This document shows positions 1 to 64,000 of a stretch of 64,000 nt of DNA, in pieces. Location: assembly GCF_003584685.1 (NCBI RefSeq), contig NZ_AP018549.1, positions 1,054,001-1,118,000 on the forward strand, in the 5' to 3' direction. Source of the stretch: Lactobacillus paragasseri (GTDB taxonomy: Bacteria; Bacillota; Bacilli; Lactobacillales; Lactobacillaceae). The translations under genes and the position numbers were made by a program. A model generated the notes under the pieces. It saw only the letters and a list, made by a program, of their open reading frames with translations, did no database searches and had not been told where the DNA came from. How positions within the stretch are numbered: position 1 is the first letter of the stretch; each line of letters opens with the position of its first letter.

Positions 1-1142
1 GTACATTTTTAAGTAATTTTTTATAAACTTGAGACGCATCTGCTATATCAATAATTCTATGTTTTTCCAAATATACTTCAGATGTCAACATCGCCATTCT
101 AAGATTACTATGAGATATTTCACAAATTATATCTAAAATATACTCATTTTTTATATTGTATACTTTTGTAATGCATTCTCTAATTTCTTCAGTATTGATC
201 GATAGTAAATTAATAGTATTTACTGAAGAGTATTCATCTACTTTATTTTCTATCTCTTCTTTTGCATAATCGCGTACTGTAATTAAAATCTTTACCTTTC
301 CAGAATTTAATTGTTGAACAAACGCTTTAAATATTTTCTCCAAATTTTCAATTTGATTTGCATCATCAAAAACAATTAATTTAGTAGAATCATCTGAAAA
401 TTCAACCTGAAGTTCGGATATTAGAGCATTAATATCATATACATTTCGTGCGAAAAAACTATTATTCAAGAAATTTCTTTTAGCAAATTCAAAGGCTAAC
501 CTCGTCTTTCCTACACCCGGTTTACCTGTGAGCACTATAATATTTTGTGTCTTAAAATATTCATTTATTTCTGCAAGCTCTTTTTCTCTATAAGCAAAAT
601 ATGAATTTAATTTTGATCCACTAAATTGCTTATTATATTCTTCTCCAAATTCACTAATATTTTTTAGTTGCCTCGGTGGTAATGCAAATCCTAAATATTT
701 ATTGGCTAAATCACGGTACTTATCTTGAATATATTTGGCTAATTCAAAGTTTGAAATAAATTTAAACTCTATTTTTTCTTTCTTATACTTTTCTGTTAAC
801 GAGTCGATGTATTCTATGCTTACGTTTGATGTAGCTGAACAGTAAATAATCTTTTTTACATTGTGTTTATTAATATTCAATTCATTAAGTTTTTTTAAGT
901 TGCTATTAATTTTTTGAATTAACCTACTCTCTTGTGATGTATATTCCATCAAATACACTTCACCATTATCATTTATAATATACGAATCTGGTGTTCCTTT
1001 AGTTGGTTTATTTTTACCATCTTCAGAACCAAGAGGATTTAATGTTCCTCCGAAAATACGAGATAAATATTCATCACAAAGTTTTTGAAAGGTTGTCGCA
1101 TCAATTTCTTTAATAGCATTTTCGATTTTATTTAATTCGTTC
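1..1142 (-). CDS. PD-(D/E)XK-like nuclease / STAND NTPase fusion (Avs-like), partial
   Basis: I translated this by hand from the ATG at 1142; it stays open to the window edge, so only the first 380 residues are visible. Residues 1-75 look like a restriction-endonuclease-like domain: a GTPD motif (Asp53) and, after a short hairpin, YLMEYTSQ (Glu67, Thr69), the D...ExT/K arrangement seen in PD-(D/E)XK nucleases fused to STAND proteins. An NTPase core follows: Walker A TGKPGVGKT (about 206-214), Walker B LIVFDD (about 256-261) and a VRD sensor (about 290-292). STAND proteins of this build (Avs family and relatives) sense phage proteins through C-terminal repeats and then activate an N-terminal effector; the sensor part lies outside the window. 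The gene sits directly after pglX, where pglZ is usually found. Family assignment is inference from motifs. Confidence 0.7.
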
Positions 1143-1173
1143 ATCCACTAAGTCACTTTCTTTCCATAAAAAT

Positions 1174-1179
1174 AGTATA
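1174..1179 (-). promoter_or_regulatory. Possible -10 box of the nuclease-STAND gene
   Basis: TATACT on the minus strand lies 32 bp before the ATG at 1142. No good -35 is visible; the nearest candidate (TTAAAT) has a short 15-bp spacer. It suggests a separate transcript from pglX, which has its own terminator just upstream. Confidence 0.3.
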
Positions 1180-1210
1180 CTTTCACAGAGATTCATTTAA
1201 ATTATAAACA

Positions 1211-1250
1211 AAAAAACTTATCTATATCATATTGATTAGATAAGTTTTTT
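1211..1250 (-). terminator. Terminator after pglX
   Basis: A perfect 14-bp inverted repeat (AAAAAACTTATCTA / TAGATAAGTTTTTT) with a 12-nt loop, starting 7 nt past the pglX stop codon and ending in a T run. The symmetric A/T tails would allow it to work in both directions. Confidence 0.75.
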
Positions 1251-1256
1251 CTAGAA

Positions 1257-4200
1257 TTATAACTTAGTCAACAACTTTTCTCCTTGTTGCAATTTGTCAT
1301 GATTAGCAAGAACACCATCATCAAGATCTAAATCTACTGGACTTTGAGATAAGTGATCTAAGACTTGATCATACTTAACTAATTCATTCATTTGCTTATT
1401 AAGAGTTGAAATAATCTTTCGATATTTGCTCTTAGCACTTGCCGTTGTTTCCTGATCTAATAAATCATTATCAATTTCGATTAAATCATTCATTGCCGGC
1501 TGCAAATCGTGAAGATATTGGCGAACCATTGCAAGTTGTTCTGGAGTGTAGCGATGTAAGTACATTAATGCCTTAAATCCCTTGTTTCTACCAGAATTAA
1601 ATTCCCAATAAATTGGACGTTTTTGATATATCTTAGCATGATCTTTGTAGAAATCATTGACGAAATAGTCACGTATAATCTGCTCTGCACTAACTCCACG
1701 TTCGAACTTCTTAGGATCCAAAGTTTGAGCAATGAAGTTCATATTATCCGTTAGATGATCTGAATCGAAAGACTTAGATAAGAACTCACGCAAACGAACA
1801 ATGATATCACGCTCATCATCGAAATATTGACGATCGGTTAAGAGAATAATGTTTTCTTTGTTGGGCTTGAAGATTGAGTAAAGGGATGCATTCCAGTCAC
1901 CGCCAGCATATGAAAGTCCATCCTGATCAAGTGAGTAACGGCCAAAGACACAACCGATAAAGTAAGATAGAAACGCTTTAATATCACGAACTTGATCTGC
2001 TTTACGGACAGAAACTTCCTTATCGTCTTCTTCTGGAGTTAATTCATTTTGTAAACCATAAAGATCAATAAAGATACGATTAAGCTCTTCTTCGTTGGCT
2101 TTAAGTTGGTTAAATCTATCTAAAGCTTCTTGCGACCAATTATTATAAGCTTGTTCTAAAGTTACAGCTTTATTTACTAATAACGGACTACGTTTGAAGT
2201 CCCATGATGTTTCAAATGCATCCCAATCTCGCCGTGATAACGCAATATTACTTTGAATAATTTCTTCACTATTGCCATAATTTAGTTTTAAAAGAGGGAT
2301 TGATTCAATATTACCGATTTGAAAATTTATAGTAGGATTCAGTATTGATAGAAGATATTGTCCGACTTTAGTATTCAAAAGCCCCATAATTATTTTTAAG
2401 TCTTGATCTTTATAAAATAAAGACATCCCACTCACATCATGGATACTACCTGGTAAGCGATAACGCATTGAAAACAGACTACTTGTAATTAATGACCAAG
2501 TAACAGCAGGTTTAAAATAAAAATCTGTATTTTGCGGTCTTGATCTTATTTTCCCCCTACTATCCACAAAATGTCGTATTTCATACCCATCATTTTGCCA
2601 ATTTACAACATAATCATAATTTCCATACCATTTACGATATGCTCCACCTTTATTATATGGAAACCACTTCTTTCTAGATTCAACCGATTCCTCAATATTA
2701 TTACAATGAAAACCTATTCTATTAATATTAACTTCAAACCATTGGCGCAAAAATCTATTATTATTAGCAGTGGCCAATCCTTGCTTAGCATTAACTATTT
2801 TTCCCAATGACGTTCCATTTTCAAAATCTCTAATTATATTCTTACTTGCCCAATAAGCAATAGGACTGCCAGGAATCTTATAAAAATTGTCTTGACTAAC
2901 TTGATATAAATCTTGTATATCTTTACCATCTACTATTTCTAGATACTTCTCTTCTTTCCCATCTTGTGAGCCATAGTCAACTAATCTTTCATAGCTACCT
3001 ACATAGCCATCATTTTTTCTTTCCTGCAAAATAAACGTGGTAGTTTGAACGACTTCACCACCAATTTCTTCAAATGCGCGTGTACCTAAATGCGCCATAT
3101 TGATAATTGTATGCTTTTGCAATTTCTTTCTTAACTTTTCAAAATTAGATAGAAACATCCAAGAATGCATAGTAACCATACCAATGTATCCATCATCTTT
3201 AGTCGTACTCACTAATTTTTCCATGAACACACTAAATAAATCAGCTTTTGAATCTGGATAATTTTTTTGGACATATTTTTTAAGGGGAACGTCCATCTTT
3301 CCACCGCCCATATATGGTGGATTGGTTACACTAACATCATATTTATTGTTAAGAACCTCAACAACATTCAAGATGCTTTCTAGTTCTTCTTTTACTGTAT
3401 CTGACAAAAGGTCAATTTGTCCTTCATCATTATCTGAACCTATTAGTTTTTTTAAACCACTAATATCAATATCCTTGTTAATATTAATAATCGAACCCAA
3501 ATCATCCCCATATTTAAAGACATCTAAAATACTTTTCAGATCAGATCTAGTTTTATCTTTATCTATGTTCGAAGAACTATCAATTATATTTTGATAGTTT
3601 TCAATATCGTATCTGGATCTTGGAACGTCAAAGAGATTTATACTATAATCTCTTCTAAATAAACGGCGATCTTTTTCTCTAGCCTTCATTAACAAAGCAA
3701 AATTTGATAGCTGATATGCTCGCTTGTCAATATCGAGTCCATAAAGATTATTCTTAAGAATTGAAGTTGCGGCATCCCTCTTGGAATATCCTTCCGACTC
3801 ATAAATCTGCATAAAAACATCAAAAGCATATACAAGGATGTGTCCTGAACCCATTGCTGGATCAACGAATTTAATATCTTTTACGTCTTTATTTGCCAAC
3901 TCTTTGTCTAAGACAATATTGTTTTGATCTGAAGCCGGCATATAGTATCTCCAGCCAAATTCATTTGCAATTTCGTTTTCAGAGCGTTCGTCTCCTCTAC
4001 TATGAAGAATATTTATCCAATATCTTCCCAAAGAATTTTCTACCATGTAACGAACAATCCAATCGGGTGTAAATAATTGAGTTACCGGTGCAATATCATC
4101 TGTTTGATACTTTTTCTTTTTAAATGCCGTATCTTTTAATTCACTATTGTAATATTGATAAAGCCATCCAATAATTTGAACTTGTCCTTCCTCATTTACA

Positions 4201-4862
4201 TCAAAATAACTCGCAGGAATTTCATTAATCAAATCTTGAATAACACCACGGTTATAATTAGGTGTAAACAGCAACTTCAAATAATCATTAGTTTTTTCAA
4301 ACAAACCCGGCAAAATATCACTTAATTCATCACATTGCTTAATAAAAAGCATTGCATAAAGCTTATCCATCAATTCAGGGGTTCTCTCAGTCAAAGCAGT
4401 CGAAATTAATTCTTTTTCTGAATCACTATAGCCACCTAAATCATCTTCAATCTCCATTGCTTCATTAATGATATCAGGTTCAGCCTTACCTTCTTCACTA
4501 GTTAAGACACTTACCCTACTTGGCAGATAATTGTTAACTTCCATAAATCTAATTGCGATAATTCTGTTGAACCAAGTGTAGGCAACTTCTTCAACAAAAT
4601 CATTAAAGACAGTCTTAGGGTCATCATCATATCCCCTATTTTTTAATTCATTAACAACATCTTTTCGCCAGCCAATTTGTTTACCAGTTAAAGCATTACT
4701 TTCATTATCGTCTACATAGTACTTTTTATCTTTAGTAGAAATAGAAAGTTCCTCATTAATCTTTTCATCTGTAATACCCAAATTAGCTAGCTGAACTTCC
4801 GTTGTATCTCTCAAACTTTTTCTAGCATTAATTGCAAATTTTTTGATTTTATTTTTGTCCAT
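1257..4862 (-). CDS. pglX: BREX-1 adenine-specific DNA methyltransferase PglX
   Basis: This is the N6-adenine methyltransferase of a type 1 BREX system, which marks self DNA and takes part in blocking phage replication. The 1201-aa length is typical of PglX. The SAM-binding motif FVDPAMGSGHIL is at about residues 333-344 and the catalytic NPPY motif (VTNPPYMGGG) at about 514-523, inside a COG1002-type methylase core. The C-terminal half (about 620-1200) is target-recognition and helical. It follows brxC on the same strand after an 87-bp gap with a terminator, and a TATAAT box at 4903-4908 may give it its own promoter. There is no sign of the inverted half-genes and recombinase that cause PglX phase switching in some lactobacilli. 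The start is the ATG at 4862. Confidence 0.93.
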   Translation of the reverse strand: MDKNKIKKFAINARKSLRDTTEVQLANLGITDEKINEELSISTKDKKYYVDDNESNALTGKQIGWRKDVVNELKNRGYDDDPKTVFNDFVEEVAYTWFNRIIAIRFMEVNNYLPSRVSVLTSEEGKAEPDIINEAMEIEDDLGGYSDSEKELISTALTERTPELMDKLYAMLFIKQCDELSDILPGLFEKTNDYLKLLFTPNYNRGVIQDLINEIPASYFDVNEEGQVQIIGWLYQYYNSELKDTAFKKKKYQTDDIAPVTQLFTPDWIVRYMVENSLGRYWINILHSRGDERSENEIANEFGWRYYMPASDQNNIVLDKELANKDVKDIKFVDPAMGSGHILVYAFDVFMQIYESEGYSKRDAATSILKNNLYGLDIDKRAYQLSNFALLMKAREKDRRLFRRDYSINLFDVPRSRYDIENYQNIIDSSSNIDKDKTRSDLKSILDVFKYGDDLGSIININKDIDISGLKKLIGSDNDEGQIDLLSDTVKEELESILNVVEVLNNKYDVSVTNPPYMGGGKMDVPLKKYVQKNYPDSKADLFSVFMEKLVSTTKDDGYIGMVTMHSWMFLSNFEKLRKKLQKHTIINMAHLGTRAFEEIGGEVVQTTTFILQERKNDGYVGSYERLVDYGSQDGKEEKYLEIVDGKDIQDLYQVSQDNFYKIPGSPIAYWASKNIIRDFENGTSLGKIVNAKQGLATANNNRFLRQWFEVNINRIGFHCNNIEESVESRKKWFPYNKGGAYRKWYGNYDYVVNWQNDGYEIRHFVDSRGKIRSRPQNTDFYFKPAVTWSLITSSLFSMRYRLPGSIHDVSGMSLFYKDQDLKIIMGLLNTKVGQYLLSILNPTINFQIGNIESIPLLKLNYGNSEEIIQSNIALSRRDWDAFETSWDFKRSPLLVNKAVTLEQAYNNWSQEALDRFNQLKANEEELNRIFIDLYGLQNELTPEEDDKEVSVRKADQVRDIKAFLSYFIGCVFGRYSLDQDGLSYAGGDWNASLYSIFKPNKENIILLTDRQYFDDERDIIVRLREFLSKSFDSDHLTDNMNFIAQTLDPKKFERGVSAEQIIRDYFVNDFYKDHAKIYQKRPIYWEFNSGRNKGFKALMYLHRYTPEQLAMVRQYLHDLQPAMNDLIEIDNDLLDQETTASAKSKYRKIISTLNKQMNELVKYDQVLDHLSQSPVDLDLDDGVLANHDKLQQGEKLLTKL

Positions 4863-4913
4863 ACTTTTTCAAATCTCTCTAAACTTCAAATAATTACTAT
4901 TAATTATAACAAG

Positions 4914-4945
4914 AAAAAAGACTGATATTAAAATCAGTCTCTTTC
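4914..4945 (-). terminator. Terminator after brxC
   Basis: Hairpin with arms around GACTGAT / ATCAGTC flanked by an A run and CTTTCTT, immediately after the brxC stop. It separates brxABC from pglX. Confidence 0.65.
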
Positions 4946-4949
4946 TTAA

Positions 4950-7900
4950 CTACTTAAAGTCAATATTGATAATATCGCTATCCTCTAATTCTTTTTCAAG
5001 ACTTACTTTCAAAGCGTTTAAATATTTATCAATATCTGATTCACTCTCAATCTTCCAGCTATCTTCTGGAACCACATCATAAATCTTCTTAAAGATGGTT
5101 TTCTTAATTTTTACAGTTGGATTAGGTTGAGGTGAAGGCGAAACTTTAACCGTTTCTTTTTGCTTGTTATCTGGATTAGTGACGTCTTCTACAACATTCC
5201 TTGCAGCAGCTTCTTGTTCCTGTTGAGCCTTCTCAGCTAACTTTTGGCTTACTTCTGAAATTTTATTTCTTAATCTCTCATTAGCAGAATCAATAGCATT
5301 ATCTAAACTAATTAAATTCAAGAATGCATTTTCATCGCTACTTTCATTATATTGATCTGCACGATCACTTATCGATTTAAGAGTGTTGTTAACCTCAGCA
5401 AAAAGTTCATCGCTTTCTTTTTTAGGAAATTCTGCATCAGTTACTAAACTCTTAAGTCGATCATAGCTTTCATTAACCTTGCCTATGATTTTCTCATGGA
5501 CTTTATCCATGTCATCACTATACAAAGAAACGAATTCAGAATTCAAATTTTTCAATTTAGGAATAGAAATATTGAATTGATCCATATCTAAATACTTCTC
5601 AAGTTCATTAGCTATTTCCTTTAAATTTTCATCTTCAATAAATCCCTTAGCATGATTAAAACGTGCTAAATAGCTATTAGATTTTCTCCAAATTTTTTCT
5701 TGGTCACTAATATTACCAATATCACCATAAAATTGTAGAATAGCTTTATCTTCAACCTCATCACGCCAATCCTCTAAATCATCTAAGTGTTTAGAAATAA
5801 TTGAAAAGATTTGATCGCTATCAGGAACCATAGATATCTGTTTTAAGCTGTTAATTCCCTCATGTAGAATATCTTTACCAGGATATTTATTATCATGGTT
5901 GTAATTTAGTATATCTTCAAGAATTCTAACTTTTTGTTGTGTCTTCTTTTTAATCTCATCAGCTAATTGCTCAGAAGTGGCACCATCTGGAAGAACTAAA
6001 CTGACTTCTAAAACATCACTTGCAAATTCTTTGGCATCTTTCTTTTCGCGTGCAGAGATTTCTTTAACAGGCTTCATCGTCAATCTTGATAGATTACTCT
6101 TACTGATAAAATATCGCTGAATTGATTTTGGATCCTTACGCGCTTCATCTAAAGAGATCTTAGAATTATTGAAATAGATCTTAAGCTTACCATCAGAAAA
6201 TGCTTTAGCAACTAGCCAAGCAGTATCATTTGGCTTATAACCATACGGAATTTTACCAAAACGATCAACCACACTAGACAAGGAAATATTATTCATTAAA
6301 CCAGCTTGTCCATTTATATATTCGATTACCGCATTAATTGCTTGCTCATTATCAGTTAAAAGTACATCATTTTGATTACCCTTTAATACATTAAGAATAT
6401 CTTGATCAGATTTAACATCATCAATATATTGCAGATTTCGGTAATTAGCATCAATAATTGTCTTTTTAGCTTCAGCTAAACGACTAGTAAAGTTATTGCC
6501 CTTAGCTAATACATCGCCATCAACATAAATATCAGCATCAAGCAAATCATCTTCCAACATTTTTTGTGTATTACGCTCGATATCTTTTGCTTGACTGTTT
6601 CGATTGGCCGCAATATATCTAATCTTTTCATCAGATCTTGATTCCGGCTTTTGCATATATTCTTTGATTTTTTCTACTTGTCTGTAGTTCTCAATATACC
6701 GATCATCATCTTTTAAAACAACAATGATGTTACGGTTATCACCTGACTGCTGCTTATAATCAATTTCACGATAGTTTCCAGATTGCAGTGGGGATACGAT
6801 CCTAATATTCAAATCATTTTTTAGAGGATTCAATCCTGTTCCATCAATATACATATTAAATTCAAAAATATATTGATTTTTCTTTTTAGGATAAACATAC
6901 TTAGAATCTATTAAATTAGACGTAAACAAGTAACTACCTATTTCACGAACAATTTTTTGATCATCTATATCAATCGCATTAATTGCTTCATTAACTTCTT
7001 GTTCTGAATCAGTTAGGAACTCATATGTGTCAAGATTCTTTTGAATAAGATTCTGCCTAATTAAAACACTCAAAGCATCTTTAACCTTGGCAGTCAATTC
7101 TTGACGATCTTGATTAATGTCGTCCAAAAGCAGCGTAGTAATATTTTCAAGAGTTGATGGATAATTATCGACATAGCGAACCATAAATAAAACAGCCAAG
7201 ACTTGAATATTGAAACTATCTTTAGCTATATATGTATCACCCATTGCTTGATCAAATACAGCTTGGTGATCATGATTGAGGAATTCTTTCATTCCAATAA
7301 AGAAAGCAGAAAACGGAACAAGTTTGCCTAAATCATCATCTTCGTATCTTCTAGTAGCCTCTTGGAAAGTAGCTAGCATAGAACGTTCACCATCCGACAT
7401 ATGACTACCGCTAGCACCATGTTTACGGACAGCTGATAATACATTTTTTAGCAAACTAAATTGATATGGTATAAATGGATAATTATCAACAAAAGATTGA
7501 GAATCCTCATATTTTTCTCTTTTTATAGCATCACTGAAATTAATCTTATTGTTAATGCTATATTCATTTTGAGTAAATAGATCATCTAATTCTTCCTTTG
7601 CTAATGGCTTTTTATCCAATAAACGTTTCCGGATAACTTCATCAGCATTAGCAGAGCTCATTGAGATTAGAGTATTAAATCTACCCTGAATCTTTGAAAA
7701 ATCACGTTCATGTTTATGGAAATTGCCTGTAACTTCATCCATTTGTTGCTGAGAGGTTACTACAACCCAAGCACGTCCATGGCATTGAATTCCGAGCTGC
7801 TCAACAATAGTTTGTAAGTTAAGCATCTTGTTATCATCTTCACCGATAAACTGCCCTACTTCATCAGCCAAAAATACAAAATGATGGTTACCACCCTTTT

Positions 7901-8669
7901 TATCAAGATAGTCTTTTACCAATTTGGCAAATCCAATAGCATCAATACTGAACTTTTTACTTAGAAATTCATTGATATAATTTTGTGCATCTATTTCATC
8001 TAATGCACCAGAGTTAATTAATGCAGGTTTAATACGCGTATTCAACATAATCGCATATCTACTTCTGGTTTCTTCCCAAGAGGAGTGATTTTCCGGATCA
8101 AGATCTTGAAAAGCCTTCTTAAATGCATCATATTTTCCAATACTATCCAGCCAACGCTCCATATCAGCAACTTCTGCAATTGGAGAATATCCTAACTGTT
8201 CATTAAACACTTTAAGAAATACGTTTAAAATAGCACTACTATCATTGGCTGAATTGGAGTCTGCTTTAGAATCAATATTAAATAAGGCAACATCAGTTGA
8301 TACACTTGTAGCTTTTTCAATAGCATTAGATAAATGGTTATCATCAAATTTTCCATCTTCTAAAAAATAGTCTACTGCTTTACGTCCATCAACTATATCA
8401 TTTTCTAAAAGATAAGATAAAATTTTTAAGAAGTGTGATTTACCTGAACCAAAAAAACCACTAATCCATGCTCCCATTTTATCTGTAGGTACATCAATAC
8501 TTTTATCATAAGCATCAAAAAAGCGAGTAAAATCATTCTTTAATTCATCAGTAATAACATACTCTTCAAGTTCTTGTTTCTTAATTTTTTCACTATCTTG
8601 ACCAATTTTAATAACTCCGCGAATATCTCGATCAATATCTTTTTTGAAAATATTCTTTATTTTTGTCAT
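4950..8669 (-). CDS. brxC: BREX P-loop ATPase BrxC
   Basis: BrxC is the large ATPase of type 1 BREX (PglY-like), needed for phage defence. The Walker A motif GFFGSGKSH lies at about residues 71-79 of 1239, early in the protein as usual for the family. A Walker B-like FVFLADEVGQF segment lies at about 264-274. The C-terminal third is strongly charged and predicted helical, with a Gln/Glu/Ala-rich linker (around 1150) before a conserved C-terminal tail. The gene begins 11 bp after brxB and clearly belongs to the same transcript. No truncation or frameshift is seen. Confidence 0.93.
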   Translation of the reverse strand: MTKIKNIFKKDIDRDIRGVIKIGQDSEKIKKQELEEYVITDELKNDFTRFFDAYDKSIDVPTDKMGAWISGFFGSGKSHFLKILSYLLENDIVDGRKAVDYFLEDGKFDDNHLSNAIEKATSVSTDVALFNIDSKADSNSANDSSAILNVFLKVFNEQLGYSPIAEVADMERWLDSIGKYDAFKKAFQDLDPENHSSWEETRSRYAIMLNTRIKPALINSGALDEIDAQNYINEFLSKKFSIDAIGFAKLVKDYLDKKGGNHHFVFLADEVGQFIGEDDNKMLNLQTIVEQLGIQCHGRAWVVVTSQQQMDEVTGNFHKHERDFSKIQGRFNTLISMSSANADEVIRKRLLDKKPLAKEELDDLFTQNEYSINNKINFSDAIKREKYEDSQSFVDNYPFIPYQFSLLKNVLSAVRKHGASGSHMSDGERSMLATFQEATRRYEDDDLGKLVPFSAFFIGMKEFLNHDHQAVFDQAMGDTYIAKDSFNIQVLAVLFMVRYVDNYPSTLENITTLLLDDINQDRQELTAKVKDALSVLIRQNLIQKNLDTYEFLTDSEQEVNEAINAIDIDDQKIVREIGSYLFTSNLIDSKYVYPKKKNQYIFEFNMYIDGTGLNPLKNDLNIRIVSPLQSGNYREIDYKQQSGDNRNIIVVLKDDDRYIENYRQVEKIKEYMQKPESRSDEKIRYIAANRNSQAKDIERNTQKMLEDDLLDADIYVDGDVLAKGNNFTSRLAEAKKTIIDANYRNLQYIDDVKSDQDILNVLKGNQNDVLLTDNEQAINAVIEYINGQAGLMNNISLSSVVDRFGKIPYGYKPNDTAWLVAKAFSDGKLKIYFNNSKISLDEARKDPKSIQRYFISKSNLSRLTMKPVKEISAREKKDAKEFASDVLEVSLVLPDGATSEQLADEIKKKTQQKVRILEDILNYNHDNKYPGKDILHEGINSLKQISMVPDSDQIFSIISKHLDDLEDWRDEVEDKAILQFYGDIGNISDQEKIWRKSNSYLARFNHAKGFIEDENLKEIANELEKYLDMDQFNISIPKLKNLNSEFVSLYSDDMDKVHEKIIGKVNESYDRLKSLVTDAEFPKKESDELFAEVNNTLKSISDRADQYNESSDENAFLNLISLDNAIDSANERLRNKISEVSQKLAEKAQQEQEAAARNVVEDVTNPDNKQKETVKVSPSPQPNPTVKIKKTIFKKIYDVVPEDSWKIESESDIDKYLNALKVSLEKELEDSDIINIDFK

Positions 8670-8680
8670 ACTTATTATCC

Positions 8681-9271
8681 CTAATCTAATCTAAACGCTC
8701 TGTAATAATTTTGATCCTTAACTTCTCCAAACGCTCTTAAGCTCTTTTCATCATAATTACCCGGATAAAATAACACAACTGGATTTTCATCCAAAACTTG
8801 ATGCATCGTATTTAAAATTTTATGAGCTCTGATAATAGGATACGTTTTGCCTAGTCCTACTATAAATACAATACAATTTTCTGGTAATCTATCTTTTATA
8901 TACTGAACAATTAAATTATTATTTTCACTCATTTCTAGAATGTTATTAATCTGTGCAATTAATACGTCAAAGCCTTGATCTTTTTCAATTTCTTCAAGGA
9001 TTGGGATAGGATCAGTACCTGTATATTTTTTCTGATCCTTTAGCAAGGTCATCATAACATTATAAATATCAAAAACTTTTAGGTTCACTCTAGAAGCAAG
9101 AGCACTCTCTTTTATCTTAGCTATTTTTTTACGAACTTCTAATTCTTGATTAGCTGGATAGTCAAAAATCCAATATCCTACTTCATTAGACAGTCCCTTA
9201 TTTTTTTGAAACTTGGGATCAATCATTTTTTCTTTTAAATGTTCAAATCTAAGATTAATATCTTCCATCAT
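8681..9271 (-). CDS. brxB: BREX protein BrxB (DUF1788)
   Basis: This 196-aa protein has the size, sequence character and position of BrxB, a conserved BREX component of unknown biochemical role. The start codon overlaps the end of brxA, which indicates translational coupling, and the stop is 11 bp before brxC. Recognisable segments are VGYWIFDYPANQELEVR near the N terminus and CIVFIVGLGKTYPIIRAH near residue 133-150. No signal peptide or membrane segment is present. The call rests on family resemblance and gene order together. Confidence 0.9.
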   Translation of the reverse strand: MMEDINLRFEHLKEKMIDPKFQKNKGLSNEVGYWIFDYPANQELEVRKKIAKIKESALASRVNLKVFDIYNVMMTLLKDQKKYTGTDPIPILEEIEKDQGFDVLIAQINNILEMSENNNLIVQYIKDRLPENCIVFIVGLGKTYPIIRAHKILNTMHQVLDENPVVLFYPGNYDEKSLRAFGEVKDQNYYRAFRLD

Positions 9272-9870
9272 TATATTTCTCCTAGAGCAGCCAATTCAAA
9301 GTCTAATTTTTCTTCTTTCATAATAGTGATTAGTTGTGAATCTATTAATGGAAAAAGTAGCTTATCCTCATTAGATTTAACATTCTCTAACAATCCCCCA
9401 TCTCTCAAGAAAGTCTTCAAAGCTCCTTTAAGACGTTTAAAAGTATTAAGAGACCATTTTGCAACCTCAGGACTTTCGATTCTTTTCTGGTTAAGAAATG
9501 ATTCTACTTCATAATCTTGTAAAATATTTTCACGCATAATTACTTTAGGTCGATATACATCATAAACAAATTCATTAAGAATTTTACTTGTTAACATCAT
9601 AGATATTAGTGACACTATCTTTTGATTTGTAGGATTTAAAGATGGAAAAATATCTATAATAGTCTTTGGTAAAGCATCAATTCTGACAGATAAATTTCTT
9701 GAACAACGTCTAGCTCGAGATTTGCTAGACATTTTAAATATATTTTCTTTATCGCTAAGATGTTTTATTTCATCAATACTTTTTCCTGATTGATAAAGTT
9801 CAATAAATTGTGCAAACTCCGGCAACCAAATTGCATATGAAGCAATTCCACCATTATAAGTACGTGACAT
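9271..9870 (-). CDS. brxA: BREX protein BrxA (DUF1819)
   Basis: First gene of the BREX operon. The 199-aa length matches BrxA, a small inner-membrane-protein-annotated but soluble family (DUF1819) shown in other bacteria to bind DNA. The N terminus GGIASYAIWLPEFAQFIELY is typical. A GAGGGG ribosome binding site lies 6-7 nt before the ATG at 9870. It overlaps brxB by its last base. The upstream 160 bp hold a TATAAT-like box on the minus strand that may start the operon. Confidence 0.9.
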   Translation of the reverse strand: MSRTYNGGIASYAIWLPEFAQFIELYQSGKSIDEIKHLSDKENIFKMSSKSRARRCSRNLSVRIDALPKTIIDIFPSLNPTNQKIVSLISMMLTSKILNEFVYDVYRPKVIMRENILQDYEVESFLNQKRIESPEVAKWSLNTFKRLKGALKTFLRDGGLLENVKSNEDKLLFPLIDSQLITIMKEEKLDFELAALGEI

Positions 9871-9992
9871 TTTATCCCCTCAAATTTCTAATTATTGCAT
9901 AATGCTATCTGCATTAAAACAATCATGCTTAATACATTATATATGACTATTATCTTTTTTAGCAGTATTTCTTAAATCAACTTTTATCAAAT

Positions 9993-10036
9993 AAAGAAGC
10001 ATGTCTTCACATCCAAGTGGAAGTCATGCTTTTATT
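9993..10036 (-). terminator. Terminator after the ATPase pseudogene
   Basis: Hairpin with arms AAGCATG...CATGCTT and internal CTTC/GAAG pairs; it overlaps the stop codon at 10032 and separates this locus from the BREX operon. It may be bidirectional. Confidence 0.6.
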
Positions 10037-11020
10037 CTCCGATATTATAAAATTCAGCAGCTTTTAGTAGAAATTCTTTCATAAACGGCAAAGAAAATGA
10101 AACCTTTCCGTATCCCGCTTCAATAATAACTTGACTGTCAATCAAACGCTGACGATATTGTGAGACATAATTAGAACTTTTATTCATTTGTTTTCTAATA
10201 TGACTTATTTCAACAACATCATTATCGCTTTTTGCCATAATCATTAAGAATTTTTGATCAGTTGGAGATAATTCAGAAATAATTTTTGTATAGGCATTCT
10301 TATAAAGATCATTTTTAAACAAAGGCAGAATGTCATCTATATCACTTTCAGTTATGTGATCAGTTGCATGCTTCCAAACATAGTATCCCAAATCTTGGAA
10401 TGCATAAGCATAGCCTTTAGTTAATTTTGTCATTCTCATTAAATTGGCTTCACTGATTTTTTTATTTGCACGTTCAAATGCCTTTTGATAACGGAATTGA
10501 ATATCAAAAGCGTCTAACGGTCCTAACGGAATTCGTCCACTTCTCAGAAGAAAAGTTAAAACGTCATTATTTTGAAGTTCTGATACATTTTTAGGTAATC
10601 CAGTCATCATAATGTTAATAGGATATTCTTTTAAGACCATTATTTGGTAAATAGATGCTAGATTTACTATTTCTGGTGTTTCTTTTACTTCATCAATAGT
10701 ATTTAAAGCCTTTTTTATTTTACTGCCGGCTTCTCGGTAGATAATTTGAATTAGAGTCTCTAAAAGATCGTTTGTCATAGCTAAATAAACAATAATCCAA
10801 TTATCCTTTTTTACTAAATTAGAAGTAATGTCAGCTAAAAGAGAAGTCTTTCCCACACCCCGCATACCATAAAATCATCGAAGTTTGATAAGGACCTGTC
10901 CCGTCTTCAAGAGATTCGACGATGTTCTCAACTAACTTGTCTCTTCCCAAATATATTTGCGGAACTTTACCAAAGTTAGGATCAAATGTTTTTTTAGTTT
11001 CGTATTTCTCACCTCTATTT
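10032..11020 (-). pseudogene. Frameshifted AAA-type ATPase with C-terminal winged helix
   Basis: An intact frame runs from 10865 to 10032 (277 aa) and begins inside the Walker A loop (GMRGVGKTSLL). The missing N terminus is readable upstream in another frame, about 10868-11005: FDPNFGKVPQIYLGRDKLVE followed by NIVESLEDGTGPYQTSMI. One extra T in the run at about 10871-10874 breaks the join; removing it gives TSMIYGMRGVGKTSLL. Upstream no start codon is in frame, and a second one-base change in an A7 run (10988-10994) would be needed to connect to a GTG. The C terminus (residues about 210-277) looks like a winged helix. The family is common in lactobacilli and of unknown role. It could be a true pseudogene or residual sequencing error. 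Confidence 0.7.
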
Positions 11021-11038
11021 TAGATCTCTTTAGATCTA
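11021..11038. promoter_or_regulatory. Perfect inverted repeat upstream of the ATPase pseudogene
   Basis: TAGATCT-N4-AGATCTA, 7-bp perfect arms, at the 5' side of the ATPase locus. It could be an operator or a small hairpin; nothing in the sequence says which. Confidence 0.3.
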
Positions 11039-11150
11039 ATTACATAATAAAAAGCAAGATATTACACTTGCTAAAATAAAATCTAAACTATTTATTACAT
11101 TGCTTCTCTTATATTATGAAATACTTTTAATATCTAATTTTCTACAAAGA

Positions 11151-11184
11151 AAAAACTCTGCCAAAATCAATTAGCAGAGTTTTC
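11151..11184 (-). terminator. Terminator after brnQ
   Basis: Arms AAAAACTCTGC / GCAGAGTTTT with a 12-nt loop, directly after the brnQ stop codon, followed by a T-rich tail on the minus strand. Confidence 0.8.
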
Positions 11185-11186
11185 CT

Positions 11187-12566
11187 TTAATCTTCTTCTA
11201 AAGTTGAAGCTAATTTTTTATTTTTAACAAAATGAACAACTAATCCAATTGCCAAACCAACTAAAGCTGGCACAAGCCATGAAAGCCCCATGTTAGCTAA
11301 GGGTAAATGGTTTCTTACAGAAGCTACTGCTAAACCAAATGAGCTTTGACTGACAACACTTGGAAAGGCTACAACCATATCGCCCAAGGCCGGAACAACT
11401 GTAAAGACGATTACAAAGAAATATACAACTCCATCAGTCTTAAACAATGGTGAGCAGACAGACAATAAAATTAATACCATTGATAATGGGTATAAGAACA
11501 TCAGCATCGGAGTTGACCATGCAATGATTGTATCTAAACCAAAGTTAGCAGCTAAGAATGAAGCTAAACAGCTAAGTGCTAGCCAAGCGTGGTAGCTAAC
11601 TTGTGGGAAGTGTTTGTGGAAGTCTTGCGCAAAAGCAGCAACTAAACCAACAGCAGTGGTCAAGCAAGTAACAGTTAATAAAAATGCAAGTAAAGCTTGA
11701 CCGAAGACACCGCCATAAACATTAACGATTTGGTTAAATGCAACACCACCGTTGTCTGAAACTTTAAAGCGGCCTAATGACATTGCACCCATTAAGATCA
11801 ATAATAAGTAGATAAAACCGATAGCTAGTACAGCTAACAAACCAGACTTAGCAACAACTTTTGAAACACTTTTAGCATTCTTTTGTCCCATTCCGCGTAC
11901 TGCTGTAACAACAGTAACACCGAAGGCTAGTCCTGCCAAAGCATCCATTGTATTGTATCCTTCTAAGAATCCGTTCACTAAAGCGCCATGCTTGTAAGCA
12001 GCAGTTACAGCTGCGGTTTGCGGGTTACCTAATGGACGAGCAAAAGCTACAAGGAATACTAAGAATAGTAGAGATAAAAATAGTGGGTTTAATACTTTAC
12101 CAACATTAGATAAGATGTTGTTTTGATGGTAAGAAAAACCAAAAGCTGCTAAGAAAAACAAAGCAGAAAAGATTAATAAGGCTGTTCCTTGCATATTTTT
12201 AGGAACAAATGGTGCAATCCCAACTGTAAATGAAACAGTTGCAGTTCTCGGTGTACCAAATAAAGGACCAATTGTAGCATGGATCAAGACCATAAATACA
12301 ACTGCAAAACCAGCACCTAGCGGTTTTCCGATATCATAAACGCCATCAGCATGCGTAATTGCAACAGCTAAAACGGATAATAAAGGCAGTAATACACCCG
12401 TGATTAAAAATCCAACTGCGGCTGTACCCCAATTTGCTCCAGCGAGTTGTCCCAAGTGCAATGGGAAAATCAAGTTACCAGCCCCAAAGAATAAACCGAA
12501 TAGCAAGGAAGCGACCACTAAATAATCCTTCCATGTTAATTTTCGTGATGTATGATCTGTCATCAT
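11187..12566 (-). CDS. brnQ: Branched-chain amino acid transporter BrnQ (LIVCS family)
   Basis: Cation-coupled importer of leucine, isoleucine and valine in the cell membrane. About twelve hydrophobic segments span the protein and the N terminus has the family signature SLLFGLFFGAGNLIFPLHLG. The frame can be opened further upstream at a TTG (12581), but that TTG is part of the ribosome binding site GGAGGG (12574-12579). The ATG at 12566 sits 7 nt after it and a second ATG follows at once, so I place the start at 12566. Expression is controlled by a T-box leader, so the importer should rise when the matching tRNA is uncharged. Confidence 0.93.
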   Translation of the reverse strand: MMTDHTSRKLTWKDYLVVASLLFGLFFGAGNLIFPLHLGQLAGANWGTAAVGFLITGVLLPLLSVLAVAITHADGVYDIGKPLGAGFAVVFMVLIHATIGPLFGTPRTATVSFTVGIAPFVPKNMQGTALLIFSALFFLAAFGFSYHQNNILSNVGKVLNPLFLSLLFLVFLVAFARPLGNPQTAAVTAAYKHGALVNGFLEGYNTMDALAGLAFGVTVVTAVRGMGQKNAKSVSKVVAKSGLLAVLAIGFIYLLLILMGAMSLGRFKVSDNGGVAFNQIVNVYGGVFGQALLAFLLTVTCLTTAVGLVAAFAQDFHKHFPQVSYHAWLALSCLASFLAANFGLDTIIAWSTPMLMFLYPLSMVLILLSVCSPLFKTDGVVYFFVIVFTVVPALGDMVVAFPSVVSQSSFGLAVASVRNHLPLANMGLSWLVPALVGLAIGLVVHFVKNKKLASTLEED

Positions 12567-12597
12567 ATTCTTTCCCTCCAAAAAATATCTCTGAATA

Positions 12598-12889
12598 CAA
12601 AAAAGCCCCTCAACTAAATTACTTAGTTGAGGGACGCTTCAGCGTGGTACCACCCTTTGTTCGTATTGCTATCACTAGTAATACCTTTCACGTGCAGTCA
12701 ATTACTTGACGATACGTAGGCACTATAATGGGTGCTCCCACTTCTTCTCACTTAAAATTAAGAATCAGAACTCGAAAGTGATTTTCACTTAATCTTACAA
12801 TTTATCTCCTCACACCTAACGAGATTCGCTGAAAATTAAGATTATGCTACTCTTCTTTCTCTTTGTTTTCAGATTAATTAAATTTGTTA
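12598..12889 (-). promoter_or_regulatory. T-box leader of brnQ, probably tRNA-Ile responsive
   Basis: On the minus strand the conserved T-box AGGGTGGTACCACG is at 12643-12656. It is followed by a terminator hairpin at 12599-12635 (CCCTCAACTAA / TTAGTTGAGGGG plus T run). Stem I elements AGTA and GGTGTGAG lie upstream. The likely specifier loop GTGAAAATCACTTTC places codon ATC (Ile) at 12780-12782, followed by A as is usual. The UGGU bulge would pair with an A73 acceptor end, consistent with tRNA-Ile. Uncharged tRNA binding would favour the antiterminator and brnQ transcription. The T-box is clear; the specifier is inferred from position. Confidence 0.92.
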
Positions 12890-12895
12890 ATAATC

Positions 12896-12923
12896 ATTTT
12901 AATATAAACATCATAAATGTCAA
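12896..12923 (-). promoter_or_regulatory. Promoter of the T-box/brnQ transcript
   Basis: TTGACA (12918-12923), a 16-bp spacer, and TAAAAT (12896-12901) on the minus strand. The start point would be near 12889, just upstream of stem I. Confidence 0.65.
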
Positions 12924-13024
12924 CAGTTTTTTATAAATTTGTTTTTTGCTTATTCAATATTCATTATTTAAAAATAAACCATTTTTTAAATCTTCAATGA
13001 TCAGCCAGTTTCTTTTCAACTAAA

Positions 13025-13771
13025 TTACTTAACCGTATTATCACCAGATAAAGTACTTAAAATAATAGTACCAGCATTATTTGTACTATCTCCTTCGGCA
13101 GCTGCTTCATTTTTTCCGAATAACGAATTATCTCCACTTAAAGTACTTAGTTGATATTGAGCAGCTTTTACATCTTCAACTAAGTTATCGCCCGAAGTAG
13201 TTGAAGCCTTAAATTGATCAAGGACTAAACTATTTTTCAGTGTAAAATCGCCACTTACTAGTTGGGCTTTTCCTTGTTTTACTGTAACTTCTTTGAGATT
13301 AATATCTCCAGAGGTTGTGGTTAATTTAACTTCGTCAGTTTGTACTGTTCTTAGACTTACATCTCCGCTTACAACAGAGATAACTAAAGAATCAAGATTT
13401 AAACTCTTAAAATCTGTATCACCACTTACTGAAGAAACTTTTACCGCACCTAATTGATGACCATCAGGAACTGTAACAACTAAAGCACCACTATCGCTTT
13501 GACTAACTATATTTACTTCAATAAAATCTTTTCTCCAAAACTTTCCGTGCTTACGCTCTACTCTCGGTTCTTCAATTTCAAGTGTATCATCTTTAAGCTC
13601 AACGCTCGGCTTTTCATCTTCAGATCCACAATAGTGAACTTCAAACTTATTACCAGTTTCAACTTTAAGATCAAGATCAATTAAATCAAGATTCAAATTA
13701 TTAAAACTATCACTGCTTAAAACTTCATCAACAACTTTATCTTTAGTTTCGTCATTTTTATTGAAAAACAT
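13025..13771 (-). CDS. DUF4097-family beta-strand repeat protein
   Basis: A 248-aa protein whose C-terminal two thirds is a run of short beta repeats with the pattern LxxxSGDxxL (for example VSGDTDFKSL, VSGDVSLRTV, TSGDINLKEV, LSGDNTVK). This is the repetitive beta-solenoid layout of DUF4097 proteins. There is no signal peptide or membrane segment. An AAAGAGG ribosome binding site lies before the ATG at 13771. DUF4097 proteins often accompany DUF1700 or PspC-type envelope-stress genes, but no such neighbour is seen here. Function unknown. Confidence 0.75.
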   Translation of the reverse strand: MFFNKNDETKDKVVDEVLSSDSFNNLNLDLIDLDLKVETGNKFEVHYCGSEDEKPSVELKDDTLEIEEPRVERKHGKFWRKDFIEVNIVSQSDSGALVVTVPDGHQLGAVKVSSVSGDTDFKSLNLDSLVISVVSGDVSLRTVQTDEVKLTTTSGDINLKEVTVKQGKAQLVSGDFTLKNSLVLDQFKASTTSGDNLVEDVKAAQYQLSTLSGDNSLFGKNEAAAEGDSTNNAGTIILSTLSGDNTVK

Positions 13772-14060
13772 TTTATGTACCTCTTTTTATTATTCATTAA
13801 TTAATCTTATTTGAATTTAATTTTACTATCATAGAGATGCTTTTCAATGAAATTTGACTAAGTGGTTAAAAATTATACCTAACATGCAACAAAAAACAAC
13901 CTAAGCTATTTTTTACTAACTTTATTATCAAACTATTCAACCACTATAAAATACGAAAGCCACATTCTGATAAGGACATTCTTTCTTTACCAAAATGCGG
14001 CTATTATATTTGCATATAAAATAGCCCCAAGCAATATTTCTTGGAGCTACTTTACTAATT
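13772..14060. other. 289-bp gap with terminator-like hairpins
   Basis: No convincing gene. It holds an imperfect inverted repeat at about 13958-14006 (AGCCACATTCTG / CAAAATGCGGCT, two mismatches) and the Nudix terminator described separately. A 67-codon open frame at 13937-14140 overlaps the Nudix gene in another frame and is judged spurious. Confidence 0.5.
14021..14055 (-). terminator. Terminator after the Nudix gene
   Basis: Arms TAGCTCCAAG / CTTGGGGCTA around a short AT loop, ending in TTTT on the minus strand, just past the stop at 14061. Confidence 0.7.
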
Positions 14061-14684
14061 TTATTCAAATTTAGTATCCCAGTCAGGATCATTATTTGCA
14101 TCAAAACACATTGCAATTTGTTCTTTAGTATTTCGTCCAAGTGAAAGTTTAGGTAAATTATCTAAATTAAAATAATCACATGCATCCGTTTCATCATTTG
14201 GCGTAAACTTTCCACTAATTTCCTTACATAAATAAAATATTTTCGTAATATTAGTCGCAATAACAGGCTTATTATGATGATTCCGATCTTGCACTGCAAT
14301 AATCTTAATCGGTTCTACTATTCTTCCCGCTTCTTCACGAGCTTCTTTAACGCAATTTTGAGCAGTAGTTTGATCATAATCATTCCAGCCACCAGGCAAT
14401 GACCACTCCTGTGTCTTTTTTTCACGAACAAGCAATATTCTATTATCTTTAAAAATTGCAGCTCGTGTATCAATTTTGGGAGTTTGATAACCTTCATCAC
14501 CTAAAAAAAGAGTCTTAAGTTTCTCTTCCGGAATTCCAGTCCTAGCTGACATCATTTCACCAGCGATTCGACGAATCTCTTCGTAACGTTCTCGATCAAA
14601 AACATCATGTCCATATCTTAATCCAGCTTGAGCCAAACTTTGTAAGTCCATTGCCCAATTTGCAATTTGATCATTTGTCTTCAT
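14061..14684 (-). CDS. Nudix hydrolase with N-terminal helper domain (YjhB-like)
   Basis: Likely hydrolyses a nucleoside-diphosphate derivative. Residues about 1-65 match the N-terminal helical domain found before some Nudix domains (ADP-ribose pyrophosphatase YjhB group). The Nudix box is GGWNDYDQTTAQNCVKEA-REEAG at about 98-120. It keeps the REEAG-type glutamates, but the first conserved Glu is Gln and the Arg of REUXEEXG is Lys, so activity or substrate may differ from the norm. It is 35 bp downstream of the HAD phosphatase gene on the same strand and probably shares its transcript. Confidence 0.85.
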   Translation of the reverse strand: MKTNDQIANWAMDLQSLAQAGLRYGHDVFDRERYEEIRRIAGEMMSARTGIPEEKLKTLFLGDEGYQTPKIDTRAAIFKDNRILLVREKKTQEWSLPGGWNDYDQTTAQNCVKEAREEAGRIVEPIKIIAVQDRNHHNKPVIATNITKIFYLCKEISGKFTPNDETDACDYFNLDNLPKLSLGRNTKEQIAMCFDANNDPDWDTKFE

Positions 14685-14718
14685 TTCTTATTCACCTGAA
14701 AAATTTTTATACTTAAAA

Positions 14719-15318
14719 TTAATGACTAGCAATATAGTCTTGTAACTCACCTAGCTTGTCAATTTTAAAAGTAAAAGCTTGCATGCCCAATTTCTTTGCT
14801 GCATCAGTGTTTGCTTTCAAATCATCAATAAATAAACTTTCTTCTGGCTTTAAAATATACCGAGCAATTAATTTCTCATAAATCCTTCTATCTGGCTTCA
14901 TTAACTTCTCTTGAGCAGAGAAAACATAACCATCGAAATAATTCCCCATTTCAGAATTCTTGACAAAATTAGCAAATTGCATCCCTGTGTTAGACAAACC
15001 ATAGATCTTATAACCATCTTGACGCAATTTTTCCATGTAGTTAAAAACTGGTTCATAGAAATCAACATTTTCTGGCCAAGTTGCCATAATTTGTTTAACC
15101 TTGCTTTTTAATTGGTCGGGAACACGATCTATAAATATTTCAGTTGCCTCTTTTTCCGTAATCTTGCCAGCATCAATCTCGCTCCACTCTTTAGATTCAA
15201 AAATTGTCTTTCTCAATAAATCGTGGTCTGCTGGACTTAACTCATAATGATTCAAAATTTCATCGGGATTATAATTCATGATGACATTTCCAAAATCAAA
15301 GATAATATTTTTAAGCAT
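14719..15318 (-). CDS. HAD-superfamily hydrolase (YihX-like)
   Basis: A phosphatase of the haloacid dehalogenase superfamily, close in form to the YihX sugar-phosphate phosphatases. Motif I is IFDFGNVIMNYN with the nucleophile Asp at residue 8; the usual second Asp is replaced by Asn, as in YihX (DLGN). Motif II is YGLSNTG (about 109), motif III the Lys of KPDRRIYEKL (about 140) and motif IV LFIDDLKANTDAAKKLGM (about 160-177). An alpha-helical cap is inserted after motif I. The 199-aa length is normal. It probably forms a two-gene unit with the Nudix gene. Confidence 0.85.
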   Translation of the reverse strand: MLKNIIFDFGNVIMNYNPDEILNHYELSPADHDLLRKTIFESKEWSEIDAGKITEKEATEIFIDRVPDQLKSKVKQIMATWPENVDFYEPVFNYMEKLRQDGYKIYGLSNTGMQFANFVKNSEMGNYFDGYVFSAQEKLMKPDRRIYEKLIARYILKPEESLFIDDLKANTDAAKKLGMQAFTFKIDKLGELQDYIASH

Positions 15319-15417
15319 TAACTTACCTTCTATTTTTAAAATCTATAATTAAAATATGCGCTTTTTAATAAAATCTTGCAAGGAAATGCAAAATTAATTA
15401 TATAGATCTATAATCTT

Positions 15418-17151
15418 TTATTTTTTATTACCTTTACTAAGCATAAATATCAAAGTTAATAACCCCGTAATAATATCAATGAGTTTATTAACGGTTTGCG
15501 AAGAATTCAATTTGTCAGAACTATCCATAATTGTTGGCTTTATTTGCTTAAACTGCTCTCTTGTTTGACGTAATTTTTCATATTCTTCATCTAGATCTGA
15601 ACTTTCTTGATTATCTTGGTTATCGCTTGATTTTTTACTTAATCCAATAGTAAATATCTGAGGTAGAACACTTTCTTTAAAGTATTGTCTTTCACTATTT
15701 TCGTTAAAGTCATCAAATACAACCCTATATCCTTGCTCTTTCAATACTTTCAATGGAATTTCAGTACTATATAAATCATTAATTGATTCTCCAACGCGCC
15801 CAGAAAGTTTTCCGGAAGAAGTAATAGAGTGGCCATGATCATCTATATCGATAAAATTAATAATTGCTGTCTGAACATCACTATCATCTGTCAAATTAGT
15901 TTGTTGGCCAATATCTTTATGATTTACTGCAGCTTGAGAATCTGATTCATGATCGTGATTTAGATTAATATATAAAGTATCGTCATTATTGTTTATCTTT
16001 TCATAGATTACAGTTAAATCTTGTCCTGGATTTGCTGGAGTTACTGTAGCTAAAGTTGCTTGATAGCCGCTTACTTTCGGCACATTTTGATCATTTCTAA
16101 CTTTACTTGCATCATTAGAGTCCGATTCAAATTGAGGCGTTGGTGCACCTTGAATAGCAGCTCCCGCTTCATCAACTGGAATCAAATGACCATTAGGGTG
16201 GTATTGAACTGTAATGGTTTGATCATCTAAAGTTACAGATTTTTGATTAATGAAATCTAAATCTGCATGATATCCCTGAACTATGGGAATTTTAACTTCT
16301 TGATATCTTTCCTCATCTGCACGCCAAGTTTTATCATAAACACCATTAGGAATTACCTTTTTGACTATATTATTGACTGTAATTGTTCGAAACCAGTTAA
16401 TTGTTTGAATGACTGTCTTTGGCGGATTCGGGCATCCCTCAAAATTAACAATCAGCTTACTCTTTCTGTGATATAAAGATGGATCAACCCAGTCTACAGG
16501 ATTATTTATGTTTACAGCTTCAACAGCAGATATAAAAGTGATAATAAAAATTGGACAGTAATCATTTGAACTTCCAAAAAATTGCACATCTCCGTTATGA
16601 TTAAAGCCATTAGCCACTAGCTTATAACCTTGTTCTTCAAAGTGCTTGATTTTAAATTGAGGATCATAATTAATTGGTGTATTTGCTAAACCCGAAATAG
16701 TATCTTCGGTTAATAATTGATTATTAGTAGTTAGATCCACGTACCGGATTTTTGCTTTTTGCATTGTATTAGTTGGTTTCATATTGAGTTTAAAAGTAAC
16801 TATATATTCTTTATTTAAATCATTAGGTGTTACCTTTTCTCCACCAACCACTACTCGATCAGGAATATAGCCTGGAAGTGTTGGAGTACCAATTAATTGC
16901 ATGCTCTTTTCTTTTGGCTGAAAGCCACGATCCTCAATTACTTTGCCACTTTTTTTATTAACGACATAGACATGACTAAAACTTACCCTCGTCACATTAT
17001 CTTGAGGATTTCGGCTAGCAGCCCCTACATAATGAACAGTTTGCGTAATTGTTTTTAATAGTTTTTCTTCAGTAAAACCATATCCAGGATGATTTGCATC
17101 GACCACCACATGTTCATCTATATTTTCATTCTGATTAAACTTATCATCCAT
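15418..17151 (-). CDS. MucBP-type protein without signal peptide or LPxTG
   Basis: 577 aa made of mucin-binding-like beta modules (for example IRYVDLTTNNQLLTEDTI at about 135 and AIINFIDIDDHGHSIT at about 425). It begins MDDKFNQNENIDEH with no hydrophobic export signal. An AGAGG site lies 6 nt before the ATG, so the start is well supported. The C terminus has a charged coiled segment (about 515-545), then a hydrophobic stretch (LIDIITGLLTLIFMLS), then KGNKK. That could be a membrane tail or amphipathic anchor. A clear paralog lies at 28143-29969, on the other side of the two adhesins. How it would reach the surface, or whether it stays inside, is unknown. Confidence 0.75.
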   Translation of the reverse strand: MDDKFNQNENIDEHVVVDANHPGYGFTEEKLLKTITQTVHYVGAASRNPQDNVTRVSFSHVYVVNKKSGKVIEDRGFQPKEKSMQLIGTPTLPGYIPDRVVVGGEKVTPNDLNKEYIVTFKLNMKPTNTMQKAKIRYVDLTTNNQLLTEDTISGLANTPINYDPQFKIKHFEEQGYKLVANGFNHNGDVQFFGSSNDYCPIFIITFISAVEAVNINNPVDWVDPSLYHRKSKLIVNFEGCPNPPKTVIQTINWFRTITVNNIVKKVIPNGVYDKTWRADEERYQEVKIPIVQGYHADLDFINQKSVTLDDQTITVQYHPNGHLIPVDEAGAAIQGAPTPQFESDSNDASKVRNDQNVPKVSGYQATLATVTPANPGQDLTVIYEKINNNDDTLYINLNHDHESDSQAAVNHKDIGQQTNLTDDSDVQTAIINFIDIDDHGHSITSSGKLSGRVGESINDLYSTEIPLKVLKEQGYRVVFDDFNENSERQYFKESVLPQIFTIGLSKKSSDNQDNQESSDLDEEYEKLRQTREQFKQIKPTIMDSSDKLNSSQTVNKLIDIITGLLTLIFMLSKGNKK

Positions 17152-17210
17152 CTTTAACCTCTATATATAAATAAAAAGTATCTTATAGTTTAATTTTAGC
17201 ACTCACAAAA

Positions 17211-17245
17211 GAAAAAGGGACTGACTTAAAGTCGGTCTCTTTTCT
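17211..17245 (-). terminator. Terminator after the proline-repeat adhesin
   Basis: Arms GAGACCGACTT / AAGTCAGTCCC flanked by T-rich sequence, 13 bp after the stop at 17258. It ends the two-adhesin transcript. Confidence 0.75.
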
Positions 17246-17257
17246 CTTTAGTGTAGT

Positions 17258-20200
17258 TTATCTTGCATTTTTTCTCTTCTTAACACCGGCTAAACCAATT
17301 AATCCTATTGATAAAGCCACAGAACCAATCACTTCATCATTAATTGATTGTTGAGTGTTACTACTTGTTTGTGGCAATTCTTTACTTGAATTTACTGTTC
17401 TATTTTTAGTATTCTTAGTTGAATCTTTTGAGGATTCAAGAGTGTTAGTTTTCTCATTGACTAAAGGACTATTTCTTCTAGCCAAAGGTGAAAAACTTGT
17501 CTTATCTAAAACAGCCTTTGGTTTTGATAAATTTTCTTCCTTAATTGATTCACTTTGGTTCTTTGAAGTATCTGCTGTTGTTTGATGAATCAATTTTACA
17601 GATTCTGTTGGCTTGACATCACTTGTTTTATCAGGCTTGCTTGATTCATTCGACTTGTCAGACTTATTCGGCACTTCTGGTTTATTAGGTTTAGTTGGTT
17701 GACTTGGCTTGTCCGGCTTATTCGGTGTTTCCGGTTTATCTGGCTTACTTGGTTCACTCGGCTTGTCGGGTTTATTTGGTGTTTCCGGTTTAGCCGGTTT
17801 ACTTGGTTCACTCGGCTTGTCGGGTTTATTTGGTGTTTCCGGTTTAGTCGGTTTACTTGGTTCACTCGGCTTGTCGGGTTTATTTGGTGTTTCCGGTTTA
17901 GTCGGTTTACTTGGTTCACTCGGCTTGTCGGGTTTATTTGGTGTTTCCGGTTTAGTCGGTTTACTTGGCTCACTCGGCTTGTCGGGTTTATTTGGTATTT
18001 CCGGTTTAGTCGGTTTACTTGGTTCACTCGGCTTGTCGGGTTTATTTGGTGTTTCTGGTTTAGTCGGTTTACTTGGCTCACTCGGCTTGTCGGGTTTATT
18101 TGGTGTTTCCGGTTTAGTCGGTTTACTTGGCTCACTCGGCTTGTCGGGTTTATTTGGCGTTTCCGGTTTAGTCGGTTTACTTGGTTCACTCGGCTTGTCG
18201 GGTTTATTTGGTGTTTCTGGTTTATCTGGCTTACTTGGTTTACTTGGCTTGTCAGGGTTCTTAGTAGTACCACTATAAATAACTTGGATCTCTTGATCTT
18301 TAGTATTTGCATCTACTGTTTTCTCTGGAATAACAGCATAGTTAACATGCTCAAACCCTAATGATGCAGGATCTTTTGAAATTACTTTTTCAAAATAATT
18401 ACTACCAATTGCTTTCCATGCATGAGTACCATCCTGAGTATCAATAGTACCATCCTGAGTATCAATAGCACCATCATTATTAATACTATAGCCGACAACA
18501 CCGGTGACTAAATCTTTCACTGGAAAACGAACAAAACTTGCACTTTGTACATAGCTAGTTTTGCCATCAGGCGAGCCTTTAACAGGATTTCCCTTATCAT
18601 CAACATAAGTAATATTTCTAGAAACGCTCTTATTTTCTTGTTTTTCTTTCTTTAAAACATGTCTAAATTTGACATAAAATATTTGTTCTTGATTACCAAA
18701 TTTAAGATTTTGACCGTTAGTATCATCACTAACTAATTCATAATGTTGAGCTTCTAGAGCTTTGATATCATTTGCAGTTGAATATCCAGCATCAGCTCCA
18801 CTTAATCCAGTTAAATCTTTACTTAAGATATTTTTGTTATTTTCATCTAAATCCTGGAAAACAACAAGAATAGTTCGATCTAACTGTTGTCCTGAAGAAG
18901 AATTGCCATTTGCAATATTTTGCGGTTTTAAGTTAGTTGGTTGATTTACAACAGATACATTAAGAGTATACGCTGCAGGGCCTAACAACTCATCACTAGG
19001 ATCTTCATCATTTTTCACATCAATCCAAGTAGCAAGATTATTCTTCATAAAGTTCATCAGCCCAGGATTATCAATCATAATCCCTTTATATAAAATAGGA
19101 TAAGCATTATTTAAATCATTATTAAGTACTTCATATTTGTTTGAATCTTGATAAGTTTGTATCTTATCTTGTTCTGGTTTAGTAATATTAGCTGGCTTTG
19201 AGACATTAACACCAGATTTAGTAATTTCAGAAACAAAAGAAATTGGTAAAGAATATATTTGGCCTAACTTAGCTCCATTAACAGTAATGTGATATGTACG
19301 TGAGAGCATTAATTGATCCCCTGAGTATTTTGACCCATCAGCCCTCATAACTGTGCTATACGCTTTTTCGGAATTATCATTATGGGTAACAGCAATTGAA
19401 ATATCATTTTCTGGTATTTTATTTATACTAAAACCAACATTTGAATTATCTTGAGCAATTTGATCTAAATTGTTAGTTGACTTTAACTGTGCAAAAGCAC
19501 TTTCAATCTGTTCCTTAATATCATCGTCGCTTGCATAATTAGAATCAAAGTAAGGATTGTTACTTAAGGTATAAACAGTTACTGTAGCACTATTGCCAAA
19601 ATTCTTAGAAAAATATACAATTCCATCTAATCCAAGTGCAGATTTATCGTTTACAGTAAATGAGCCATCAGGATAAACAGTCCATACTCTAGAATTTTTG
19701 CCAGTACTTCTTCCTTGAATCCAAGTATTTTCTCCAACACGTTGAATAACTGAACCATTACTTTCTTGCGGAATGTATTTAACAGGAACGCTTAGTCCAG
19801 AAGTAAACTTATAAGCACCATCACCAATAACTAAATCATCTTGAGCACTATAACTGGTTGGACCATTCTTTTCATGAGAATAACCGACCGTACTAATAGC
19901 ACGCTGAATTAAAGAATATTGCTTTAAATCAAGATTAAGAAGTACGGTACCATATTTTTGAATATGGTCATTAAAACTTAACCGGTAAAATTCGTTAGGA
20001 ATATTTCCTACTGTCGCAATACTCCCTATTGTATCCGTCTTTCCTGCATTGTCTTTAATGGTTACTGGTGTATTTTTCTCTGCTAAACCATCACTATATG
20101 TTTTTTGTTGTCCAGATTGTAATGGTAATCCTAAGTCAATATCAATATAATCACCAGGATTAATGTTCTTAGTATTCTTTATTTGTAATCCTAAATTTAA

Positions 20201-20737
20201 CTGAACGTAACCACTATCATGTGGTGTATTTCCGTTATTAGCAATCACATCATGCTGTATAACACTATAGTTTTCTTTTGCAACTGGTTTGGCTTGATTT
20301 TGAATAGCAGTTGTATCTTGTGTAGATTCTTCTTTGTTTGCTGCAACAACTTTTCTAGTGTTTTCTATTTGTAGTTCAGCACGTTGGCTGTTTTCTTTAT
20401 TGGTATTAATTGTGTTTTGTTTACTGCTTGTATTACCATTTGAGGTTTCAGCCGGTACTTGATTTTGTGCATCTACATTCTTAGCAGTTACAACCACATT
20501 TTTAATATCACTTGCCGGTGTAGCTGTTAGAGCTTTGTCTGATTTCTGCTCAATAGCAGGATTTTGTTTATTTGTATCATTTTCATTAATACTGTCTGCT
20601 CGAGCTGTTTGAGAATTTAGCCCGAAAATTGACATCCCTATAAGAACAGAAGCTGCTCCGACAGTAAACTTGCGAATTGAATAACGAGGACTTATTTCTT
20701 TAAGTTCATTAAAACGATTATTATTTCTTGATAACAT
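17258..20737 (-). CDS. YSIRK/LPxTG surface adhesin with proline-rich stalk
   Basis: A sortase-anchored cell-wall protein. The YSIRK signal peptide (RYSIRKFTVGAASVLIGMS) ends in an A-R-A type cleavage site. A beta-rich adhesin domain follows to about residue 640, then a MucBP-like module (about 640-830). Next come ten 18-residue repeats of type ETPNKPDKPSEPSKPTKP that form a rigid wall-spanning stalk. The end is LPQTS, a hydrophobic segment and KKRKNAR. The sorting motif has Ser in place of the usual Gly. I start at the ATG at 20737, which is 10 nt after AAAGAGG, not at the upstream ATG at 20767. It lies 42 bp after the larger adhesin with no terminator between them, so the two are probably co-transcribed. 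Confidence 0.9.
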   Translation of the reverse strand: MLSRNNNRFNELKEISPRYSIRKFTVGAASVLIGMSIFGLNSQTARADSINENDTNKQNPAIEQKSDKALTATPASDIKNVVVTAKNVDAQNQVPAETSNGNTSSKQNTINTNKENSQRAELQIENTRKVVAANKEESTQDTTAIQNQAKPVAKENYSVIQHDVIANNGNTPHDSGYVQLNLGLQIKNTKNINPGDYIDIDLGLPLQSGQQKTYSDGLAEKNTPVTIKDNAGKTDTIGSIATVGNIPNEFYRLSFNDHIQKYGTVLLNLDLKQYSLIQRAISTVGYSHEKNGPTSYSAQDDLVIGDGAYKFTSGLSVPVKYIPQESNGSVIQRVGENTWIQGRSTGKNSRVWTVYPDGSFTVNDKSALGLDGIVYFSKNFGNSATVTVYTLSNNPYFDSNYASDDDIKEQIESAFAQLKSTNNLDQIAQDNSNVGFSINKIPENDISIAVTHNDNSEKAYSTVMRADGSKYSGDQLMLSRTYHITVNGAKLGQIYSLPISFVSEITKSGVNVSKPANITKPEQDKIQTYQDSNKYEVLNNDLNNAYPILYKGIMIDNPGLMNFMKNNLATWIDVKNDEDPSDELLGPAAYTLNVSVVNQPTNLKPQNIANGNSSSGQQLDRTILVVFQDLDENNKNILSKDLTGLSGADAGYSTANDIKALEAQHYELVSDDTNGQNLKFGNQEQIFYVKFRHVLKKEKQENKSVSRNITYVDDKGNPVKGSPDGKTSYVQSASFVRFPVKDLVTGVVGYSINNDGAIDTQDGTIDTQDGTHAWKAIGSNYFEKVISKDPASLGFEHVNYAVIPEKTVDANTKDQEIQVIYSGTTKNPDKPSKPSKPDKPETPNKPDKPSEPSKPTKPETPNKPDKPSEPSKPTKPETPNKPDKPSEPSKPTKPETPNKPDKPSEPSKPTKPEIPNKPDKPSEPSKPTKPETPNKPDKPSEPSKPTKPETPNKPDKPSEPSKPTKPETPNKPDKPSEPSKPAKPETPNKPDKPSEPSKPDKPETPNKPDKPSQPTKPNKPEVPNKSDKSNESSKPDKTSDVKPTESVKLIHQTTADTSKNQSESIKEENLSKPKAVLDKTSFSPLARRNSPLVNEKTNTLESSKDSTKNTKNRTVNSSKELPQTSSNTQQSINDEVIGSVALSIGLIGLAGVKKRKNAR
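17700..18245 (-). repeat. Ten tandem 54-bp repeats encoding the proline-rich stalk
   Basis: The phrase CTCGGCTTGTCGGGTTTA recurs every 54 bp from 17757 to 18189 (nine copies), with a diverged tenth at 17703. Copies differ by few bases, for example one ETP to EIP change near 17997. Near-identity suggests recent expansion, and copy number likely varies between strains. Several long open frames on both strands here are by-products of the repeat. Confidence 0.92.
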
Positions 20738-20779
20738 TATTATTTTGCCTCTTTTTATAAAATTCAAAATATCTATCTA

Positions 20780-23700
20780 TTAATTAGATCTTTTCTTTTT
20801 TAATCCAGCTAAACCTATCAAACTTAAATCAACTGCTAACCCAGAAGCGATTATAGCTGTAGTTTTTGCTTCATCATTACCGGTTTGTGGCAAAGCTGCC
20901 TTTTTAGCCTTTATCTTATTAATATGTCCTGCTTCTTTAGCATTAACCACTTTCTTCATAGTTACTGTCTGCCCTTGAAACTTGTATGTTTGTCTGTCTT
21001 TTCTTTCAAGAATCTTACCATTAGTTTTATTAGGCTTAGAAACAGGTTGCTTGATTTCTTGGGTTACTTTGGGCTTAGAATTTGGCTCAGCAGTTACTGT
21101 TTGCTGCTTGTTAGCGGATTGTTCTTTATTATCTTTTTCAATTGGCGTTACTATTGGCTTGACAGGCTTAACAGGGTTTATCTGGCTCTTTTTAATGTAG
21201 TCAATATTGACAATTACATTTTGATCACCAAATTTTGGTGTTAATTTTTCTACCTTAGTTTTGCTTGAAGTGTAACCTGCAATTTCAGGCACATTGTATT
21301 CAGCAAAACTCTCTGCACCAACATTCTTCCAATCATTCATATACGAACCACTATTTGTAACATCATCTTTTGTAGCTGTTTGAACAAATCGAACTGTTTG
21401 AACAATAGAATCAGTAGTCCCATCTGGATTGATTACATTAATTGTCCTAGTAATTACTTTAGTCAATTTTGGATCATTAGTTACTTTGCTCATATGATGA
21501 ACTAAATGAATAATAATTGGTTCGTTATTAGTAGCTTTAAATCTATAACTTCGTGGCAACGTGACGTCTTTGGCTAATGCGTAACCATTAGGTGTAACAA
21601 TATTTAATTTAATAGTCTCTCCGGTCCTGCCTGAAATTACAGTAGCTGGAGCAATAAGACTTTCATGGTTGTCATCATCTACAAATTCATAATAACTAGT
21701 TTGCTCGTTAGGTACATAACTAATAATAATATCTGCTATATCACCACTATTAGTTGTTACTTCAGCTGCAGTCACTTCACCCGTTGGTGTATATCCGTTA
21801 AAACTTGGTAAGTCAATTGAAGGTAAAGTTTGCTGAGCTTCATTCCATTTACCATAGATATGCTTATTAGTTACCTTGTCTAAAATATCGTTTCTACTGA
21901 ATGTGACACTTTGTGTTGTTGATTTAGAATCAACTTTACCGTCAGGATCAATAATCGTTACTTTACGAGAAATAGTTTTGGTATCATTCGGCAAACTTTC
22001 CTTTTGATGAATCAAATGAATAATAATTGGTTTATTACCTGATTCAAATGTATAACTTGTTGGTAAAACAGAACCTTCTATTAAGCTATAATTTTCAGGA
22101 ATAGAAATATTTAACTTAATAGTTTCATCGGTCTTACCTGCAACAGGATGTTTTTGATTAATTACAGGATCTCCAGTTTGATAATCATCGTCGATAAATT
22201 GATAATAACTTGTTTGTCCATTTGCAAGATAACTAATATTAATTGTTGAATCTTTTGTTTCCGGTGTTACTACAACTTCAGGAACAGATCCATTAATTGC
22301 ATATCCTGCGATTTCTTTAACTGGAATACCAGCAAAGGTATATTTACCATTTTCTGACCACGGACCATAGCTAATATTTCCAGTAACCATGTCTTTCTTT
22401 CCAGTCCGAGTAAATGTATGCTCTTGAATAGCTCTGTCAACTTTGCCATCAATATTAGTAATCAAAATCGTACGACGAACCAACTTAGTTAAGCTAGTAT
22501 CATCAGTCAGTGTACTAATCTGATGAACTAAGTGAATCACAATTGGTTTATTATCCTCTGCCGTGAAAGTATAAGTAGTTGGTACACTGTTGCCTTTTAC
22601 TAAATCATAATTTTCAGGAATCGTAATATTTAAATTAATGCTATCCCCAGTTTTACCTGCAATATTATGTTTTTGATTAATTACAGGATCTCCTACTTGG
22701 TAATCATCATCAATAAATTGATAATAACTTGTTTGTCCATTAGCAAAATAGCTAATATTGACTGTTGAGTTCTTAGTTTCTGGTGTTACTACAATTTCTG
22801 GAGCTGAACCACTAGTTGCATATCCTGCAATATTCTTTACAGGAATTGCTGCGAAAGTATAACTTCCGTTTTCAGACCAAGAGCCATAATTAATATTTCC
22901 AGTAACCATATCTTTTTTGCCAATACGAGTAAAGGTATGTTCCTGAACAATCCTATTAACTTGTCCATCAATATTAGTAATCAAAATGGTACGACTAACT
23001 TTTTGACTAAGTTTAGCATTAGGATCAATTTTGGCGTCTTCAGTTTTATGTCTTAGTTCAACCGTATAAACTGTTTGATCATTGGCGGTAAATTTATGAT
23101 TAGTTGGTAACTTTGATCCTTCTGCTAATACATAGTTTTCAGGAATTGCTACAGTAGAAAAGTCTGCATTTCCATCAGTAACGCCGTTAATAATGAATGC
23201 ACTACCAACCTGTTGCTTTTGATTGTCATCATCAATAAAGCGAACAGATATCTTTTGTGGATTAGCTTTATAAACGATATTTACAATTGAATCTTTAGTA
23301 TTAACATCAGGAGTAAGCTTTTCTATTTTAACTGGATTAGCAGTATAACCATCAACTGTTGGAGCATCATATTCTGTAAAACTATCTTTACCATTTGCTT
23401 TCCAATCATTATTGTATGTAACTTTTCCAGTAACATCGTCTTTAGTTGCTGTTTGGATAAAGCTTACCCTTTGAACAACTGGTGCTAATTTTGTTCCATC
23501 TGGTTTTGTAACATTGATGGTACGACTTACCGTCTTTGTTAAGTTGGAATCATTAGTTACTGCACTAATATGGTGAGTTAAATGAACTATAAGTGGCTTA
23601 TTATCACTAGCTTTAAAGATATAACTCATATTTTGATCTGGAACTAAATCATAATTAGTTGGAACTGAATCCTTTATTGCTTTGGTTAAATCAATCGTTT

Positions 23701-26700
23701 CATCAGTGATTCCAGAAATCGGATGACTTGTACCTACCGTAGCCTCATTTTCATTATCATCAACAAATTTATAAAAACTGTTTTGTTTATCAGCAGTGTA
23801 ACTAATATTAATATCAGCAGGATTATTACTATCAGCCGTTACGTTAATTGCATCCACCTCACCAGATGGCGTATATCCAGCAAATACAGGTAAAATAATT
23901 GCTGGTAAAGCTTGTTGTTTCGTATTCCATTTGCCATAAATATGTTGATTAGTTACCTTATCTAAAGTATCGCTTCTACTAAATGTAACACTTTGTGTCA
24001 TTGACTTAGGATCAACTTTACCATCAGGATCAGTAATAGTTACTTTACGACTAATTGTTCTAGTATCATCCGATAAAACTTTCTTTTGATGAATTAAATG
24101 AATTTTTAACTGTTCATTGTCGCTAGGCTTAAAAGTATAACTAGTTGGTAATGTACTTCCTTTTGCTAATTCATAATTATCTGGTAGCTTAATATTAAGT
24201 TCAACAGTTTCGCCAGTTTGACCTGAAAATGACGTAGCAGGTGCTATTAACTGTTCTTTATTATCATCATCAACGAATTGATAACTACTAGTAAGGCTAA
24301 CAGGTGCATATACAAAAGAAATATTTAAATCAGTTGGAGAATTTAATGTTGCAGTATTCTGGGCAATTTCTTTGGCATATTTAATGTCATTTTCATTAGT
24401 TGAATAATCTGCGTTTCCAATTTTAACAGCTGAAACTGTATATCCGGTTATATCAGTATTTACACTTGTTTGGCCATCTTTAGCTTTCCAACTATATGTA
24501 GGTTTATTACTATTATTTATCACAGCAATTGGGCTGCCAGTAACAATACTTGCATCATTATATTCTGCAGGATATATTGTGAAGTAATCTTTGCCAGTAC
24601 CATTTGGATTAGCTGCTACCAAAGAGCCATTAAGATTTACATCCTGAGTACTTGTTTCTTGTAATTGAGTATGACTTGCATCATTTTTTACAAAATTAAT
24701 AGTTCTCTTAATTGTTGCTGTATTTTCCTTAGGAAAATACCAGATTATATGTTCATTTTTATTTTCATAAATACCATCTTGATTTGTATAAGCAATACTA
24801 CTATCACTTGCATCAGACGTGCCAGGACGAACAGAGTTATTGAACCTAGGATTTACAAATAAATTAGCTGGTCTACCTAACAATGGATAGCCGTTTACAA
24901 TATTATCTATAAATGGATTTGCATAGTAACCATCTACAGCAGGAGTTGAAAATTCGACTGTCGACCAATTTCCATCATTTGGAACTAATATGTAGCTTGT
25001 CCCTTCTTTATTAATTGGAACTTTCCAGCATTTCACATTACTAATTGACTGAACTCCCTCTATATATCCGACATTTACTTCTTGAGAATTTGCACCATCA
25101 TATGTTTTAGGAGCTTTTTCATCCCATAACCAAATATTACTCTTCTTAACAACTTTACCCTTAGAATTTACAAACTCATCCTGTTGATAATTAAAAGTTG
25201 CTTTAAGGTCTGGAGCTACAGATACATAATTTCCATTACTATCTTTAACAGGATCGCCATTACTGTCTCTTTCATACAGATGAATAGTAACTGTCCGTTG
25301 CTCTGTAATCATTTTCTTAGTTAAATGTATTTCTACATTAACCGGCTCTGCAATCCCGTCAAAGCCAAAGTGTTTTTGCCCAGTAATACTCATATCTGAC
25401 TTTGTATAATCATCATTGCCTAGCCAGTCAGCAAGATTAGTAATGGGCAATGGATTCAGACCAATACTATGAGAAGTCACAATAGTTATTCCATTACCAA
25501 CGACAGTAACAGTTCCGAGATCTTTATTAGTATCCGTCTCAACATATTTTAACTGCATTGGAATTTCATCATCACGAAATACTTGATAAGTAGTATCACT
25601 AGTTTCAGTTTCAGTTTTAGCTATATCATAAGTTCCATTTGCTATAGCAGTTGCGCTATCACTCGGCTTAGTAGAAAGATATACTGCATCGGTAGGAATA
25701 GTTATTTTTTTATAATTTGCATAATTATTATGTAAAAATGTATCAATTGCGTCTTGAACGATCGCTTTAGCATCAGAACTGCCTTTTGAATCATAAAATA
25801 TGCTGTGACTATAGGTTTTGACAGTAGGATTGGCATACTCTACCCAACTATTATATTGCCTAAAAGTTAAGTTATCTTTAAATGGAACCTTCGAAGTAGT
25901 ATCTAATTGTAAAAGATCACCATTATTTGTAATTACAACTTGGCCATTAGCAAAACTGGTTGCAAAATTAAAATCAGAAGGCAACTTTACATTATTAAGA
26001 TTAATAACTGTCTTGCTAGCATTAGTAAAGCTGGCAAACACTTGTCCAGTCGTCCAACCTCCCGTTGCTTTACTTAAATCCCAGCCAGAAATATCGATAT
26101 CTTTTAAATTAGTATCGTTTCTAAAAAGACACAATATATTTTGGACATTGCTTACATTCCACTTGTTAATGCCATCTAATGACTCTAGAGCTGGACTATC
26201 ATAAGTATTCTCGTCAAACATCTGTTGCATATTGGTAACATGAGAAACATCCCAGCCACTTAAATTACCTAATGACTTAACCTTATATGCTCCGCAAAAC
26301 ATGCCACTCATATCAGTCAAATTGCTGGTATCTAAATTGGTAAGATCCATCTGTTTCAAATTAGGATCATTTGTGCTAACTCCATTTTCAGTAGTTAAAT
26401 TTCCACCAAAAGCAGTTTTATCTGAAACTTGAACTTTTCTATTATCAGTCTTACTAATAGCTACAGTAATAGGCTTAACTGTATTTAAAATCTTTTTAAA
26501 CTTAGCTGCATTTACTGTAATAACTGCATTCTCATCAGTTAACTTTCCGGCCTTAGTAAAATCAGCAGCGTTTGGAATAACTAGATGTTCTTGATCACTG
26601 CCATGGTAGCCAGTAATATTTAACCCATTATTAACAGTTTCTGTATCCCAACTATTAACGTCAACTTTGCCAAAAGTTGATTCATCAAGACTATTATTAG

Positions 26701-27148
26701 AATTAGTAGTCGATTTTGAACTATTTTCTGCAATATTAAAAGGCTGAGTATTAGCTGCTTCTCTAGTTTTTATCTCAGAAAAAGTGCTGTTCTCAACCTT
26801 TTGAATAGTATTTTTTTGTACAGTTAGCCTATTAATGATTTTTTGATTATTTTGTCTAATTAGGTCAGCCTTATTTTGTAAATTGGCAGTATTATTCTCA
26901 CTATTTTGATGATTGTTTTTTGCAATAACTACAGCTTGAGTATTTGGTGTAATTGGCTGTGATATTTTCTTTTCACTAGTTTGTTCATTAACAGTATTGT
27001 TATTTACATTATTGTCCTTAACGGTATCAGCTTTAGCAACGCCTTGAGAAGATGCAACAAAGTATGTTCCCAATAATACACTTGCTGCTCCGACAGTTAA
27101 CTTTCTAATACTCCAACGCTCTTTTCTCTTCATATCCCTAAAATTCAT
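20780..27148 (-). CDS. Giant YSIRK/LPxTG mucus-binding adhesin with DUF285 region
   Basis: About 2122 aa. The signal peptide has a YSIRK variant (RWSIRKLTVGAASVLLGTY) and ends KADT. A BspA-like DUF285 region with repeats such as LDTSNLTDMSGMF and WDVSHVTNMQQMF spans about residues 255-360. A beta-rich domain follows, then six full and one half Mub-like repeats of about 174 aa. The end is LPQTGN, a hydrophobic segment and KKKRSN, so sortase should attach it to the wall. The start is the ATG at 27148, 2 nt after GGAGGAAAAG (27151-27160); an earlier in-frame start has no ribosome site. Its likely role is adhesion to mucus or host glycans. It is probably the first gene of a two-adhesin transcript. 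Confidence 0.9.
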   Translation of the reverse strand: MNFRDMKRKERWSIRKLTVGAASVLLGTYFVASSQGVAKADTVKDNNVNNNTVNEQTSEKKISQPITPNTQAVVIAKNNHQNSENNTANLQNKADLIRQNNQKIINRLTVQKNTIQKVENSTFSEIKTREAANTQPFNIAENSSKSTTNSNNSLDESTFGKVDVNSWDTETVNNGLNITGYHGSDQEHLVIPNAADFTKAGKLTDENAVITVNAAKFKKILNTVKPITVAISKTDNRKVQVSDKTAFGGNLTTENGVSTNDPNLKQMDLTNLDTSNLTDMSGMFCGAYKVKSLGNLSGWDVSHVTNMQQMFDENTYDSPALESLDGINKWNVSNVQNILCLFRNDTNLKDIDISGWDLSKATGGWTTGQVFASFTNASKTVINLNNVKLPSDFNFATSFANGQVVITNNGDLLQLDTTSKVPFKDNLTFRQYNSWVEYANPTVKTYSHSIFYDSKGSSDAKAIVQDAIDTFLHNNYANYKKITIPTDAVYLSTKPSDSATAIANGTYDIAKTETETSDTTYQVFRDDEIPMQLKYVETDTNKDLGTVTVVGNGITIVTSHSIGLNPLPITNLADWLGNDDYTKSDMSITGQKHFGFDGIAEPVNVEIHLTKKMITEQRTVTIHLYERDSNGDPVKDSNGNYVSVAPDLKATFNYQQDEFVNSKGKVVKKSNIWLWDEKAPKTYDGANSQEVNVGYIEGVQSISNVKCWKVPINKEGTSYILVPNDGNWSTVEFSTPAVDGYYANPFIDNIVNGYPLLGRPANLFVNPRFNNSVRPGTSDASDSSIAYTNQDGIYENKNEHIIWYFPKENTATIKRTINFVKNDASHTQLQETSTQDVNLNGSLVAANPNGTGKDYFTIYPAEYNDASIVTGSPIAVINNSNKPTYSWKAKDGQTSVNTDITGYTVSAVKIGNADYSTNENDIKYAKEIAQNTATLNSPTDLNISFVYAPVSLTSSYQFVDDDNKEQLIAPATSFSGQTGETVELNIKLPDNYELAKGSTLPTSYTFKPSDNEQLKIHLIHQKKVLSDDTRTISRKVTITDPDGKVDPKSMTQSVTFSRSDTLDKVTNQHIYGKWNTKQQALPAIILPVFAGYTPSGEVDAINVTADSNNPADINISYTADKQNSFYKFVDDNENEATVGTSHPISGITDETIDLTKAIKDSVPTNYDLVPDQNMSYIFKASDNKPLIVHLTHHISAVTNDSNLTKTVSRTINVTKPDGTKLAPVVQRVSFIQTATKDDVTGKVTYNNDWKANGKDSFTEYDAPTVDGYTANPVKIEKLTPDVNTKDSIVNIVYKANPQKISVRFIDDDNQKQQVGSAFIINGVTDGNADFSTVAIPENYVLAEGSKLPTNHKFTANDQTVYTVELRHKTEDAKIDPNAKLSQKVSRTILITNIDGQVNRIVQEHTFTRIGKKDMVTGNINYGSWSENGSYTFAAIPVKNIAGYATSGSAPEIVVTPETKNSTVNISYFANGQTSYYQFIDDDYQVGDPVINQKHNIAGKTGDSINLNITIPENYDLVKGNSVPTTYTFTAEDNKPIVIHLVHQISTLTDDTSLTKLVRRTILITNIDGKVDRAIQEHTFTRTGKKDMVTGNISYGPWSENGKYTFAGIPVKEIAGYAINGSVPEVVVTPETKDSTINISYLANGQTSYYQFIDDDYQTGDPVINQKHPVAGKTDETIKLNISIPENYSLIEGSVLPTSYTFESGNKPIIIHLIHQKESLPNDTKTISRKVTIIDPDGKVDSKSTTQSVTFSRNDILDKVTNKHIYGKWNEAQQTLPSIDLPSFNGYTPTGEVTAAEVTTNSGDIADIIISYVPNEQTSYYEFVDDDNHESLIAPATVISGRTGETIKLNIVTPNGYALAKDVTLPRSYRFKATNNEPIIIHLVHHMSKVTNDPKLTKVITRTINVINPDGTTDSIVQTVRFVQTATKDDVTNSGSYMNDWKNVGAESFAEYNVPEIAGYTSSKTKVEKLTPKFGDQNVIVNIDYIKKSQINPVKPVKPIVTPIEKDNKEQSANKQQTVTAEPNSKPKVTQEIKQPVSKPNKTNGKILERKDRQTYKFQGQTVTMKKVVNAKEAGHINKIKAKKAALPQTGNDEAKTTAIIASGLAVDLSLIGLAGLKKKRSN
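21190..24740 (-). repeat. Array of about 174-aa Mub-like repeats (six and a half units)
   Basis: Units begin near 24725, 24070, 23550, 23015, 22495, 21990 and 21470. Each opens with a (T/S)RT(I/V)xV strand and ends in PIxIHLxH. Units 4 and 5 are near copies. Unit 6 resembles unit 2 (both ISRKVTIxDPDGKVD) and unit 7 resembles unit 3 (both QTATKDDVT), so the array grew by block duplication. Confidence 0.85.
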
Positions 27149-27277
27149 AACTTTTCCTCCAAAAATAAAAGCCATCTCATTTAAATTTAGCATCAATTAT
27201 AAAGAAATTAGGCACATATAATATATTCACAATTTCATCATAGCACAAATAAAAAGTTATGTTATGTTATGTTTTAT

Positions 27278-28123
27278 TTATTTAATTAGACATCCAGATC
27301 CTAATCTCACAATGTGAAAAGCGCTATCATCGCGTGCTAACAAACCATTGTTATAAACCATAATCTGTTTTCTTCCAGTAATAAAATTATAATAAACTAG
27401 GTAATTTAAAGTATAATCATTACCCTTTTGAGAAACATTCAACAATTTAATTTTGATATTAACATCATTCGGTTCCCAACTTAAAGTTACGTCACGTAAT
27501 TGACGAAAATCAGAATTATTTTCACCAGAAATAAACTTATTTGCTTGCGGTTTAGTAAATACGCCTGTTAAAAAGTTTTTGATTTCTTCTTGATTGCTTA
27601 TTGCAGGTTGGACTTGCGTAGAGGTAAATAATTTTGTATTAGTATCTTGCTTCTGAACTGATTTACTTTGCTTATCTTGTTGCCTAGAAGAAGTTTTACT
27701 TGTTGCACTTTTTTTAACATGATTATGACTGTTATTAGAACTACTTTCACTAGAAGTGCTATGTTGAATTGAATTAAAATTGCTTCCAACATAAAAACCA
27801 ATATAGCCAAAAGTCAAAAATGCTAGACAAGCTAATAACCATAACCAGCCTTTATTCTTTTTAGCTGCTTTATTTTTTCTAGCTTGTTTTAATTCTTGGG
27901 TTTTTGCGACCTCAACTTTTGAGTTAATGTTTTTTTCAATCTTTTTATTTTCTGGTTTAGTTTTCTTTTTCTTCTTTGGCACATTATTTAACTTTATGCC
28001 CATCATACCCAAATCGCCTGGAATTTTAGCATTAATATTATTCACAAAATCATAGCCACAAAATGGACATTTAGCTTCCCCAAGATTTACTTCTTTACCA
28101 CAATTTGGACACTTTTTATTCAT
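27278..28123 (-). CDS. Zinc-ribbon membrane protein
   Basis: A 281-aa protein with an N-terminal zinc ribbon (CPNCGKEVNLGEAKCPFCGY, residues 5-24). A very Lys-rich linker follows (about 50-90), then one transmembrane helix (WLWLLACLAFLTFGYIGFYV, about 92-112), a Ser/Asn-rich spacer and an outer domain of about 110 aa. The topology is cytoplasmic zinc ribbon and external C terminus, as in TcaA/YvbJ-like envelope proteins. It begins 19 bp after the stop of the signal-less MucBP protein and must share its transcript. No known function; the pairing suggests work with that protein or in envelope sensing. Confidence 0.75.
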   Translation of the reverse strand: MNKKCPNCGKEVNLGEAKCPFCGYDFVNNINAKIPGDLGMMGIKLNNVPKKKKKTKPENKKIEKNINSKVEVAKTQELKQARKNKAAKKNKGWLWLLACLAFLTFGYIGFYVGSNFNSIQHSTSSESSSNNSHNHVKKSATSKTSSRQQDKQSKSVQKQDTNTKLFTSTQVQPAISNQEEIKNFLTGVFTKPQANKFISGENNSDFRQLRDVTLSWEPNDVNIKIKLLNVSQKGNDYTLNYLVYYNFITGRKQIMVYNNGLLARDDSAFHIVRLGSGCLIK

Positions 28124-28142
28124 TCTTAGATTCAGCTTTCTT

Positions 28143-29969
28143 TTAATTTTTGTTCTTATTATCTTTATTCAAAATTGAAATTAAATCTATTAATGATTTA
28201 AGAACATTCATTAAATTCGCAACAACTGGATTTGATAAATTATTACTGTTTTGACCGATAAGCTCATTAACACTGCTCTTCAATTGTTGCAATTGCATAT
28301 TTTGCTCAGAATTTTTACTTAACCCCACTGTAAAGACTTGTGTTGTTAAATCATTTCCATCAAATTTTTGAATCTTATTATTTCCATCGAAATTATTAAA
28401 AATGACATGATAACCTGCTTTTTCAAGCCCTGCTATAGGAATCGATGTGCTATATAAATCTGTGATATTTTCATTAGGCTTGCCAATTAATGGACCTGAA
28501 GAAGTTATCTGTTTCCCTTCATGATCTAAATCAATAAAGTTCACAATTGCAATTTGATCGTTAGTACTCGAAGCAGTATAAAAATCAGCTGCAATTTTTT
28601 TGTAGATAACTTTAATATCTTTATTTGAATTAGATAAGGTAATTATTTTGTAATTACTTTTATAGCCTGGAATTTGAGGAATTATTTGTTTAGTACATAG
28701 CTTGGTCGGATCATCGGGATCTGTTGCTAAATATAAAGCTTCTTTTGTAGGTATTAGCTTTCCATCTTCATCAATTGGAATTATCTTATTATTGCGGATG
28801 TAAGATACCTTGATTTCTGATTTGCTATTAGTTATATTTTCAGTTTCTATTTGAGAAAGATTACTATGATATCCTTTAACGACGGGAACTTGAATCTTGT
28901 CAGGAAAGTCTTTCTTAACGGTCTTCCATTCAGTTGGATAGGTATTGTTTTTAACTATTTTATCCAAAACTAATGAAAATAAAACTTTTCGCTGCAAATG
29001 CCTTGTTTTAATAATATTTTCTGGCGTCTGCTTACCTGCGCCACTGAATTTAATCGTAAAAGTTATATCTTTTCGGTATTCTTCAGGATCCACCTTTTGA
29101 TAGGGATGCGCCGAGTCTACAATTATTTCATCACGTCTAAGCGTTACTATGAAGACTGGAACATAACTATCATTATTGCCAAAGAATTGAATTCCTTTAC
29201 CATTAAAACCATTGTCAATTAGCTTGAAACCCCTAGCTATTAAGTCATTTAAATCATTATTAATATCGTAATTAATAGGAAAATTGGGTTCTCCCTCTAA
29301 TTTAGTAGTTTTAACGATAGCATTATTTGCTGTTAAATTTACATATTGAATAATAGCTGCTTGTTTATTTGTTGAGGGATGCTCATTTAGCTTATATTTT
29401 ACAAAATATTTCTGATTTCCATCATCGGGTACTATCTCCTTACCACCTACCGTAGTTTTATCAGGAACATAACCCGGTAAGGTTGGAACACCAATTTTTA
29501 GAAAAGTATTGGCATTTGAAATCCAGGCCGTTTTTGATACTATTTCTTTTGTAACTGCATCGATTTCTAAGGTTCGATAAAATTCGACCGAATTAACATT
29601 ATCAATGGGTGTCCTGCTCCCTGCTCCAGAATAGTGAACTATTTGTTTTATCGTTCTCTTTACTTGGTTAAGCGAAAAATTCTTAGTGATATGGTTAACA
29701 TCAATAATCTTCTTTTGATGTGACACATTAATATTGACAATATTATCTTTTTTTCCAAAAGTTAATGCCATCTTCCTGCCAAAATTAGATGGGATTTGAT
29801 AACCATGATTTTGAAGTTCATCAATAATTGATCCTAAATCAATATTGATTTGTTTGCCCTTTTTACCAAAAAAGCTTTTGTTAGTGATGATTTGATTTTT
29901 ATTATCTGAATCTACAAAATTGATAATTATTTTTCTTTTCTTTGAAAATATATTAAGCAAATTAATCAC
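28143..29969 (-). CDS. MucBP-type protein without signal peptide or LPxTG (paralog of 15418-17151)
   Basis: 608 aa, clearly related over its length to the 577-aa protein at 15418-17151. Shared segments include the VHY(V/S)GA(A/G)SR, GTPTLPGYIPD/GVPTLPGYVPD and LYSTEIPL/LYSTSIPI regions. It has an extra N-terminal module (KIIINFVDSDNKNQIITNKS). The start is GTG at 29969 with AGGAAAA close upstream. The N terminus MINLLNIFSKKRK has a short hydrophobic stretch but no proper signal peptide. The C terminus is NLMNVLKSLIDLISIL then KDNKNKN, again a possible tail segment. It is followed at once by the zinc-ribbon membrane protein. Confidence 0.75.
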   Translation of the reverse strand: MINLLNIFSKKRKIIINFVDSDNKNQIITNKSFFGKKGKQINIDLGSIIDELQNHGYQIPSNFGRKMALTFGKKDNIVNINVSHQKKIIDVNHITKNFSLNQVKRTIKQIVHYSGAGSRTPIDNVNSVEFYRTLEIDAVTKEIVSKTAWISNANTFLKIGVPTLPGYVPDKTTVGGKEIVPDDGNQKYFVKYKLNEHPSTNKQAAIIQYVNLTANNAIVKTTKLEGEPNFPINYDINNDLNDLIARGFKLIDNGFNGKGIQFFGNNDSYVPVFIVTLRRDEIIVDSAHPYQKVDPEEYRKDITFTIKFSGAGKQTPENIIKTRHLQRKVLFSLVLDKIVKNNTYPTEWKTVKKDFPDKIQVPVVKGYHSNLSQIETENITNSKSEIKVSYIRNNKIIPIDEDGKLIPTKEALYLATDPDDPTKLCTKQIIPQIPGYKSNYKIITLSNSNKDIKVIYKKIAADFYTASSTNDQIAIVNFIDLDHEGKQITSSGPLIGKPNENITDLYSTSIPIAGLEKAGYHVIFNNFDGNNKIQKFDGNDLTTQVFTVGLSKNSEQNMQLQQLKSSVNELIGQNSNNLSNPVVANLMNVLKSLIDLISILNKDNKNKN

Positions 29970-30046
29970 ATTTTCCTAAAATAACTATTACTTTTCACTC
30001 CTATTGTAACTTTTTTCATGAATATATTGAATAAACTTTATATATT

Positions 30047-30151
30047 ATGTTATTAATTTGTTTGTATCGTTGTGAAAGAAAAAAGAAAAATAAAAAGCGA
30101 CTCCTTTCACTAATTGAGCAAATTCAAGATAAGTGGGAAGAAATCGATTAA
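30047..30151 (+). CDS. Very small ORF, possible gene remnant
   Basis: A 34-codon frame whose second half reads RLLSLIEQIQDKWEEID, charged and helix-like, ending 18 bp before the channel pseudogene. No clear ribosome site precedes its ATG. It may be the tail of a lost gene; I cannot assign it. Confidence 0.2.
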   Translation: MLLICLYRCERKKKNKKRLLSLIEQIQDKWEEID

Positions 30152-30169
30152 CAGAATAGGAATATAAAA

Positions 30170-30855
30170 ATGAGAAAAGATAAACATCAACACAATTTTA
30201 ACGATTTTTCAGATCAAGAAAAAGAAAAGTTAAAAACAGTTCGGCAAGAATTAGCACAGGCTCAAAAAAAAAAGAACCTGAAAGACTCTGGGAACATTTA
30301 CAAACTTTTAATGATGGCGTAATGGCGATTATTATCACAATTATTGTTTTAGAAATTCAGCCAGCAATTCATGAAGTGCATTATGAACAATTTATTGCTA
30401 ATATCATCGTCTTTTTAATTACTTTCTTTGTAGTCGCCGACTTTTGGTATGACCTGCACTTAGCATTTTCATACTATATTTTTAAACCAACAAAAACGAT
30501 TGCAATACTAGATTTCTTCTTCCTTGCTGATCTTTCGCTTCTTCCTGTAATGACTAAGTGGATTATGGCTGAAAGCTCAACTTTTGCAGTTGCTAACTTC
30601 GGAATTGTATTTTTAGTTGCCAAAATTTTAGAATATCTAATTCAATACTTTGGCGCAAAAAAGACAGCAAAATATTCACAGATTATGAATATTATTATCA
30701 GTAGATCATTCATTAGAAAGGTTGCTGTTACCCTATTTTTAAATGTTATTTTGATTATTCTGTCATTATTTATTCCAAAAATAGCTATGATTCTGTACTT
30801 AGTTATTCCGGTTACTTCATTTTTGTTTCCTGTTAAACACAATAAGATAGTTTGA
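30170..30855 (+). pseudogene. TMEM175-like (DUF1211) channel, frameshifted at an A10 run
   Basis: The ATG at 30170 opens a frame that reads to the A10 run at 30264-30273 and then stops 18 codons later. After the run another frame reads EPERLWEHLQTFNDGVMAII and on through at least five hydrophobic segments to 30855. FNDGVMAI matches the FSDGVFAI filter helix of TMEM175-family potassium channels (DUF1211). Eight or eleven As would join the frames; ten do not. The downstream part has its own ATG at 30322, but that would lack the start of the filter helix. It could be a phase-variable gene, a pseudogene, a slippage site, or a sequencing error. Confidence 0.7.
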
Positions 30856-30931
30856 TTAAATTACAATTCTTTATGTCAAATATTTATTTATAACTAGCTT
30901 GTATATATTTTACTTTCTTAAACAAAATGCG

Positions 30932-30983
30932 AAAAAAAGAGCAATGAGTTCTTCAAAATAGAAGGATCATTGTTCTTTTTTTA
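30932..30983 (+). terminator. Terminator after the TMEM175-like gene
   Basis: Long hairpin with arms AAAAAAAGAGCAATGA and TCATTGTTCTTTTTTT, extended by GTTCTTC/GAAGGAT, ending in a T run on the plus strand. Confidence 0.75.
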
Positions 30984-31031
30984 TATTTTTTCAAAAATAT
31001 CTTATTTAATACTCGTTAATTTATTATTTTT

Positions 31032-31100
31032 TACCGATTACTGCATCTTTTTAACCGATAACAAGCAAAATAAAGTTTTTTTATTTCTAATCTCTATAAT
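31032..31100 (+). promoter_or_regulatory. LytTR-type direct repeats and -10 box before the LytTR gene
   Basis: Two direct repeats, TACCGATTA (31032-31040) and AACCGATAA (31053-31061), lie exactly 21 bp apart, two helical turns, as in LytTR operators. A TATAAT box is at 31095-31100 with no good -35, as expected for a promoter that needs an activator. The repeats would be centred near -50 and -71. Self-activation by the downstream LytTR protein is inferred. Confidence 0.65.
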
Positions 31101-31121
31101 AAAAATTGAAAGGAGTTAAAA

Positions 31122-31559
31122 ATGAAATTCAAATTATTCATTGAACCAAGTAAAGCAGAAATAGTGGAAGCTTATGTACATCAAAGAAGTGATTTTTCAG
31201 CTCAACTAAAAGAGTTTGTTTTATCAAATGGCAATTCAAATACAATTGTAGCTTACGATGATAAAGATTTAACTATGGTCAGTTTTTCAGATATTGTCAT
31301 GATTACAATTGTTGAAAATAAGGTTCTAGCCATCTGTAATAATGACAAGCAATATCATATTAGAAAGCGACTGTATCAACTGACTGATCTTCTTCCATCC
31401 AACTTTTGGAAAATCAATAAATCAGCGATAGCCAATCGAAACTATATTGACCACTTTGAAGAAACCAAAAACTCTGGAGTCAATATTATTATGAAAAATG
31501 AACTAACTGACTATGTTTCAAGACGTTGTTTTGCCAAAATTAGAAAGGAACTGAATTAA
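31122..31559 (+). CDS. LytTR-domain DNA-binding regulator
   Basis: A 145-aa transcription factor with a C-terminal LytTR domain (about residues 45-143) and no receiver domain. Typical LytTR segments are present: LLPSNFWKINKSAIANRNYI and the closing VSRRCFAKIRKEL. The N-terminal 40 residues are short and unassigned. A perfect ribosome site (AAAGGAG) precedes the ATG. The DUF3021 membrane gene begins 1 bp after its stop. Such pairs are the LytTR regulatory systems known in streptococci (for example HdrRM, BrsRM), in which the membrane protein holds the regulator inactive. Confidence 0.88.
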   Translation: MKFKLFIEPSKAEIVEAYVHQRSDFSAQLKEFVLSNGNSNTIVAYDDKDLTMVSFSDIVMITIVENKVLAICNNDKQYHIRKRLYQLTDLLPSNFWKINKSAIANRNYIDHFEETKNSGVNIIMKNELTDYVSRRCFAKIRKELN

Positions 31560-31560
31560 A

Positions 31561-31974
31561 ATGAAAGACTTTATCAAAAACTTTGTTAAAAGTGGACTAC
31601 AGGCGGCTGGCTTTGGTCCTCTAATTCTTGTAATCTTTTACTCTATTTATTCTTTTACTATTAATTTTCAGACTATTTCAGTTCAAGATGTAAATAAAAA
31701 TATTATCTCAAGTCTCTTACTTGCTTTTATTGCTGGAGGCATCAGCGCAGTCTTTAAAGTTGAAAGAATTCCACTTGGACTTGCAACAACGATTGATGCT
31801 ATTGTCATCTACCTTGATTATCTTCTTTTCTACATCCTTAATGATTGGATCAAGTTACAAATTATACCATTCCTTGTTTTTACAGTTCTTTACATTATTG
31901 GCTACTTAATTATTTGGCTATGTATTTACCATCAAGTAAAAAATCAAGTCCAAAAATTGAATCAAAAACTATAA
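31561..31974 (+). CDS. DUF3021 membrane protein, partner of the LytTR regulator
   Basis: 137 aa with four hydrophobic segments (about 12-34, 46-66, 75-95, 102-124), the layout of DUF3021 proteins. It follows the LytTR gene by one base, so translation is likely coupled. In known LytTR regulatory systems the membrane partner antagonises the regulator; that role is inferred here. A strong hairpin after it ends the operon. Confidence 0.82.
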   Translation: MKDFIKNFVKSGLQAAGFGPLILVIFYSIYSFTINFQTISVQDVNKNIISSLLLAFIAGGISAVFKVERIPLGLATTIDAIVIYLDYLLFYILNDWIKLQIIPFLVFTVLYIIGYLIIWLCIYHQVKNQVQKLNQKL

Positions 31975-31978
31975 ACAA

Positions 31979-32026
31979 AAAATGCGTATTATCTTCGTCT
32001 CAAAAACGTTGATAATACGCACTTTT
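31979..32026. terminator. Bidirectional terminator between the DUF3021 gene and alsD
   Basis: Arms GCGTATTATC (31984-31993) and GATAATACGC (32011-32020) with A-rich and T-rich flanks, placed between convergent genes. Confidence 0.78.
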
Positions 32027-32029
32027 CGT

Positions 32030-32746
32030 TTAGCCTTCTGCTTTTTTAATTTGATCATGCATATCTGCTATATCTAAATCTTTATCTAAAAATTCCTGGT
32101 TATCTAATGGCAAATGCTGGTCGATCGTAGTAAATGGCTGTAAATAAACTGTTGCTTCACTGACATCAAAGTTTAACAAGTGGCCTCCAATTGACTTATC
32201 ATCTGCTAAAAAATGTAGGTGAAATCCCGGTGCTGCCATTCCTTGAAACATTTTTGGTGCAAAGTAACCTATTACTGTCCCTGAAACATCAGATTTTTCA
32301 AATACGGCTTGTTCATTTGCTACGGCAAGCAATGGTTTATAAGGTCTAGTTTGCTTCTCAACTACTCGTGTTTTAACAGCTGAAAACTTACCTACAATCT
32401 TAACTGCAAAAAATACATTTTTATAAGGATAAGTTTTCAAAATGTGCTCTTCTAACTCTTTTTTGGTCAAATTTCTAGCAGTAAACTTATCTTTTATCTG
32501 CTCAAAATGAACTGTCGCAAAAGGCACTTTCTCTTCAGCTTTTAAAACTCTGATTTCTCCATTACTTTGAGCCAAATAGGGTGTATGGTCTAGCACAATC
32601 ATTTCACCATCAAGACCACTTGCTGTGCCAATGCCCCAATCACCATGCTTTAACAGGTCTTCAATTGTCATTGTTCCATTAAATAATCCAGGCACCAGCA
32701 TCCCTAAAGTGCCATGCTGGAATACTTTACTTTCATATTTTTCCAT
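32030..32746 (-). CDS. alsD: Alpha-acetolactate decarboxylase
   Basis: Converts 2-acetolactate to acetoin in the cytosol, which removes pyruvate without acid and can divert acetolactate from valine and leucine synthesis. The sequence has the family landmarks HGTLGMLVPGLFNGTMTIEDL near the N terminus and the zinc-ligand region GFHLHFLADDKSIGGHLL (about 182-199 from the chosen start). I start at the ATG at 32746, which follows AAAGGAAAA, not at the frame's upstream start at 32782. It lies 19 bp after alsS and is co-transcribed with it. Confidence 0.94.
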   Translation of the reverse strand: MEKYESKVFQHGTLGMLVPGLFNGTMTIEDLLKHGDWGIGTASGLDGEMIVLDHTPYLAQSNGEIRVLKAEEKVPFATVHFEQIKDKFTARNLTKKELEEHILKTYPYKNVFFAVKIVGKFSAVKTRVVEKQTRPYKPLLAVANEQAVFEKSDVSGTVIGYFAPKMFQGMAAPGFHLHFLADDKSIGGHLLNFDVSEATVYLQPFTTIDQHLPLDNQEFLDKDLDIADMHDQIKKAEG

Positions 32747-32765
32747 GATATTTTCCTTTCCAGAG

Positions 32766-34445
32766 TTAATGAATCTGGTCATCTAACAACGTCTTGCCTA
32801 ATGTTTGGTTGAAACTATAATCAACTGGCACATCAACAATTGTTGGTCCTTGTTCTTTAAAGGCTTGATCTAAAACCTTATTTAAATCAGCTGCTTTTTC
32901 AACGCGGTATCCTTTGGCACCAAAACTTTCTGCATATTTAACAAAATCAATTGGTCCAAACTTAACAGCCGCTGAATCCCCATACTTCATTTCTTCTTGG
33001 AACTTTACCATATCATAATTACCATCATTCCAGATGATATGAACAATATTTAAGCCTAAGCGAACCGCTGTTTCTAAATCTTGAGAAGAGAACATAAAAC
33101 CGCCATCGCCTGACATAGAAACAATCTTAGTATTTGGTCTAACTAAAGCAGCTGAAATTGCCCAAGGAAGTGCAACTCCTAGCGTCTGCATCCCATTACT
33201 AAAAAGTAAATGTCTAGGTTCGTAGCTTCTAAAGTGTCTTGCCATCCAAATATAGAAACTACCCACGTCTACTGTCACTGTCATATCATCAGTTACCCTA
33301 TCTTGCAAAGCTTGAATGATACTTAGGGGATGACTTTTAATTTGGTCTTTAGTTACAGTAGGTGGAGTATCGCGCTTTTGCAAAGTCTTACGCAGAGAAT
33401 CTAGGTAGTCTTTAGATTCTTCAGGCATTGAATAGCCCTCCATATATGGTAGAAGGAAATCAAGAGTCTGTGAAATATCTCCAACTAACTCACGTTCAGG
33501 TTGGTAGTTCTTATCAATTTCTGCACGCATAGAATCAATGACAACAATATTAGCACTGCGGTCAGAATTCCAGTTACGAGGCTCATATTCAATCGGATCA
33601 TAACCAATTGCAATTACTAAGTCACTTTTCTTAAGCAATTGATCTCCTGGCTGATTTCTAAATAGTCCCACGCGACCAAAGAAGTCGTCCTCTAATTCAC
33701 GTGGAATAATTCCAGCTCCTTGGAAGGTTTCAACTACTGGTAAGTGAGTTTCAGCAATTAAACGTCGAATCGCATTGGTCGTTTCTGGATCAGACGCTCT
33801 CATTCCAAGTAAAAGAACTGGTAATTTAGCTGCCTTAATACGTTGAGAAAGCAGAGTTGATTCGATCGGACTTGCTGGTCCAAGCTTTGGTGCTTCTAAT
33901 GGCGCAATCACGCTAGTCTTTACTTCTGCGTCAGTTACGTCTTGCGGAACTGAAACAAAACTTGCACCCTGCTTAGCAGCTTCAGCTTCTTGATAAGCAT
34001 TGGCAATTACTTCAGAAATATTTTCTGGCTCTTGAACTTCAGCACTATATTTAGTAATTGGTTCAAATAAAGCTGCGTTTTTCATACTTTGGTGAGTTAA
34101 GCGCAAAAGATCTGTTCTTTGAACTTGGCCTGAAATTGCTAAAACTGGGTCTCCTTCAGCTGTAGCTGTTACTAGGCCAGTTGCTAAATTTGAAGCTCCA
34201 GGACCTGAAGTTGTTAATACTACGCCGGGCTTCCCAGTAATTCGTCCTACTCCAGCAGCCATAAAGGCTGCGTTTTGTTCATGACGAGTCAAAATAAATT
34301 TTGGTGTACGCGAATTCTTAGAATGTTCAAGCAATTCAAATACGCGATCGATTTTTGCCCCAGGAATTCCAAAAACAAATTTCACATCATGATTGATTAA
34401 GCTATCTACAATAGCGTTAGCACCGTAATACTTTTCTTCTGTCAC
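32766..34445 (-). CDS. alsS: Catabolic acetolactate synthase
   Basis: ThDP-dependent enzyme that joins two pyruvates to 2-acetolactate. It has the N-terminal ThDP domain ([15 protein letters not shown] and the [12 protein letters not shown] catalytic-Glu motif at about 55-66), the central domain, and the C-terminal ThDP/metal motif [10 protein letters not shown]...N at about 443-475. The 559-aa length and the pairing with alsD mark it as the acetoin-forming type, not the biosynthetic IlvB with a separate small subunit. The start is GTG at 34445 with GAAGGG 8 nt upstream. A consensus promoter lies just before it. Confidence 0.94.
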
Positions 34446-34494
34446 GACAAATTCCCTTCTTCCATTTATTTCATATTCTTACTTACAATTTACA

Positions 34495-34523
34495 AGTATA
34501 CATACAAAATAAATGACTTTCAA
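34495..34523 (-). promoter_or_regulatory. Promoter of alsSD
   Basis: TTGAAA (34518-34523), a 17-bp spacer and TATACT (34495-34500) on the minus strand, about 50 bp before the GTG start of alsS. Confidence 0.75.
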
Positions 34524-34541
34524 GTAAGCGGATTTCTTCAC

Positions 34542-34580
34542 AAAAAATAGGCCTATTGACATTCAAGTCTGGCCTATTTA
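34542..34580 (-). terminator. Terminator after fetB
   Basis: Arms AATAGGCC (34546-34553) and GGCCTATT (34571-34578), followed on the minus strand by a T run; it overlaps the fetB stop codon. Confidence 0.7.
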
Positions 34581-35336
34581 TTTTAATTGCATTCTCTCAT
34601 TAAAATAATTTCGATAAGCTAAGTAACCTGCAATTACAGCCCCTAAACTTGTTGCGCTTAAAAGCATAAAAGTAATCATAATTTGATACTTAATTGCATA
34701 AATCGGATTAACGCCAGCAAAAATCAAGCCTGACATCATCCCCGGTAAGTTAACCAAGCCAACAGTCTTAGCCGAATCAATTGTTGGTTGCATGGCTGTT
34801 TTGATGCTTCTTCTTAAAATTGGCATCGAGGCTGTTTTAATATCGCTGCCTAAGGCTATTTTTTCTAGTATTGATTGACGCAAATCATGAAAACTTTCAT
34901 TTAATGACTTATAACAGAGACCGACAGCTACCATTTCATTACCTGCAATCATTCCAGTAATAGGAATAACTTGCATTGGTATCGGTTTAATCACTCCTGA
35001 AAAAATTAAAATTGCCAAAGTTGCATATGTACCAACAGCTTCTGCAATGACAGAATTATAAAATTTTTTATCAGGATTAGGATCTCTCTGATTGGCATTC
35101 CAAGACGCATTAAAAATAATAACTAAGGTTGATACAAAAGTTAACCAATAATTATTTACATGAAAAATAAACTTTAGAACATAGCCAATAATTATTAGCT
35201 GGACAATTGCACGAATCACGCTAATTAAAATATCTTTGGTTAAACCAAGTTTCTCTTTAGCAGAAATTGCAATTGAAACTAGAACTAGCGCGAAGGCAAA
35301 GACTAACGACCAATTGCTTACCATTACATTTTTCAT
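34578..35336 (-). CDS. fetB: ABC transporter permease FetB (UPF0014)
   Basis: A 252-aa integral membrane protein with about seven hydrophobic segments, of the UPF0014 family (E. coli FetB/YbbM), which with FetA forms an exporter linked to iron homeostasis. The typical core GMIAGNEMVAVGLCYKSLNE (about 133-152) and the helix NLPGMMSGLIFAGVNPIYAI are present. Its ATG overlaps the end of fetA by 4 bp, showing coupled translation. Substrate is inferred from the family. Confidence 0.87.
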   Translation of the reverse strand: MKNVMVSNWSLVFAFALVLVSIAISAKEKLGLTKDILISVIRAIVQLIIIGYVLKFIFHVNNYWLTFVSTLVIIFNASWNANQRDPNPDKKFYNSVIAEAVGTYATLAILIFSGVIKPIPMQVIPITGMIAGNEMVAVGLCYKSLNESFHDLRQSILEKIALGSDIKTASMPILRRSIKTAMQPTIDSAKTVGLVNLPGMMSGLIFAGVNPIYAIKYQIMITFMLLSATSLGAVIAGYLAYRNYFNERMQLK

Positions 35337-35971
35337 TCAAGGATGCCACCTTTTTTTATCTTAATAATATTCTGAGCTTTGTCTATTTCACTTTGATCGT
35401 GAGTAACTTGAATCACTGTTACACCCTGTTGATGAACTCGCTCAATCAATTGATGTATAATCGCCTTATTGTCTCCATCTAAACCCGTGGTCACTTCGTC
35501 TAAAAGCAAAACTTTCGGTAAAAAAATCAAATTTCTAATCAAAGCAATACGTTGTTTCTCACCGCCTGACAGACTAGTGATATCCTTATCTAAGTAATCT
35601 GCTTCTAAACTTACCTCATGCAATAACCGTAATATACGCTCTCGATCAACTGCTTGTTTTCTAATCTCATATGGAAAAGATAAATTGTCCGCTACTTTTT
35701 CTCCAAATAAAGATGGCTGCTGGAAGCAGTAAGAAACACTTCTGCGATAAGTCACGGGATCAATTGTCATAATATCTTTTTCTCTAAAAAAAATCTTTCC
35801 ACTAGTTGGATTAATTAAGTTAGCAATTAGCTTGAGAATAGTACTTTTGCCCGCGCCTGACGGTCCAATCAGTGTCAAAAAAGCACCATCTTCGATTTTA
35901 AAAGATATATTTTGTAGAATCTGCTTCTGTCCCACTTGATAAGCTACATTTTGCAGTTTTAAAATAGCCAT
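35333..35971 (-). CDS. fetA: ABC transporter ATP-binding protein FetA
   Basis: ATPase subunit of the FetAB transporter. Walker A GPSGAGKST is at about residues 36-44, the signature LSGGEKQR at about 135-142 and Walker B KVLLLDEVTT at about 153-162. The 212-aa length suits this compact family. It is the first gene of a two-gene operon with fetB. Confidence 0.88.
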   Translation of the reverse strand: MAILKLQNVAYQVGQKQILQNISFKIEDGAFLTLIGPSGAGKSTILKLIANLINPTSGKIFFREKDIMTIDPVTYRRSVSYCFQQPSLFGEKVADNLSFPYEIRKQAVDRERILRLLHEVSLEADYLDKDITSLSGGEKQRIALIRNLIFLPKVLLLDEVTTGLDGDNKAIIHQLIERVHQQGVTVIQVTHDQSEIDKAQNIIKIKKGGILE

Positions 35972-36095
35972 CTATTTTCTCCATCATAAAATCAACTTGT
36001 AGTTTTCTTCATATAATTAACTATAATCTTTTTTAAGCAAAGAATAAAAGCTGAGCAAAGGTCTTATTTTAAAATTATTTAATATACAAAAGAAG

Positions 36096-36134
36096 CACTG
36101 ATAACCAGTCTAATTAAAGATTGATTTATCAGTG
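36096..36134. terminator. Hairpin after the Rpn-type gene
   Basis: Arms CACTGATAA / TTATCAGTG with a 21-nt loop and T-rich sequence on both outer sides. A second small palindrome (TTTTCCTTATAAGGAAAA) follows at about 36151-36168. Either could end the Rpn-type gene. Confidence 0.55.
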
Positions 36135-36175
36135 ATTTTTTGGTTATTTTTCTTTCCTTATAAGGAAAAATGCTT

Positions 36176-37021
36176 CTACTTCAAAAATTTTTCTAACTCC
36201 TCATCAGAAAAATCATCACTATAATCCTGTTTTAGTTCTTGCAAGATCTGTTCATCGCTTTGATTCATTCTCTTTAGAATCTTAACTATTTTCCGTATAT
36301 CAAAAATTCTTGCTTCTCTTCTTCCTTGCTCCAACCCCTGTTCTACACCTTGTGCAAGTGCCATTTCTTTAATTTGTTCCGTATTCATCACATGTTCACT
36401 CCATTCTTCTGTTTTACGATAATTATCCATTGTCTTTTTGATTCGTTTGATAAATTCACTATTTGTAGTATTTTTACCTTCCATCAACGAATAAAAATCT
36501 TCTAGTCCTTGACTAACGCTGCCTTTCTTCCCTTTGCTGTTTAAGTATATTATCTCAGATTCGTCGTTCAGTTCAACAGATTTATCTTCTCTAGCAGAGT
36601 AAGTGAAAGTATATCGCTTCAAGCCTTTGCCTTTAGGATCAAACGGCAAAATAAATATTACATAGACAGCTGTCAATTCGCCATATTCTTCACCCTGATG
36701 CAAAAATCCATCTTCCATCATCTTATACATGTAGTAGCGTGCTCGTTTATCCAAGTCTTTTTGCGGTGCGACCTGCATCTCTATATCGTACCTTCTACCC
36801 TGACTGCCTTTTATCAACACATCCAGTACAGAAAACTTCTCTTCCTTATTAAATGCTATTCTTTCCTGCGTTCGCACAGTAAGGCCTTGAATATCCAAAT
36901 CTGGTAAAACCTCATGCAAAAACATCCGGCAATTCACTGGATCCTTCATCACATTCTGAAACATCAGATCGTCTGTGATGCCAAGTAATTTCGCCACATC
37001 TGGCTTTTTCTGCTTTTTCAC
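36176..37021 (-). CDS. Rpn-family PD-(D/E)XK nuclease (transposase-like)
   Basis: 281 aa with a PD-(D/E)XK core: the Asp in FSVLDVLIKG (about 64) and, after a hairpin, YDIEMQ (about 78-83), giving D...ExQ. This is the layout of the Rpn / recombination-promoting nuclease family, often annotated as a transposase although it has no terminal repeats. The C-terminal part (about 230-281) is helical and Gln/Glu/Arg rich. The start is GTG at 37021, 9 nt after AGGAG. It is divergent from the toxin-antitoxin pair. Rpn proteins are linked to horizontal transfer and phage defence; role here unknown. Confidence 0.82.
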   Translation of the reverse strand: MKKQKKPDVAKLLGITDDLMFQNVMKDPVNCRMFLHEVLPDLDIQGLTVRTQERIAFNKEEKFSVLDVLIKGSQGRRYDIEMQVAPQKDLDKRARYYMYKMMEDGFLHQGEEYGELTAVYVIFILPFDPKGKGLKRYTFTYSAREDKSVELNDESEIIYLNSKGKKGSVSQGLEDFYSLMEGKNTTNSEFIKRIKKTMDNYRKTEEWSEHVMNTEQIKEMALAQGVEQGLEQGRREARIFDIRKIVKILKRMNQSDEQILQELKQDYSDDFSDEELEKFLK

Positions 37022-37180
37022 GAAAAAGTTCTCCTAATAAATAGTTTAAGAAATCAATTCTCAATATCTATTACGCGAATGTGACGTTTATTTTTGCATA
37101 AAATAGTAGTTTTTTTAGGAAATGTAAAAAAAGAAAAATAGTCTATCCATTTTTTAATAGTTTGCGCATCTCATTTAAGT

Positions 37181-37196
37181 TATAACATGTTATACT
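37181..37196 (+). promoter_or_regulatory. Palindromic operator over the -10 of the toxin-antitoxin pair
   Basis: A perfect 14-bp palindrome TATAACATGTTATA (37181-37194) overlaps the TATACT -10 box (37191-37196), about 30 bp before the antitoxin ATG. This fits self-repression by an AbrB-type antitoxin. No strong -35 is visible. Confidence 0.55.
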
Positions 37197-37225
37197 AAAG
37201 GAACAATAAGAAAGGATGATCAAAC

Positions 37226-37483
37226 ATGAAAAAACTAAAAGTCAGAAAAATTGGGAATTCTCTAGGCAGTATTTTTCCAAAGGACTGGGAAGTTCATGAT
37301 GGAGAGCTACTTTCCTACACAGTTGATAAAAAAAATCATCGAGTAATTATCGACTTGAGCAAAAATGATTTAGAACATGATCGTGCATTAGTAGAAGAAG
37401 GTTTTAAAGACTTTGAAACTGGAAATTTTGCTACAGAGAAAGAAATGAAAGCCATGTTTGGCAAATACAGCTGGGGAAAATAA
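37226..37483 (+). CDS. AbrB/MazE-type antitoxin
   Basis: An 85-aa protein whose first 50 residues form a swapped-hairpin AbrB fold (MKKLKVRKIGNSLGSIFPKD). The acidic C-terminal part (about 50-80) would bind and block the toxin. AAGGATGATC precedes the ATG. The stop codon touches the toxin ATG, so the two are coupled. The palindrome over its -10 box is the likely binding site. Confidence 0.8.
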   Translation: MKKLKVRKIGNSLGSIFPKDWEVHDGELLSYTVDKKNHRVIIDLSKNDLEHDRALVEEGFKDFETGNFATEKEMKAMFGKYSWGK

Positions 37484-37795
37484 ATGGATACTATCATTTA
37501 TTCTGACCATTTTACTACATCCCTAACTAACGAAATTTCTTACTGGAAGAATACTCTTCTTCTTTCAGACGAGGAAATAACAAAATATATTTCTTTAATT
37601 TACCATAATATACAGTTGCTATCTGATTTTCCTTATCTTTATCAAAATGTACATCAAAAATATCAATTGGATAAACCAACTTACAAAATAACTATTGGCA
37701 AAAAATATGCAATTTTTTATCGAGTCAGCGAAAAGAATCACACAATAATCATTGGGTCATTTTTTAGCAACAAACAAATGCGACTAGAATTCTAA
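37484..37795 (+). CDS. RelE/ParE-superfamily toxin
   Basis: A 103-aa protein of the RelE/ParE fold: two N-terminal helices, then the beta sheet YKITIGKKYAIFYRVSEKNHTIIIGSFF near the C terminus. The closing Arg/Glu-rich tail is short. Its position immediately after an AbrB-type antitoxin supports a type II toxin-antitoxin system. RelE-like enzymes cut mRNA and ParE-like ones hit gyrase; the sequence does not settle which. The AbrB plus RelE-fold pairing resembles PrlF-YhaV. Confidence 0.75.
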   Translation: MDTIIYSDHFTTSLTNEISYWKNTLLLSDEEITKYISLIYHNIQLLSDFPYLYQNVHQKYQLDKPTYKITIGKKYAIFYRVSEKNHTIIIGSFFSNKQMRLEF

Positions 37796-37810
37796 CTTAA
37801 TCCTATACTC

Positions 37811-37857
37811 AAAAAGAGGATAATTTTACATTAATGCTGTAAATCATCCTCTTTTTA
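37811..37857. terminator. Bidirectional terminator between the toxin and ABC-F genes
   Basis: Arms AAAAAGAGGATAATTTTACA and TGTAAATCATCCTCTTTTT around a small loop, between convergent genes; good A and T tails on both sides. Confidence 0.8.
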
Positions 37858-37865
37858 AATGCAGT

Positions 37866-39374
37866 TTAATTTGATATAACGATCCGTTGATCTGCTACTT
37901 GCTCAATAAAGTACTTATCATGTTCAATCAACAACATAGCTGGCTTAACTTCCTGCAATACCTTAATCAACTGATCTTGGTTGAATACATCTAAGTAATT
38001 CGCTGGCTCATCCCACAAGTATAAGTCAGCTTTCTCAACTAATGACTTAGCAATAGCAACCCGCTTCTGCTGACCCATACTCATCTCTTCAATAGGAGTC
38101 TCAAAGTTTGAACGGGGAAAGCCCATCTTCTTTAACATATTAAGCAAGTCTTCATATGATATATCCTGCTCTTGAGCAAATTTTCTTAAGTTTCCTCTAT
38201 ATATAGTAAAATTCTGAGGTAGATAGGATATTGTCAATCCACTTGCTAAACTATACTTTCCCTGATATTTAGTTTCTCTTGCTTTCCCCAGCAACAACTT
38301 TAGCAATGTCGACTTACCAGCTCCATTCTTGCCTTCAAGCGAAACCACGCCGTGATTCCTTACCACTAAGTTTAGATCAGTAAACAATTCCTTATCTTGA
38401 ATGCTTAATCCTAACTTCTCTGTTTCAAGCAGAACTTGATGATAATTAGGGCAATAATTCATCGTTAGGCTTGGCACATCCTCAATATTTACCATCAATC
38501 CTTCTTTTTCTTCAATCCGCTTATCCATTCTATTTCTAGCACTAATCGACTTTTTCATCATCTTCGCCGATGCATGACCTAAAGCTGCCTTATTGATTCT
38601 AGACCTTCGGTTAATAATGTGTTGCGTTTTTTTACCAAGTTTCTTTTTAGCTTCTATCTTTTGTGCCCAATGGTAGAATTGTTCCTTTTGCCGATGAAGA
38701 TTACCAATTTCACCAGCTAGTTTTTGATTTTTTTCCCGGTTGAATTCATCTCTTTCTGCTTTAACTTCTTCATAGGTCGCAAAGTTGCCTTGATACAAGT
38801 GAATTTCTGTATTCTCAATTGCTAAGATATGATCTGTCACCTGATTCAAGAAGTCCCGATCATGGCTAACCACAATATAACCTTGATGATGCACACGCAA
38901 ATAATCGCTAACTTCCTTACGACTTGCTTCATCTAAGTGATTAGTTGGTTCATCAATCAGAGGAAATAAATTTTGATCAGTAAACGAAAGCGCTAGCAAG
39001 ATCTTCGTCTGCTCGCCCCCGCTCAAGCTATTAAAAGGCTGCCAAATCAAATTCGGATCAGCACCTAGTAAATTCAACTCACGTTCTAACTCCCACTGCT
39101 CAAATTGCACCTCATTCTGCAATTCATACAAAGTAATATCTTTAGGATCATTAATTGAAATAGGATAGTAAGAGAAGTTCAACTTAGTTTGTATCTTACC
39201 TCTCCCTAGTAACTTCCTATTTAATAGCTTCAGAAACGTTGTCTTTCCGCGTCCGTTTCTACCAACTAAGCCTAGATGCCAAGAATTGTCTAAGTCCAGA
39301 TTTAAATTATTAAAAATATTATCGCTACTATCTTCATATCTAAATGATAAGTTCGAAATCTTGATACTACTCAT
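37866..39374 (-). CDS. ABC-F ribosome-protection ATPase (Lsa-like)
   Basis: A soluble twin-ABC protein of about 502 aa with no membrane segments. First cassette: Walker A GRNGRGKTT (about 37), signature LSGGEQTK and Walker B FPLIDEPTNHLD (about 136-147). Second cassette: GKNGAGKST, MSMGQQKR and LYLWDEPANYLD. The basic interdomain linker (about 215-300, rich in Lys/Arg) reaches the peptidyl transferase centre in relatives. Length and motifs resemble Lsa/Vga-type proteins that give resistance to lincosamides, streptogramin A and pleuromutilins. I start at the ATG at 39374, after GAGGTGAG, not at the preceding TTG. The attenuator leader upstream supports drug-induced expression. Confidence 0.85.
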   Translation of the reverse strand: MSSIKISNLSFRYEDSSDNIFNNLNLDLDNSWHLGLVGRNGRGKTTFLKLLNRKLLGRGKIQTKLNFSYYPISINDPKDITLYELQNEVQFEQWELERELNLLGADPNLIWQPFNSLSGGEQTKILLALSFTDQNLFPLIDEPTNHLDEASRKEVSDYLRVHHQGYIVVSHDRDFLNQVTDHILAIENTEIHLYQGNFATYEEVKAERDEFNREKNQKLAGEIGNLHRQKEQFYHWAQKIEAKKKLGKKTQHIINRRSRINKAALGHASAKMMKKSISARNRMDKRIEEKEGLMVNIEDVPSLTMNYCPNYHQVLLETEKLGLSIQDKELFTDLNLVVRNHGVVSLEGKNGAGKSTLLKLLLGKARETKYQGKYSLASGLTISYLPQNFTIYRGNLRKFAQEQDISYEDLLNMLKKMGFPRSNFETPIEEMSMGQQKRVAIAKSLVEKADLYLWDEPANYLDVFNQDQLIKVLQEVKPAMLLIEHDKYFIEQVADQRIVISN

Positions 39375-39386
39375 CAACTCACCTCG

Positions 39387-39424
39387 AAAAAAGAGCCTGC
39401 ACTTATGACAAGTACAGACTCTTT
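39387..39424 (-). terminator. Attenuator terminator before the ABC-F gene
   Basis: Arms AGAGTCTGTACTT and AGTGCAGGCTCT (with G-U pairs), followed by six Ts on the minus strand, only about 12 nt before the ABC-F start. In the absence of inducer it should stop transcription. Confidence 0.8.
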
Positions 39425-39470
39425 CTGCTTTTAAGATATTAAAAGCAGATAGTGCCTCGCTTTAATCTTG

Positions 39471-39482
39471 TCAAAAGTGCAT
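39471..39482 (-). CDS. Candidate 3-residue leader ORF (MHF)
   Basis: ATG CAC TTT TGA, with AGGAAAG (39486-39492) 3 nt upstream. It lies in the arm that can pair with the terminator. Too short to prove; supported only by its ribosome site and position. Confidence 0.4.
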   Translation of the reverse strand: MHF

Positions 39483-39534
39483 AGTCTTTCCTACATAAAT
39501 GGAGTACTTATTTAACTATGCTTTTTTCACAAGA

Positions 39535-39546
39535 TTAAAGACGCAA
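39535..39546 (-). CDS. Candidate 3-residue leader ORF (MRL)
   Basis: TTG CGT CTT TAA, with GAAGGG (39553-39558) 6 nt upstream. A ribosome held here would cover the 5' arm of the anti-antiterminator stem and so favour read-through into the ABC-F gene. Confidence 0.45.
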   Translation of the reverse strand: MRL

Positions 39547-39590
39547 CGGCGACCCTTCTTTCTAAGAGATGAATTTCAATTGATGAGATT

Positions 39591-39619
39591 AGAATATCAT
39601 GAAATTTTATCACTTTCAA
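39591..39619 (-). promoter_or_regulatory. Promoter of the ABC-F leader
   Basis: TTGAAA (39614-39619), exactly 17 bp, TATTCT (39591-39596) on the minus strand. It places the transcript start near 39584, giving a leader of about 210 nt. Confidence 0.7.
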
Positions 39620-39638
39620 TAAGAGATATTTCTTTTTT

Positions 39639-40013
39639 CTACTTTTTCACAATTGCAATTGTTGCCTTAGCCACAGGATCTGATACCATCAAGTCAATTG
39701 GATACTGACCATGATATTTTTTATTAAAAGCTTCGGTAACATCCTTAATTAATTCTGCGTTATTAACTGCTTGGTATTTCACTTCAAACTTTTGACCAGC
39801 GACTTCAATTTGACCGCCATTTTTGGTTCCAGCTTGATACCATTTAGTATCCTTAATCCCTTTAGCACCGCGAATGAAAACCTGATTATCGACAGTTACT
39901 TCCCAGACAGGATTGTCTTCTTCAAAAGTTGTCTTATCATCATTATAAGGACGATTGTGTAAAGTTTGAGCCTTATCAAAAGCAGCTATTTCTTCATTTG
40001 TCCACTTATTCAT
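39639..40013 (-). CDS. DUF2255 family protein
   Basis: A small soluble protein of about 124 aa. It begins MNKWTNEEIAAFDKAQTLHN and contains WEVTVDNQVFIRGAKGI and WYQAGTKNGG, typical of DUF2255, which is proposed to resemble flavin- or nitroreductase-associated proteins but has no proven role. The ATG at 40013 lies 6 nt after AAGGAG, and this is preferred over the upstream frame start at 40031. The ribosome site overlaps the end of the dehydrogenase gene, so the three genes 41634-39639 form one operon. Confidence 0.75.
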   Translation of the reverse strand: MNKWTNEEIAAFDKAQTLHNRPYNDDKTTFEEDNPVWEVTVDNQVFIRGAKGIKDTKWYQAGTKNGGQIEVAGQKFEVKYQAVNNAELIKDVTEAFNKKYHGQYPIDLMVSDPVAKATIAIVKK

Positions 40014-40023
40014 ATTTTTCTCC

Positions 40024-41064
40024 TTAATCACTAACTTTAATGTAGGACTTAATTACTTTTCTATCTGCCATATCTTGATAAGCTTCATTAATCTGATCTA
40101 AATCATATGTCTTAGTGAAGACCTTGCCTGGATTAATCTTGCCATCTAAGACAGCCTTAAGCAATACTTCCTTATCATAAGTAGTCACTGAAGCTGGACC
40201 GCCGGCAACACTCATATTCTTGTAAAAAATCAAACCCGGATTTAATTCAGCTCCGTGTGGTAAACCAACACGGCCAACAATTGCACCCGGACGACCAACT
40301 TGCACAGCTTCTTCGTTAGATAACTTACTGCCGACACATTCTAAGACTGCATCCGCACCACCACGCGTAATGGAGATCAAATTTTGAACTCCTTCCTCAT
40401 CTCGCTCAGCCACATTGTCAGTTGCACCAAATTCACGTGCTAACTTTTCACGATCTGGATGACGACTCGTAGAAACGATTTGCTTAGCTCCACGCAATTT
40501 TGATGCAATAATTGCGGACAAGCCAACTGCACCATCACCTAAAACAATTACTGAATCTCCGGGCTTTACATTAGCTACACGAGCCGCATGATAACCAGTT
40601 GCCATTACATCAGCTAAGGCTAAAAATGACTTAAGCATTCCTTCAGTATAATCTTCAGGCTTACCCGGAACCTTTACTAATGACCATTGTGCATGCTGGA
40701 AACGCACATATTCTGCTTGATAGCCACCAGAGAAGTTTTCACTCAAGTCATGATTCATACATACACCGTCAAAACCTGCTAAACATGCCCGGCAATGACC
40801 ACAACCATGGGTAAAAGGAGCAATTACAAAGTCCCCCTTTTTGACGGTAGTAATATTTTTTCCAATTTCTTCAATAATTCCAATAATTTCGTGACCGCTA
40901 TTTTCATGACCTTGCTCTTCTAATCCACGGTATGCCCACAAATCTGAGCCGCAAACACAAGTACGAAGGACCTTAATAATTACATCGTCATCTTTTTCAA
41001 TCTTAGGCAATGGTTTATCAATAATTTTCATTTCGCCAGCCTTAACAAATTCTGCGTATTTCAT
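40024..41064 (-). CDS. Zinc-dependent alcohol dehydrogenase (MDR family)
   Basis: A 346-aa medium-chain dehydrogenase. The catalytic zinc site includes Cys in TCVCGSDLWAY (about 37-40) and His/Glu in GHENSGHEIIG (about 53-63). The structural zinc site is GCGHCRACLAGFDGVC (about 90-105). The Rossmann fingerprint VLGDGAVGLSAI is at about 175. It lies between a flavodoxin-like gene and a DUF2255 gene under a divergent LysR gene, which suggests a redox or detoxification operon. Substrate unknown. Confidence 0.88.
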   Translation of the reverse strand: MKYAEFVKAGEMKIIDKPLPKIEKDDDVIIKVLRTCVCGSDLWAYRGLEEQGHENSGHEIIGIIEEIGKNITTVKKGDFVIAPFTHGCGHCRACLAGFDGVCMNHDLSENFSGGYQAEYVRFQHAQWSLVKVPGKPEDYTEGMLKSFLALADVMATGYHAARVANVKPGDSVIVLGDGAVGLSAIIASKLRGAKQIVSTSRHPDREKLAREFGATDNVAERDEEGVQNLISITRGGADAVLECVGSKLSNEEAVQVGRPGAIVGRVGLPHGAELNPGLIFYKNMSVAGGPASVTTYDKEVLLKAVLDGKINPGKVFTKTYDLDQINEAYQDMADRKVIKSYIKVSD

Positions 41065-41097
41065 TTTATTTTTCTCTTTCTTCCTATATACAATGTT

Positions 41098-41634
41098 TTA
41101 TTTAATACTCTTACCTAAGTTATAAGCCGCTTGAGCAAATTTCGCTAATTTTTGCTTATTCCATGAATCATCGGCATAAATTTGATCAATCATTTGCCAG
41201 CGCATATAGTCGCTCAACTTCTGCATATGAAGCTTAACTGCATCCATATCTTCTTGCGTACCATACCCGGCCATCATAAAGACCATTTTTTTATCCTTTA
41301 ATTCATGATTATAATCATAAAAGCGATCAATGACTGTTTTCAGCTGAGCATTAATTTCAAAATAATAAAGTGAAGATACCAAGACAACCACATCTGCATC
41401 TAATAACTCTGGAATAACTTCCTTTTCTACCTCATCATTATCAGGAATGCCAACTTCCATACCAGGCGCATGCTCTAATTGTAAAAAATGCGGCTGACTA
41501 TCTCCTTGAAGACCTGCATCATAACGATAAATGTGATTGCCGGCTTCTTTTACACCATTTTCAAAATTATCAGCTAATTTTTGTGAAGCACCTTCATAAT
41601 GAGGACTACCAGTTAAAATTACTACTCGTGCCAT
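41098..41634 (-). CDS. Flavodoxin-like NAD(P)H-dependent oxidoreductase
   Basis: A 178-aa FMN-type flavoprotein: phosphate loop TGSPHYEGASQKLADNF (residues 8-24), the VVLVSSLYYFEINAQLKTVIDR segment (about 82-103) typical of flavodoxin-like reductases, and AGYGTQEDM near residue 120. It is the first gene of the operon divergent from the LysR gene; an AAAGGAAG site precedes the ATG. Likely reduces quinones or other electrophiles; substrate unknown. Confidence 0.82.
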   Translation of the reverse strand: MARVVILTGSPHYEGASQKLADNFENGVKEAGNHIYRYDAGLQGDSQPHFLQLEHAPGMEVGIPDNDEVEKEVIPELLDADVVVLVSSLYYFEINAQLKTVIDRFYDYNHELKDKKMVFMMAGYGTQEDMDAVKLHMQKLSDYMRWQMIDQIYADDSWNKQKLAKFAQAAYNLGKSIK

Positions 41635-41720
41635 AAGTCATTCTTCTTCCTTTCAAACTTTTCATAAATGATTATACGAAGAAGATCTATACTTGAAAAT
41701 TCAGAGTTTTTAATGCTAGG

Positions 41721-41735
41721 ATAAATGTAATTTAT
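41721..41735. promoter_or_regulatory. Candidate LysR box between divergent genes
   Basis: A perfect dyad ATAAAT-GTA-ATTTAT, with the T-N11-A form of LysR-type operators, 14 bp before the LysR start and about 90 bp before the divergent flavodoxin-like gene. Confidence 0.45.
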
Positions 41736-41748
41736 AGTGAGGTAAGTT

Positions 41749-42612
41749 ATGATTGAAAATTATTTATTAGAAGAATTAGTGACTTTTGCCAAATACGGCA
41801 CAGTTGCTAAGACTGCCGAAGTATTAGGTCTAACCCAGCCAGCGGTCACTCATTCCATGAAAAAGCTCGAAGAAGATTTAGGCGTTACTTTATTCATTAG
41901 AAAACCAAATAAGCTCTACTTAAGCGAGACTGGTAAATATACAGCCCGAGAAGCTAAAAAGTTAATTGATGATAATCTTGATTTTACTAAGCGAGTCAAG
42001 CAATTTGAAAAAGATCAAACCACTTTAATTGTTGGCGTGAATGCACCAGGGCCGGGAATCGTTTTACGATCTTTACATGACCAGAATATCCAGATCGTTA
42101 GTGATTTAGTTGAATCTAATTTTGAAAATTTATTAGCTGACCATCAAGTAACTTGCCTTTTGCTTAACTTTCCAATTGAAGACCGCGACATTACTTCAAC
42201 TTACTTAGGCACAGAATCAATGTCTGTTAACTTACCTGCCGAATGCAATCTTAATCAATATAAGGAACTATCCTTCAAGATGCTTAAGGGTAAAACAATC
42301 TTAAGCCCTTCACCAATTGGCTTTTGGACTAAGATTTACCAAGACGAGATTCCAGATAGCAAAATCATTTTTCAAAATGAATCCAGTGAATACAGCGAGA
42401 TTTTACAATACTCTGTTTTACCTTTCTTTACGACAAACTTAACGAGTTTAGACTCACAATGGGGACTTAATTTACCTAATAATCGTAGCGTTCGTCCATT
42501 AAAAGACGAAGTAGCCCATCAGAAGTTTTATGCTTGTTACTTAAAACAAAATAAAGATCGAGTCCAGCCTTTAATTGAAAAATTGCAAGATCAATGGAGT
42601 AAATATGATTAA
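41749..42612 (+). CDS. LysR-family regulator
   Basis: A 287-aa LysR-type regulator with an intact N-terminal helix-turn-helix (TVAKTAEVLGLTQPAVTHSMKKLEEDLG, shown here as TVAKTAEVLGLTQPAVTHS at about 18-36) and a C-terminal effector-binding domain. It is transcribed away from the flavodoxin/dehydrogenase/DUF2255 operon, the usual layout for a LysR protein and its target. GAGGTAAGTT precedes the ATG. The ligand cannot be read from the sequence. Confidence 0.88.
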   Translation: MIENYLLEELVTFAKYGTVAKTAEVLGLTQPAVTHSMKKLEEDLGVTLFIRKPNKLYLSETGKYTAREAKKLIDDNLDFTKRVKQFEKDQTTLIVGVNAPGPGIVLRSLHDQNIQIVSDLVESNFENLLADHQVTCLLLNFPIEDRDITSTYLGTESMSVNLPAECNLNQYKELSFKMLKGKTILSPSPIGFWTKIYQDEIPDSKIIFQNESSEYSEILQYSVLPFFTTNLTSLDSQWGLNLPNNRSVRPLKDEVAHQKFYACYLKQNKDRVQPLIEKLQDQWSKYD

Positions 42613-42656
42613 AAAAAGGCGATTGCACAAATAATGATGTGCAATCGCCTTTTTGA
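42611..42656. terminator. Bidirectional terminator between the LysR and tannase-like genes
   Basis: Arms AAAAGGCGATTGCACA and TGTGCAATCGCCTTTT with an 8-nt loop, between convergent genes. Its arms closely resemble the terminator at 45700-45738. Confidence 0.85.
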
Positions 42657-42687
42657 TATATTGGTATTTTATAAATGTATATCACAG

Positions 42688-44604
42688 CTAATTTTTTAAA
42701 CACTTATTAACCCACTTAATAAAGTTGGTTTCGTTATTTCCAGTTCTTTCAGCTTCAGTATGTCCTTGACCCCAAACCGTAGCAAAGTTAACACTTTTAA
42801 CCTGACTATCTTGCTTTAAAGCTAAAGCTAAGTTAGTTTCAACAGTTAATGCAGTATCGCCCTGATTAATACCAGTTCTAATCCTCCAGTATTTAGCTAC
42901 TTTAGTCGTATTATAGCCCTTGTAGTAATCAGACAAGTAATACATTGGATTATACATGTTTAATCTTGTAGTCATCGTGTTTCCTTGAGCATCTTTTTGC
43001 TTTAAATCTGATGCAAAGGCACTAGCATAACTAGATTTGTAATTCTTTAATTTAGCATATTTACTTGCATTTTCACTAAGTAAATTACTCATCGTAGAAT
43101 CAAAGTGGCCATTTTTTCTCGTAGTTGTTGCAAACAAATTATTTTCGGTTTGTTGACGAGTAAGTCCATCAAAAGCTCCAACATCCTTTGAGGCTTCTTT
43201 ACAATGAGTCACAAAAGCTTTCAAACTAGTGATTTTGGCAGTATTAGTTTTAGCGTTATATTTTACCCAAGTGCCGTTCTTATTCAAAGACTTAATGTAA
43301 CTTTGAACGGTCTTATATGTTTTACCACTACTTTGTGAACCACCTGGTGCGCCAGCGCCACCATTTGGCATGCTACCACTTGGCTTCTTGCCGCTTGGTT
43401 TACTATTATTACCATTCTTCATGTTATTGCTTGGTGCACCACTCGGTTTTTGACCTGAATGCTTAGAACCAGATTGTTGTGCAGCTCCACTTGGACCATT
43501 CATTGAAGTAGCTGTATATGGGAACTTAGTATCCTTCAAGAAATTATTAAGCGACTGCTCTACTTCTGCCTTTAAATATTCGGCATAAGTCCCTGAAGTA
43601 TAGATACCTGAGCTTGACTTCTTTAAGGTAAGTTTTTGGTTCTTACTATCCTTTAAACCAAGTTTATTAATGTATTCAGCATACTTTTTAGCCATATCGT
43701 TTGATAAAGCCTTGGTAAAAGTGCCAGAGGCACGTGTTCCACTAGTTGAATACTGTCCCATATTCCATTCGTAAGCTTCATTAGCAGTATCTAAACTAGT
43801 AATTGGGCACCATGACATCGCACCTTCAGTTGCATCGCTTGTAGCCTTTCCAGAAGTAGTAGCAAGCGGTGCTCCGATTGCCTTCAAGTATTTAATGTAA
43901 GCCTTGCTATTTCCGGAACTACCTACAATAGCACTTTGAGCACCACCACCACTGTGGCCAAAAGTGAAAATACGATTAGTGTTTCCAGCTATTCTATTTT
44001 CATTCAAACGCAAAGTTCTAATAGCTGCCTTCAAATCAGTAACACCCCATGGTGAAGATCCGTTAGAACTATCAGTTTGATTTAAACCACGGCAACCAGC
44101 AAGAACATAGATAAATCCTGCCTTAGTAAACTTGGCTGACCCAGATTCATAACCAGTTGGTGCTTGCTGTGCCGAATAGCCTGGTGTATTAATTGGCATT
44201 ACAATTGGTGCAGTTGATGCAGTATAACCATTTACTTTCTTATTAGTATTAATTGAAATCTTATAGGTATTAGTACCAGATTTTTTGGCATTTACATAAG
44301 CTGCTGGAATATAAATTCCCATTGATTCATAAGAACTCTTAGTCTTAGTACCGTATTTAACGTTTACTTGATAGTAAACCTTATTTTTAGCGTTATAGTG
44401 CCATTTACTTGAATTAATTAGGAGCTTTTTAGCATTGCTAATGTCGCTATTAGATACTTGATACTTAGTTGCTTTAGCAACAACTTTACTAGTATTAGCT
44501 GAAGAAGAATTATTATTGGTGGCGCTTGTTTGACAAGCAGTAAGTAAGGTTAAAGAGGTAAGCACCATTCCTCCTAGCAAAATTACTCTTCTTTTTCCTT
44601 TCAT
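42688..44604 (-). CDS. Tannase-like alpha/beta hydrolase lipoprotein
   Basis: About 638 aa with a lipoprotein signal (lipobox LLTAC, Cys about 24), so it is probably tethered outside the membrane. The nucleophile motif GHSGGGAQSA (Ser about 218) and the C-terminal WGQGHTEAE with a likely catalytic His match bacterial tannases, which split gallate esters of plant tannins. A low-complexity Gly/Ser/Pro/Asn/Lys insert lies at about 370-430, making it longer than the roughly 470-aa cytosolic tannases. The ATG at 44604 follows AAAGGATCTTG. A LysR gene lies directly upstream on the same strand. Another ester substrate is possible. Confidence 0.75.
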   Translation of the reverse strand: MKGKRRVILLGGMVLTSLTLLTACQTSATNNNSSSANTSKVVAKATKYQVSNSDISNAKKLLINSSKWHYNAKNKVYYQVNVKYGTKTKSSYESMGIYIPAAYVNAKKSGTNTYKISINTNKKVNGYTASTAPIVMPINTPGYSAQQAPTGYESGSAKFTKAGFIYVLAGCRGLNQTDSSNGSSPWGVTDLKAAIRTLRLNENRIAGNTNRIFTFGHSGGGAQSAIVGSSGNSKAYIKYLKAIGAPLATTSGKATSDATEGAMSWCPITSLDTANEAYEWNMGQYSTSGTRASGTFTKALSNDMAKKYAEYINKLGLKDSKNQKLTLKKSSSGIYTSGTYAEYLKAEVEQSLNNFLKDTKFPYTATSMNGPSGAAQQSGSKHSGQKPSGAPSNNMKNGNNSKPSGKKPSGSMPNGGAGAPGGSQSSGKTYKTVQSYIKSLNKNGTWVKYNAKTNTAKITSLKAFVTHCKEASKDVGAFDGLTRQQTENNLFATTTRKNGHFDSTMSNLLSENASKYAKLKNYKSSYASAFASDLKQKDAQGNTMTTRLNMYNPMYYLSDYYKGYNTTKVAKYWRIRTGINQGDTALTVETNLALALKQDSQVKSVNFATVWGQGHTEAERTGNNETNFIKWVNKCLKN

Positions 44605-44723
44605 AATCAAGATCCTTTCTATAAATAAAACTATATTTATGGAATACTAATTGGCTCTATTTTGATAAAAAACACTGTGCTTAGCAATTCTTTTTTTGGA
44701 TAGTTCAATTCCAAAAGAGAATA

Positions 44724-45583
44724 TTATTTAACTAAGTAATTCCAAAAATCGCTGGCTATCTTAGTAGCTTGGTTAGGTTGTCGCACGCAAACTAATCTGG
44801 TAGAAAAAGCTGACTTAATCGGTACTAAGCTACATCTTTCATTTTTTTAGGAGCATGCATGAGAATACTAATTCCTTCATTATTCTTAACTAGATTTAAG
44901 ATCGATTTTATGTTGTGGCTGGCAAAAGAAAATTGAGGCTCAAACCCACTTTCTCGGCAAAGGTCAAATACCGTGTGATATAACATTTCTTCACCTGAAT
45001 AGAAGACAAAGTTTTCATTCTTTAAATCAGCTAGTTTTAAAGATTTTTTTGTAGCTAAAGGATGTTCAGAATTTAGACAAGCACAGAAAGATTCATGATC
45101 AACTGTAAATTCCTCAAAATCGGATTTATAGCCATACGTAGTTCTTACAAAAGCAAAATCCAATTTACCCTGCTGGAATAAATTTGTTAAATAGTTTATT
45201 TCACCTTCTTTAATAATTATTCTTAAATTTGGGTTCTGTCTTTTAAAGTTACTTATTTGATCAAAAAAAGAATAATTCCAAAAAGTCGGTAAAACACCAA
45301 TAATAATCTTATCGTCCCGATCCTGAAGACAGTTTCTCAAATCAGACAAAGCTTGATCGTTCAATTTGATTATTTTTTGAGCAGCTGGAAAAAGAATTTT
45401 GGCGTACTCCGTCATTCTTATTTGACGCTTTGCCCTGATAAATAGTTCACAGTTCAGTTCTCTTTCAAGTGATTTAATTTGTTTTGACACACTACTTTGG
45501 TTTATAAACAAATTTGCTGCAGTTTTTGAAAAACTCAAAGTAGAAGCCAATTCTACAAAAGTTTTTAATTTATTAATTTCCAT
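44724..45583 (-). pseudogene. LysR-family regulator, frameshifted near its C terminus
   Basis: The frame from the ATG at 45583 (after AAAAGGATGAT) encodes a LysR helix-turn-helix (SKTAANLFINQSSVSKQIKS) and most of the effector domain, then stops at 44825 (252 aa). After the stop another frame continues with VPIKSAFSTRLVCVRQPNQ and ATKIASDFWNYLVK, ending at 44724. This is exactly the C-terminal strand and helix expected of a LysR protein. One missing T at about 44827 (GCTTAG for GCTTTAG) explains the break. The truncated form may be inactive or altered. It lies between yeiH and the tannase-like gene and could control either. Confidence 0.78.
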
Positions 45584-45699
45584 AATTATCATCCTTTTAG
45601 GCTTTAAATCCATTAAAGGAAATTATTCTAAATGAATCAAGATAAATAAGCTTGTTTTAAAAAAAGCCAAACTAATTAATTTTTTTATAAACATATAAA

Positions 45700-45738
45700 G
45701 AAGCGATTGCATAAGATTTAAGATGCAATCGCCTTTTT
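45700..45738 (-). terminator. Terminator after the YeiH-type gene
   Basis: Arms AAGCGATTGCAT and ATGCAATCGCCTT with an AT-rich loop, 8 bp past the stop at 45746. Its arms are almost the same as those at 42611-42656. Confidence 0.75.
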
Positions 45739-45745
45739 ACTATAT

Positions 45746-46777
45746 TTAAAAGAATAATTTACTCATGATAATCATGAAAATCATCAAACAAGTTGAACTA
45801 ATTGCTGCAGCGCCAAAAACGGTGCCACCGCGCTTAAAGATCACATTGAAGTTAACTGAAATTCCAAGCGCAGCCATTGCCATTCCTAAGAATACGTATG
45901 CTGCTTGAACCAAACCATCCAAAACTACTGGCGGAAATGGTAAGAATGTTCCTAAAACACTAGTTAAGATGAAACCACCTAAGAACCATGGAATTGGCAA
46001 TTTTTTAGGTGCTTGCGTGTGATCCGCTGCACTCTCTTTAACTAGTCTTCGCTGATACCAGTAACCAACAATCAGGGCAACAGGCGCTAAAAGTAAAACA
46101 CGAGAAAGTTTCATAATCAAGGCGCTATCTAAACTAGCTTCGCCAAATGCATTTCCAGCTGCAACAGCGTGAGCAATTTCATGTAGAGATCCACCAGCTA
46201 CAATTCCAAACTGTGAATCAGTCAATCCCAGCATTGGCTTGATCACAATTTCAAGTAACGTAAAGACGGTTCCCATTACGCAAACTACCGCAACCGCAAG
46301 AACTTCGTTTTCTCTCTTACGCTCTTCATCGCAGCTCTCAATTTGAGGAGAAACACCCATTACAGCAGCTGCCCCGCAAATACCAGTACCGCAAGCAGAT
46401 AGAACCGCTAATTCGTCTTCTGCCCCAAATTTTTTACTCAACCAATAAGTTAAGACAATCGTACCGCTGACGCCTAACATTGCCACTAAAATAGTCTTAA
46501 TCCCAGCATCAGCTAACTTGGTTAGATTAAGCCTAAAGCCTAGTAAGATAATTCCAAGTCTCAAGAACTTATTAGAAATAAATCCAATTCCAGGTGCTGC
46601 CTCTTCTCTAACCCCTACTGGTAAAACCTGTAAAGATATTCCTAATAGCAACGCAATTACTAAAGCACCGATTAAATTGAGATATGGCAATTTAGCAATA
46701 AAAATTCCAGCGACAGAACAGATTAAGGTCATTACTGCTGCTAGACCGAATGATCTACTTTTAACAATACTTATCAA
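45746..46777 (-). CDS. YeiH-type membrane protein (UPF0324, putative sulfate exporter)
   Basis: 343 aa with about ten hydrophobic segments and the family hallmarks LRLGIILLGFRLNL, ACGTGICGAAAVMGVSP and GSLHEIAHAVAAG. UPF0324/YeiH proteins are annotated as putative sulfate exporters on limited evidence. In other bacteria the gene is usually next to a LysR regulator; here a frameshifted LysR gene follows 160 bp downstream on the same strand. The start is TTG at 46777, 9 nt after GGAGG. The 190 bp upstream hold a TATAG-TAT-CTATA dyad but no clear promoter. Confidence 0.85.
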   Translation of the reverse strand: MISIVKSRSFGLAAVMTLICSVAGIFIAKLPYLNLIGALVIALLLGISLQVLPVGVREEAAPGIGFISNKFLRLGIILLGFRLNLTKLADAGIKTILVAMLGVSGTIVLTYWLSKKFGAEDELAVLSACGTGICGAAAVMGVSPQIESCDEERKRENEVLAVAVVCVMGTVFTLLEIVIKPMLGLTDSQFGIVAGGSLHEIAHAVAAGNAFGEASLDSALIMKLSRVLLLAPVALIVGYWYQRRLVKESAADHTQAPKKLPIPWFLGGFILTSVLGTFLPFPPVVLDGLVQAAYVFLGMAMAALGISVNFNVIFKRGGTVFGAAAISSTCLMIFMIIMSKLFF

Positions 46778-46965
46778 TAAAAAATACCTCCAGTTTAATT
46801 GCCTATTCCAACCCAGGAAAATTTACGGAATCTGCAATTTTGTAGTGTTATAAATTGATTCTCTCTAGAAAGCGAAATTTTATAGATACTATATTATCGG
46901 ATTTTAAGCTAAAAGTAAATTAATATGCTCATTAAATCACAATTATTTTAACTGATATAAAAAAG

Positions 46966-47000
46966 GATAAAAGCCTAAATCGTACTTTTATCCTTCAATT
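46966..47000 (-). terminator. Terminator overlapping the end of the membrane-protein gene
   Basis: Arms GGATAAAAG / CTTTTATCC with a T run on the minus strand; the 5' arm lies inside the last codons of the gene at 46975. Confidence 0.65.
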
Positions 47001-47436
47001 TTGTGAGATTATTCATAAAGTCTTTAAGATCAATCACTGTTTCAAAAGTGATAAAAAATAGTAATGCCTTAATCCATGATCGACTAAGTAAGAAAAAGAA
47101 GATGACTATTATTACCATGAAGCCAATAGCCATAAACAAAGCTAAAAAAGTCATCCCTGCGCCAAACGAATTCATAATTTCCTTAAGACTGCTTGGCTCA
47201 TTTTTAACTAATAATGACAAGGCGCGATATTGCTTGCTACTTCTGATTCTAAAAGAAAGTATGGTAAAGATCATTGCGATGATAATCATCAAAGAACCCA
47301 GCAATTGAAATGACATACTCATCGCTGGCTGTCTAAAAATAAGTATTCCACCAACAATTAAAAATAAATCAGCAATCAAGTTATAACGCAGACGCTTATG
47401 TTCTAATTTGGCAAAAATTAAATCGTTTGAATCCAT
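46975..47436 (-). CDS. Small membrane protein of unknown function
   Basis: 153 aa with four hydrophobic segments (about 18-36, 42-62, 92-118 and 121-133) and a charged N terminus. I do not recognise the family. AAAGGATATG precedes the ATG at 47436. It is a single gene with a terminator at its 3' end, next to another small membrane-protein gene upstream on the same strand. Confidence 0.65.
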   Translation of the reverse strand: MDSNDLIFAKLEHKRLRYNLIADLFLIVGGILIFRQPAMSMSFQLLGSLMIIIAMIFTILSFRIRSSKQYRALSLLVKNEPSSLKEIMNSFGAGMTFLALFMAIGFMVIIVIFFFLLSRSWIKALLFFITFETVIDLKDFMNNLTKLKDKSTI

Positions 47437-47488
47437 AATTCATATCCTTTAATAGTTTCATTATTATCAGTATACTGGCTAAATTAAA

Positions 47489-47521
47489 AATGACCAAGAG
47501 CAATTTTAACTCTTGGCCACT
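47489..47521 (-). terminator. Terminator after the 36-aa ORF
   Basis: Arms GGCCAAGAG and CTCTTGGTC with a TTAAAATTG loop and a T-rich tail on the minus strand, 11 bp after the small ORF. Confidence 0.65.
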
Positions 47522-47531
47522 TTACTTTCTA

Positions 47532-47642
47532 TTATCGCCCTTTGTGGACTGTGTCATTTTCAACTGGAATAGCCTGACTTTTCATATCTATCACAACATA
47601 TAAAAGACTAATTAAACCAGCTACTACTAATAATTGGGACAT
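47532..47642 (-). CDS. 36-aa single-span membrane protein
   Basis: MSQLLVVAGLISLLYVVIDM then a polar tail ending HKGR. One hydrophobic helix covers residues 3-19. The ribosome site GAGAGGAG ends 7 nt before the ATG and a clear terminator follows, so this looks like a real small gene, shorter than most annotation cut-offs. Function unknown. Confidence 0.6.
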   Translation of the reverse strand: MSQLLVVAGLISLLYVVIDMKSQAIPVENDTVHKGR

Positions 47643-47703
47643 ACTAGGACTCCTCTCTTGGAATCTTCCCCCACTAATTATCTTACAGGTGCGCAATGAC
47701 TTT

Positions 47704-48267
47704 TCAAAACAAAAAGACTTGCGTCGCTGGTGTTAAGGAAATCCAGATCCAGTAAAAAGTTATCGTTATTACAGCTAAATAGGACATAAGAGTTAAAAAT
47801 TTTTCAAAACAGCCACCAACTTTATAATGAAACGGTGACTTTTTCTTTTTCTTATAAAATGGAGCTAACCACTCTACTCCCTGTTTACTAAAGCTATCTT
47901 GAATTAAATGCAAAAAATAGCCAATTACTAGACCAAACCAAAGTGCACTCCAGTAATTCTGCGAAGTTAAATTATTAATCCGAATAGGGATAAATTTACT
48001 CATTAAATAATATAAACCACCAGAAAAGACTGCCCAGCCAAGAAAAGAATGTGTGATTCCGCGGTGTCTAAGAAAAAGGCTGAAGTTAATTACTGACTTC
48101 TTACTTGCTGAACTATTGTATTCGTCAATGTCAGGTAAAGAAGCGCCGATTGCAGTTGCAGCTAGAATAATAATGTTGTTAACTGGATCAATTAACAAGC
48201 GATTCGTTAACAATAAACTTAATTCGACGATTGCAATACTGCAAATCCGATGCGACTTAGTCAGCAC
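47704..48267 (-). CDS. Membrane-bound metal-dependent hydrolase (YdjM/DUF457)
   Basis: 187 aa with about four hydrophobic segments and the family motifs HRICS (metal His near residue 6), SLPDIDEY (about 44-51) and RHRGITHSFLG (about 68-78), as in YdjM-type proteins. In E. coli ydjM is LexA-controlled. The start is GTG at 48267, 7 nt after GAGGGTG. A dyad resembling a damage box lies over the likely transcription start. The substrate is unknown. Confidence 0.82.
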   Translation of the reverse strand: MLTKSHRICSIAIVELSLLLTNRLLIDPVNNIIILAATAIGASLPDIDEYNSSASKKSVINFSLFLRHRGITHSFLGWAVFSGGLYYLMSKFIPIRINNLTSQNYWSALWFGLVIGYFLHLIQDSFSKQGVEWLAPFYKKKKKSPFHYKVGGCFEKFLTLMSYLAVITITFYWIWISLTPATQVFLF

Positions 48268-48284
48268 TTCTTTTCACCCTCTCT

Positions 48285-48298
48285 ATAGAACATACATT
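48285..48298. promoter_or_regulatory. Damage-box-like dyad before the YdjM-type gene
   Basis: AGAACATACATTCT just downstream of a TACAAT -10 box (minus strand) and about 20 bp before the GTG. Against the Gram-positive LexA consensus (CGAAC-N4-GTTCG) it keeps GAAC and TTC but lacks the second-arm G. Weak evidence for SOS control. Confidence 0.3.
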
Positions 48299-48350
48299 CT
48301 ATTGTACCAAATTTCGCACCAGAATGGGAACTTGTATATCGCAAGGCAGG

Positions 48351-48387
48351 AAAAAACGTCCAGCTTTTTACACTGGACGTTTTAAAA
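48351..48387 (-). terminator. Terminator after the LysR-substrate-domain gene
   Basis: Arms AAAACGTCCAG and CTGGACGTTTT with a short loop and A/T tails, about 40 bp past the stop at 48427. Confidence 0.8.
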
Positions 48388-48426
48388 TACACCAATCAAG
48401 GCAATTCTTTACATAATTATTTTACT

Positions 48427-49029
48427 TTAATTAATACTTTCTTTCATTATCTTGCTAAATTCTGCTACTCTTGCATCATCTGGCTTAGCAAGTAAGACAT
48501 ACTTCTCACGCAATTGCTTACCATCCCTGAGCAAAAATAATTTCTGCACCTGATCATCATCTACGTGACTCGCAGTCATTTCATTCATTATTAAGTAACC
48601 TGACCCAGATTCAACCATCAAAATTGCTTCACCTAAAGTTTCAACTGCAATCAGATCGTTCTTTATTCTCAAAATGTCTTTTAGATAATGATACTCGCTC
48701 TTCTCATCTGCTACTGAAGCAACCATAATACACGGCACATTTTTCAACTCATCTAATTCAACAGTTTGCTGATACTTATTAAAATTACCTGCCTGAACTA
48801 AGGCAAGTAAGGCAATCTCACTTACTGAATAGCTTGCAAGCGCTTGATAAATGTCATTTCTAGAATTAACTAAGACTGCATCTACTTCACCATTTTGAAT
48901 CTTAGCTTCAATCTCATCATAGCCAACTGGTTCTAAATCAATTTTTTCATTTTCATGTAAAGTCTGCCACTTAGATGACGCCTGTTCTAATTCATGTCTA
49001 CCCAAATTCTTTAGATATCCGATTCTCAT
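48427..49029 (-). CDS. LysR-type substrate-binding domain protein lacking a DNA-binding domain
   Basis: 200 aa starting MRIGYLKNLGRHELEQASSK, which resembles the opening of a LysR effector domain. VGYDEIEAKIQNGEVDAVLV and VETLGEAILMVESGSGYLIM match its two lobes. No helix-turn-helix precedes it and there is no signal peptide. AGGTG before the ATG at 49029 fixes the start; the longer frame to 49068 only adds leader sequence that overlaps the upstream terminator. It may be a free ligand-binding modulator or the remnant of a regulator. Role unknown. Confidence 0.6.
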   Translation of the reverse strand: MRIGYLKNLGRHELEQASSKWQTLHENEKIDLEPVGYDEIEAKIQNGEVDAVLVNSRNDIYQALASYSVSEIALLALVQAGNFNKYQQTVELDELKNVPCIMVASVADEKSEYHYLKDILRIKNDLIAVETLGEAILMVESGSGYLIMNEMTASHVDDDQVQKLFLLRDGKQLREKYVLLAKPDDARVAEFSKIMKESIN

Positions 49030-49048
49030 TTTTTCACCTATATACAAA

Positions 49049-49080
49049 ATAAGACTTTGATCTCTCAACCAAAGTCTTAA
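49049..49080 (-). terminator. Terminator after the aldose-epimerase-like gene
   Basis: Arms AAGACTTTG (49051-49059) and CAAAGTCTT (49070-49078) with a 10-nt loop and TTATTTT on the minus strand. Confidence 0.75.
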
Positions 49081-49088
49081 ATCTTTAA

Positions 49089-49976
49089 TTACTTAGCCTT
49101 ATCGTGGAAAGCCATTGTAAAACCATTCTCCCAAACTTCGTTTGGAGCAATGTGATTCATTCCACGCTTGTGCTCTAATTGACCATCACTATCTAAGGTG
49201 TCTGCAATACCCCACCATGGTTCAATACAAATGTAATTACCAGATTTAGGATATTGTGACCATAAACCAACAAATGGCGCATTTTCCATTTTAACGTTGA
49301 TATGATAATCACTCTTATCAGTTCTAATAGAAATCTTATTAGGTTGCTTTAATTCAAAGACCCAAGCATCATCCTTAAATAATTCATCACTAATTTCAAA
49401 CAGTGAATCTGTTGCAAGCAATGAACGATTATCCCAGTCAAGGTAAGGTGCCTTCAATGGAATCTTCACATGATCCATGGATGGGGCAAATTTGAAGTAA
49501 TAATCATTCTTAGTCAAACCATTATCAGTTGGTAAATTAAAGCCAGGGTGGCCACCGATACCAAAGATCATTTCCTTAGTATCTGTATTAGTTACCGTAA
49601 AGTGTTCTGACAACAAGTTATTGACTAAGCTGTAAGTTACTCTTAACTCAAAATCAAATGGATACATTTTTTTAGTATCTTCATTAGAAGTCAGAAGAAA
49701 AACAATGTGCTTATCGTCTTGTTCTTCAACAGTAAACTTCGAATCTCTTGCAAAACCATGTTGTCCCATATGATAAGTCTTACCATCATAAGTATATTGA
49801 TCGTCCTTTAAGCGACCAACTACAGGGAACAAAACTGGCGCATGACGACCCCAAATTTTAGGATCAGCTTGCCAAATATATTCTCGACCACTGTTTACAT
49901 CTTTAACGCTTTGGATTTCAGCACCCTGATCAGAAAGCGTTACTGTTAAAAAATTATTTTTTAATTGATAATCCAT
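49089..49976 (-). CDS. Aldose 1-epimerase family protein (LacX-like)
   Basis: 295 aa with the galactose-mutarotase beta-sandwich fold: WQADPKIWGRHAPVLFPVVG near 34-53, the catalytic His in YHMGQHGFARD (about 72), GIGGHPGFNLP (His about 157) and a C-terminal IEPWWGIAD. The LacX subgroup differs from classical GalM and may act on phosphorylated or other sugars. A single gene between hslU and its own terminator. Substrate unknown. Confidence 0.85.
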   Translation of the reverse strand: MDYQLKNNFLTVTLSDQGAEIQSVKDVNSGREYIWQADPKIWGRHAPVLFPVVGRLKDDQYTYDGKTYHMGQHGFARDSKFTVEEQDDKHIVFLLTSNEDTKKMYPFDFELRVTYSLVNNLLSEHFTVTNTDTKEMIFGIGGHPGFNLPTDNGLTKNDYYFKFAPSMDHVKIPLKAPYLDWDNRSLLATDSLFEISDELFKDDAWVFELKQPNKISIRTDKSDYHINVKMENAPFVGLWSQYPKSGNYICIEPWWGIADTLDSDGQLEHKRGMNHIAPNEVWENGFTMAFHDKAK

Positions 49977-50003
49977 AATTTAACTTCTCTTTATCTACTA
50001 AAA

Positions 50004-51398
50004 TTACAAAATAAATTTTGTTAAGTCCTTATTGATAATTATATCACTCAATTTTTGGTCAACATACTTCTGAGTAATAGTAATTTCTCCCATATTCATA
50101 TCTGGACCCTCGTAAAGGACATCTTCAAGCAACTTTTCTAAGATAGTTGCTAAACGACGAGCACCAATATTATCAGTACCTTGATTTACTTCAAAGGCGA
50201 TTTGAGCAATACGGTCAATTGCTTCTTGAGTGAAGACTAGCTTAATACCGTCAGCTTTAAGAAGTGCAATATATTGCTTCAAAAGTGAGTTTTGAGGATC
50301 CTTCAAGATCTTAACAAAATCTTCTTGAGTTAAGGCGTTTAACTCAACCCGAATTGGAAAACGACCTTGCAATTCTGGAATTAAATCGCTTGGCTTACTT
50401 TCAGCAAAGGCACCAGCTGCAATAAAGAGAATGTGGTCAGTTGAAACAGGTCCATACTTAGTTGAAACAGTTGATCCTTCAACAATTGGCAAGATATCTC
50501 TTTGGACACCTTCACGAGAAACTTCACCAGAAGTCTTCTTGTTGCCAGCGGTAATCTTATCAATTTCATCGATAAAAATAATTCCATTTTGCTGGGTTCG
50601 TTCAATTGCGCGTTGGTAGAGAGAATCGTAATTAATTAACTTCTTAGATTCTTCTTGGATTAAAACTTCACGTGCATCCGATACCTTCAAGGTACGCTTA
50701 ACAGTCTTCTTAGGCATTAAATTTCCCATCAAGCTCGACATATCAATTCCCATTTGGCCCATCATATCGCCCATTGGATTAACCTTAGGTGCTTGTTCAA
50801 CTTCAATTGTTACTTCACGATTTTCAAGTAAGCCCTTATTAAGTTGATCAGCCACGCTAAGACGTTCATTTCGAATATCGTCAGTTACTTCTTCATTATC
50901 TTGAGCTTGGTTCATGTTGAAGTTGCCAGAAAGCATCTGCATCATTTGCTGCATTGAATTTTCACGGTTTTCACGCTTAATGCCTGGAACGATTAACTTA
51001 ACTAAGCGGTTATTTGCCTTCTTAGTTGCTTGTACTTTAACACGGTCGAATTGTTCTTTTTCTTCCATGCGAACGGCTTCTTCAACTAAGTCACGCACCA
51101 TTGATTCAACATCGCGTCCAACGTAACCTACTTCAGTAAACTTAGTCGCTTCAACTTTTACAAAAGGTGCGTCAACAATTTTAGCTAAACGACGTGCAAT
51201 TTCAGTTTTACCAACACCAGTAGGACCAGCCATTAACATATTCTTTGGGGTAATATCTTGTTGCATCTGCTTAGGTAGCTGCAAACGACGGTAGCGATTA
51301 TATAAAGCTACAGCAACAGATTTTTTAGCTTCGTTTTGGCCAATAATATATTTATCAAGTAATTCTACAATTTGTTTTGGAGTTTTTTCTTCAGTCAA
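50004..51398 (-). CDS. hslU: ATP-dependent protease ATPase subunit HslU (ClpY)
   Basis: AAA+ unfoldase that feeds proteins to HslV. Walker A is GPTGVGKTE (about 54-62) and Walker [11 protein letters not shown] (about 273-282). The inserted I-domain (about 110-240) and the C-terminal sensor-2 region [15 protein letters not shown] are in place. The 464-aa length is normal. The start is TTG at 51398, after AGGTGAAA. It lies 10 bp after hslV, the usual order. Confidence 0.96.
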
Positions 51399-51408
51399 AA
51401 TATTTCAC

Positions 51409-51933
51409 CTAGATTTCATCAGTAGTAATGTGGTCATCAGTAAAGACATCAATTCCAGAAGCAATCTTAACTGCTTCTTTGGCAATTTCACTCGCACTCA
51501 TCCCACTACTATGGCGAGTCATCGCAATTGCTGCTGCTTGTGCAAAATTACCGCCTGAACCAATAGCTACCACATCTTCATCTGGTTCAAGAACTTCACC
51601 ATTACCAGAAATCAATAATAAATCTTTGTCATTAAAGGCAATTACCATCGCTTGCAATTTAGCTAAAGTTGGATCTTTTCTCCAGCTTTGTGCCATTTCT
51701 ACAGCTGCTCTACGTAAATCGCCTGAGTATGTTTCAAGCTTTCCTTCAAGCATATCTTGCAAGCTAACAGCATCAGCTACACCACCGGCAAAGCCAATTA
51801 CTACTTGATCGTGGTAAATTCTTCTGATCTTTTTAGCAGTTGCCTTAGCGATTACCTTTTCACCTAAAGTAACTTGACCATCACCTGCGATGGCTGTTTG
51901 ATTGTTGTATCTAACAGAACAAATTGTTGTCAT
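51409..51933 (-). CDS. hslV: ATP-dependent protease peptidase subunit HslV (ClpQ)
   Basis: Threonine- or serine-type proteasome-like peptidase. It starts MTTICSVRYNNQTAIAGDGQ, so removal of Met (or of Met-Thr) exposes the N-terminal nucleophile. The GFAGGVADAVSL and IGSGGNFAQAAA segments are typical. 174 aa is the usual size. It is 3 bp after xerC, in the order xerC-hslV-hslU seen in many Firmicutes. Confidence 0.96.
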   Translation of the reverse strand: MTTICSVRYNNQTAIAGDGQVTLGEKVIAKATAKKIRRIYHDQVVIGFAGGVADAVSLQDMLEGKLETYSGDLRRAAVEMAQSWRKDPTLAKLQAMVIAFNDKDLLLISGNGEVLEPDEDVVAIGSGGNFAQAAAIAMTRHSSGMSASEIAKEAVKIASGIDVFTDDHITTDEI

Positions 51934-51936
51934 ATA

Positions 51937-52860
51937 TTATGCCTCGTCTTTCTTATCTTTTCTTGGGAAAAATTTTTGATAATCTGCTTGTAAATGCTTC
52001 ATCGTAACATGAGTATAAATTTGCGTCGTAGATAAAGATTCATGTCCCAACAATTCCTGGACACTTCTCAGGTCCGCTCCATTATTGAGCATTTCGGTTG
52101 CAAAAGAGTGTCTAAGCATGTGGGGATGAACCTTGCCGCCAACTCCAGCTTTAATGAACACTTGCTGCATAATGTATTCAATCCCGCGTCCAGTTAGCTT
52201 CTGTCCGCGATTATTCAAAAATACATAGCCTAAATCTTCATTTTGACCAAGAAGAGCTGGGCGAACGTCATCACGATATTCCTTTAAAGCATCAAGTGCA
52301 TCTTTTCCAAAAGGAACATAGCGATCTTTATTACCCTTCCCATGAACTAAGATAATTTTTAAATCAAAATCAATCTGATCTAGCTTCAAAGATGCCATCT
52401 CACTTAGCCGCATCCCAGTCGCATAAAAAAGCTCAAACATGGCGCGATTTCTCACTACCAATCTGTCATGCCCCACAAGACTATCAAAGACTTGGCGCAT
52501 CTCTTTTTCGTAGAAAAACTGTGGTAGTTTCTTTTCGCCCAATCTTAAGCTAATTGTCTGCATGGGATCATTTTCTAACACTTCTCGCTTAACGAGAAAG
52601 CGATAAAAAGATCTCAAACTCGACATCTTACGCGCTTGAGTTGTTCTAGACCTATTCTGTGTAGCTAAATTTTGTAAGAAAATTTCAACATCGCGACTTT
52701 TAACTTTATCCCAGCCGCTAAAGCCACCATTTTCTTTAAAAAATTGCTTTGCTTCATCTAGATCATTTAAGTAAGAGCTTACAGTATTTTTACTATAATT
52801 ACGTTCATAGTTCAAGTAATCTTGGAATTGTTTGATTAACTTATCATTTTCTTTAGACAT
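51937..52860 (-). CDS. xerC: Tyrosine recombinase XerC
   Basis: Site-specific recombinase that resolves chromosome dimers at dif. An N-terminal SAM-like DNA-binding domain (about 1-100) precedes the catalytic domain with Arg in ATGMRLSEM (about 150), HPHMLRHSFAT (about 244-254), GHESLSTTQIY (about 268-278) and the nucleophile Tyr278. 307 aa is typical. It lies between trmFO and hslV, its standard core position, so it is unlikely to be part of a mobile element. Confidence 0.93.
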   Translation of the reverse strand: MSKENDKLIKQFQDYLNYERNYSKNTVSSYLNDLDEAKQFFKENGGFSGWDKVKSRDVEIFLQNLATQNRSRTTQARKMSSLRSFYRFLVKREVLENDPMQTISLRLGEKKLPQFFYEKEMRQVFDSLVGHDRLVVRNRAMFELFYATGMRLSEMASLKLDQIDFDLKIILVHGKGNKDRYVPFGKDALDALKEYRDDVRPALLGQNEDLGYVFLNNRGQKLTGRGIEYIMQQVFIKAGVGGKVHPHMLRHSFATEMLNNGADLRSVQELLGHESLSTTQIYTHVTMKHLQADYQKFFPRKDKKDEA

Positions 52861-52862
52861 TA

Positions 52863-54179
52863 TTAATCAAGCTTCTTTTCTTCCTTAAAGGCTTCAAGAT
52901 CTTTCAATGCTCGCTTAGAAATTTCCAGGTGTCTTTCCTGCTTATTTCTAACCTTATAATCTAGTTTTGGTAATAATGCATAAGATGCATTCATTGGCTG
53001 GAAGTGCTTAGCACTAGTAGTTGTGATGTAATGAGCCATCGATCCTAAAGCTGTTGACTTAGGAAATACTAATGTTTCTTCGCCTATGGCTTCTCTTGCT
53101 GCATTAATTCCAGCAACTAACCCAGAGCCTGCACTTTCTACATAACCTTCTACCCCAGTCATTTGTCCCGCAAAAAATAGACCAGCTTGTTTTCTAGCTT
53201 CATAATTTGCATTTAAAACTTCAGGACTAGCAATGTAAGTGTTGCGGTGCATTTTACCATAACGGACGAATTTTGCATTTTCAAGACCTGGAATCATTGA
53301 AAAGACTCTCTTTTGTTCGCCATATTTTAAATGAGTTTGGAAACCAACAATGTTATACATCGTGCTTGCCGCATTATCTTGACGTAGTTGCACAACTGCA
53401 TATGGAGTCTTTCCTGTCTTAGGATCTTCTAAACCAACAGGCTTAAGTGGCCCAAAGAGCATTGTTTTTTCTCCTCTTTTTGCCATAACTTCAATTGGCA
53501 TGCAGCCTTCAAAGACATTTTTATCTTCAAAGCCATGCAAAGTAGCAGTTTCTGCACTAACTAAGTTTTTATAGAAATTATAGAATTCTTCCTTAGTCAT
53601 TGGACAGTTCAAGTAAGCTGCTTCACCTTTGTCATAGCGAGATTTCTTATAAACAATGTCACGATCAATTGAGCTTGCAGCTACAATAGGCGCAGCCGCA
53701 TCAAAGAAATGAAGTGAATCAGTACCACAAAATTCCTTAATCTGTTCTGCCAATGTATCTGAAGTGAGTGGTCCAGTCGCAATAATGGTTATCCCATCTT
53801 TTGGGATCTTAGTAATCTCTTCTTCATGAACGCGCACATTCGGCAAGTCCTTTAGAGTTTTTGTAACCACTGAACTAAACTTATCCCGATCAACTGCTAA
53901 AGCTCCGCCCGCAGGCACAGCTGTTTCATCAGCAGCCTTCATAATTAAAGAATCAAGCTGACGCATTTCCTCTTTTAACAAACCAACGGCGTTTGAAAGT
54001 TGGTTTGATCTCATTGAATTAGTACATACTAATTCGGCAAAATTTGCAGTTTCATGAGCAGGTGTGTTTTTCTTTGGTCGCATTTCATATAAATCTACTT
54101 CAATGCCACGCTTAGCCAATTGCCATGCAGCTTCACTTCCTGCAAGGCCTCCGCCAATTACGGTTACATTTTTTACCAT
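52863..54179 (-). CDS. trmFO: tRNA m5U54 methyltransferase TrmFO (folate-dependent)
   Basis: Flavoprotein that makes 5-methyluridine at position 54 of tRNA with methylene-tetrahydrofolate. The FAD-binding fingerprint [19 protein letters not shown] is at residues 7-25, and [15 protein letters not shown] and the [13 protein letters not shown] segment that carries the conserved Cys are present. 438 aa is normal. A strong hairpin separates it from topA; xerC follows 2 bp later. Confidence 0.95.
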
Positions 54180-54218
54180 GCAATCTTTCCTTTCTGCTCG
54201 ACTCTTTCAAGTCTATAT

Positions 54219-54270
54219 AAAAATGATATCATTAAACCGCTTTCGTTTTAATGATATCATTGATTTTTAT
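54219..54270 (-). terminator. Terminator between topA and trmFO
   Basis: Arms AATGATATCATTAAA (54222-54236) and TTTAATGATATCATT (54247-54261); each arm is itself palindromic (AATGATATCATT). A and T tails suit either direction. Confidence 0.75.
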
Positions 54271-54276
54271 AATAAT

Positions 54277-56358
54277 TTAATTTTCTTCTGGTTCTTCACG
54301 ATAATCGCCGTTTGGACAAAGAATAACTAGTCCCTTCTTGTTCTTCTTTTGAACTAAGAAATGACCATCATTTGGACAATTACGACCAATTGGTTGATCC
54401 CAAGATACAAAATCACAATCTGGATAACGAGAGCAACCATAGAACTTGCGATTACGTTTAGACTTCTTTTCAATAACTTCTCCCTTACCGCACTTAGGAC
54501 AAGTTACACCAACCTTTTTAACAATTGGCTTAGTATTACGGCAATCCGGAAAGCGTGAGCAAGCATAAAACTTACCATAACGTCCCATCTTAATTACCAT
54601 CGGTGCACCACAAATGTCGCAATTAAAGCCAGCTGGTTCATCCTTAATTTGAACTTTTTCAATTTGTTGATCAGCCTTGTCTAATTCTTTAGAAAATGGC
54701 TTGTAGTATTCATCTACTACTTTAATCCAGTTCTTTTTGCCTACTTCAACGCCATCAAGATCATCTTCTAGTTGAGCAGTAAAGTCAACGTTAACTATAT
54801 CTGGGAAAAATTCTTCGATTAGTTTATCAACAATTTCACCTAGTTCAGTAGGCACAATTGATCTTCCCTCAAGTTTTACGTAATAACGCTTTTGAATCGT
54901 ATCAATTGTTGGTGCATAAGTTGATGGACGACCAACGCCATTTTCTTCAAGAGCTCTAACTAAACTAGCTTCAGTGTATCTTGCAGGTGGCTGGGTAAAG
55001 TGCTGACGGTCATCAGTTTTCTTAAGCTTAACCTTATCGCCTTCGTTTAACTCAGGCAATTCATTATTCTTTTCCTTTTGGTTATCGTAAACCTTAGTAA
55101 AGCCAGCAAACTTAAGTTTTGATCCAGTTGTTCTAAAGGTAACATCATTTTGTTCAATATCTGCTCTTACAGTGTCGTAAACAGCTGGTGTCATTTGACT
55201 AGCAATAAATCTTGACCAAATTAAAGTGTAGAGGCGATATTCTTCAGTTGTTAGATATTCTTTAACTGAAGCTGGTGTTCTAAAAGCTGAAGTTGGGCGA
55301 ATTGCTTCATGGGCGTCCTGAGCATCAGCATCGTTTTTAAAGTGTTGCGGCTTGATTGCTGCATAATTTGCACCATATTCTTCATGGATAAATTTTGAAG
55401 CTTCATGCTTAGCAACATTAGCAATACGCTTAGAATCAGTACGCATATAAGTGATTAAACCAACTGATCCCTTACCAAGGTTGACCCCTTCATAAAGAGA
55501 TTGAGCAATTCTCATTGTTCGACGAGTACGATATCCTAAACGCTTGTTGGCTTCTTGCTGCATAGTTGAAGTAGTAAAAGGAGCAGCAGGCTGACGTCTT
55601 CTTTCTTTCTTAACTACTTTGGTAACTTCAAAGTTCTTACGTTTATCAATCTGTTTTAAGATATCCTGAACTGCTTCATTATTTGGTAAGTCTTGCTTTT
55701 TACCCTTAATGCCATAAAAGGCACCCTTGAATTTTTCCTTACCCTTTTCAAAATCAGCATCAATTGTCCAGTATTCTTCTGGCTTAAAGTTCTTAATCTC
55801 GTTTTCACGGTCAATTACTAACTTCAAGGCAATTGATTGAACACGTCCAGCAGACAAGCCCTTCTTAACTTTTTGCCACAAGATAGGGCTGATTGAATAA
55901 CCAACCAAGCGGTCAAGAACACGCCGTGCTTGTTGAGCATCGACAATATCCATATCAATGGTTCTAGGATTCTTAAAGGCATTTTTAACCGCATCTTTAG
56001 TAATTTCGTTAAAAGCAACGCGGTTGTGCTCTTTAGGATCTAAGTTTAAAGCATGAGCTACGTGCCAAGCAATAGCTTCTCCTTCACGATCGGGGTCAGA
56101 AGCAAGATAAACATACTTCGCTTTTTTAGCTTCGCTCTTTAATTCTTTAATCGTATCGCCTTTTCCGCGAATGGAAATATACTTTGGTTCATAGTCGTGT
56201 TCGACGTCAACTCCCATTTGGGACTTAGGCAAATCGCGAATATGACCTTTTGAGGCGATAACATGATAATTTCTACCTAAATATTTTTCAATTGTCTTAG
56301 CCTTATGTGGAGACTCGACAATAACTAAATTCTTTTTATATTTTCGTTTAGTAGGCAT
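54277..56358 (-). CDS. topA: DNA topoisomerase I
   Basis: Type IA topoisomerase that relaxes negative supercoils. The TOPRIM domain starts [18 protein letters not shown] and has the [12 protein letters not shown] acidic triad (about 113-124). The catalytic Tyr is in [10 protein letters not shown] (about 305). C-terminal zinc fingers are at about 577-610 (CDICGAP...CSRFPDC) and 622-650 (CPKCGKG...CSRYPDC), followed by a degenerate third. 693 aa is normal for lactobacilli. Confidence 0.97.
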
Positions 56359-56423
56359 AAAATGCCCCTTCCTTGCACAATTTCTACCAAATTCTAAAAT
56401 ACCAAAAATTTCACTCTTGTCAA

Positions 56424-57269
56424 CTAAAGCAAGTTTCTAAAATCAGCATTAACTAGTGGATATGCACCAGCAGCAATTAGCTCGTTAGGCCCCTCCGATA
56501 AGGGACTTGAGACTGGTCCAGGAACCGCAAAAATATTGCGATTTTCTTCTAAAGCAATATTTGCAGTAATTAAAGAACCAGATCTTTTTCTAGCTTCAGT
56601 GACAATTATATTTTTACTTAAACCCGCAAGAATGCGATTACGTTCAGGAAAGCGATAAGGACGCGGGGGTGTGTCTGGTAAATATTCACTAATTAATAAA
56701 CCCTTAGCCACAATTTCTTCTTGCAATTCCTTATTTTCTTGCGGATAAAAATGATTCAATCCATTTCCAACTATGGCAATTGTTTTACCATTATTTTTCA
56801 AGGTTTCCTGATGAGCAATCCCATCAACTCCGCGAGCCAAACCACTAGCAATTACAAAATCTTGCTCTATTAGCTGCGGAATTAACTGTTTTAAAACAAA
56901 CCGGCTGTAATTTGTGGGTTGTCTTGCGCCAACTATAGTCGTAATTTCTTTTTTAAGCAAGGATAAATCTCCTCTAGTAAAAAGAATCGTCGGTGCATTG
57001 TACATCTCGCGGAGTCCTTCTGGATAGATTGAATCAAAGATAGTGACAACATCACACTGCAATTTAATTCTTTCAATCCAAGAATTAAATTTATCATTTC
57101 TCATCGCAGCTAAAACAAGATTTTGGATATTTGATTTTAATGATAAACTCTCTATTTTGTCAACTGTTACTTCTTCGCCAGCCGTAAAATTTTCAGCGAT
57201 TTTACCCAAAGTTGTAGTACCGACACCATGTTGCAATTTTAATCTTAAGCAAAATTCTTTTAAATTCAT
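56424..57269 (-). CDS. dprA: DNA-processing protein DprA
   Basis: Loads RecA onto incoming single-stranded DNA during transformation. The Rossmann-like core begins [16 protein letters not shown] (about 109-124), with [12 protein letters not shown] (about 142-153), [16 protein letters not shown] and [24 protein letters not shown] (given in part). A short N-terminal helical region precedes it. The usual C-terminal winged-helix is short or missing, as in many lactobacilli (281 aa). Its ribosome site lies inside the terminator hairpin that follows rnhB. Confidence 0.93.
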
Positions 57270-57271
57270 AA

Positions 57272-57318
57272 AATAAAACCTCCACTATCAAGTACGCAAA
57301 AGTGAAGGTTTATTTTTT
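57272..57318 (-). terminator. Terminator of rnhB overlapping the dprA ribosome site
   Basis: On the minus strand AAACCTTCACTT pairs with AGTGGAGGTTT and a T-rich tract (TTTTATTTT) follows, ending at the dprA ATG. The GGAGG of dprA is within the 3' arm. Confidence 0.6.
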
Positions 57319-57320
57319 AT

Positions 57321-58073
57321 TTATTTTTCGTATTCGCTAACTGGTGCAAAAGATCGACGATGAATTGGCGTTGGACCATACTTTTTCAAGGCTTCCATGT
57401 GCTCACGTGTACCATACCCTGCATTGTGCTTAAAATCATACTCTGGATAAACTTCGCCATAGGCATCCATTAAATTGTCACGGAAAACTTTAGCCACAAT
57501 ACTAGCAGCAGCAATTGAATTAGACTTAGCATCCCCGTGAATCAATTTGATTTGTGGAATATTCAGTGGTACATTCATCGCATCGACTAACAAGGCAGCT
57601 GGCTTTACTTTTAAGCCTTGAACAGCATGCGCCATTGCCAGGCGATCAGCTTCATAGATGTTAATCCGATCAATTACATCATTATTAGCTAAGCCAACGC
57701 TAACGCTGACTGCTTTGGCCAGAATTTGAGGAAAAAGCGCCTTTCTCTTTTTAGGGGATAGTTTCTTTGAATCGTTAACGTCAATCAAATCAAAATTATG
57801 GGGCAAAATAACAGCAGCTGTAACTACAGGCCCGGCTAGTGGTCCTCTTCCTACTTCGTCAACTCCAGCAACAAGTTGATTTTTTTGCCAAAATTCTTTC
57901 TCATAAGAAAAACGATTTTGAAACTGAGCAAGTGCTTGCGCACGTTTAAGCTGTCTTTTTTCGTAACTAACTAAGAGCTTTTGCACGCCTTTTCTTTCGT
58001 CAGCACGTAATTCTTCTAATTGTTCGCTGCTTACTTCTCCTTGAAGCAAGTTTTTTATTTCAGTAATGGTCAT
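57321..58073 (-). CDS. rnhB: Ribonuclease HII
   Basis: Cleaves RNA in RNA-DNA hybrids and single ribonucleotides in DNA. The catalytic motif [17 protein letters not shown] is at about 68-84 (Asp, Glu), with Asp in LLVDAMN (about 164) and further acid residues in the [12 protein letters not shown] region. The extra 65-residue N-terminal helical domain is usual in Firmicutes. The start overlaps the end of rbgA by 4 bp. Confidence 0.96.
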
Positions 58074-58909
58074 CTAAGATCAAACGTAATCCTTCCCAAT
58101 TTTCCTTTACGTAAACGTTGAAGCATAAAGAGTGAAAACTTGTCATAATCATCCCGCATGCCATATTTATTAGTCATAGCTAGTAATAAATCCGGATTAG
58201 ACATATTTTCAAGCTCCTCACTAGTTGCTTGGGCAAATTTGGCAAGATCCTTTTGATAGTTTTGCTTCAAAAATTCAATTACAAATAAGGCGACGTCATC
58301 AGGATGAAAAACATCGGCCTTAATTGCACCACAAGCTGCTAACTTATAGCCTACCTCTTGATCAGAAAATTTAGGCCATAAAATTCCTGGTGTATCTAGA
58401 ATTTGAACATTCGTCTTGGTCTTTAACCAACTTTGACCACGAGTTACACCAGGCTTGTCTCCTACAATTGCCGCATTTCTTCCAACCATCCGGTTAATAA
58501 TCGTCGATTTGCCGCAATTTGGAATTCCAGCAATCGCTACGCGGATCATCGGATTAGAAGCACCCTTTGCAATCAACTTCTCTGTCTTTTTCTTACCAGC
58601 TAATTTAATAATCTTAAACAAACTCGTCATATTAGTATTATGCTGAGCATCCATTGAGATGACGAAATTGCCCTCATCTTGGAAATAACGAGTCCATTTT
58701 TTAGTCTGAATTGGGTCAGCTAAATCTGACTTATTCAAGATAATAATATGAGGTTTCTTCTTGGTTAATTGTCCAATCATGGGATTACGAGAAGAAACTG
58801 GAAGACGCGCATCTAAAACTTCAATTAAGACGTCAATCAAGTCTAAATTGTCTTCAAGTTGATTTTTAGCCTTATTCATGTGTCCTGGATACCATTGAAT
58901 AGTTGCCAT
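58070..58909 (-). CDS. ylqF: Ribosome biogenesis GTPase RbgA (YlqF)
   Basis: Circularly permuted GTPase needed for late 50S assembly. The G-motif order is G4 (NKSD, about 59-62), G1 (GIPNCGKST, about 127-135) and G3 (DTPG, about 173-176). It begins [15 protein letters not shown], the family signature. 279 aa is normal. It is coupled to rnhB downstream and follows the S41 protease gene by 2 bp. Confidence 0.96.
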
Positions 58910-58911
58910 TT

Positions 58912-60360
58912 TTAGTCCTCCATATCCCTTAGATTTAAGCTCAATGCTTTCTTTAAAGCAGGATTATTATCTTGTAATTTTTGAGCAACTGCTAGATAAA
59001 GCTGAGCTTGTACTTGCCCATTTACTATACCATCTGTTGTCAAGTCATGTTCTTTTTGAAATTTAATTACAGCATTCTTGGTTTCATCATCAAAAACGCC
59101 AGTAACATGCTTGGGTAAATAGCCTAAGGCAGTTAAATATTGCTGCAAGGTAGCCACATCAACACCAGTCATGGACTTCTTCAAGATGCTCATACTTTGG
59201 AATTGCGGCAATTTTGCTAAAGGTGATTCAGAAACTGGATAAGTTGGCTTAAGCCCCTTTTGATTAATCCAAGTTCCATTTGGCGTCAACCATTTAGCAA
59301 CTGTATATTTATACTCTGAATCCTCAGTTTGTCCCACTTGCTGAACAGTTCCTTTACCATAGCTCGTTTGACCAACTGAAACCCCGCAATGATTTTGCAC
59401 TAAAGCAGCTGTAAAGATTTCACTTGCACTAGCCGTATTTCCATTAATTAAAATAATTGGCTTGAGTGAAGTATGAAAGCCTCCTGAAAGCTTCTTATCA
59501 GAGCGAATTACTTCTTTTTCCTTGCGGTCCTTGTATTGCATAATAATCTTCTTGTTTGGCAAGAAATAAGATGCAGATTTCAGAGCAGCATTCATTTCAC
59601 CACCTGGATTATCCTGCAAATCAATAATTAACTTAGGATATTTTTTAGTATTGATTGACTTTAAGGCACTCTTCAAATCCTTAGCAGTATTCACGTCAAA
59701 CTGCGTAATTGTAATAATGGTCGCATTACCTTCTGTACGTTTAGTTAAGCTAGACTGCGAAATTTTAGCGCGCTTTAAAGTAACATTAAAGGTTGAATTA
59801 GCACGCTTGAGTTTGAGTGTTACTTTGGTGCCAACTTTTCCTCTAACTAAGGAAGCGACTTTAGTGAACTGAGCCGCGCTGACTTTTTTATTATCAACGG
59901 CAAGAATTTCATCGCCAGGCTTAATAGTACTCTTTGAAGCTGGAGAATTAGCAACAATAGAGTCCACAACAACTTTATTGTTGCGTACTGCCATCTGAAT
60001 ACCAACTCCGCCAAAAGTTGAGCCTTCTAAGATGTTATTAACTTGTTCTTGATTCGCGCCACTTAATCCTTCTGAAAAAGGATCATTAAGACTATCAAGC
60101 ATCCCGTTAATTGCCCCTTGGCGCAATGTTTGCGATGAAACTTTTTTATAATATGAACCTTGTAATTGCTCATACACTTTTTCAACTTGATAAAAAGGCG
60201 ACTTTAATTCCTTAACTTCCATAATTCCAAAGGTCAAACCTGCACCAATCGCTGCACCAGCTATACCAGTTAACAAAAATTGGGCATATTTGGGAAGATG
60301 TTTCTTTTTATTTTTTGTAGTCTTCTTTTGATGAGAATTATTGGGTTCTACTTCTGCCAT
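58912..60360 (-). CDS. S41 C-terminal processing peptidase with peptidoglycan-binding domain
   Basis: Membrane-anchored serine protease of the CtpA/CtpB type. One transmembrane helix ([20 protein letters not shown], about 28-48) puts the rest outside. A PDZ domain covers about 110-200, and the S41 catalytic domain has [19 protein letters not shown] (Ser about 313) and SYGKGTVQQ (Lys about 338). A C-terminal peptidoglycan-binding domain (about 405-465, [20 protein letters not shown]) targets the cell wall. Likely acts in protein quality control or regulated proteolysis at the envelope. Confidence 0.92.
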
Positions 60361-60367
60361 ATTAGCC

Positions 60368-60595
60368 TCAGTTCATATTGTCTAAATATAATTGATATGC
60401 CTTGTCAAAAACACTCATGCTTGGCAAATAGCCAGCGTTTAACTCTAAGTAGTCTGATAACTTTTCATAGTCTTCTTCTTGTTTTGGAAAAGAACTATCG
60501 TGTTGAGCATTATTAGCAAATTGAGCAATATCGTCTACCGATCCTGGATTTCTTTGCGTCATTAAAAAGCGATAAAAGCTTTCACGATAAGCCAT
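60368..60595 (-). CDS. YozE/UPF0346 family small protein
   Basis: 75 aa beginning [19 protein letters not shown], with [20 protein letters not shown] near the end, matching the UPF0346/YozE family of small soluble all-helical proteins of unknown function. The start touches the stop of the degV gene, and the protease gene follows 7 bp later, so all belong to one transcript. Confidence 0.87.
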
Positions 60596-61452
60596 TAATA
60601 CTCCTCCATTGTATAGAATACTGCATATGCTCCGCTACCTGCGTGAGTGGAAATAATCGGACTAGTTACTCGAGTTAAAACCTTGATATCAGGATTAATT
60701 TCTTTAATCTTTTCAGTCCAAACTTTCATATCTTCGGGAGTATCAACATAAGAAATTGCTACTTCTTTAATTTCCTGCTTGTGTTCTTCGATATCTTTTA
60801 AAACGCGTTTATCGCAATTTTTAGAAAATTTCTTACCGCGTCCTTTTTTAGCGACTTCAAGATGACCACCTGGCATGTGCAATTCAATTCGGATATTCAA
60901 TAAGGTAGCAATCTTACCCGCAAGCGGTCCAAGACGACCTCCTTTAATTAAATTATTGAGGTTTACAACCATCATATAGAGTTTTTGATGTTCTTTAAGT
61001 CGCTCAACGTGGGCGACAATTTCTTCAAGACTCTTACCTTCTTTGGCATCTTTAGCTGCAGCTAGTACTTGGTATGCTTCTGCTCGATCAGTTAAGTCAG
61101 AATCAATTAAAGTTACTTCTTTGCTCTTACCAATCAAATCCGCAGCTTGTCTAGCAGCCTCAATTGTTCCACTTAAAGAGCGAGCAAGAAAAATACCTAC
61201 AACTTGACTGCCATCATCAGTTAAATCTTTAAATACTTTTTCAAAAACTCCAATTGATGGTTGACTGGTTTTAGGCAATTCTTTTGATGCATCCATCTTT
61301 TTCACAAATTCTTCGCGGCTAATGTCGACGCCATCGGTGTAAGTCTGACCATCAATGGTAATGGTTAACGGAACCACAGTAATGTCATATTTATCAATTT
61401 CTTCAGGAGTTAATTGAACTGAGGAATCAGTTACTACTTTAATCTTAGCCAT
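60595..61452 (-). CDS. DegV family fatty-acid-binding protein
   Basis: 285 aa of the DegV fold, which binds a long-chain fatty acid and in related species supplies it to fatty acid kinase FakA. It has the opening [15 protein letters not shown], the [10 protein letters not shown] segment, TSQPSIGVF (Ser contacts) and [20 protein letters not shown]. It begins the leftward operon degV-yozE-S41-rbgA-rnhB. Confidence 0.92.
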
Positions 61453-61593
61453 GCTAGCTCCTATCCCCTATTCTTCTTTAATTACTATTCTATGTTAGAA
61501 TTTATTAAGTACAACCTCAAGTATATCAAAAATACAAAAATGAGTTAAAATTTATTAAATAGATTATAAAAGTATATAAGGCGGAATCAATGA

Positions 61594-62259
61594 ATGTCTT
61601 TTAAACAATTGTGGCAAGAGCCAAAAAATCGCTCAAAAACATACAACATTTTAAATAATATTTTTAGTGCTATTACTCATGGGATTGGCTTTTGCCTAGC
61701 AGTAGCTGGATTAGTAATTTTAATTGTAAAAGCTGCCCACACAGGAAGTGCAGTAAGAGTAACTGCCTTTACTCTCTATGGTTCAAGCTTGATTATTCTC
61801 TATCTCTTTTCAACACTCTACCACAGTTTGATTTTTACTAGAGCTAGAAGGGTTTTCCAGATATTTGATCACTCCTCAATTTTTATTTTAATTACTGGAA
61901 CTTATACACCCTATACTCTCGTTGCAATTGGCGGAGCTAAAGGCTGGGTAATGTTTAGCATTATCTTAGCTCTAGCAATCTTTGGCATCTTGTTTTATAT
62001 TTTCAATCAAGGAAAACACGTTGTCTTAGATACGATTTTATACGTATTAATGGGATGGATTGTTATTATTGCTTCTAGCACCCTTTATCCAGTTCTTGGA
62101 CCAACTGGTTTTTGGCTTCTAGTTTGGGGCGGAATTGCTTATACTGTTGGTGCTATTTTATTTTCAATGCGCGGAGTTCCTTATATACATGTGATTTGGC
62201 ACATGTTTGTTTTACTCGGATCAATCTTGATGTATTTTTCAATTTTATTTTACGTTTAA
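61594..62259 (+). CDS. Hemolysin III family membrane protein
   Basis: 221 aa with seven hydrophobic segments. It has the family motifs NAxTHGIG-like NIFSAITHGIGF (about 22-33), LYHS (His about 75), DHSSIFILITGTYTPY (about 91-106) and the C-terminal HVIWHMFVLLGS. These His/Asp residues form a metal site related to PAQR receptors. Despite the name, most members are not proven hemolysins. It is divergent from degV and convergent with cca. Confidence 0.9.
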   Translation: MSFKQLWQEPKNRSKTYNILNNIFSAITHGIGFCLAVAGLVILIVKAAHTGSAVRVTAFTLYGSSLIILYLFSTLYHSLIFTRARRVFQIFDHSSIFILITGTYTPYTLVAIGGAKGWVMFSIILALAIFGILFYIFNQGKHVVLDTILYVLMGWIVIIASSTLYPVLGPTGFWLLVWGGIAYTVGAILFSMRGVPYIHVIWHMFVLLGSILMYFSILFYV

Positions 62260-62297
62260 AAAAGGCAAGTAGTGATTTTTCACTGCTCGCCTTTTTG
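62258..62297. terminator. Bidirectional terminator between hemolysin III and cca
   Basis: Arms AAAGGCAAGTAGTGA and TCACTGCTCGCCTTT with a 4-nt loop, between convergent genes. Confidence 0.85.
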
Positions 62298-62307
62298 CTA
62301 GCTATTT

Positions 62308-63504
62308 TTAATTATTTAAAGAAAGAAATTCAGTAATTGCTGCTTCGTTGTTGCTAATTACTCCTTCAAGGACTGCCTTTTTTATTTCTTCTAGTAGTAG
62401 ACCCACTCTTGGTCCAGCTGGAATACCATTTTTTAATAAAAAGTGGCCATCAATCACTAGATCATGGCTATTTTTAATTGGCAAAGCTTCATAACCATCA
62501 ACCAAAGCACTGCCGTTAATTGGCTGACCTAAAATATGCGCCAAATCAATGGTCGAAGCGATAGTTTCTAAGCCAGCTTGATATAAATCATAGTTATTTG
62601 GAGCCCGTGAACTAATTAAGTCAAAGAAAGCAACAATATCAGCTACTTGACGCTCCATTGCATTAGAATTCTTCCACATCCGCATAAAAGAAGGAATCTT
62701 CTCATTTGGTAATTTTAGTAAAATAATCATCAAAGCCCATAGATTAGCTTCAGTAGTAGGACTAAAATTGAGTTGAGGATAAAGAGCCAAATTCTCTTTT
62801 TTACCTTTAAAACCTGGAACTTCTTCAGATAAACCAGTATCTAAGAAAATCTGAAAAGCCTTTTGGCTACCGGGAGCAATCCCCATTTTAACAAATTCGT
62901 CGCGAATTCGTTCAACAGAAATCTTACTGAGCAATTCATGATTATCGCTAATTGCTTGCTCAGTTTCTGGTTCAAGCGTAAATTGCAATTGACTCATAAA
63001 ACGAACTGCCCGCATCATTCTTAAGGCATCTTCGTGGAAACGGTTCTCAGCTTTACCAACTGCACGGATTAGATGCTTGTCTAAATCGCCCAAACCATCG
63101 AAGTGATCAATGATATTGCCATCAACATCCATGGCTAAAGCATTAATTGTGAAGTCTCTTCTCTTCAAGTCTTCTGACAAGTTCTGAACAAAAGTTACAT
63201 GATCGGGCCTGCGGAAGTCTTGGTATCCTGATTCCGTTCTAAAAGTTGTAATCTCGTAACTTTCGCCTTCATAAAGAACCGTCACTGTTCCATGTTTGAT
63301 TCCCGTATCAATTGTCTTTTTAAAAATTTGCTTAATTTCCATCGGATAAGCACTTGTTGCAATATCAACATCATGAATATGACGATTTAAGAGCAAGTCT
63401 CTAACACTGCCTCCAACAAAATAAGCCTCATAACCCGCTTCATTAATTTGTTTTAAAACTGGAAGCGCGGCGGTAAAAACTTCCGGTAAATTGGTAATCT
63501 TCAT
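62308..63504 (-). CDS. cca: CCA-adding tRNA nucleotidyltransferase
   Basis: Adds or repairs the 3' CCA end of tRNAs. The class II head domain has [21 protein letters not shown] (given in part; catalytic DxD of DVDI at about 45-48), [12 protein letters not shown] (about 110-121) and the template-like RIRDEF segment (about 199). 398 aa is normal. A single gene, divergent from the YitT-type gene. Confidence 0.95.
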
Positions 63505-63559
63505 ATATTCCCTATTCCCCTTAATTATTCCTTAGTTTTGTAAGAAAGAAGGAAGTAAC

Positions 63560-64000
63560 ATGACTAAGATTTTCAATAAACAACTCTTTAAACAATTATT
63601 TTTCATAACTCTTGGTTGTAGTATTTATGCTTTTAGCTTAGATGCCATCAGTATCCCTAACAAACTAGCTGATGGTGGAATAAGTGGTATTGCGCTTTTA
63701 CTTAGATATTGGTTCCATATCAATCCTGGTCTATCAACGTTACTTCTAAATATCCCCTTAATTATAATCGGATATCGTTTTATGGGCAAACGGCTACTTG
63801 CCTTGACCATTTGGGGCACGCTTTGTCTATCCTTCTTTTTATCATTTTGGTTACACATTCCTATTATAAACCAATTGAATTTAGAACATGATCTTTTTAT
63901 TGCAGGTGTCTTGGCAGGACTTTTTTCTGGCTTTGGCATCGGAATTGTCTTTAAATATGGCGGCACCACTGGCGGAACCGATATTATTGCTAGGATATTA
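63560..64000 (+). CDS. YitT family membrane protein, partial
   Basis: Opens with ATG at 63560 after AAGGAAG and runs off the window (147 codons seen). The sequence has ITLGCSIYAFSLDAISIPN, the ADGGISGIALLLRYWF loop and KYGGTTGGTDIIARIL, hallmarks of the YitT/DUF161 family with five or so membrane helices; DUF2179 would follow outside the window. Function unknown; sometimes annotated as a transporter. Confidence 0.87.
   Translation, partial: MTKIFNKQLFKQLFFITLGCSIYAFSLDAISIPNKLADGGISGIALLLRYWFHINPGLSTLLLNIPLIIIGYRFMGKRLLALTIWGTLCLSFFLSFWLHIPIINQLNLEHDLFIAGVLAGLFSGFGIGIVFKYGGTTGGTDIIARIL

Follow-up and report, generated by a model that had tools for sequence, protein, structure and literature searches.

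Avs4 (AVAST type 4; PDB 8dgf, phage portal-bound) and Avs5 (Sir2-nSTAND3; PDB 9jap and 9nc9) are the described proteins to which the gene product analyzed here is most similar in fold. The NTPase of Avs5 is named nSTAND3 in the portion of PMC12931631 available to us, and the term nSTAND is not used in the corresponding portion of PMC7159879. The genomic setting also has described counterparts. Defence genes inside BREX have been published, namely PARIS and BrxU (PMC11341690, available in part), and type 1 BREX islands of Salmonella D23580 and E. fergusonii resemble our locus in that a second defence system lies inside or with BREX; there it is PARIS AriAB and a GmrSD-type BrxU, whereas here it is a STAND protein. 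The available text of PMC11341690 counts approximately 9000 pglX-pglZ loci, of which approximately 7000 have genes in between and approximately 5000 of these lack a known system, and auxiliary and backup nucleases of BREX are catalogued in PMC12839542, also available in part. An Avs-type STAND nuclease is not named among the BREX-associated genes in the accessible sections of these two papers, and no prior report of an Avs or STAND gene inside BREX, including in lactobacilli, was found in the open-access literature. A second defence gene inside BREX is a known kind of arrangement; a STAND gene as the BREX-housed member appears to be new, within the open-access literature searched. The gene described below probably encodes an Avs-like antiphage protein that acts on its own as a single-gene system. 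Its insertion into a BREX-1 locus without brxL, in the space between pglX and pglZ, probably predates the divergence of three related species.

The window is a stretch of 64,000 nucleotides (1054001-1118000) from a Lactobacillus paragasseri genome assembled as one contig of 1,937,632 bases (G000). The open frame of the STAND gene starts with an ATG at 1144 on the minus strand, is cut by the left edge of the window (2-1144) and encodes 381 residues up to there. We read 18 kb leftward, into DNA designated L002, to complete it. The gene is intact and encodes 1237 residues in the genome (L002:15431-19144), with its end 2.57 kb left of the window. On the minus strand the order is brxA-brxB-brxC-pglX-STAND gene-broken DUF3644 gene-pglZ, followed by a short TetR-like frame:

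9271..9870, minus strand: brxA, 199 aa (PF08849, 136.9 bits, cut-off 23)
8681..9271, minus strand: brxB, 196 aa (PF08747, 115.1 bits, cut-off 26.8)
4950..8669, minus strand: brxC, 1239 aa (NF033441, 1053.4 bits, cut-off 400)
1257..4862, minus strand: pglX, BREX-1 adenine methyltransferase, 1201 aa (NF033452, 1374.5 bits, cut-off 500)
2..1144, rest in L002:15431-19144, minus strand: Avs-like nuclease-fold/nSTAND3 gene, N-terminal 381 of 1237 aa in the window
L002:14320-15162, minus strand: DUF3644 gene, broken, between the STAND gene and pglZ
L002:11557-14049, minus strand: pglZ, 830 aa (PglZ type A, TIGR02687, 408.4 bits, cut-off 270.35)

The locus contains brxA, brxB, brxC, pglX and pglZ of type 1 BREX. 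PADLOC names all five core genes and NCBIfam names pglX, brxC and pglZ; Pfam gives BREX-specific names for brxA, brxB, brxC and pglZ, and methyltransferase families for pglX. The original prediction, made from the window sequence, placed a STAND gene in a BREX locus directly after pglX, in the usual place of pglZ. The embedding and the adjacency hold, as the gene lies between pglX and pglZ of BREX-1 and 112 bp separate it from pglX; a location outside a BREX locus was rejected. Replacement of pglZ was also rejected, because pglZ is present and has only been displaced, two genes further on. Extension of the sequence leftward had been proposed as a way of seeing whether pglZ and brxL follow. The former does, but the latter, the sixth gene of type 1 BREX, is missing from G000: a whole-genome search with PF13337 (BrxL) gave no match, and tblastn with two BrxL proteins matched two control loci and nothing in L002, the window or the stretches from two other genomes with the same gene order (G023 and G024). 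According to the part of PMC12839542 available, BrxL is present in 76% of type 1 BREX loci.

The DUF3644 gene has DUF3644 and EC042_2821-like matches and corresponds to the PADLOC candidate-defence model PDC-S19. It is broken in all three genomes (G000, G023 and G024) by lesions that differ between them, and we therefore rejected it as a live partner of the STAND gene. Upstream of brxA, a frame of 277 aa (window 10032-10865) has a P-loop near its ATG; by eye, coding seems to start earlier in another phase, so this may be a broken ATPase gene.

The part of the STAND gene that lies in the window encodes two domains:

680..1144, minus strand: N-terminal domain, approximately residues 1-155, alpha-beta-beta-beta-alpha-beta in PD-(D/E)XK core order (AlphaFold model, alignment)
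47..598, minus strand: nSTAND3 NTPase, approximately residues 183-366 (Pfam PF20720 at residues 188-320; fold matches)
503..526, minus strand: Walker A motif GKPGVGKT, residues 207-214 (sequence; G210, G212 and K213 invariant in 17 of 17)

The STAND-type NTPase core that had been predicted was recovered by Pfam, with nSTAND3 (PF20720) matching residues 188-320 (E 1.2e-9, 38.4 bits, cut-off 27.2). The same model is matched by all 24 family members (E up to 1), and D260 and D261, an acidic pair, are invariant in the 17 aligned sequences along with the Walker A residues. Profile match, intact Walker A and acidic Walker B together place the protein in nSTAND3. Residues 1-180 are covered by no Pfam model (E up to 0.1), and no DNA-binding family was matched by Pfam in the protein.

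Based on a Foldseek search with the AlphaFold model of residues 1-381, the top match is Avs4 8dgf (E 1.1e-11), and Avs5 and Avs3 are also among the first ten rows. Avs4 aligns with the N-terminal domain and the STAND NTPase in one pass (model residues 3-381), and also has a large C-terminal part after the NTPase, although its chain is longer (1541 residues versus 1237 aa here) and the active-site motif of the STAND gene is non-canonical. The region beyond the NTPase was predicted for a full-length homologue with approximately 25% identity to the window copy, and is almost all helical. The best full-length match of this homologue is Avs5, which shares the nSTAND3 NTPase and an alpha-helical C-terminus and differs in its effector (a Sir2 NADase, versus a nuclease-type fold here). 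The predicted architecture, an N-terminal effector fold, a STAND NTPase and a large helical C-terminus with a putative sensing role, the last modelled on the homologue of approximately 25% identity, is that of Avs proteins. The predicted folds support the Avs-like label given originally.

Several results count against reading the protein as an Avs-like defence protein. The TM-scores of the full-length Avs5 match are low (0.16 and 0.21), and Avs4 is not among the first 50 Foldseek rows for the homologue. Most VIA rows for the 1-381 model cover the NTPase alone (157-376). PADLOC and NCBIfam both contain Avs models, and no named Avs model is among the matches of the STAND protein in either (E up to 0.01). 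For this reason we call the protein Avs-like and do not assign it to any of Avs1-5. The putative family is unnamed in the profile libraries searched. The PDB holds no sequence match to the protein at E up to 1, and Avs4 is absent among the best 60 of 205 PDB rows for the family profile.

STAND proteins include regulators, so a MalT-like regulator or another non-defence ATPase has to be considered, and a maltose-system entry (8bob_C) does occur at rank 16 of the full-length Foldseek list. We regard this as very improbable: no DNA-binding family was matched, the N-terminal domain is of nuclease type, the best fold matches are Avs4 and Avs5, the gene sits in a BREX locus, and its family is scattered at unrelated places. 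An ordinary transcriptional regulator was rejected.

The N-terminal domain had been described as PD-(D/E)XK-like from the letters GTPD and EYT, which are present at residues 50-53 and 67-69. The predicted fold supports this description, and a canonical active site is not supported. The N-terminus of the AlphaFold model shows the PD-(D/E)XK core order alpha-beta-beta-beta-alpha-beta (DSSP; joint alignment with Avs4), with residues 42-50 at pLDDT <50 and with the Avs4 match coming from a search that used the whole 1-381 model. Active-site positions were compared in an alignment of 41 rows, from which 2 were dropped whose first 300 residues repeat another row. D53, K46 and K78 are invariant in the remaining 39 sequences. 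At position 67 we counted 15 E, 21 M, 2 N and 1 T, and at position 69, where the lysine of E-x-K is expected, 22 G, 13 T, 3 S, 1 A and no K. Since the D...(D/E)-x-K motif fails at this lysine, we do not class the domain as a canonical PD-(D/E)XK nuclease. Nor is the identity supported by sequence profiles: among the matches listed for 27 N-terminal domains no Pfam nuclease family is above its cut-off, and a PDB profile search with the domain gave only two chance matches (E 1.1).

The absence of the lysine in all sequences and of the glutamate in 24 of 39 means that the domain could be inactive. The protein would then be an Avs-like sensor with a dead nuclease fold, in which the N-terminal domain binds nucleic acid, makes contacts within an oligomer or recruits another protein, and the lack of a Pfam nuclease match is in line with this. 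We nevertheless consider it unlikely, as the invariant D53 and K78, with D at position 82 in 38 of 39 sequences, fit a working pocket in which the lysine has moved to the next helix (K78 sits in the helix after the third strand), and as all three BREX-located copies keep E67. The sole exception at position 82 is the window copy itself (N82), which together with the missing residues counts against an active Avs-like defence protein.

Bunyavirus L endonucleases, too, carry a displaced lysine in the helix that follows the third strand. PF15518 (L protein N-terminus), which we take to be the bunyavirus cap-snatching endonuclease, has matches below its cut-off in 6 of the 27 N-terminal domains (best E 1.9e-4, 21.9 bits, cut-off 27). 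Five of them align with an offset of 20-28 positions. The matching members are related, and the matches are therefore not independent. Unlike these members, the window copy has no PF15518 match listed for its own N-terminal domain, and the family glutamate is missing in most sequences. In a Foldseek search against viral models, the L protein is absent from the best 50 of 1614 rows, which are AAA-type ATPases, clamp loaders and related or unnamed proteins. Among the open-access papers listed, we found no fitting report that links a cap-snatching endonuclease to a STAND NTPase, none that links one to anti-phage defence, and nothing on Avs4 in connection with Mrr. As a speculative proposal, to which we give little credence, the effector may be a cap-snatching-like endonuclease of a new Avs-like type, in which D53 is the metal ligand, E67 is variable and the catalytic lysine has shifted to the next helix (K78). 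It would possibly cut RNA and not DNA, and serve here as a suicidal second layer of a BREX that lost brxL.

Two candidate transcription signals lie in the gap between pglX and the STAND gene:

1210..1251, minus strand: A+T-rich terminator-like hairpin (-16.0 kcal/mol, z -4.75)
1174..1201, minus strand: promoter-like site TTTAAA-16-TATACT before the STAND gene (a weak match at 9 of 12, with several others close by)

The terminator predicted ahead of the gene is well supported, as the hairpin is followed by a U tract and none of 200 shuffles was as good. A second hairpin lies after the STAND gene (-13.8 kcal/mol, z -7.22) and was likewise unmatched by any of 200 shuffles. A consensus terminator scan lists the latter and misses the pglX-side hairpin because it has too few G-C pairs; terminator-like sites are commoner than in shuffles (8 found, mean 1.2 expected), and the pglX-side hairpin is not among the 8. 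The promoter had been put forward as a possibility. A consensus match is present, but such matches are no commoner than in shuffles (65 found, mean 60.0). The pglX-side hairpin is kept in G024 and replaced by a longer insert in G023. This insert (L024:10321-10532) resembles a small mobile repeat in having inverted ends (GTGTCCGGGAAAAAA ... TTTTTTCCCAGACAC). In G449 (L188), whose BREX locus lacks the STAND gene, pglX and pglZ are separated by 131 bp that contain a hairpin with a U tract (-20.9 kcal/mol, z -4.09), suggesting that the STAND gene entered at a break that was already there between two transcription units of BREX.

To compare BREX loci of related lactobacilli, we searched 75 genomes of the genus, 15 of which do not belong to the set with 90% completeness and 5% contamination and give weaker absences. 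BREX-1 PglZ occurs in three (G000, G023 and G024), and the same three carry a close STAND gene in the same gene order, so the insertion that the original prediction proposed to look for was found in every PglZ-bearing genome. A fourth genome has a match to the STAND protein (G001, 26%), with no BREX gene beside it. Among the three copies, dN/dS is 0.20-0.27, and the gene is under purifying selection. The values for the BREX genes are 0.11-0.14 (pglZ), 0.10-0.14 (brxC), 0.06-0.14 (brxB) and 0.15-0.26 (brxA). Synonymous divergence is similar for the STAND gene (dS 0.07-0.10), pglZ (0.07-0.10) and brxC (0.08-0.09). Thus, the STAND gene was inherited with its locus and kept, in contrast to the decayed DUF3644 neighbour, under looser constraint than pglZ and brxC; its dN/dS, approximately twice theirs, counts to some extent against a defence role. 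The middle of PglX (residues 250-900) has 28-66% identity in 50-residue windows between G000 and G023 or G024, versus 84-100% on both sides, and the methyltransferase part was therefore exchanged while the STAND gene stayed. The PglX proteins of G023 and G024 differ mainly in approximately 650-850, likely the target-recognition part.

Outside the genus, the STAND protein has matches in 18 of 395 genomes of the order; three split or spurious loci from this search (L021, L022 and L023) were left out of the alignments. A phylum-wide search of 398 genomes gave matches in 9, and we consider just two of these convincing, G000 and G740 (where the gene is in two frames). A wider search retrieved at least 77 loci; 54 that match the NTPase or small parts (L068-L121) were left out and 23 were used. 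Among the matches listed, the family consists mostly of lone genes in Firmicutes, and also occurs in Bacteroidetes, Proteobacteria and others. The genes of other members stand at varied, unrelated places. The protein has no match in the phage collection. The plasmid collection contains 15 matching records, 13 of them from Leptospira and none with one place covering 80%, and one locus of the viral contigs matches residues 1-78 only.

The co-occurrence within the genus raises the question of whether the protein depends on BREX. It could be tied to a brxL-less BREX and fire on phage inhibition of BREX, in the way suggested for PARIS and Ocr, or replace BrxL. The joint presence of PglZ and the STAND gene in 3 of 75 genomes, their co-inheritance, the absence of BrxL from G000 and from the stretches read of G023 and G024, and the parallel of PARIS inside Salmonella BREX in the available part of PMC11341690 are consistent with this. 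We judge it unlikely, and somewhat less probable than a dead nuclease fold. G000, G023 and G024 are relatives that share one insertion and so count as one event. Furthermore, we searched the surroundings of 38 other family loci (6.5-23.7 kb each) by tblastn for the five core BREX proteins and for BrxL (two queries; E up to 1e-3) and found none of them. Of these loci, 15 belong to the order and genus and 23 come from the wider search, with L040 and L062 representing the same place. The layered immunity suggested originally, BREX first and an abortive nuclease second, is a hypothesis on which the BREX-free surroundings of the other family loci also bear. BrxL is also not seen in 26 of 37 BREX-1 loci that lack the STAND gene, in the stretch read.

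These 37 loci come from 395 genomes of the order, excluding four with partial or weak PglZ (G147, G219, G386 and G143), and were read to at most approximately 5 kb beyond pglZ, less where contigs end. In 25 of them pglZ directly follows pglX (no frame >=70 aa between), in 11 something lies between the two genes, and in one pglX is beyond the contig end. Eight of the 11 interrupted loci have inverted or split pglX pieces, seven of these with a gene of 317-391 aa, and L176 has a frame of 193 aa. The STAND gene is in none of the 37. A PemK/MazF-type toxin gene lies between pglX and pglZ at L154:11800-12165, and L155 has a frame of the same length.

We favor an autonomous Avs-like protein over a BREX-dependent one. 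After the insertion, the helical C-terminal part would bind a phage protein produced in infection and the nSTAND3 NTPase would then oligomerise. The oligomer would bring the N-terminal nuclease-fold domains together, so that nucleic acid is cut and infection is stopped, probably at a cost to the cell. The gene has a terminator of its own and probably a promoter too, and would occupy an apparent natural break between BREX units, so BREX could keep working.

In this locus a STAND protein of the sensor type is housed within BREX, intact and under selection, in a genus where BREX is rare. It also directs attention to an Avs-like family that is as yet unnamed and whose nuclease-type domain is unusual. 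Should this domain be active, the known Avs effectors would be joined by one whose catalytic lysine is displaced, and 'BREX first, suicide second' could be tested by single gene removals.

In the 37 other loci, BrxL was found in 11 and Cas9 in 10, in the stretch read. Cas9 lies after pglZ in L152-L156, L158, L159, L166, L172 and L173 (by Pfam for L152 and by homology for the rest). Some of the Cas9 genes are followed by frames of approximately 300 and 108-119 aa, which match Cas1 and Cas2 in size. In these 10 loci, BREX and type II CRISPR-Cas stand back to back, where brxL would be.
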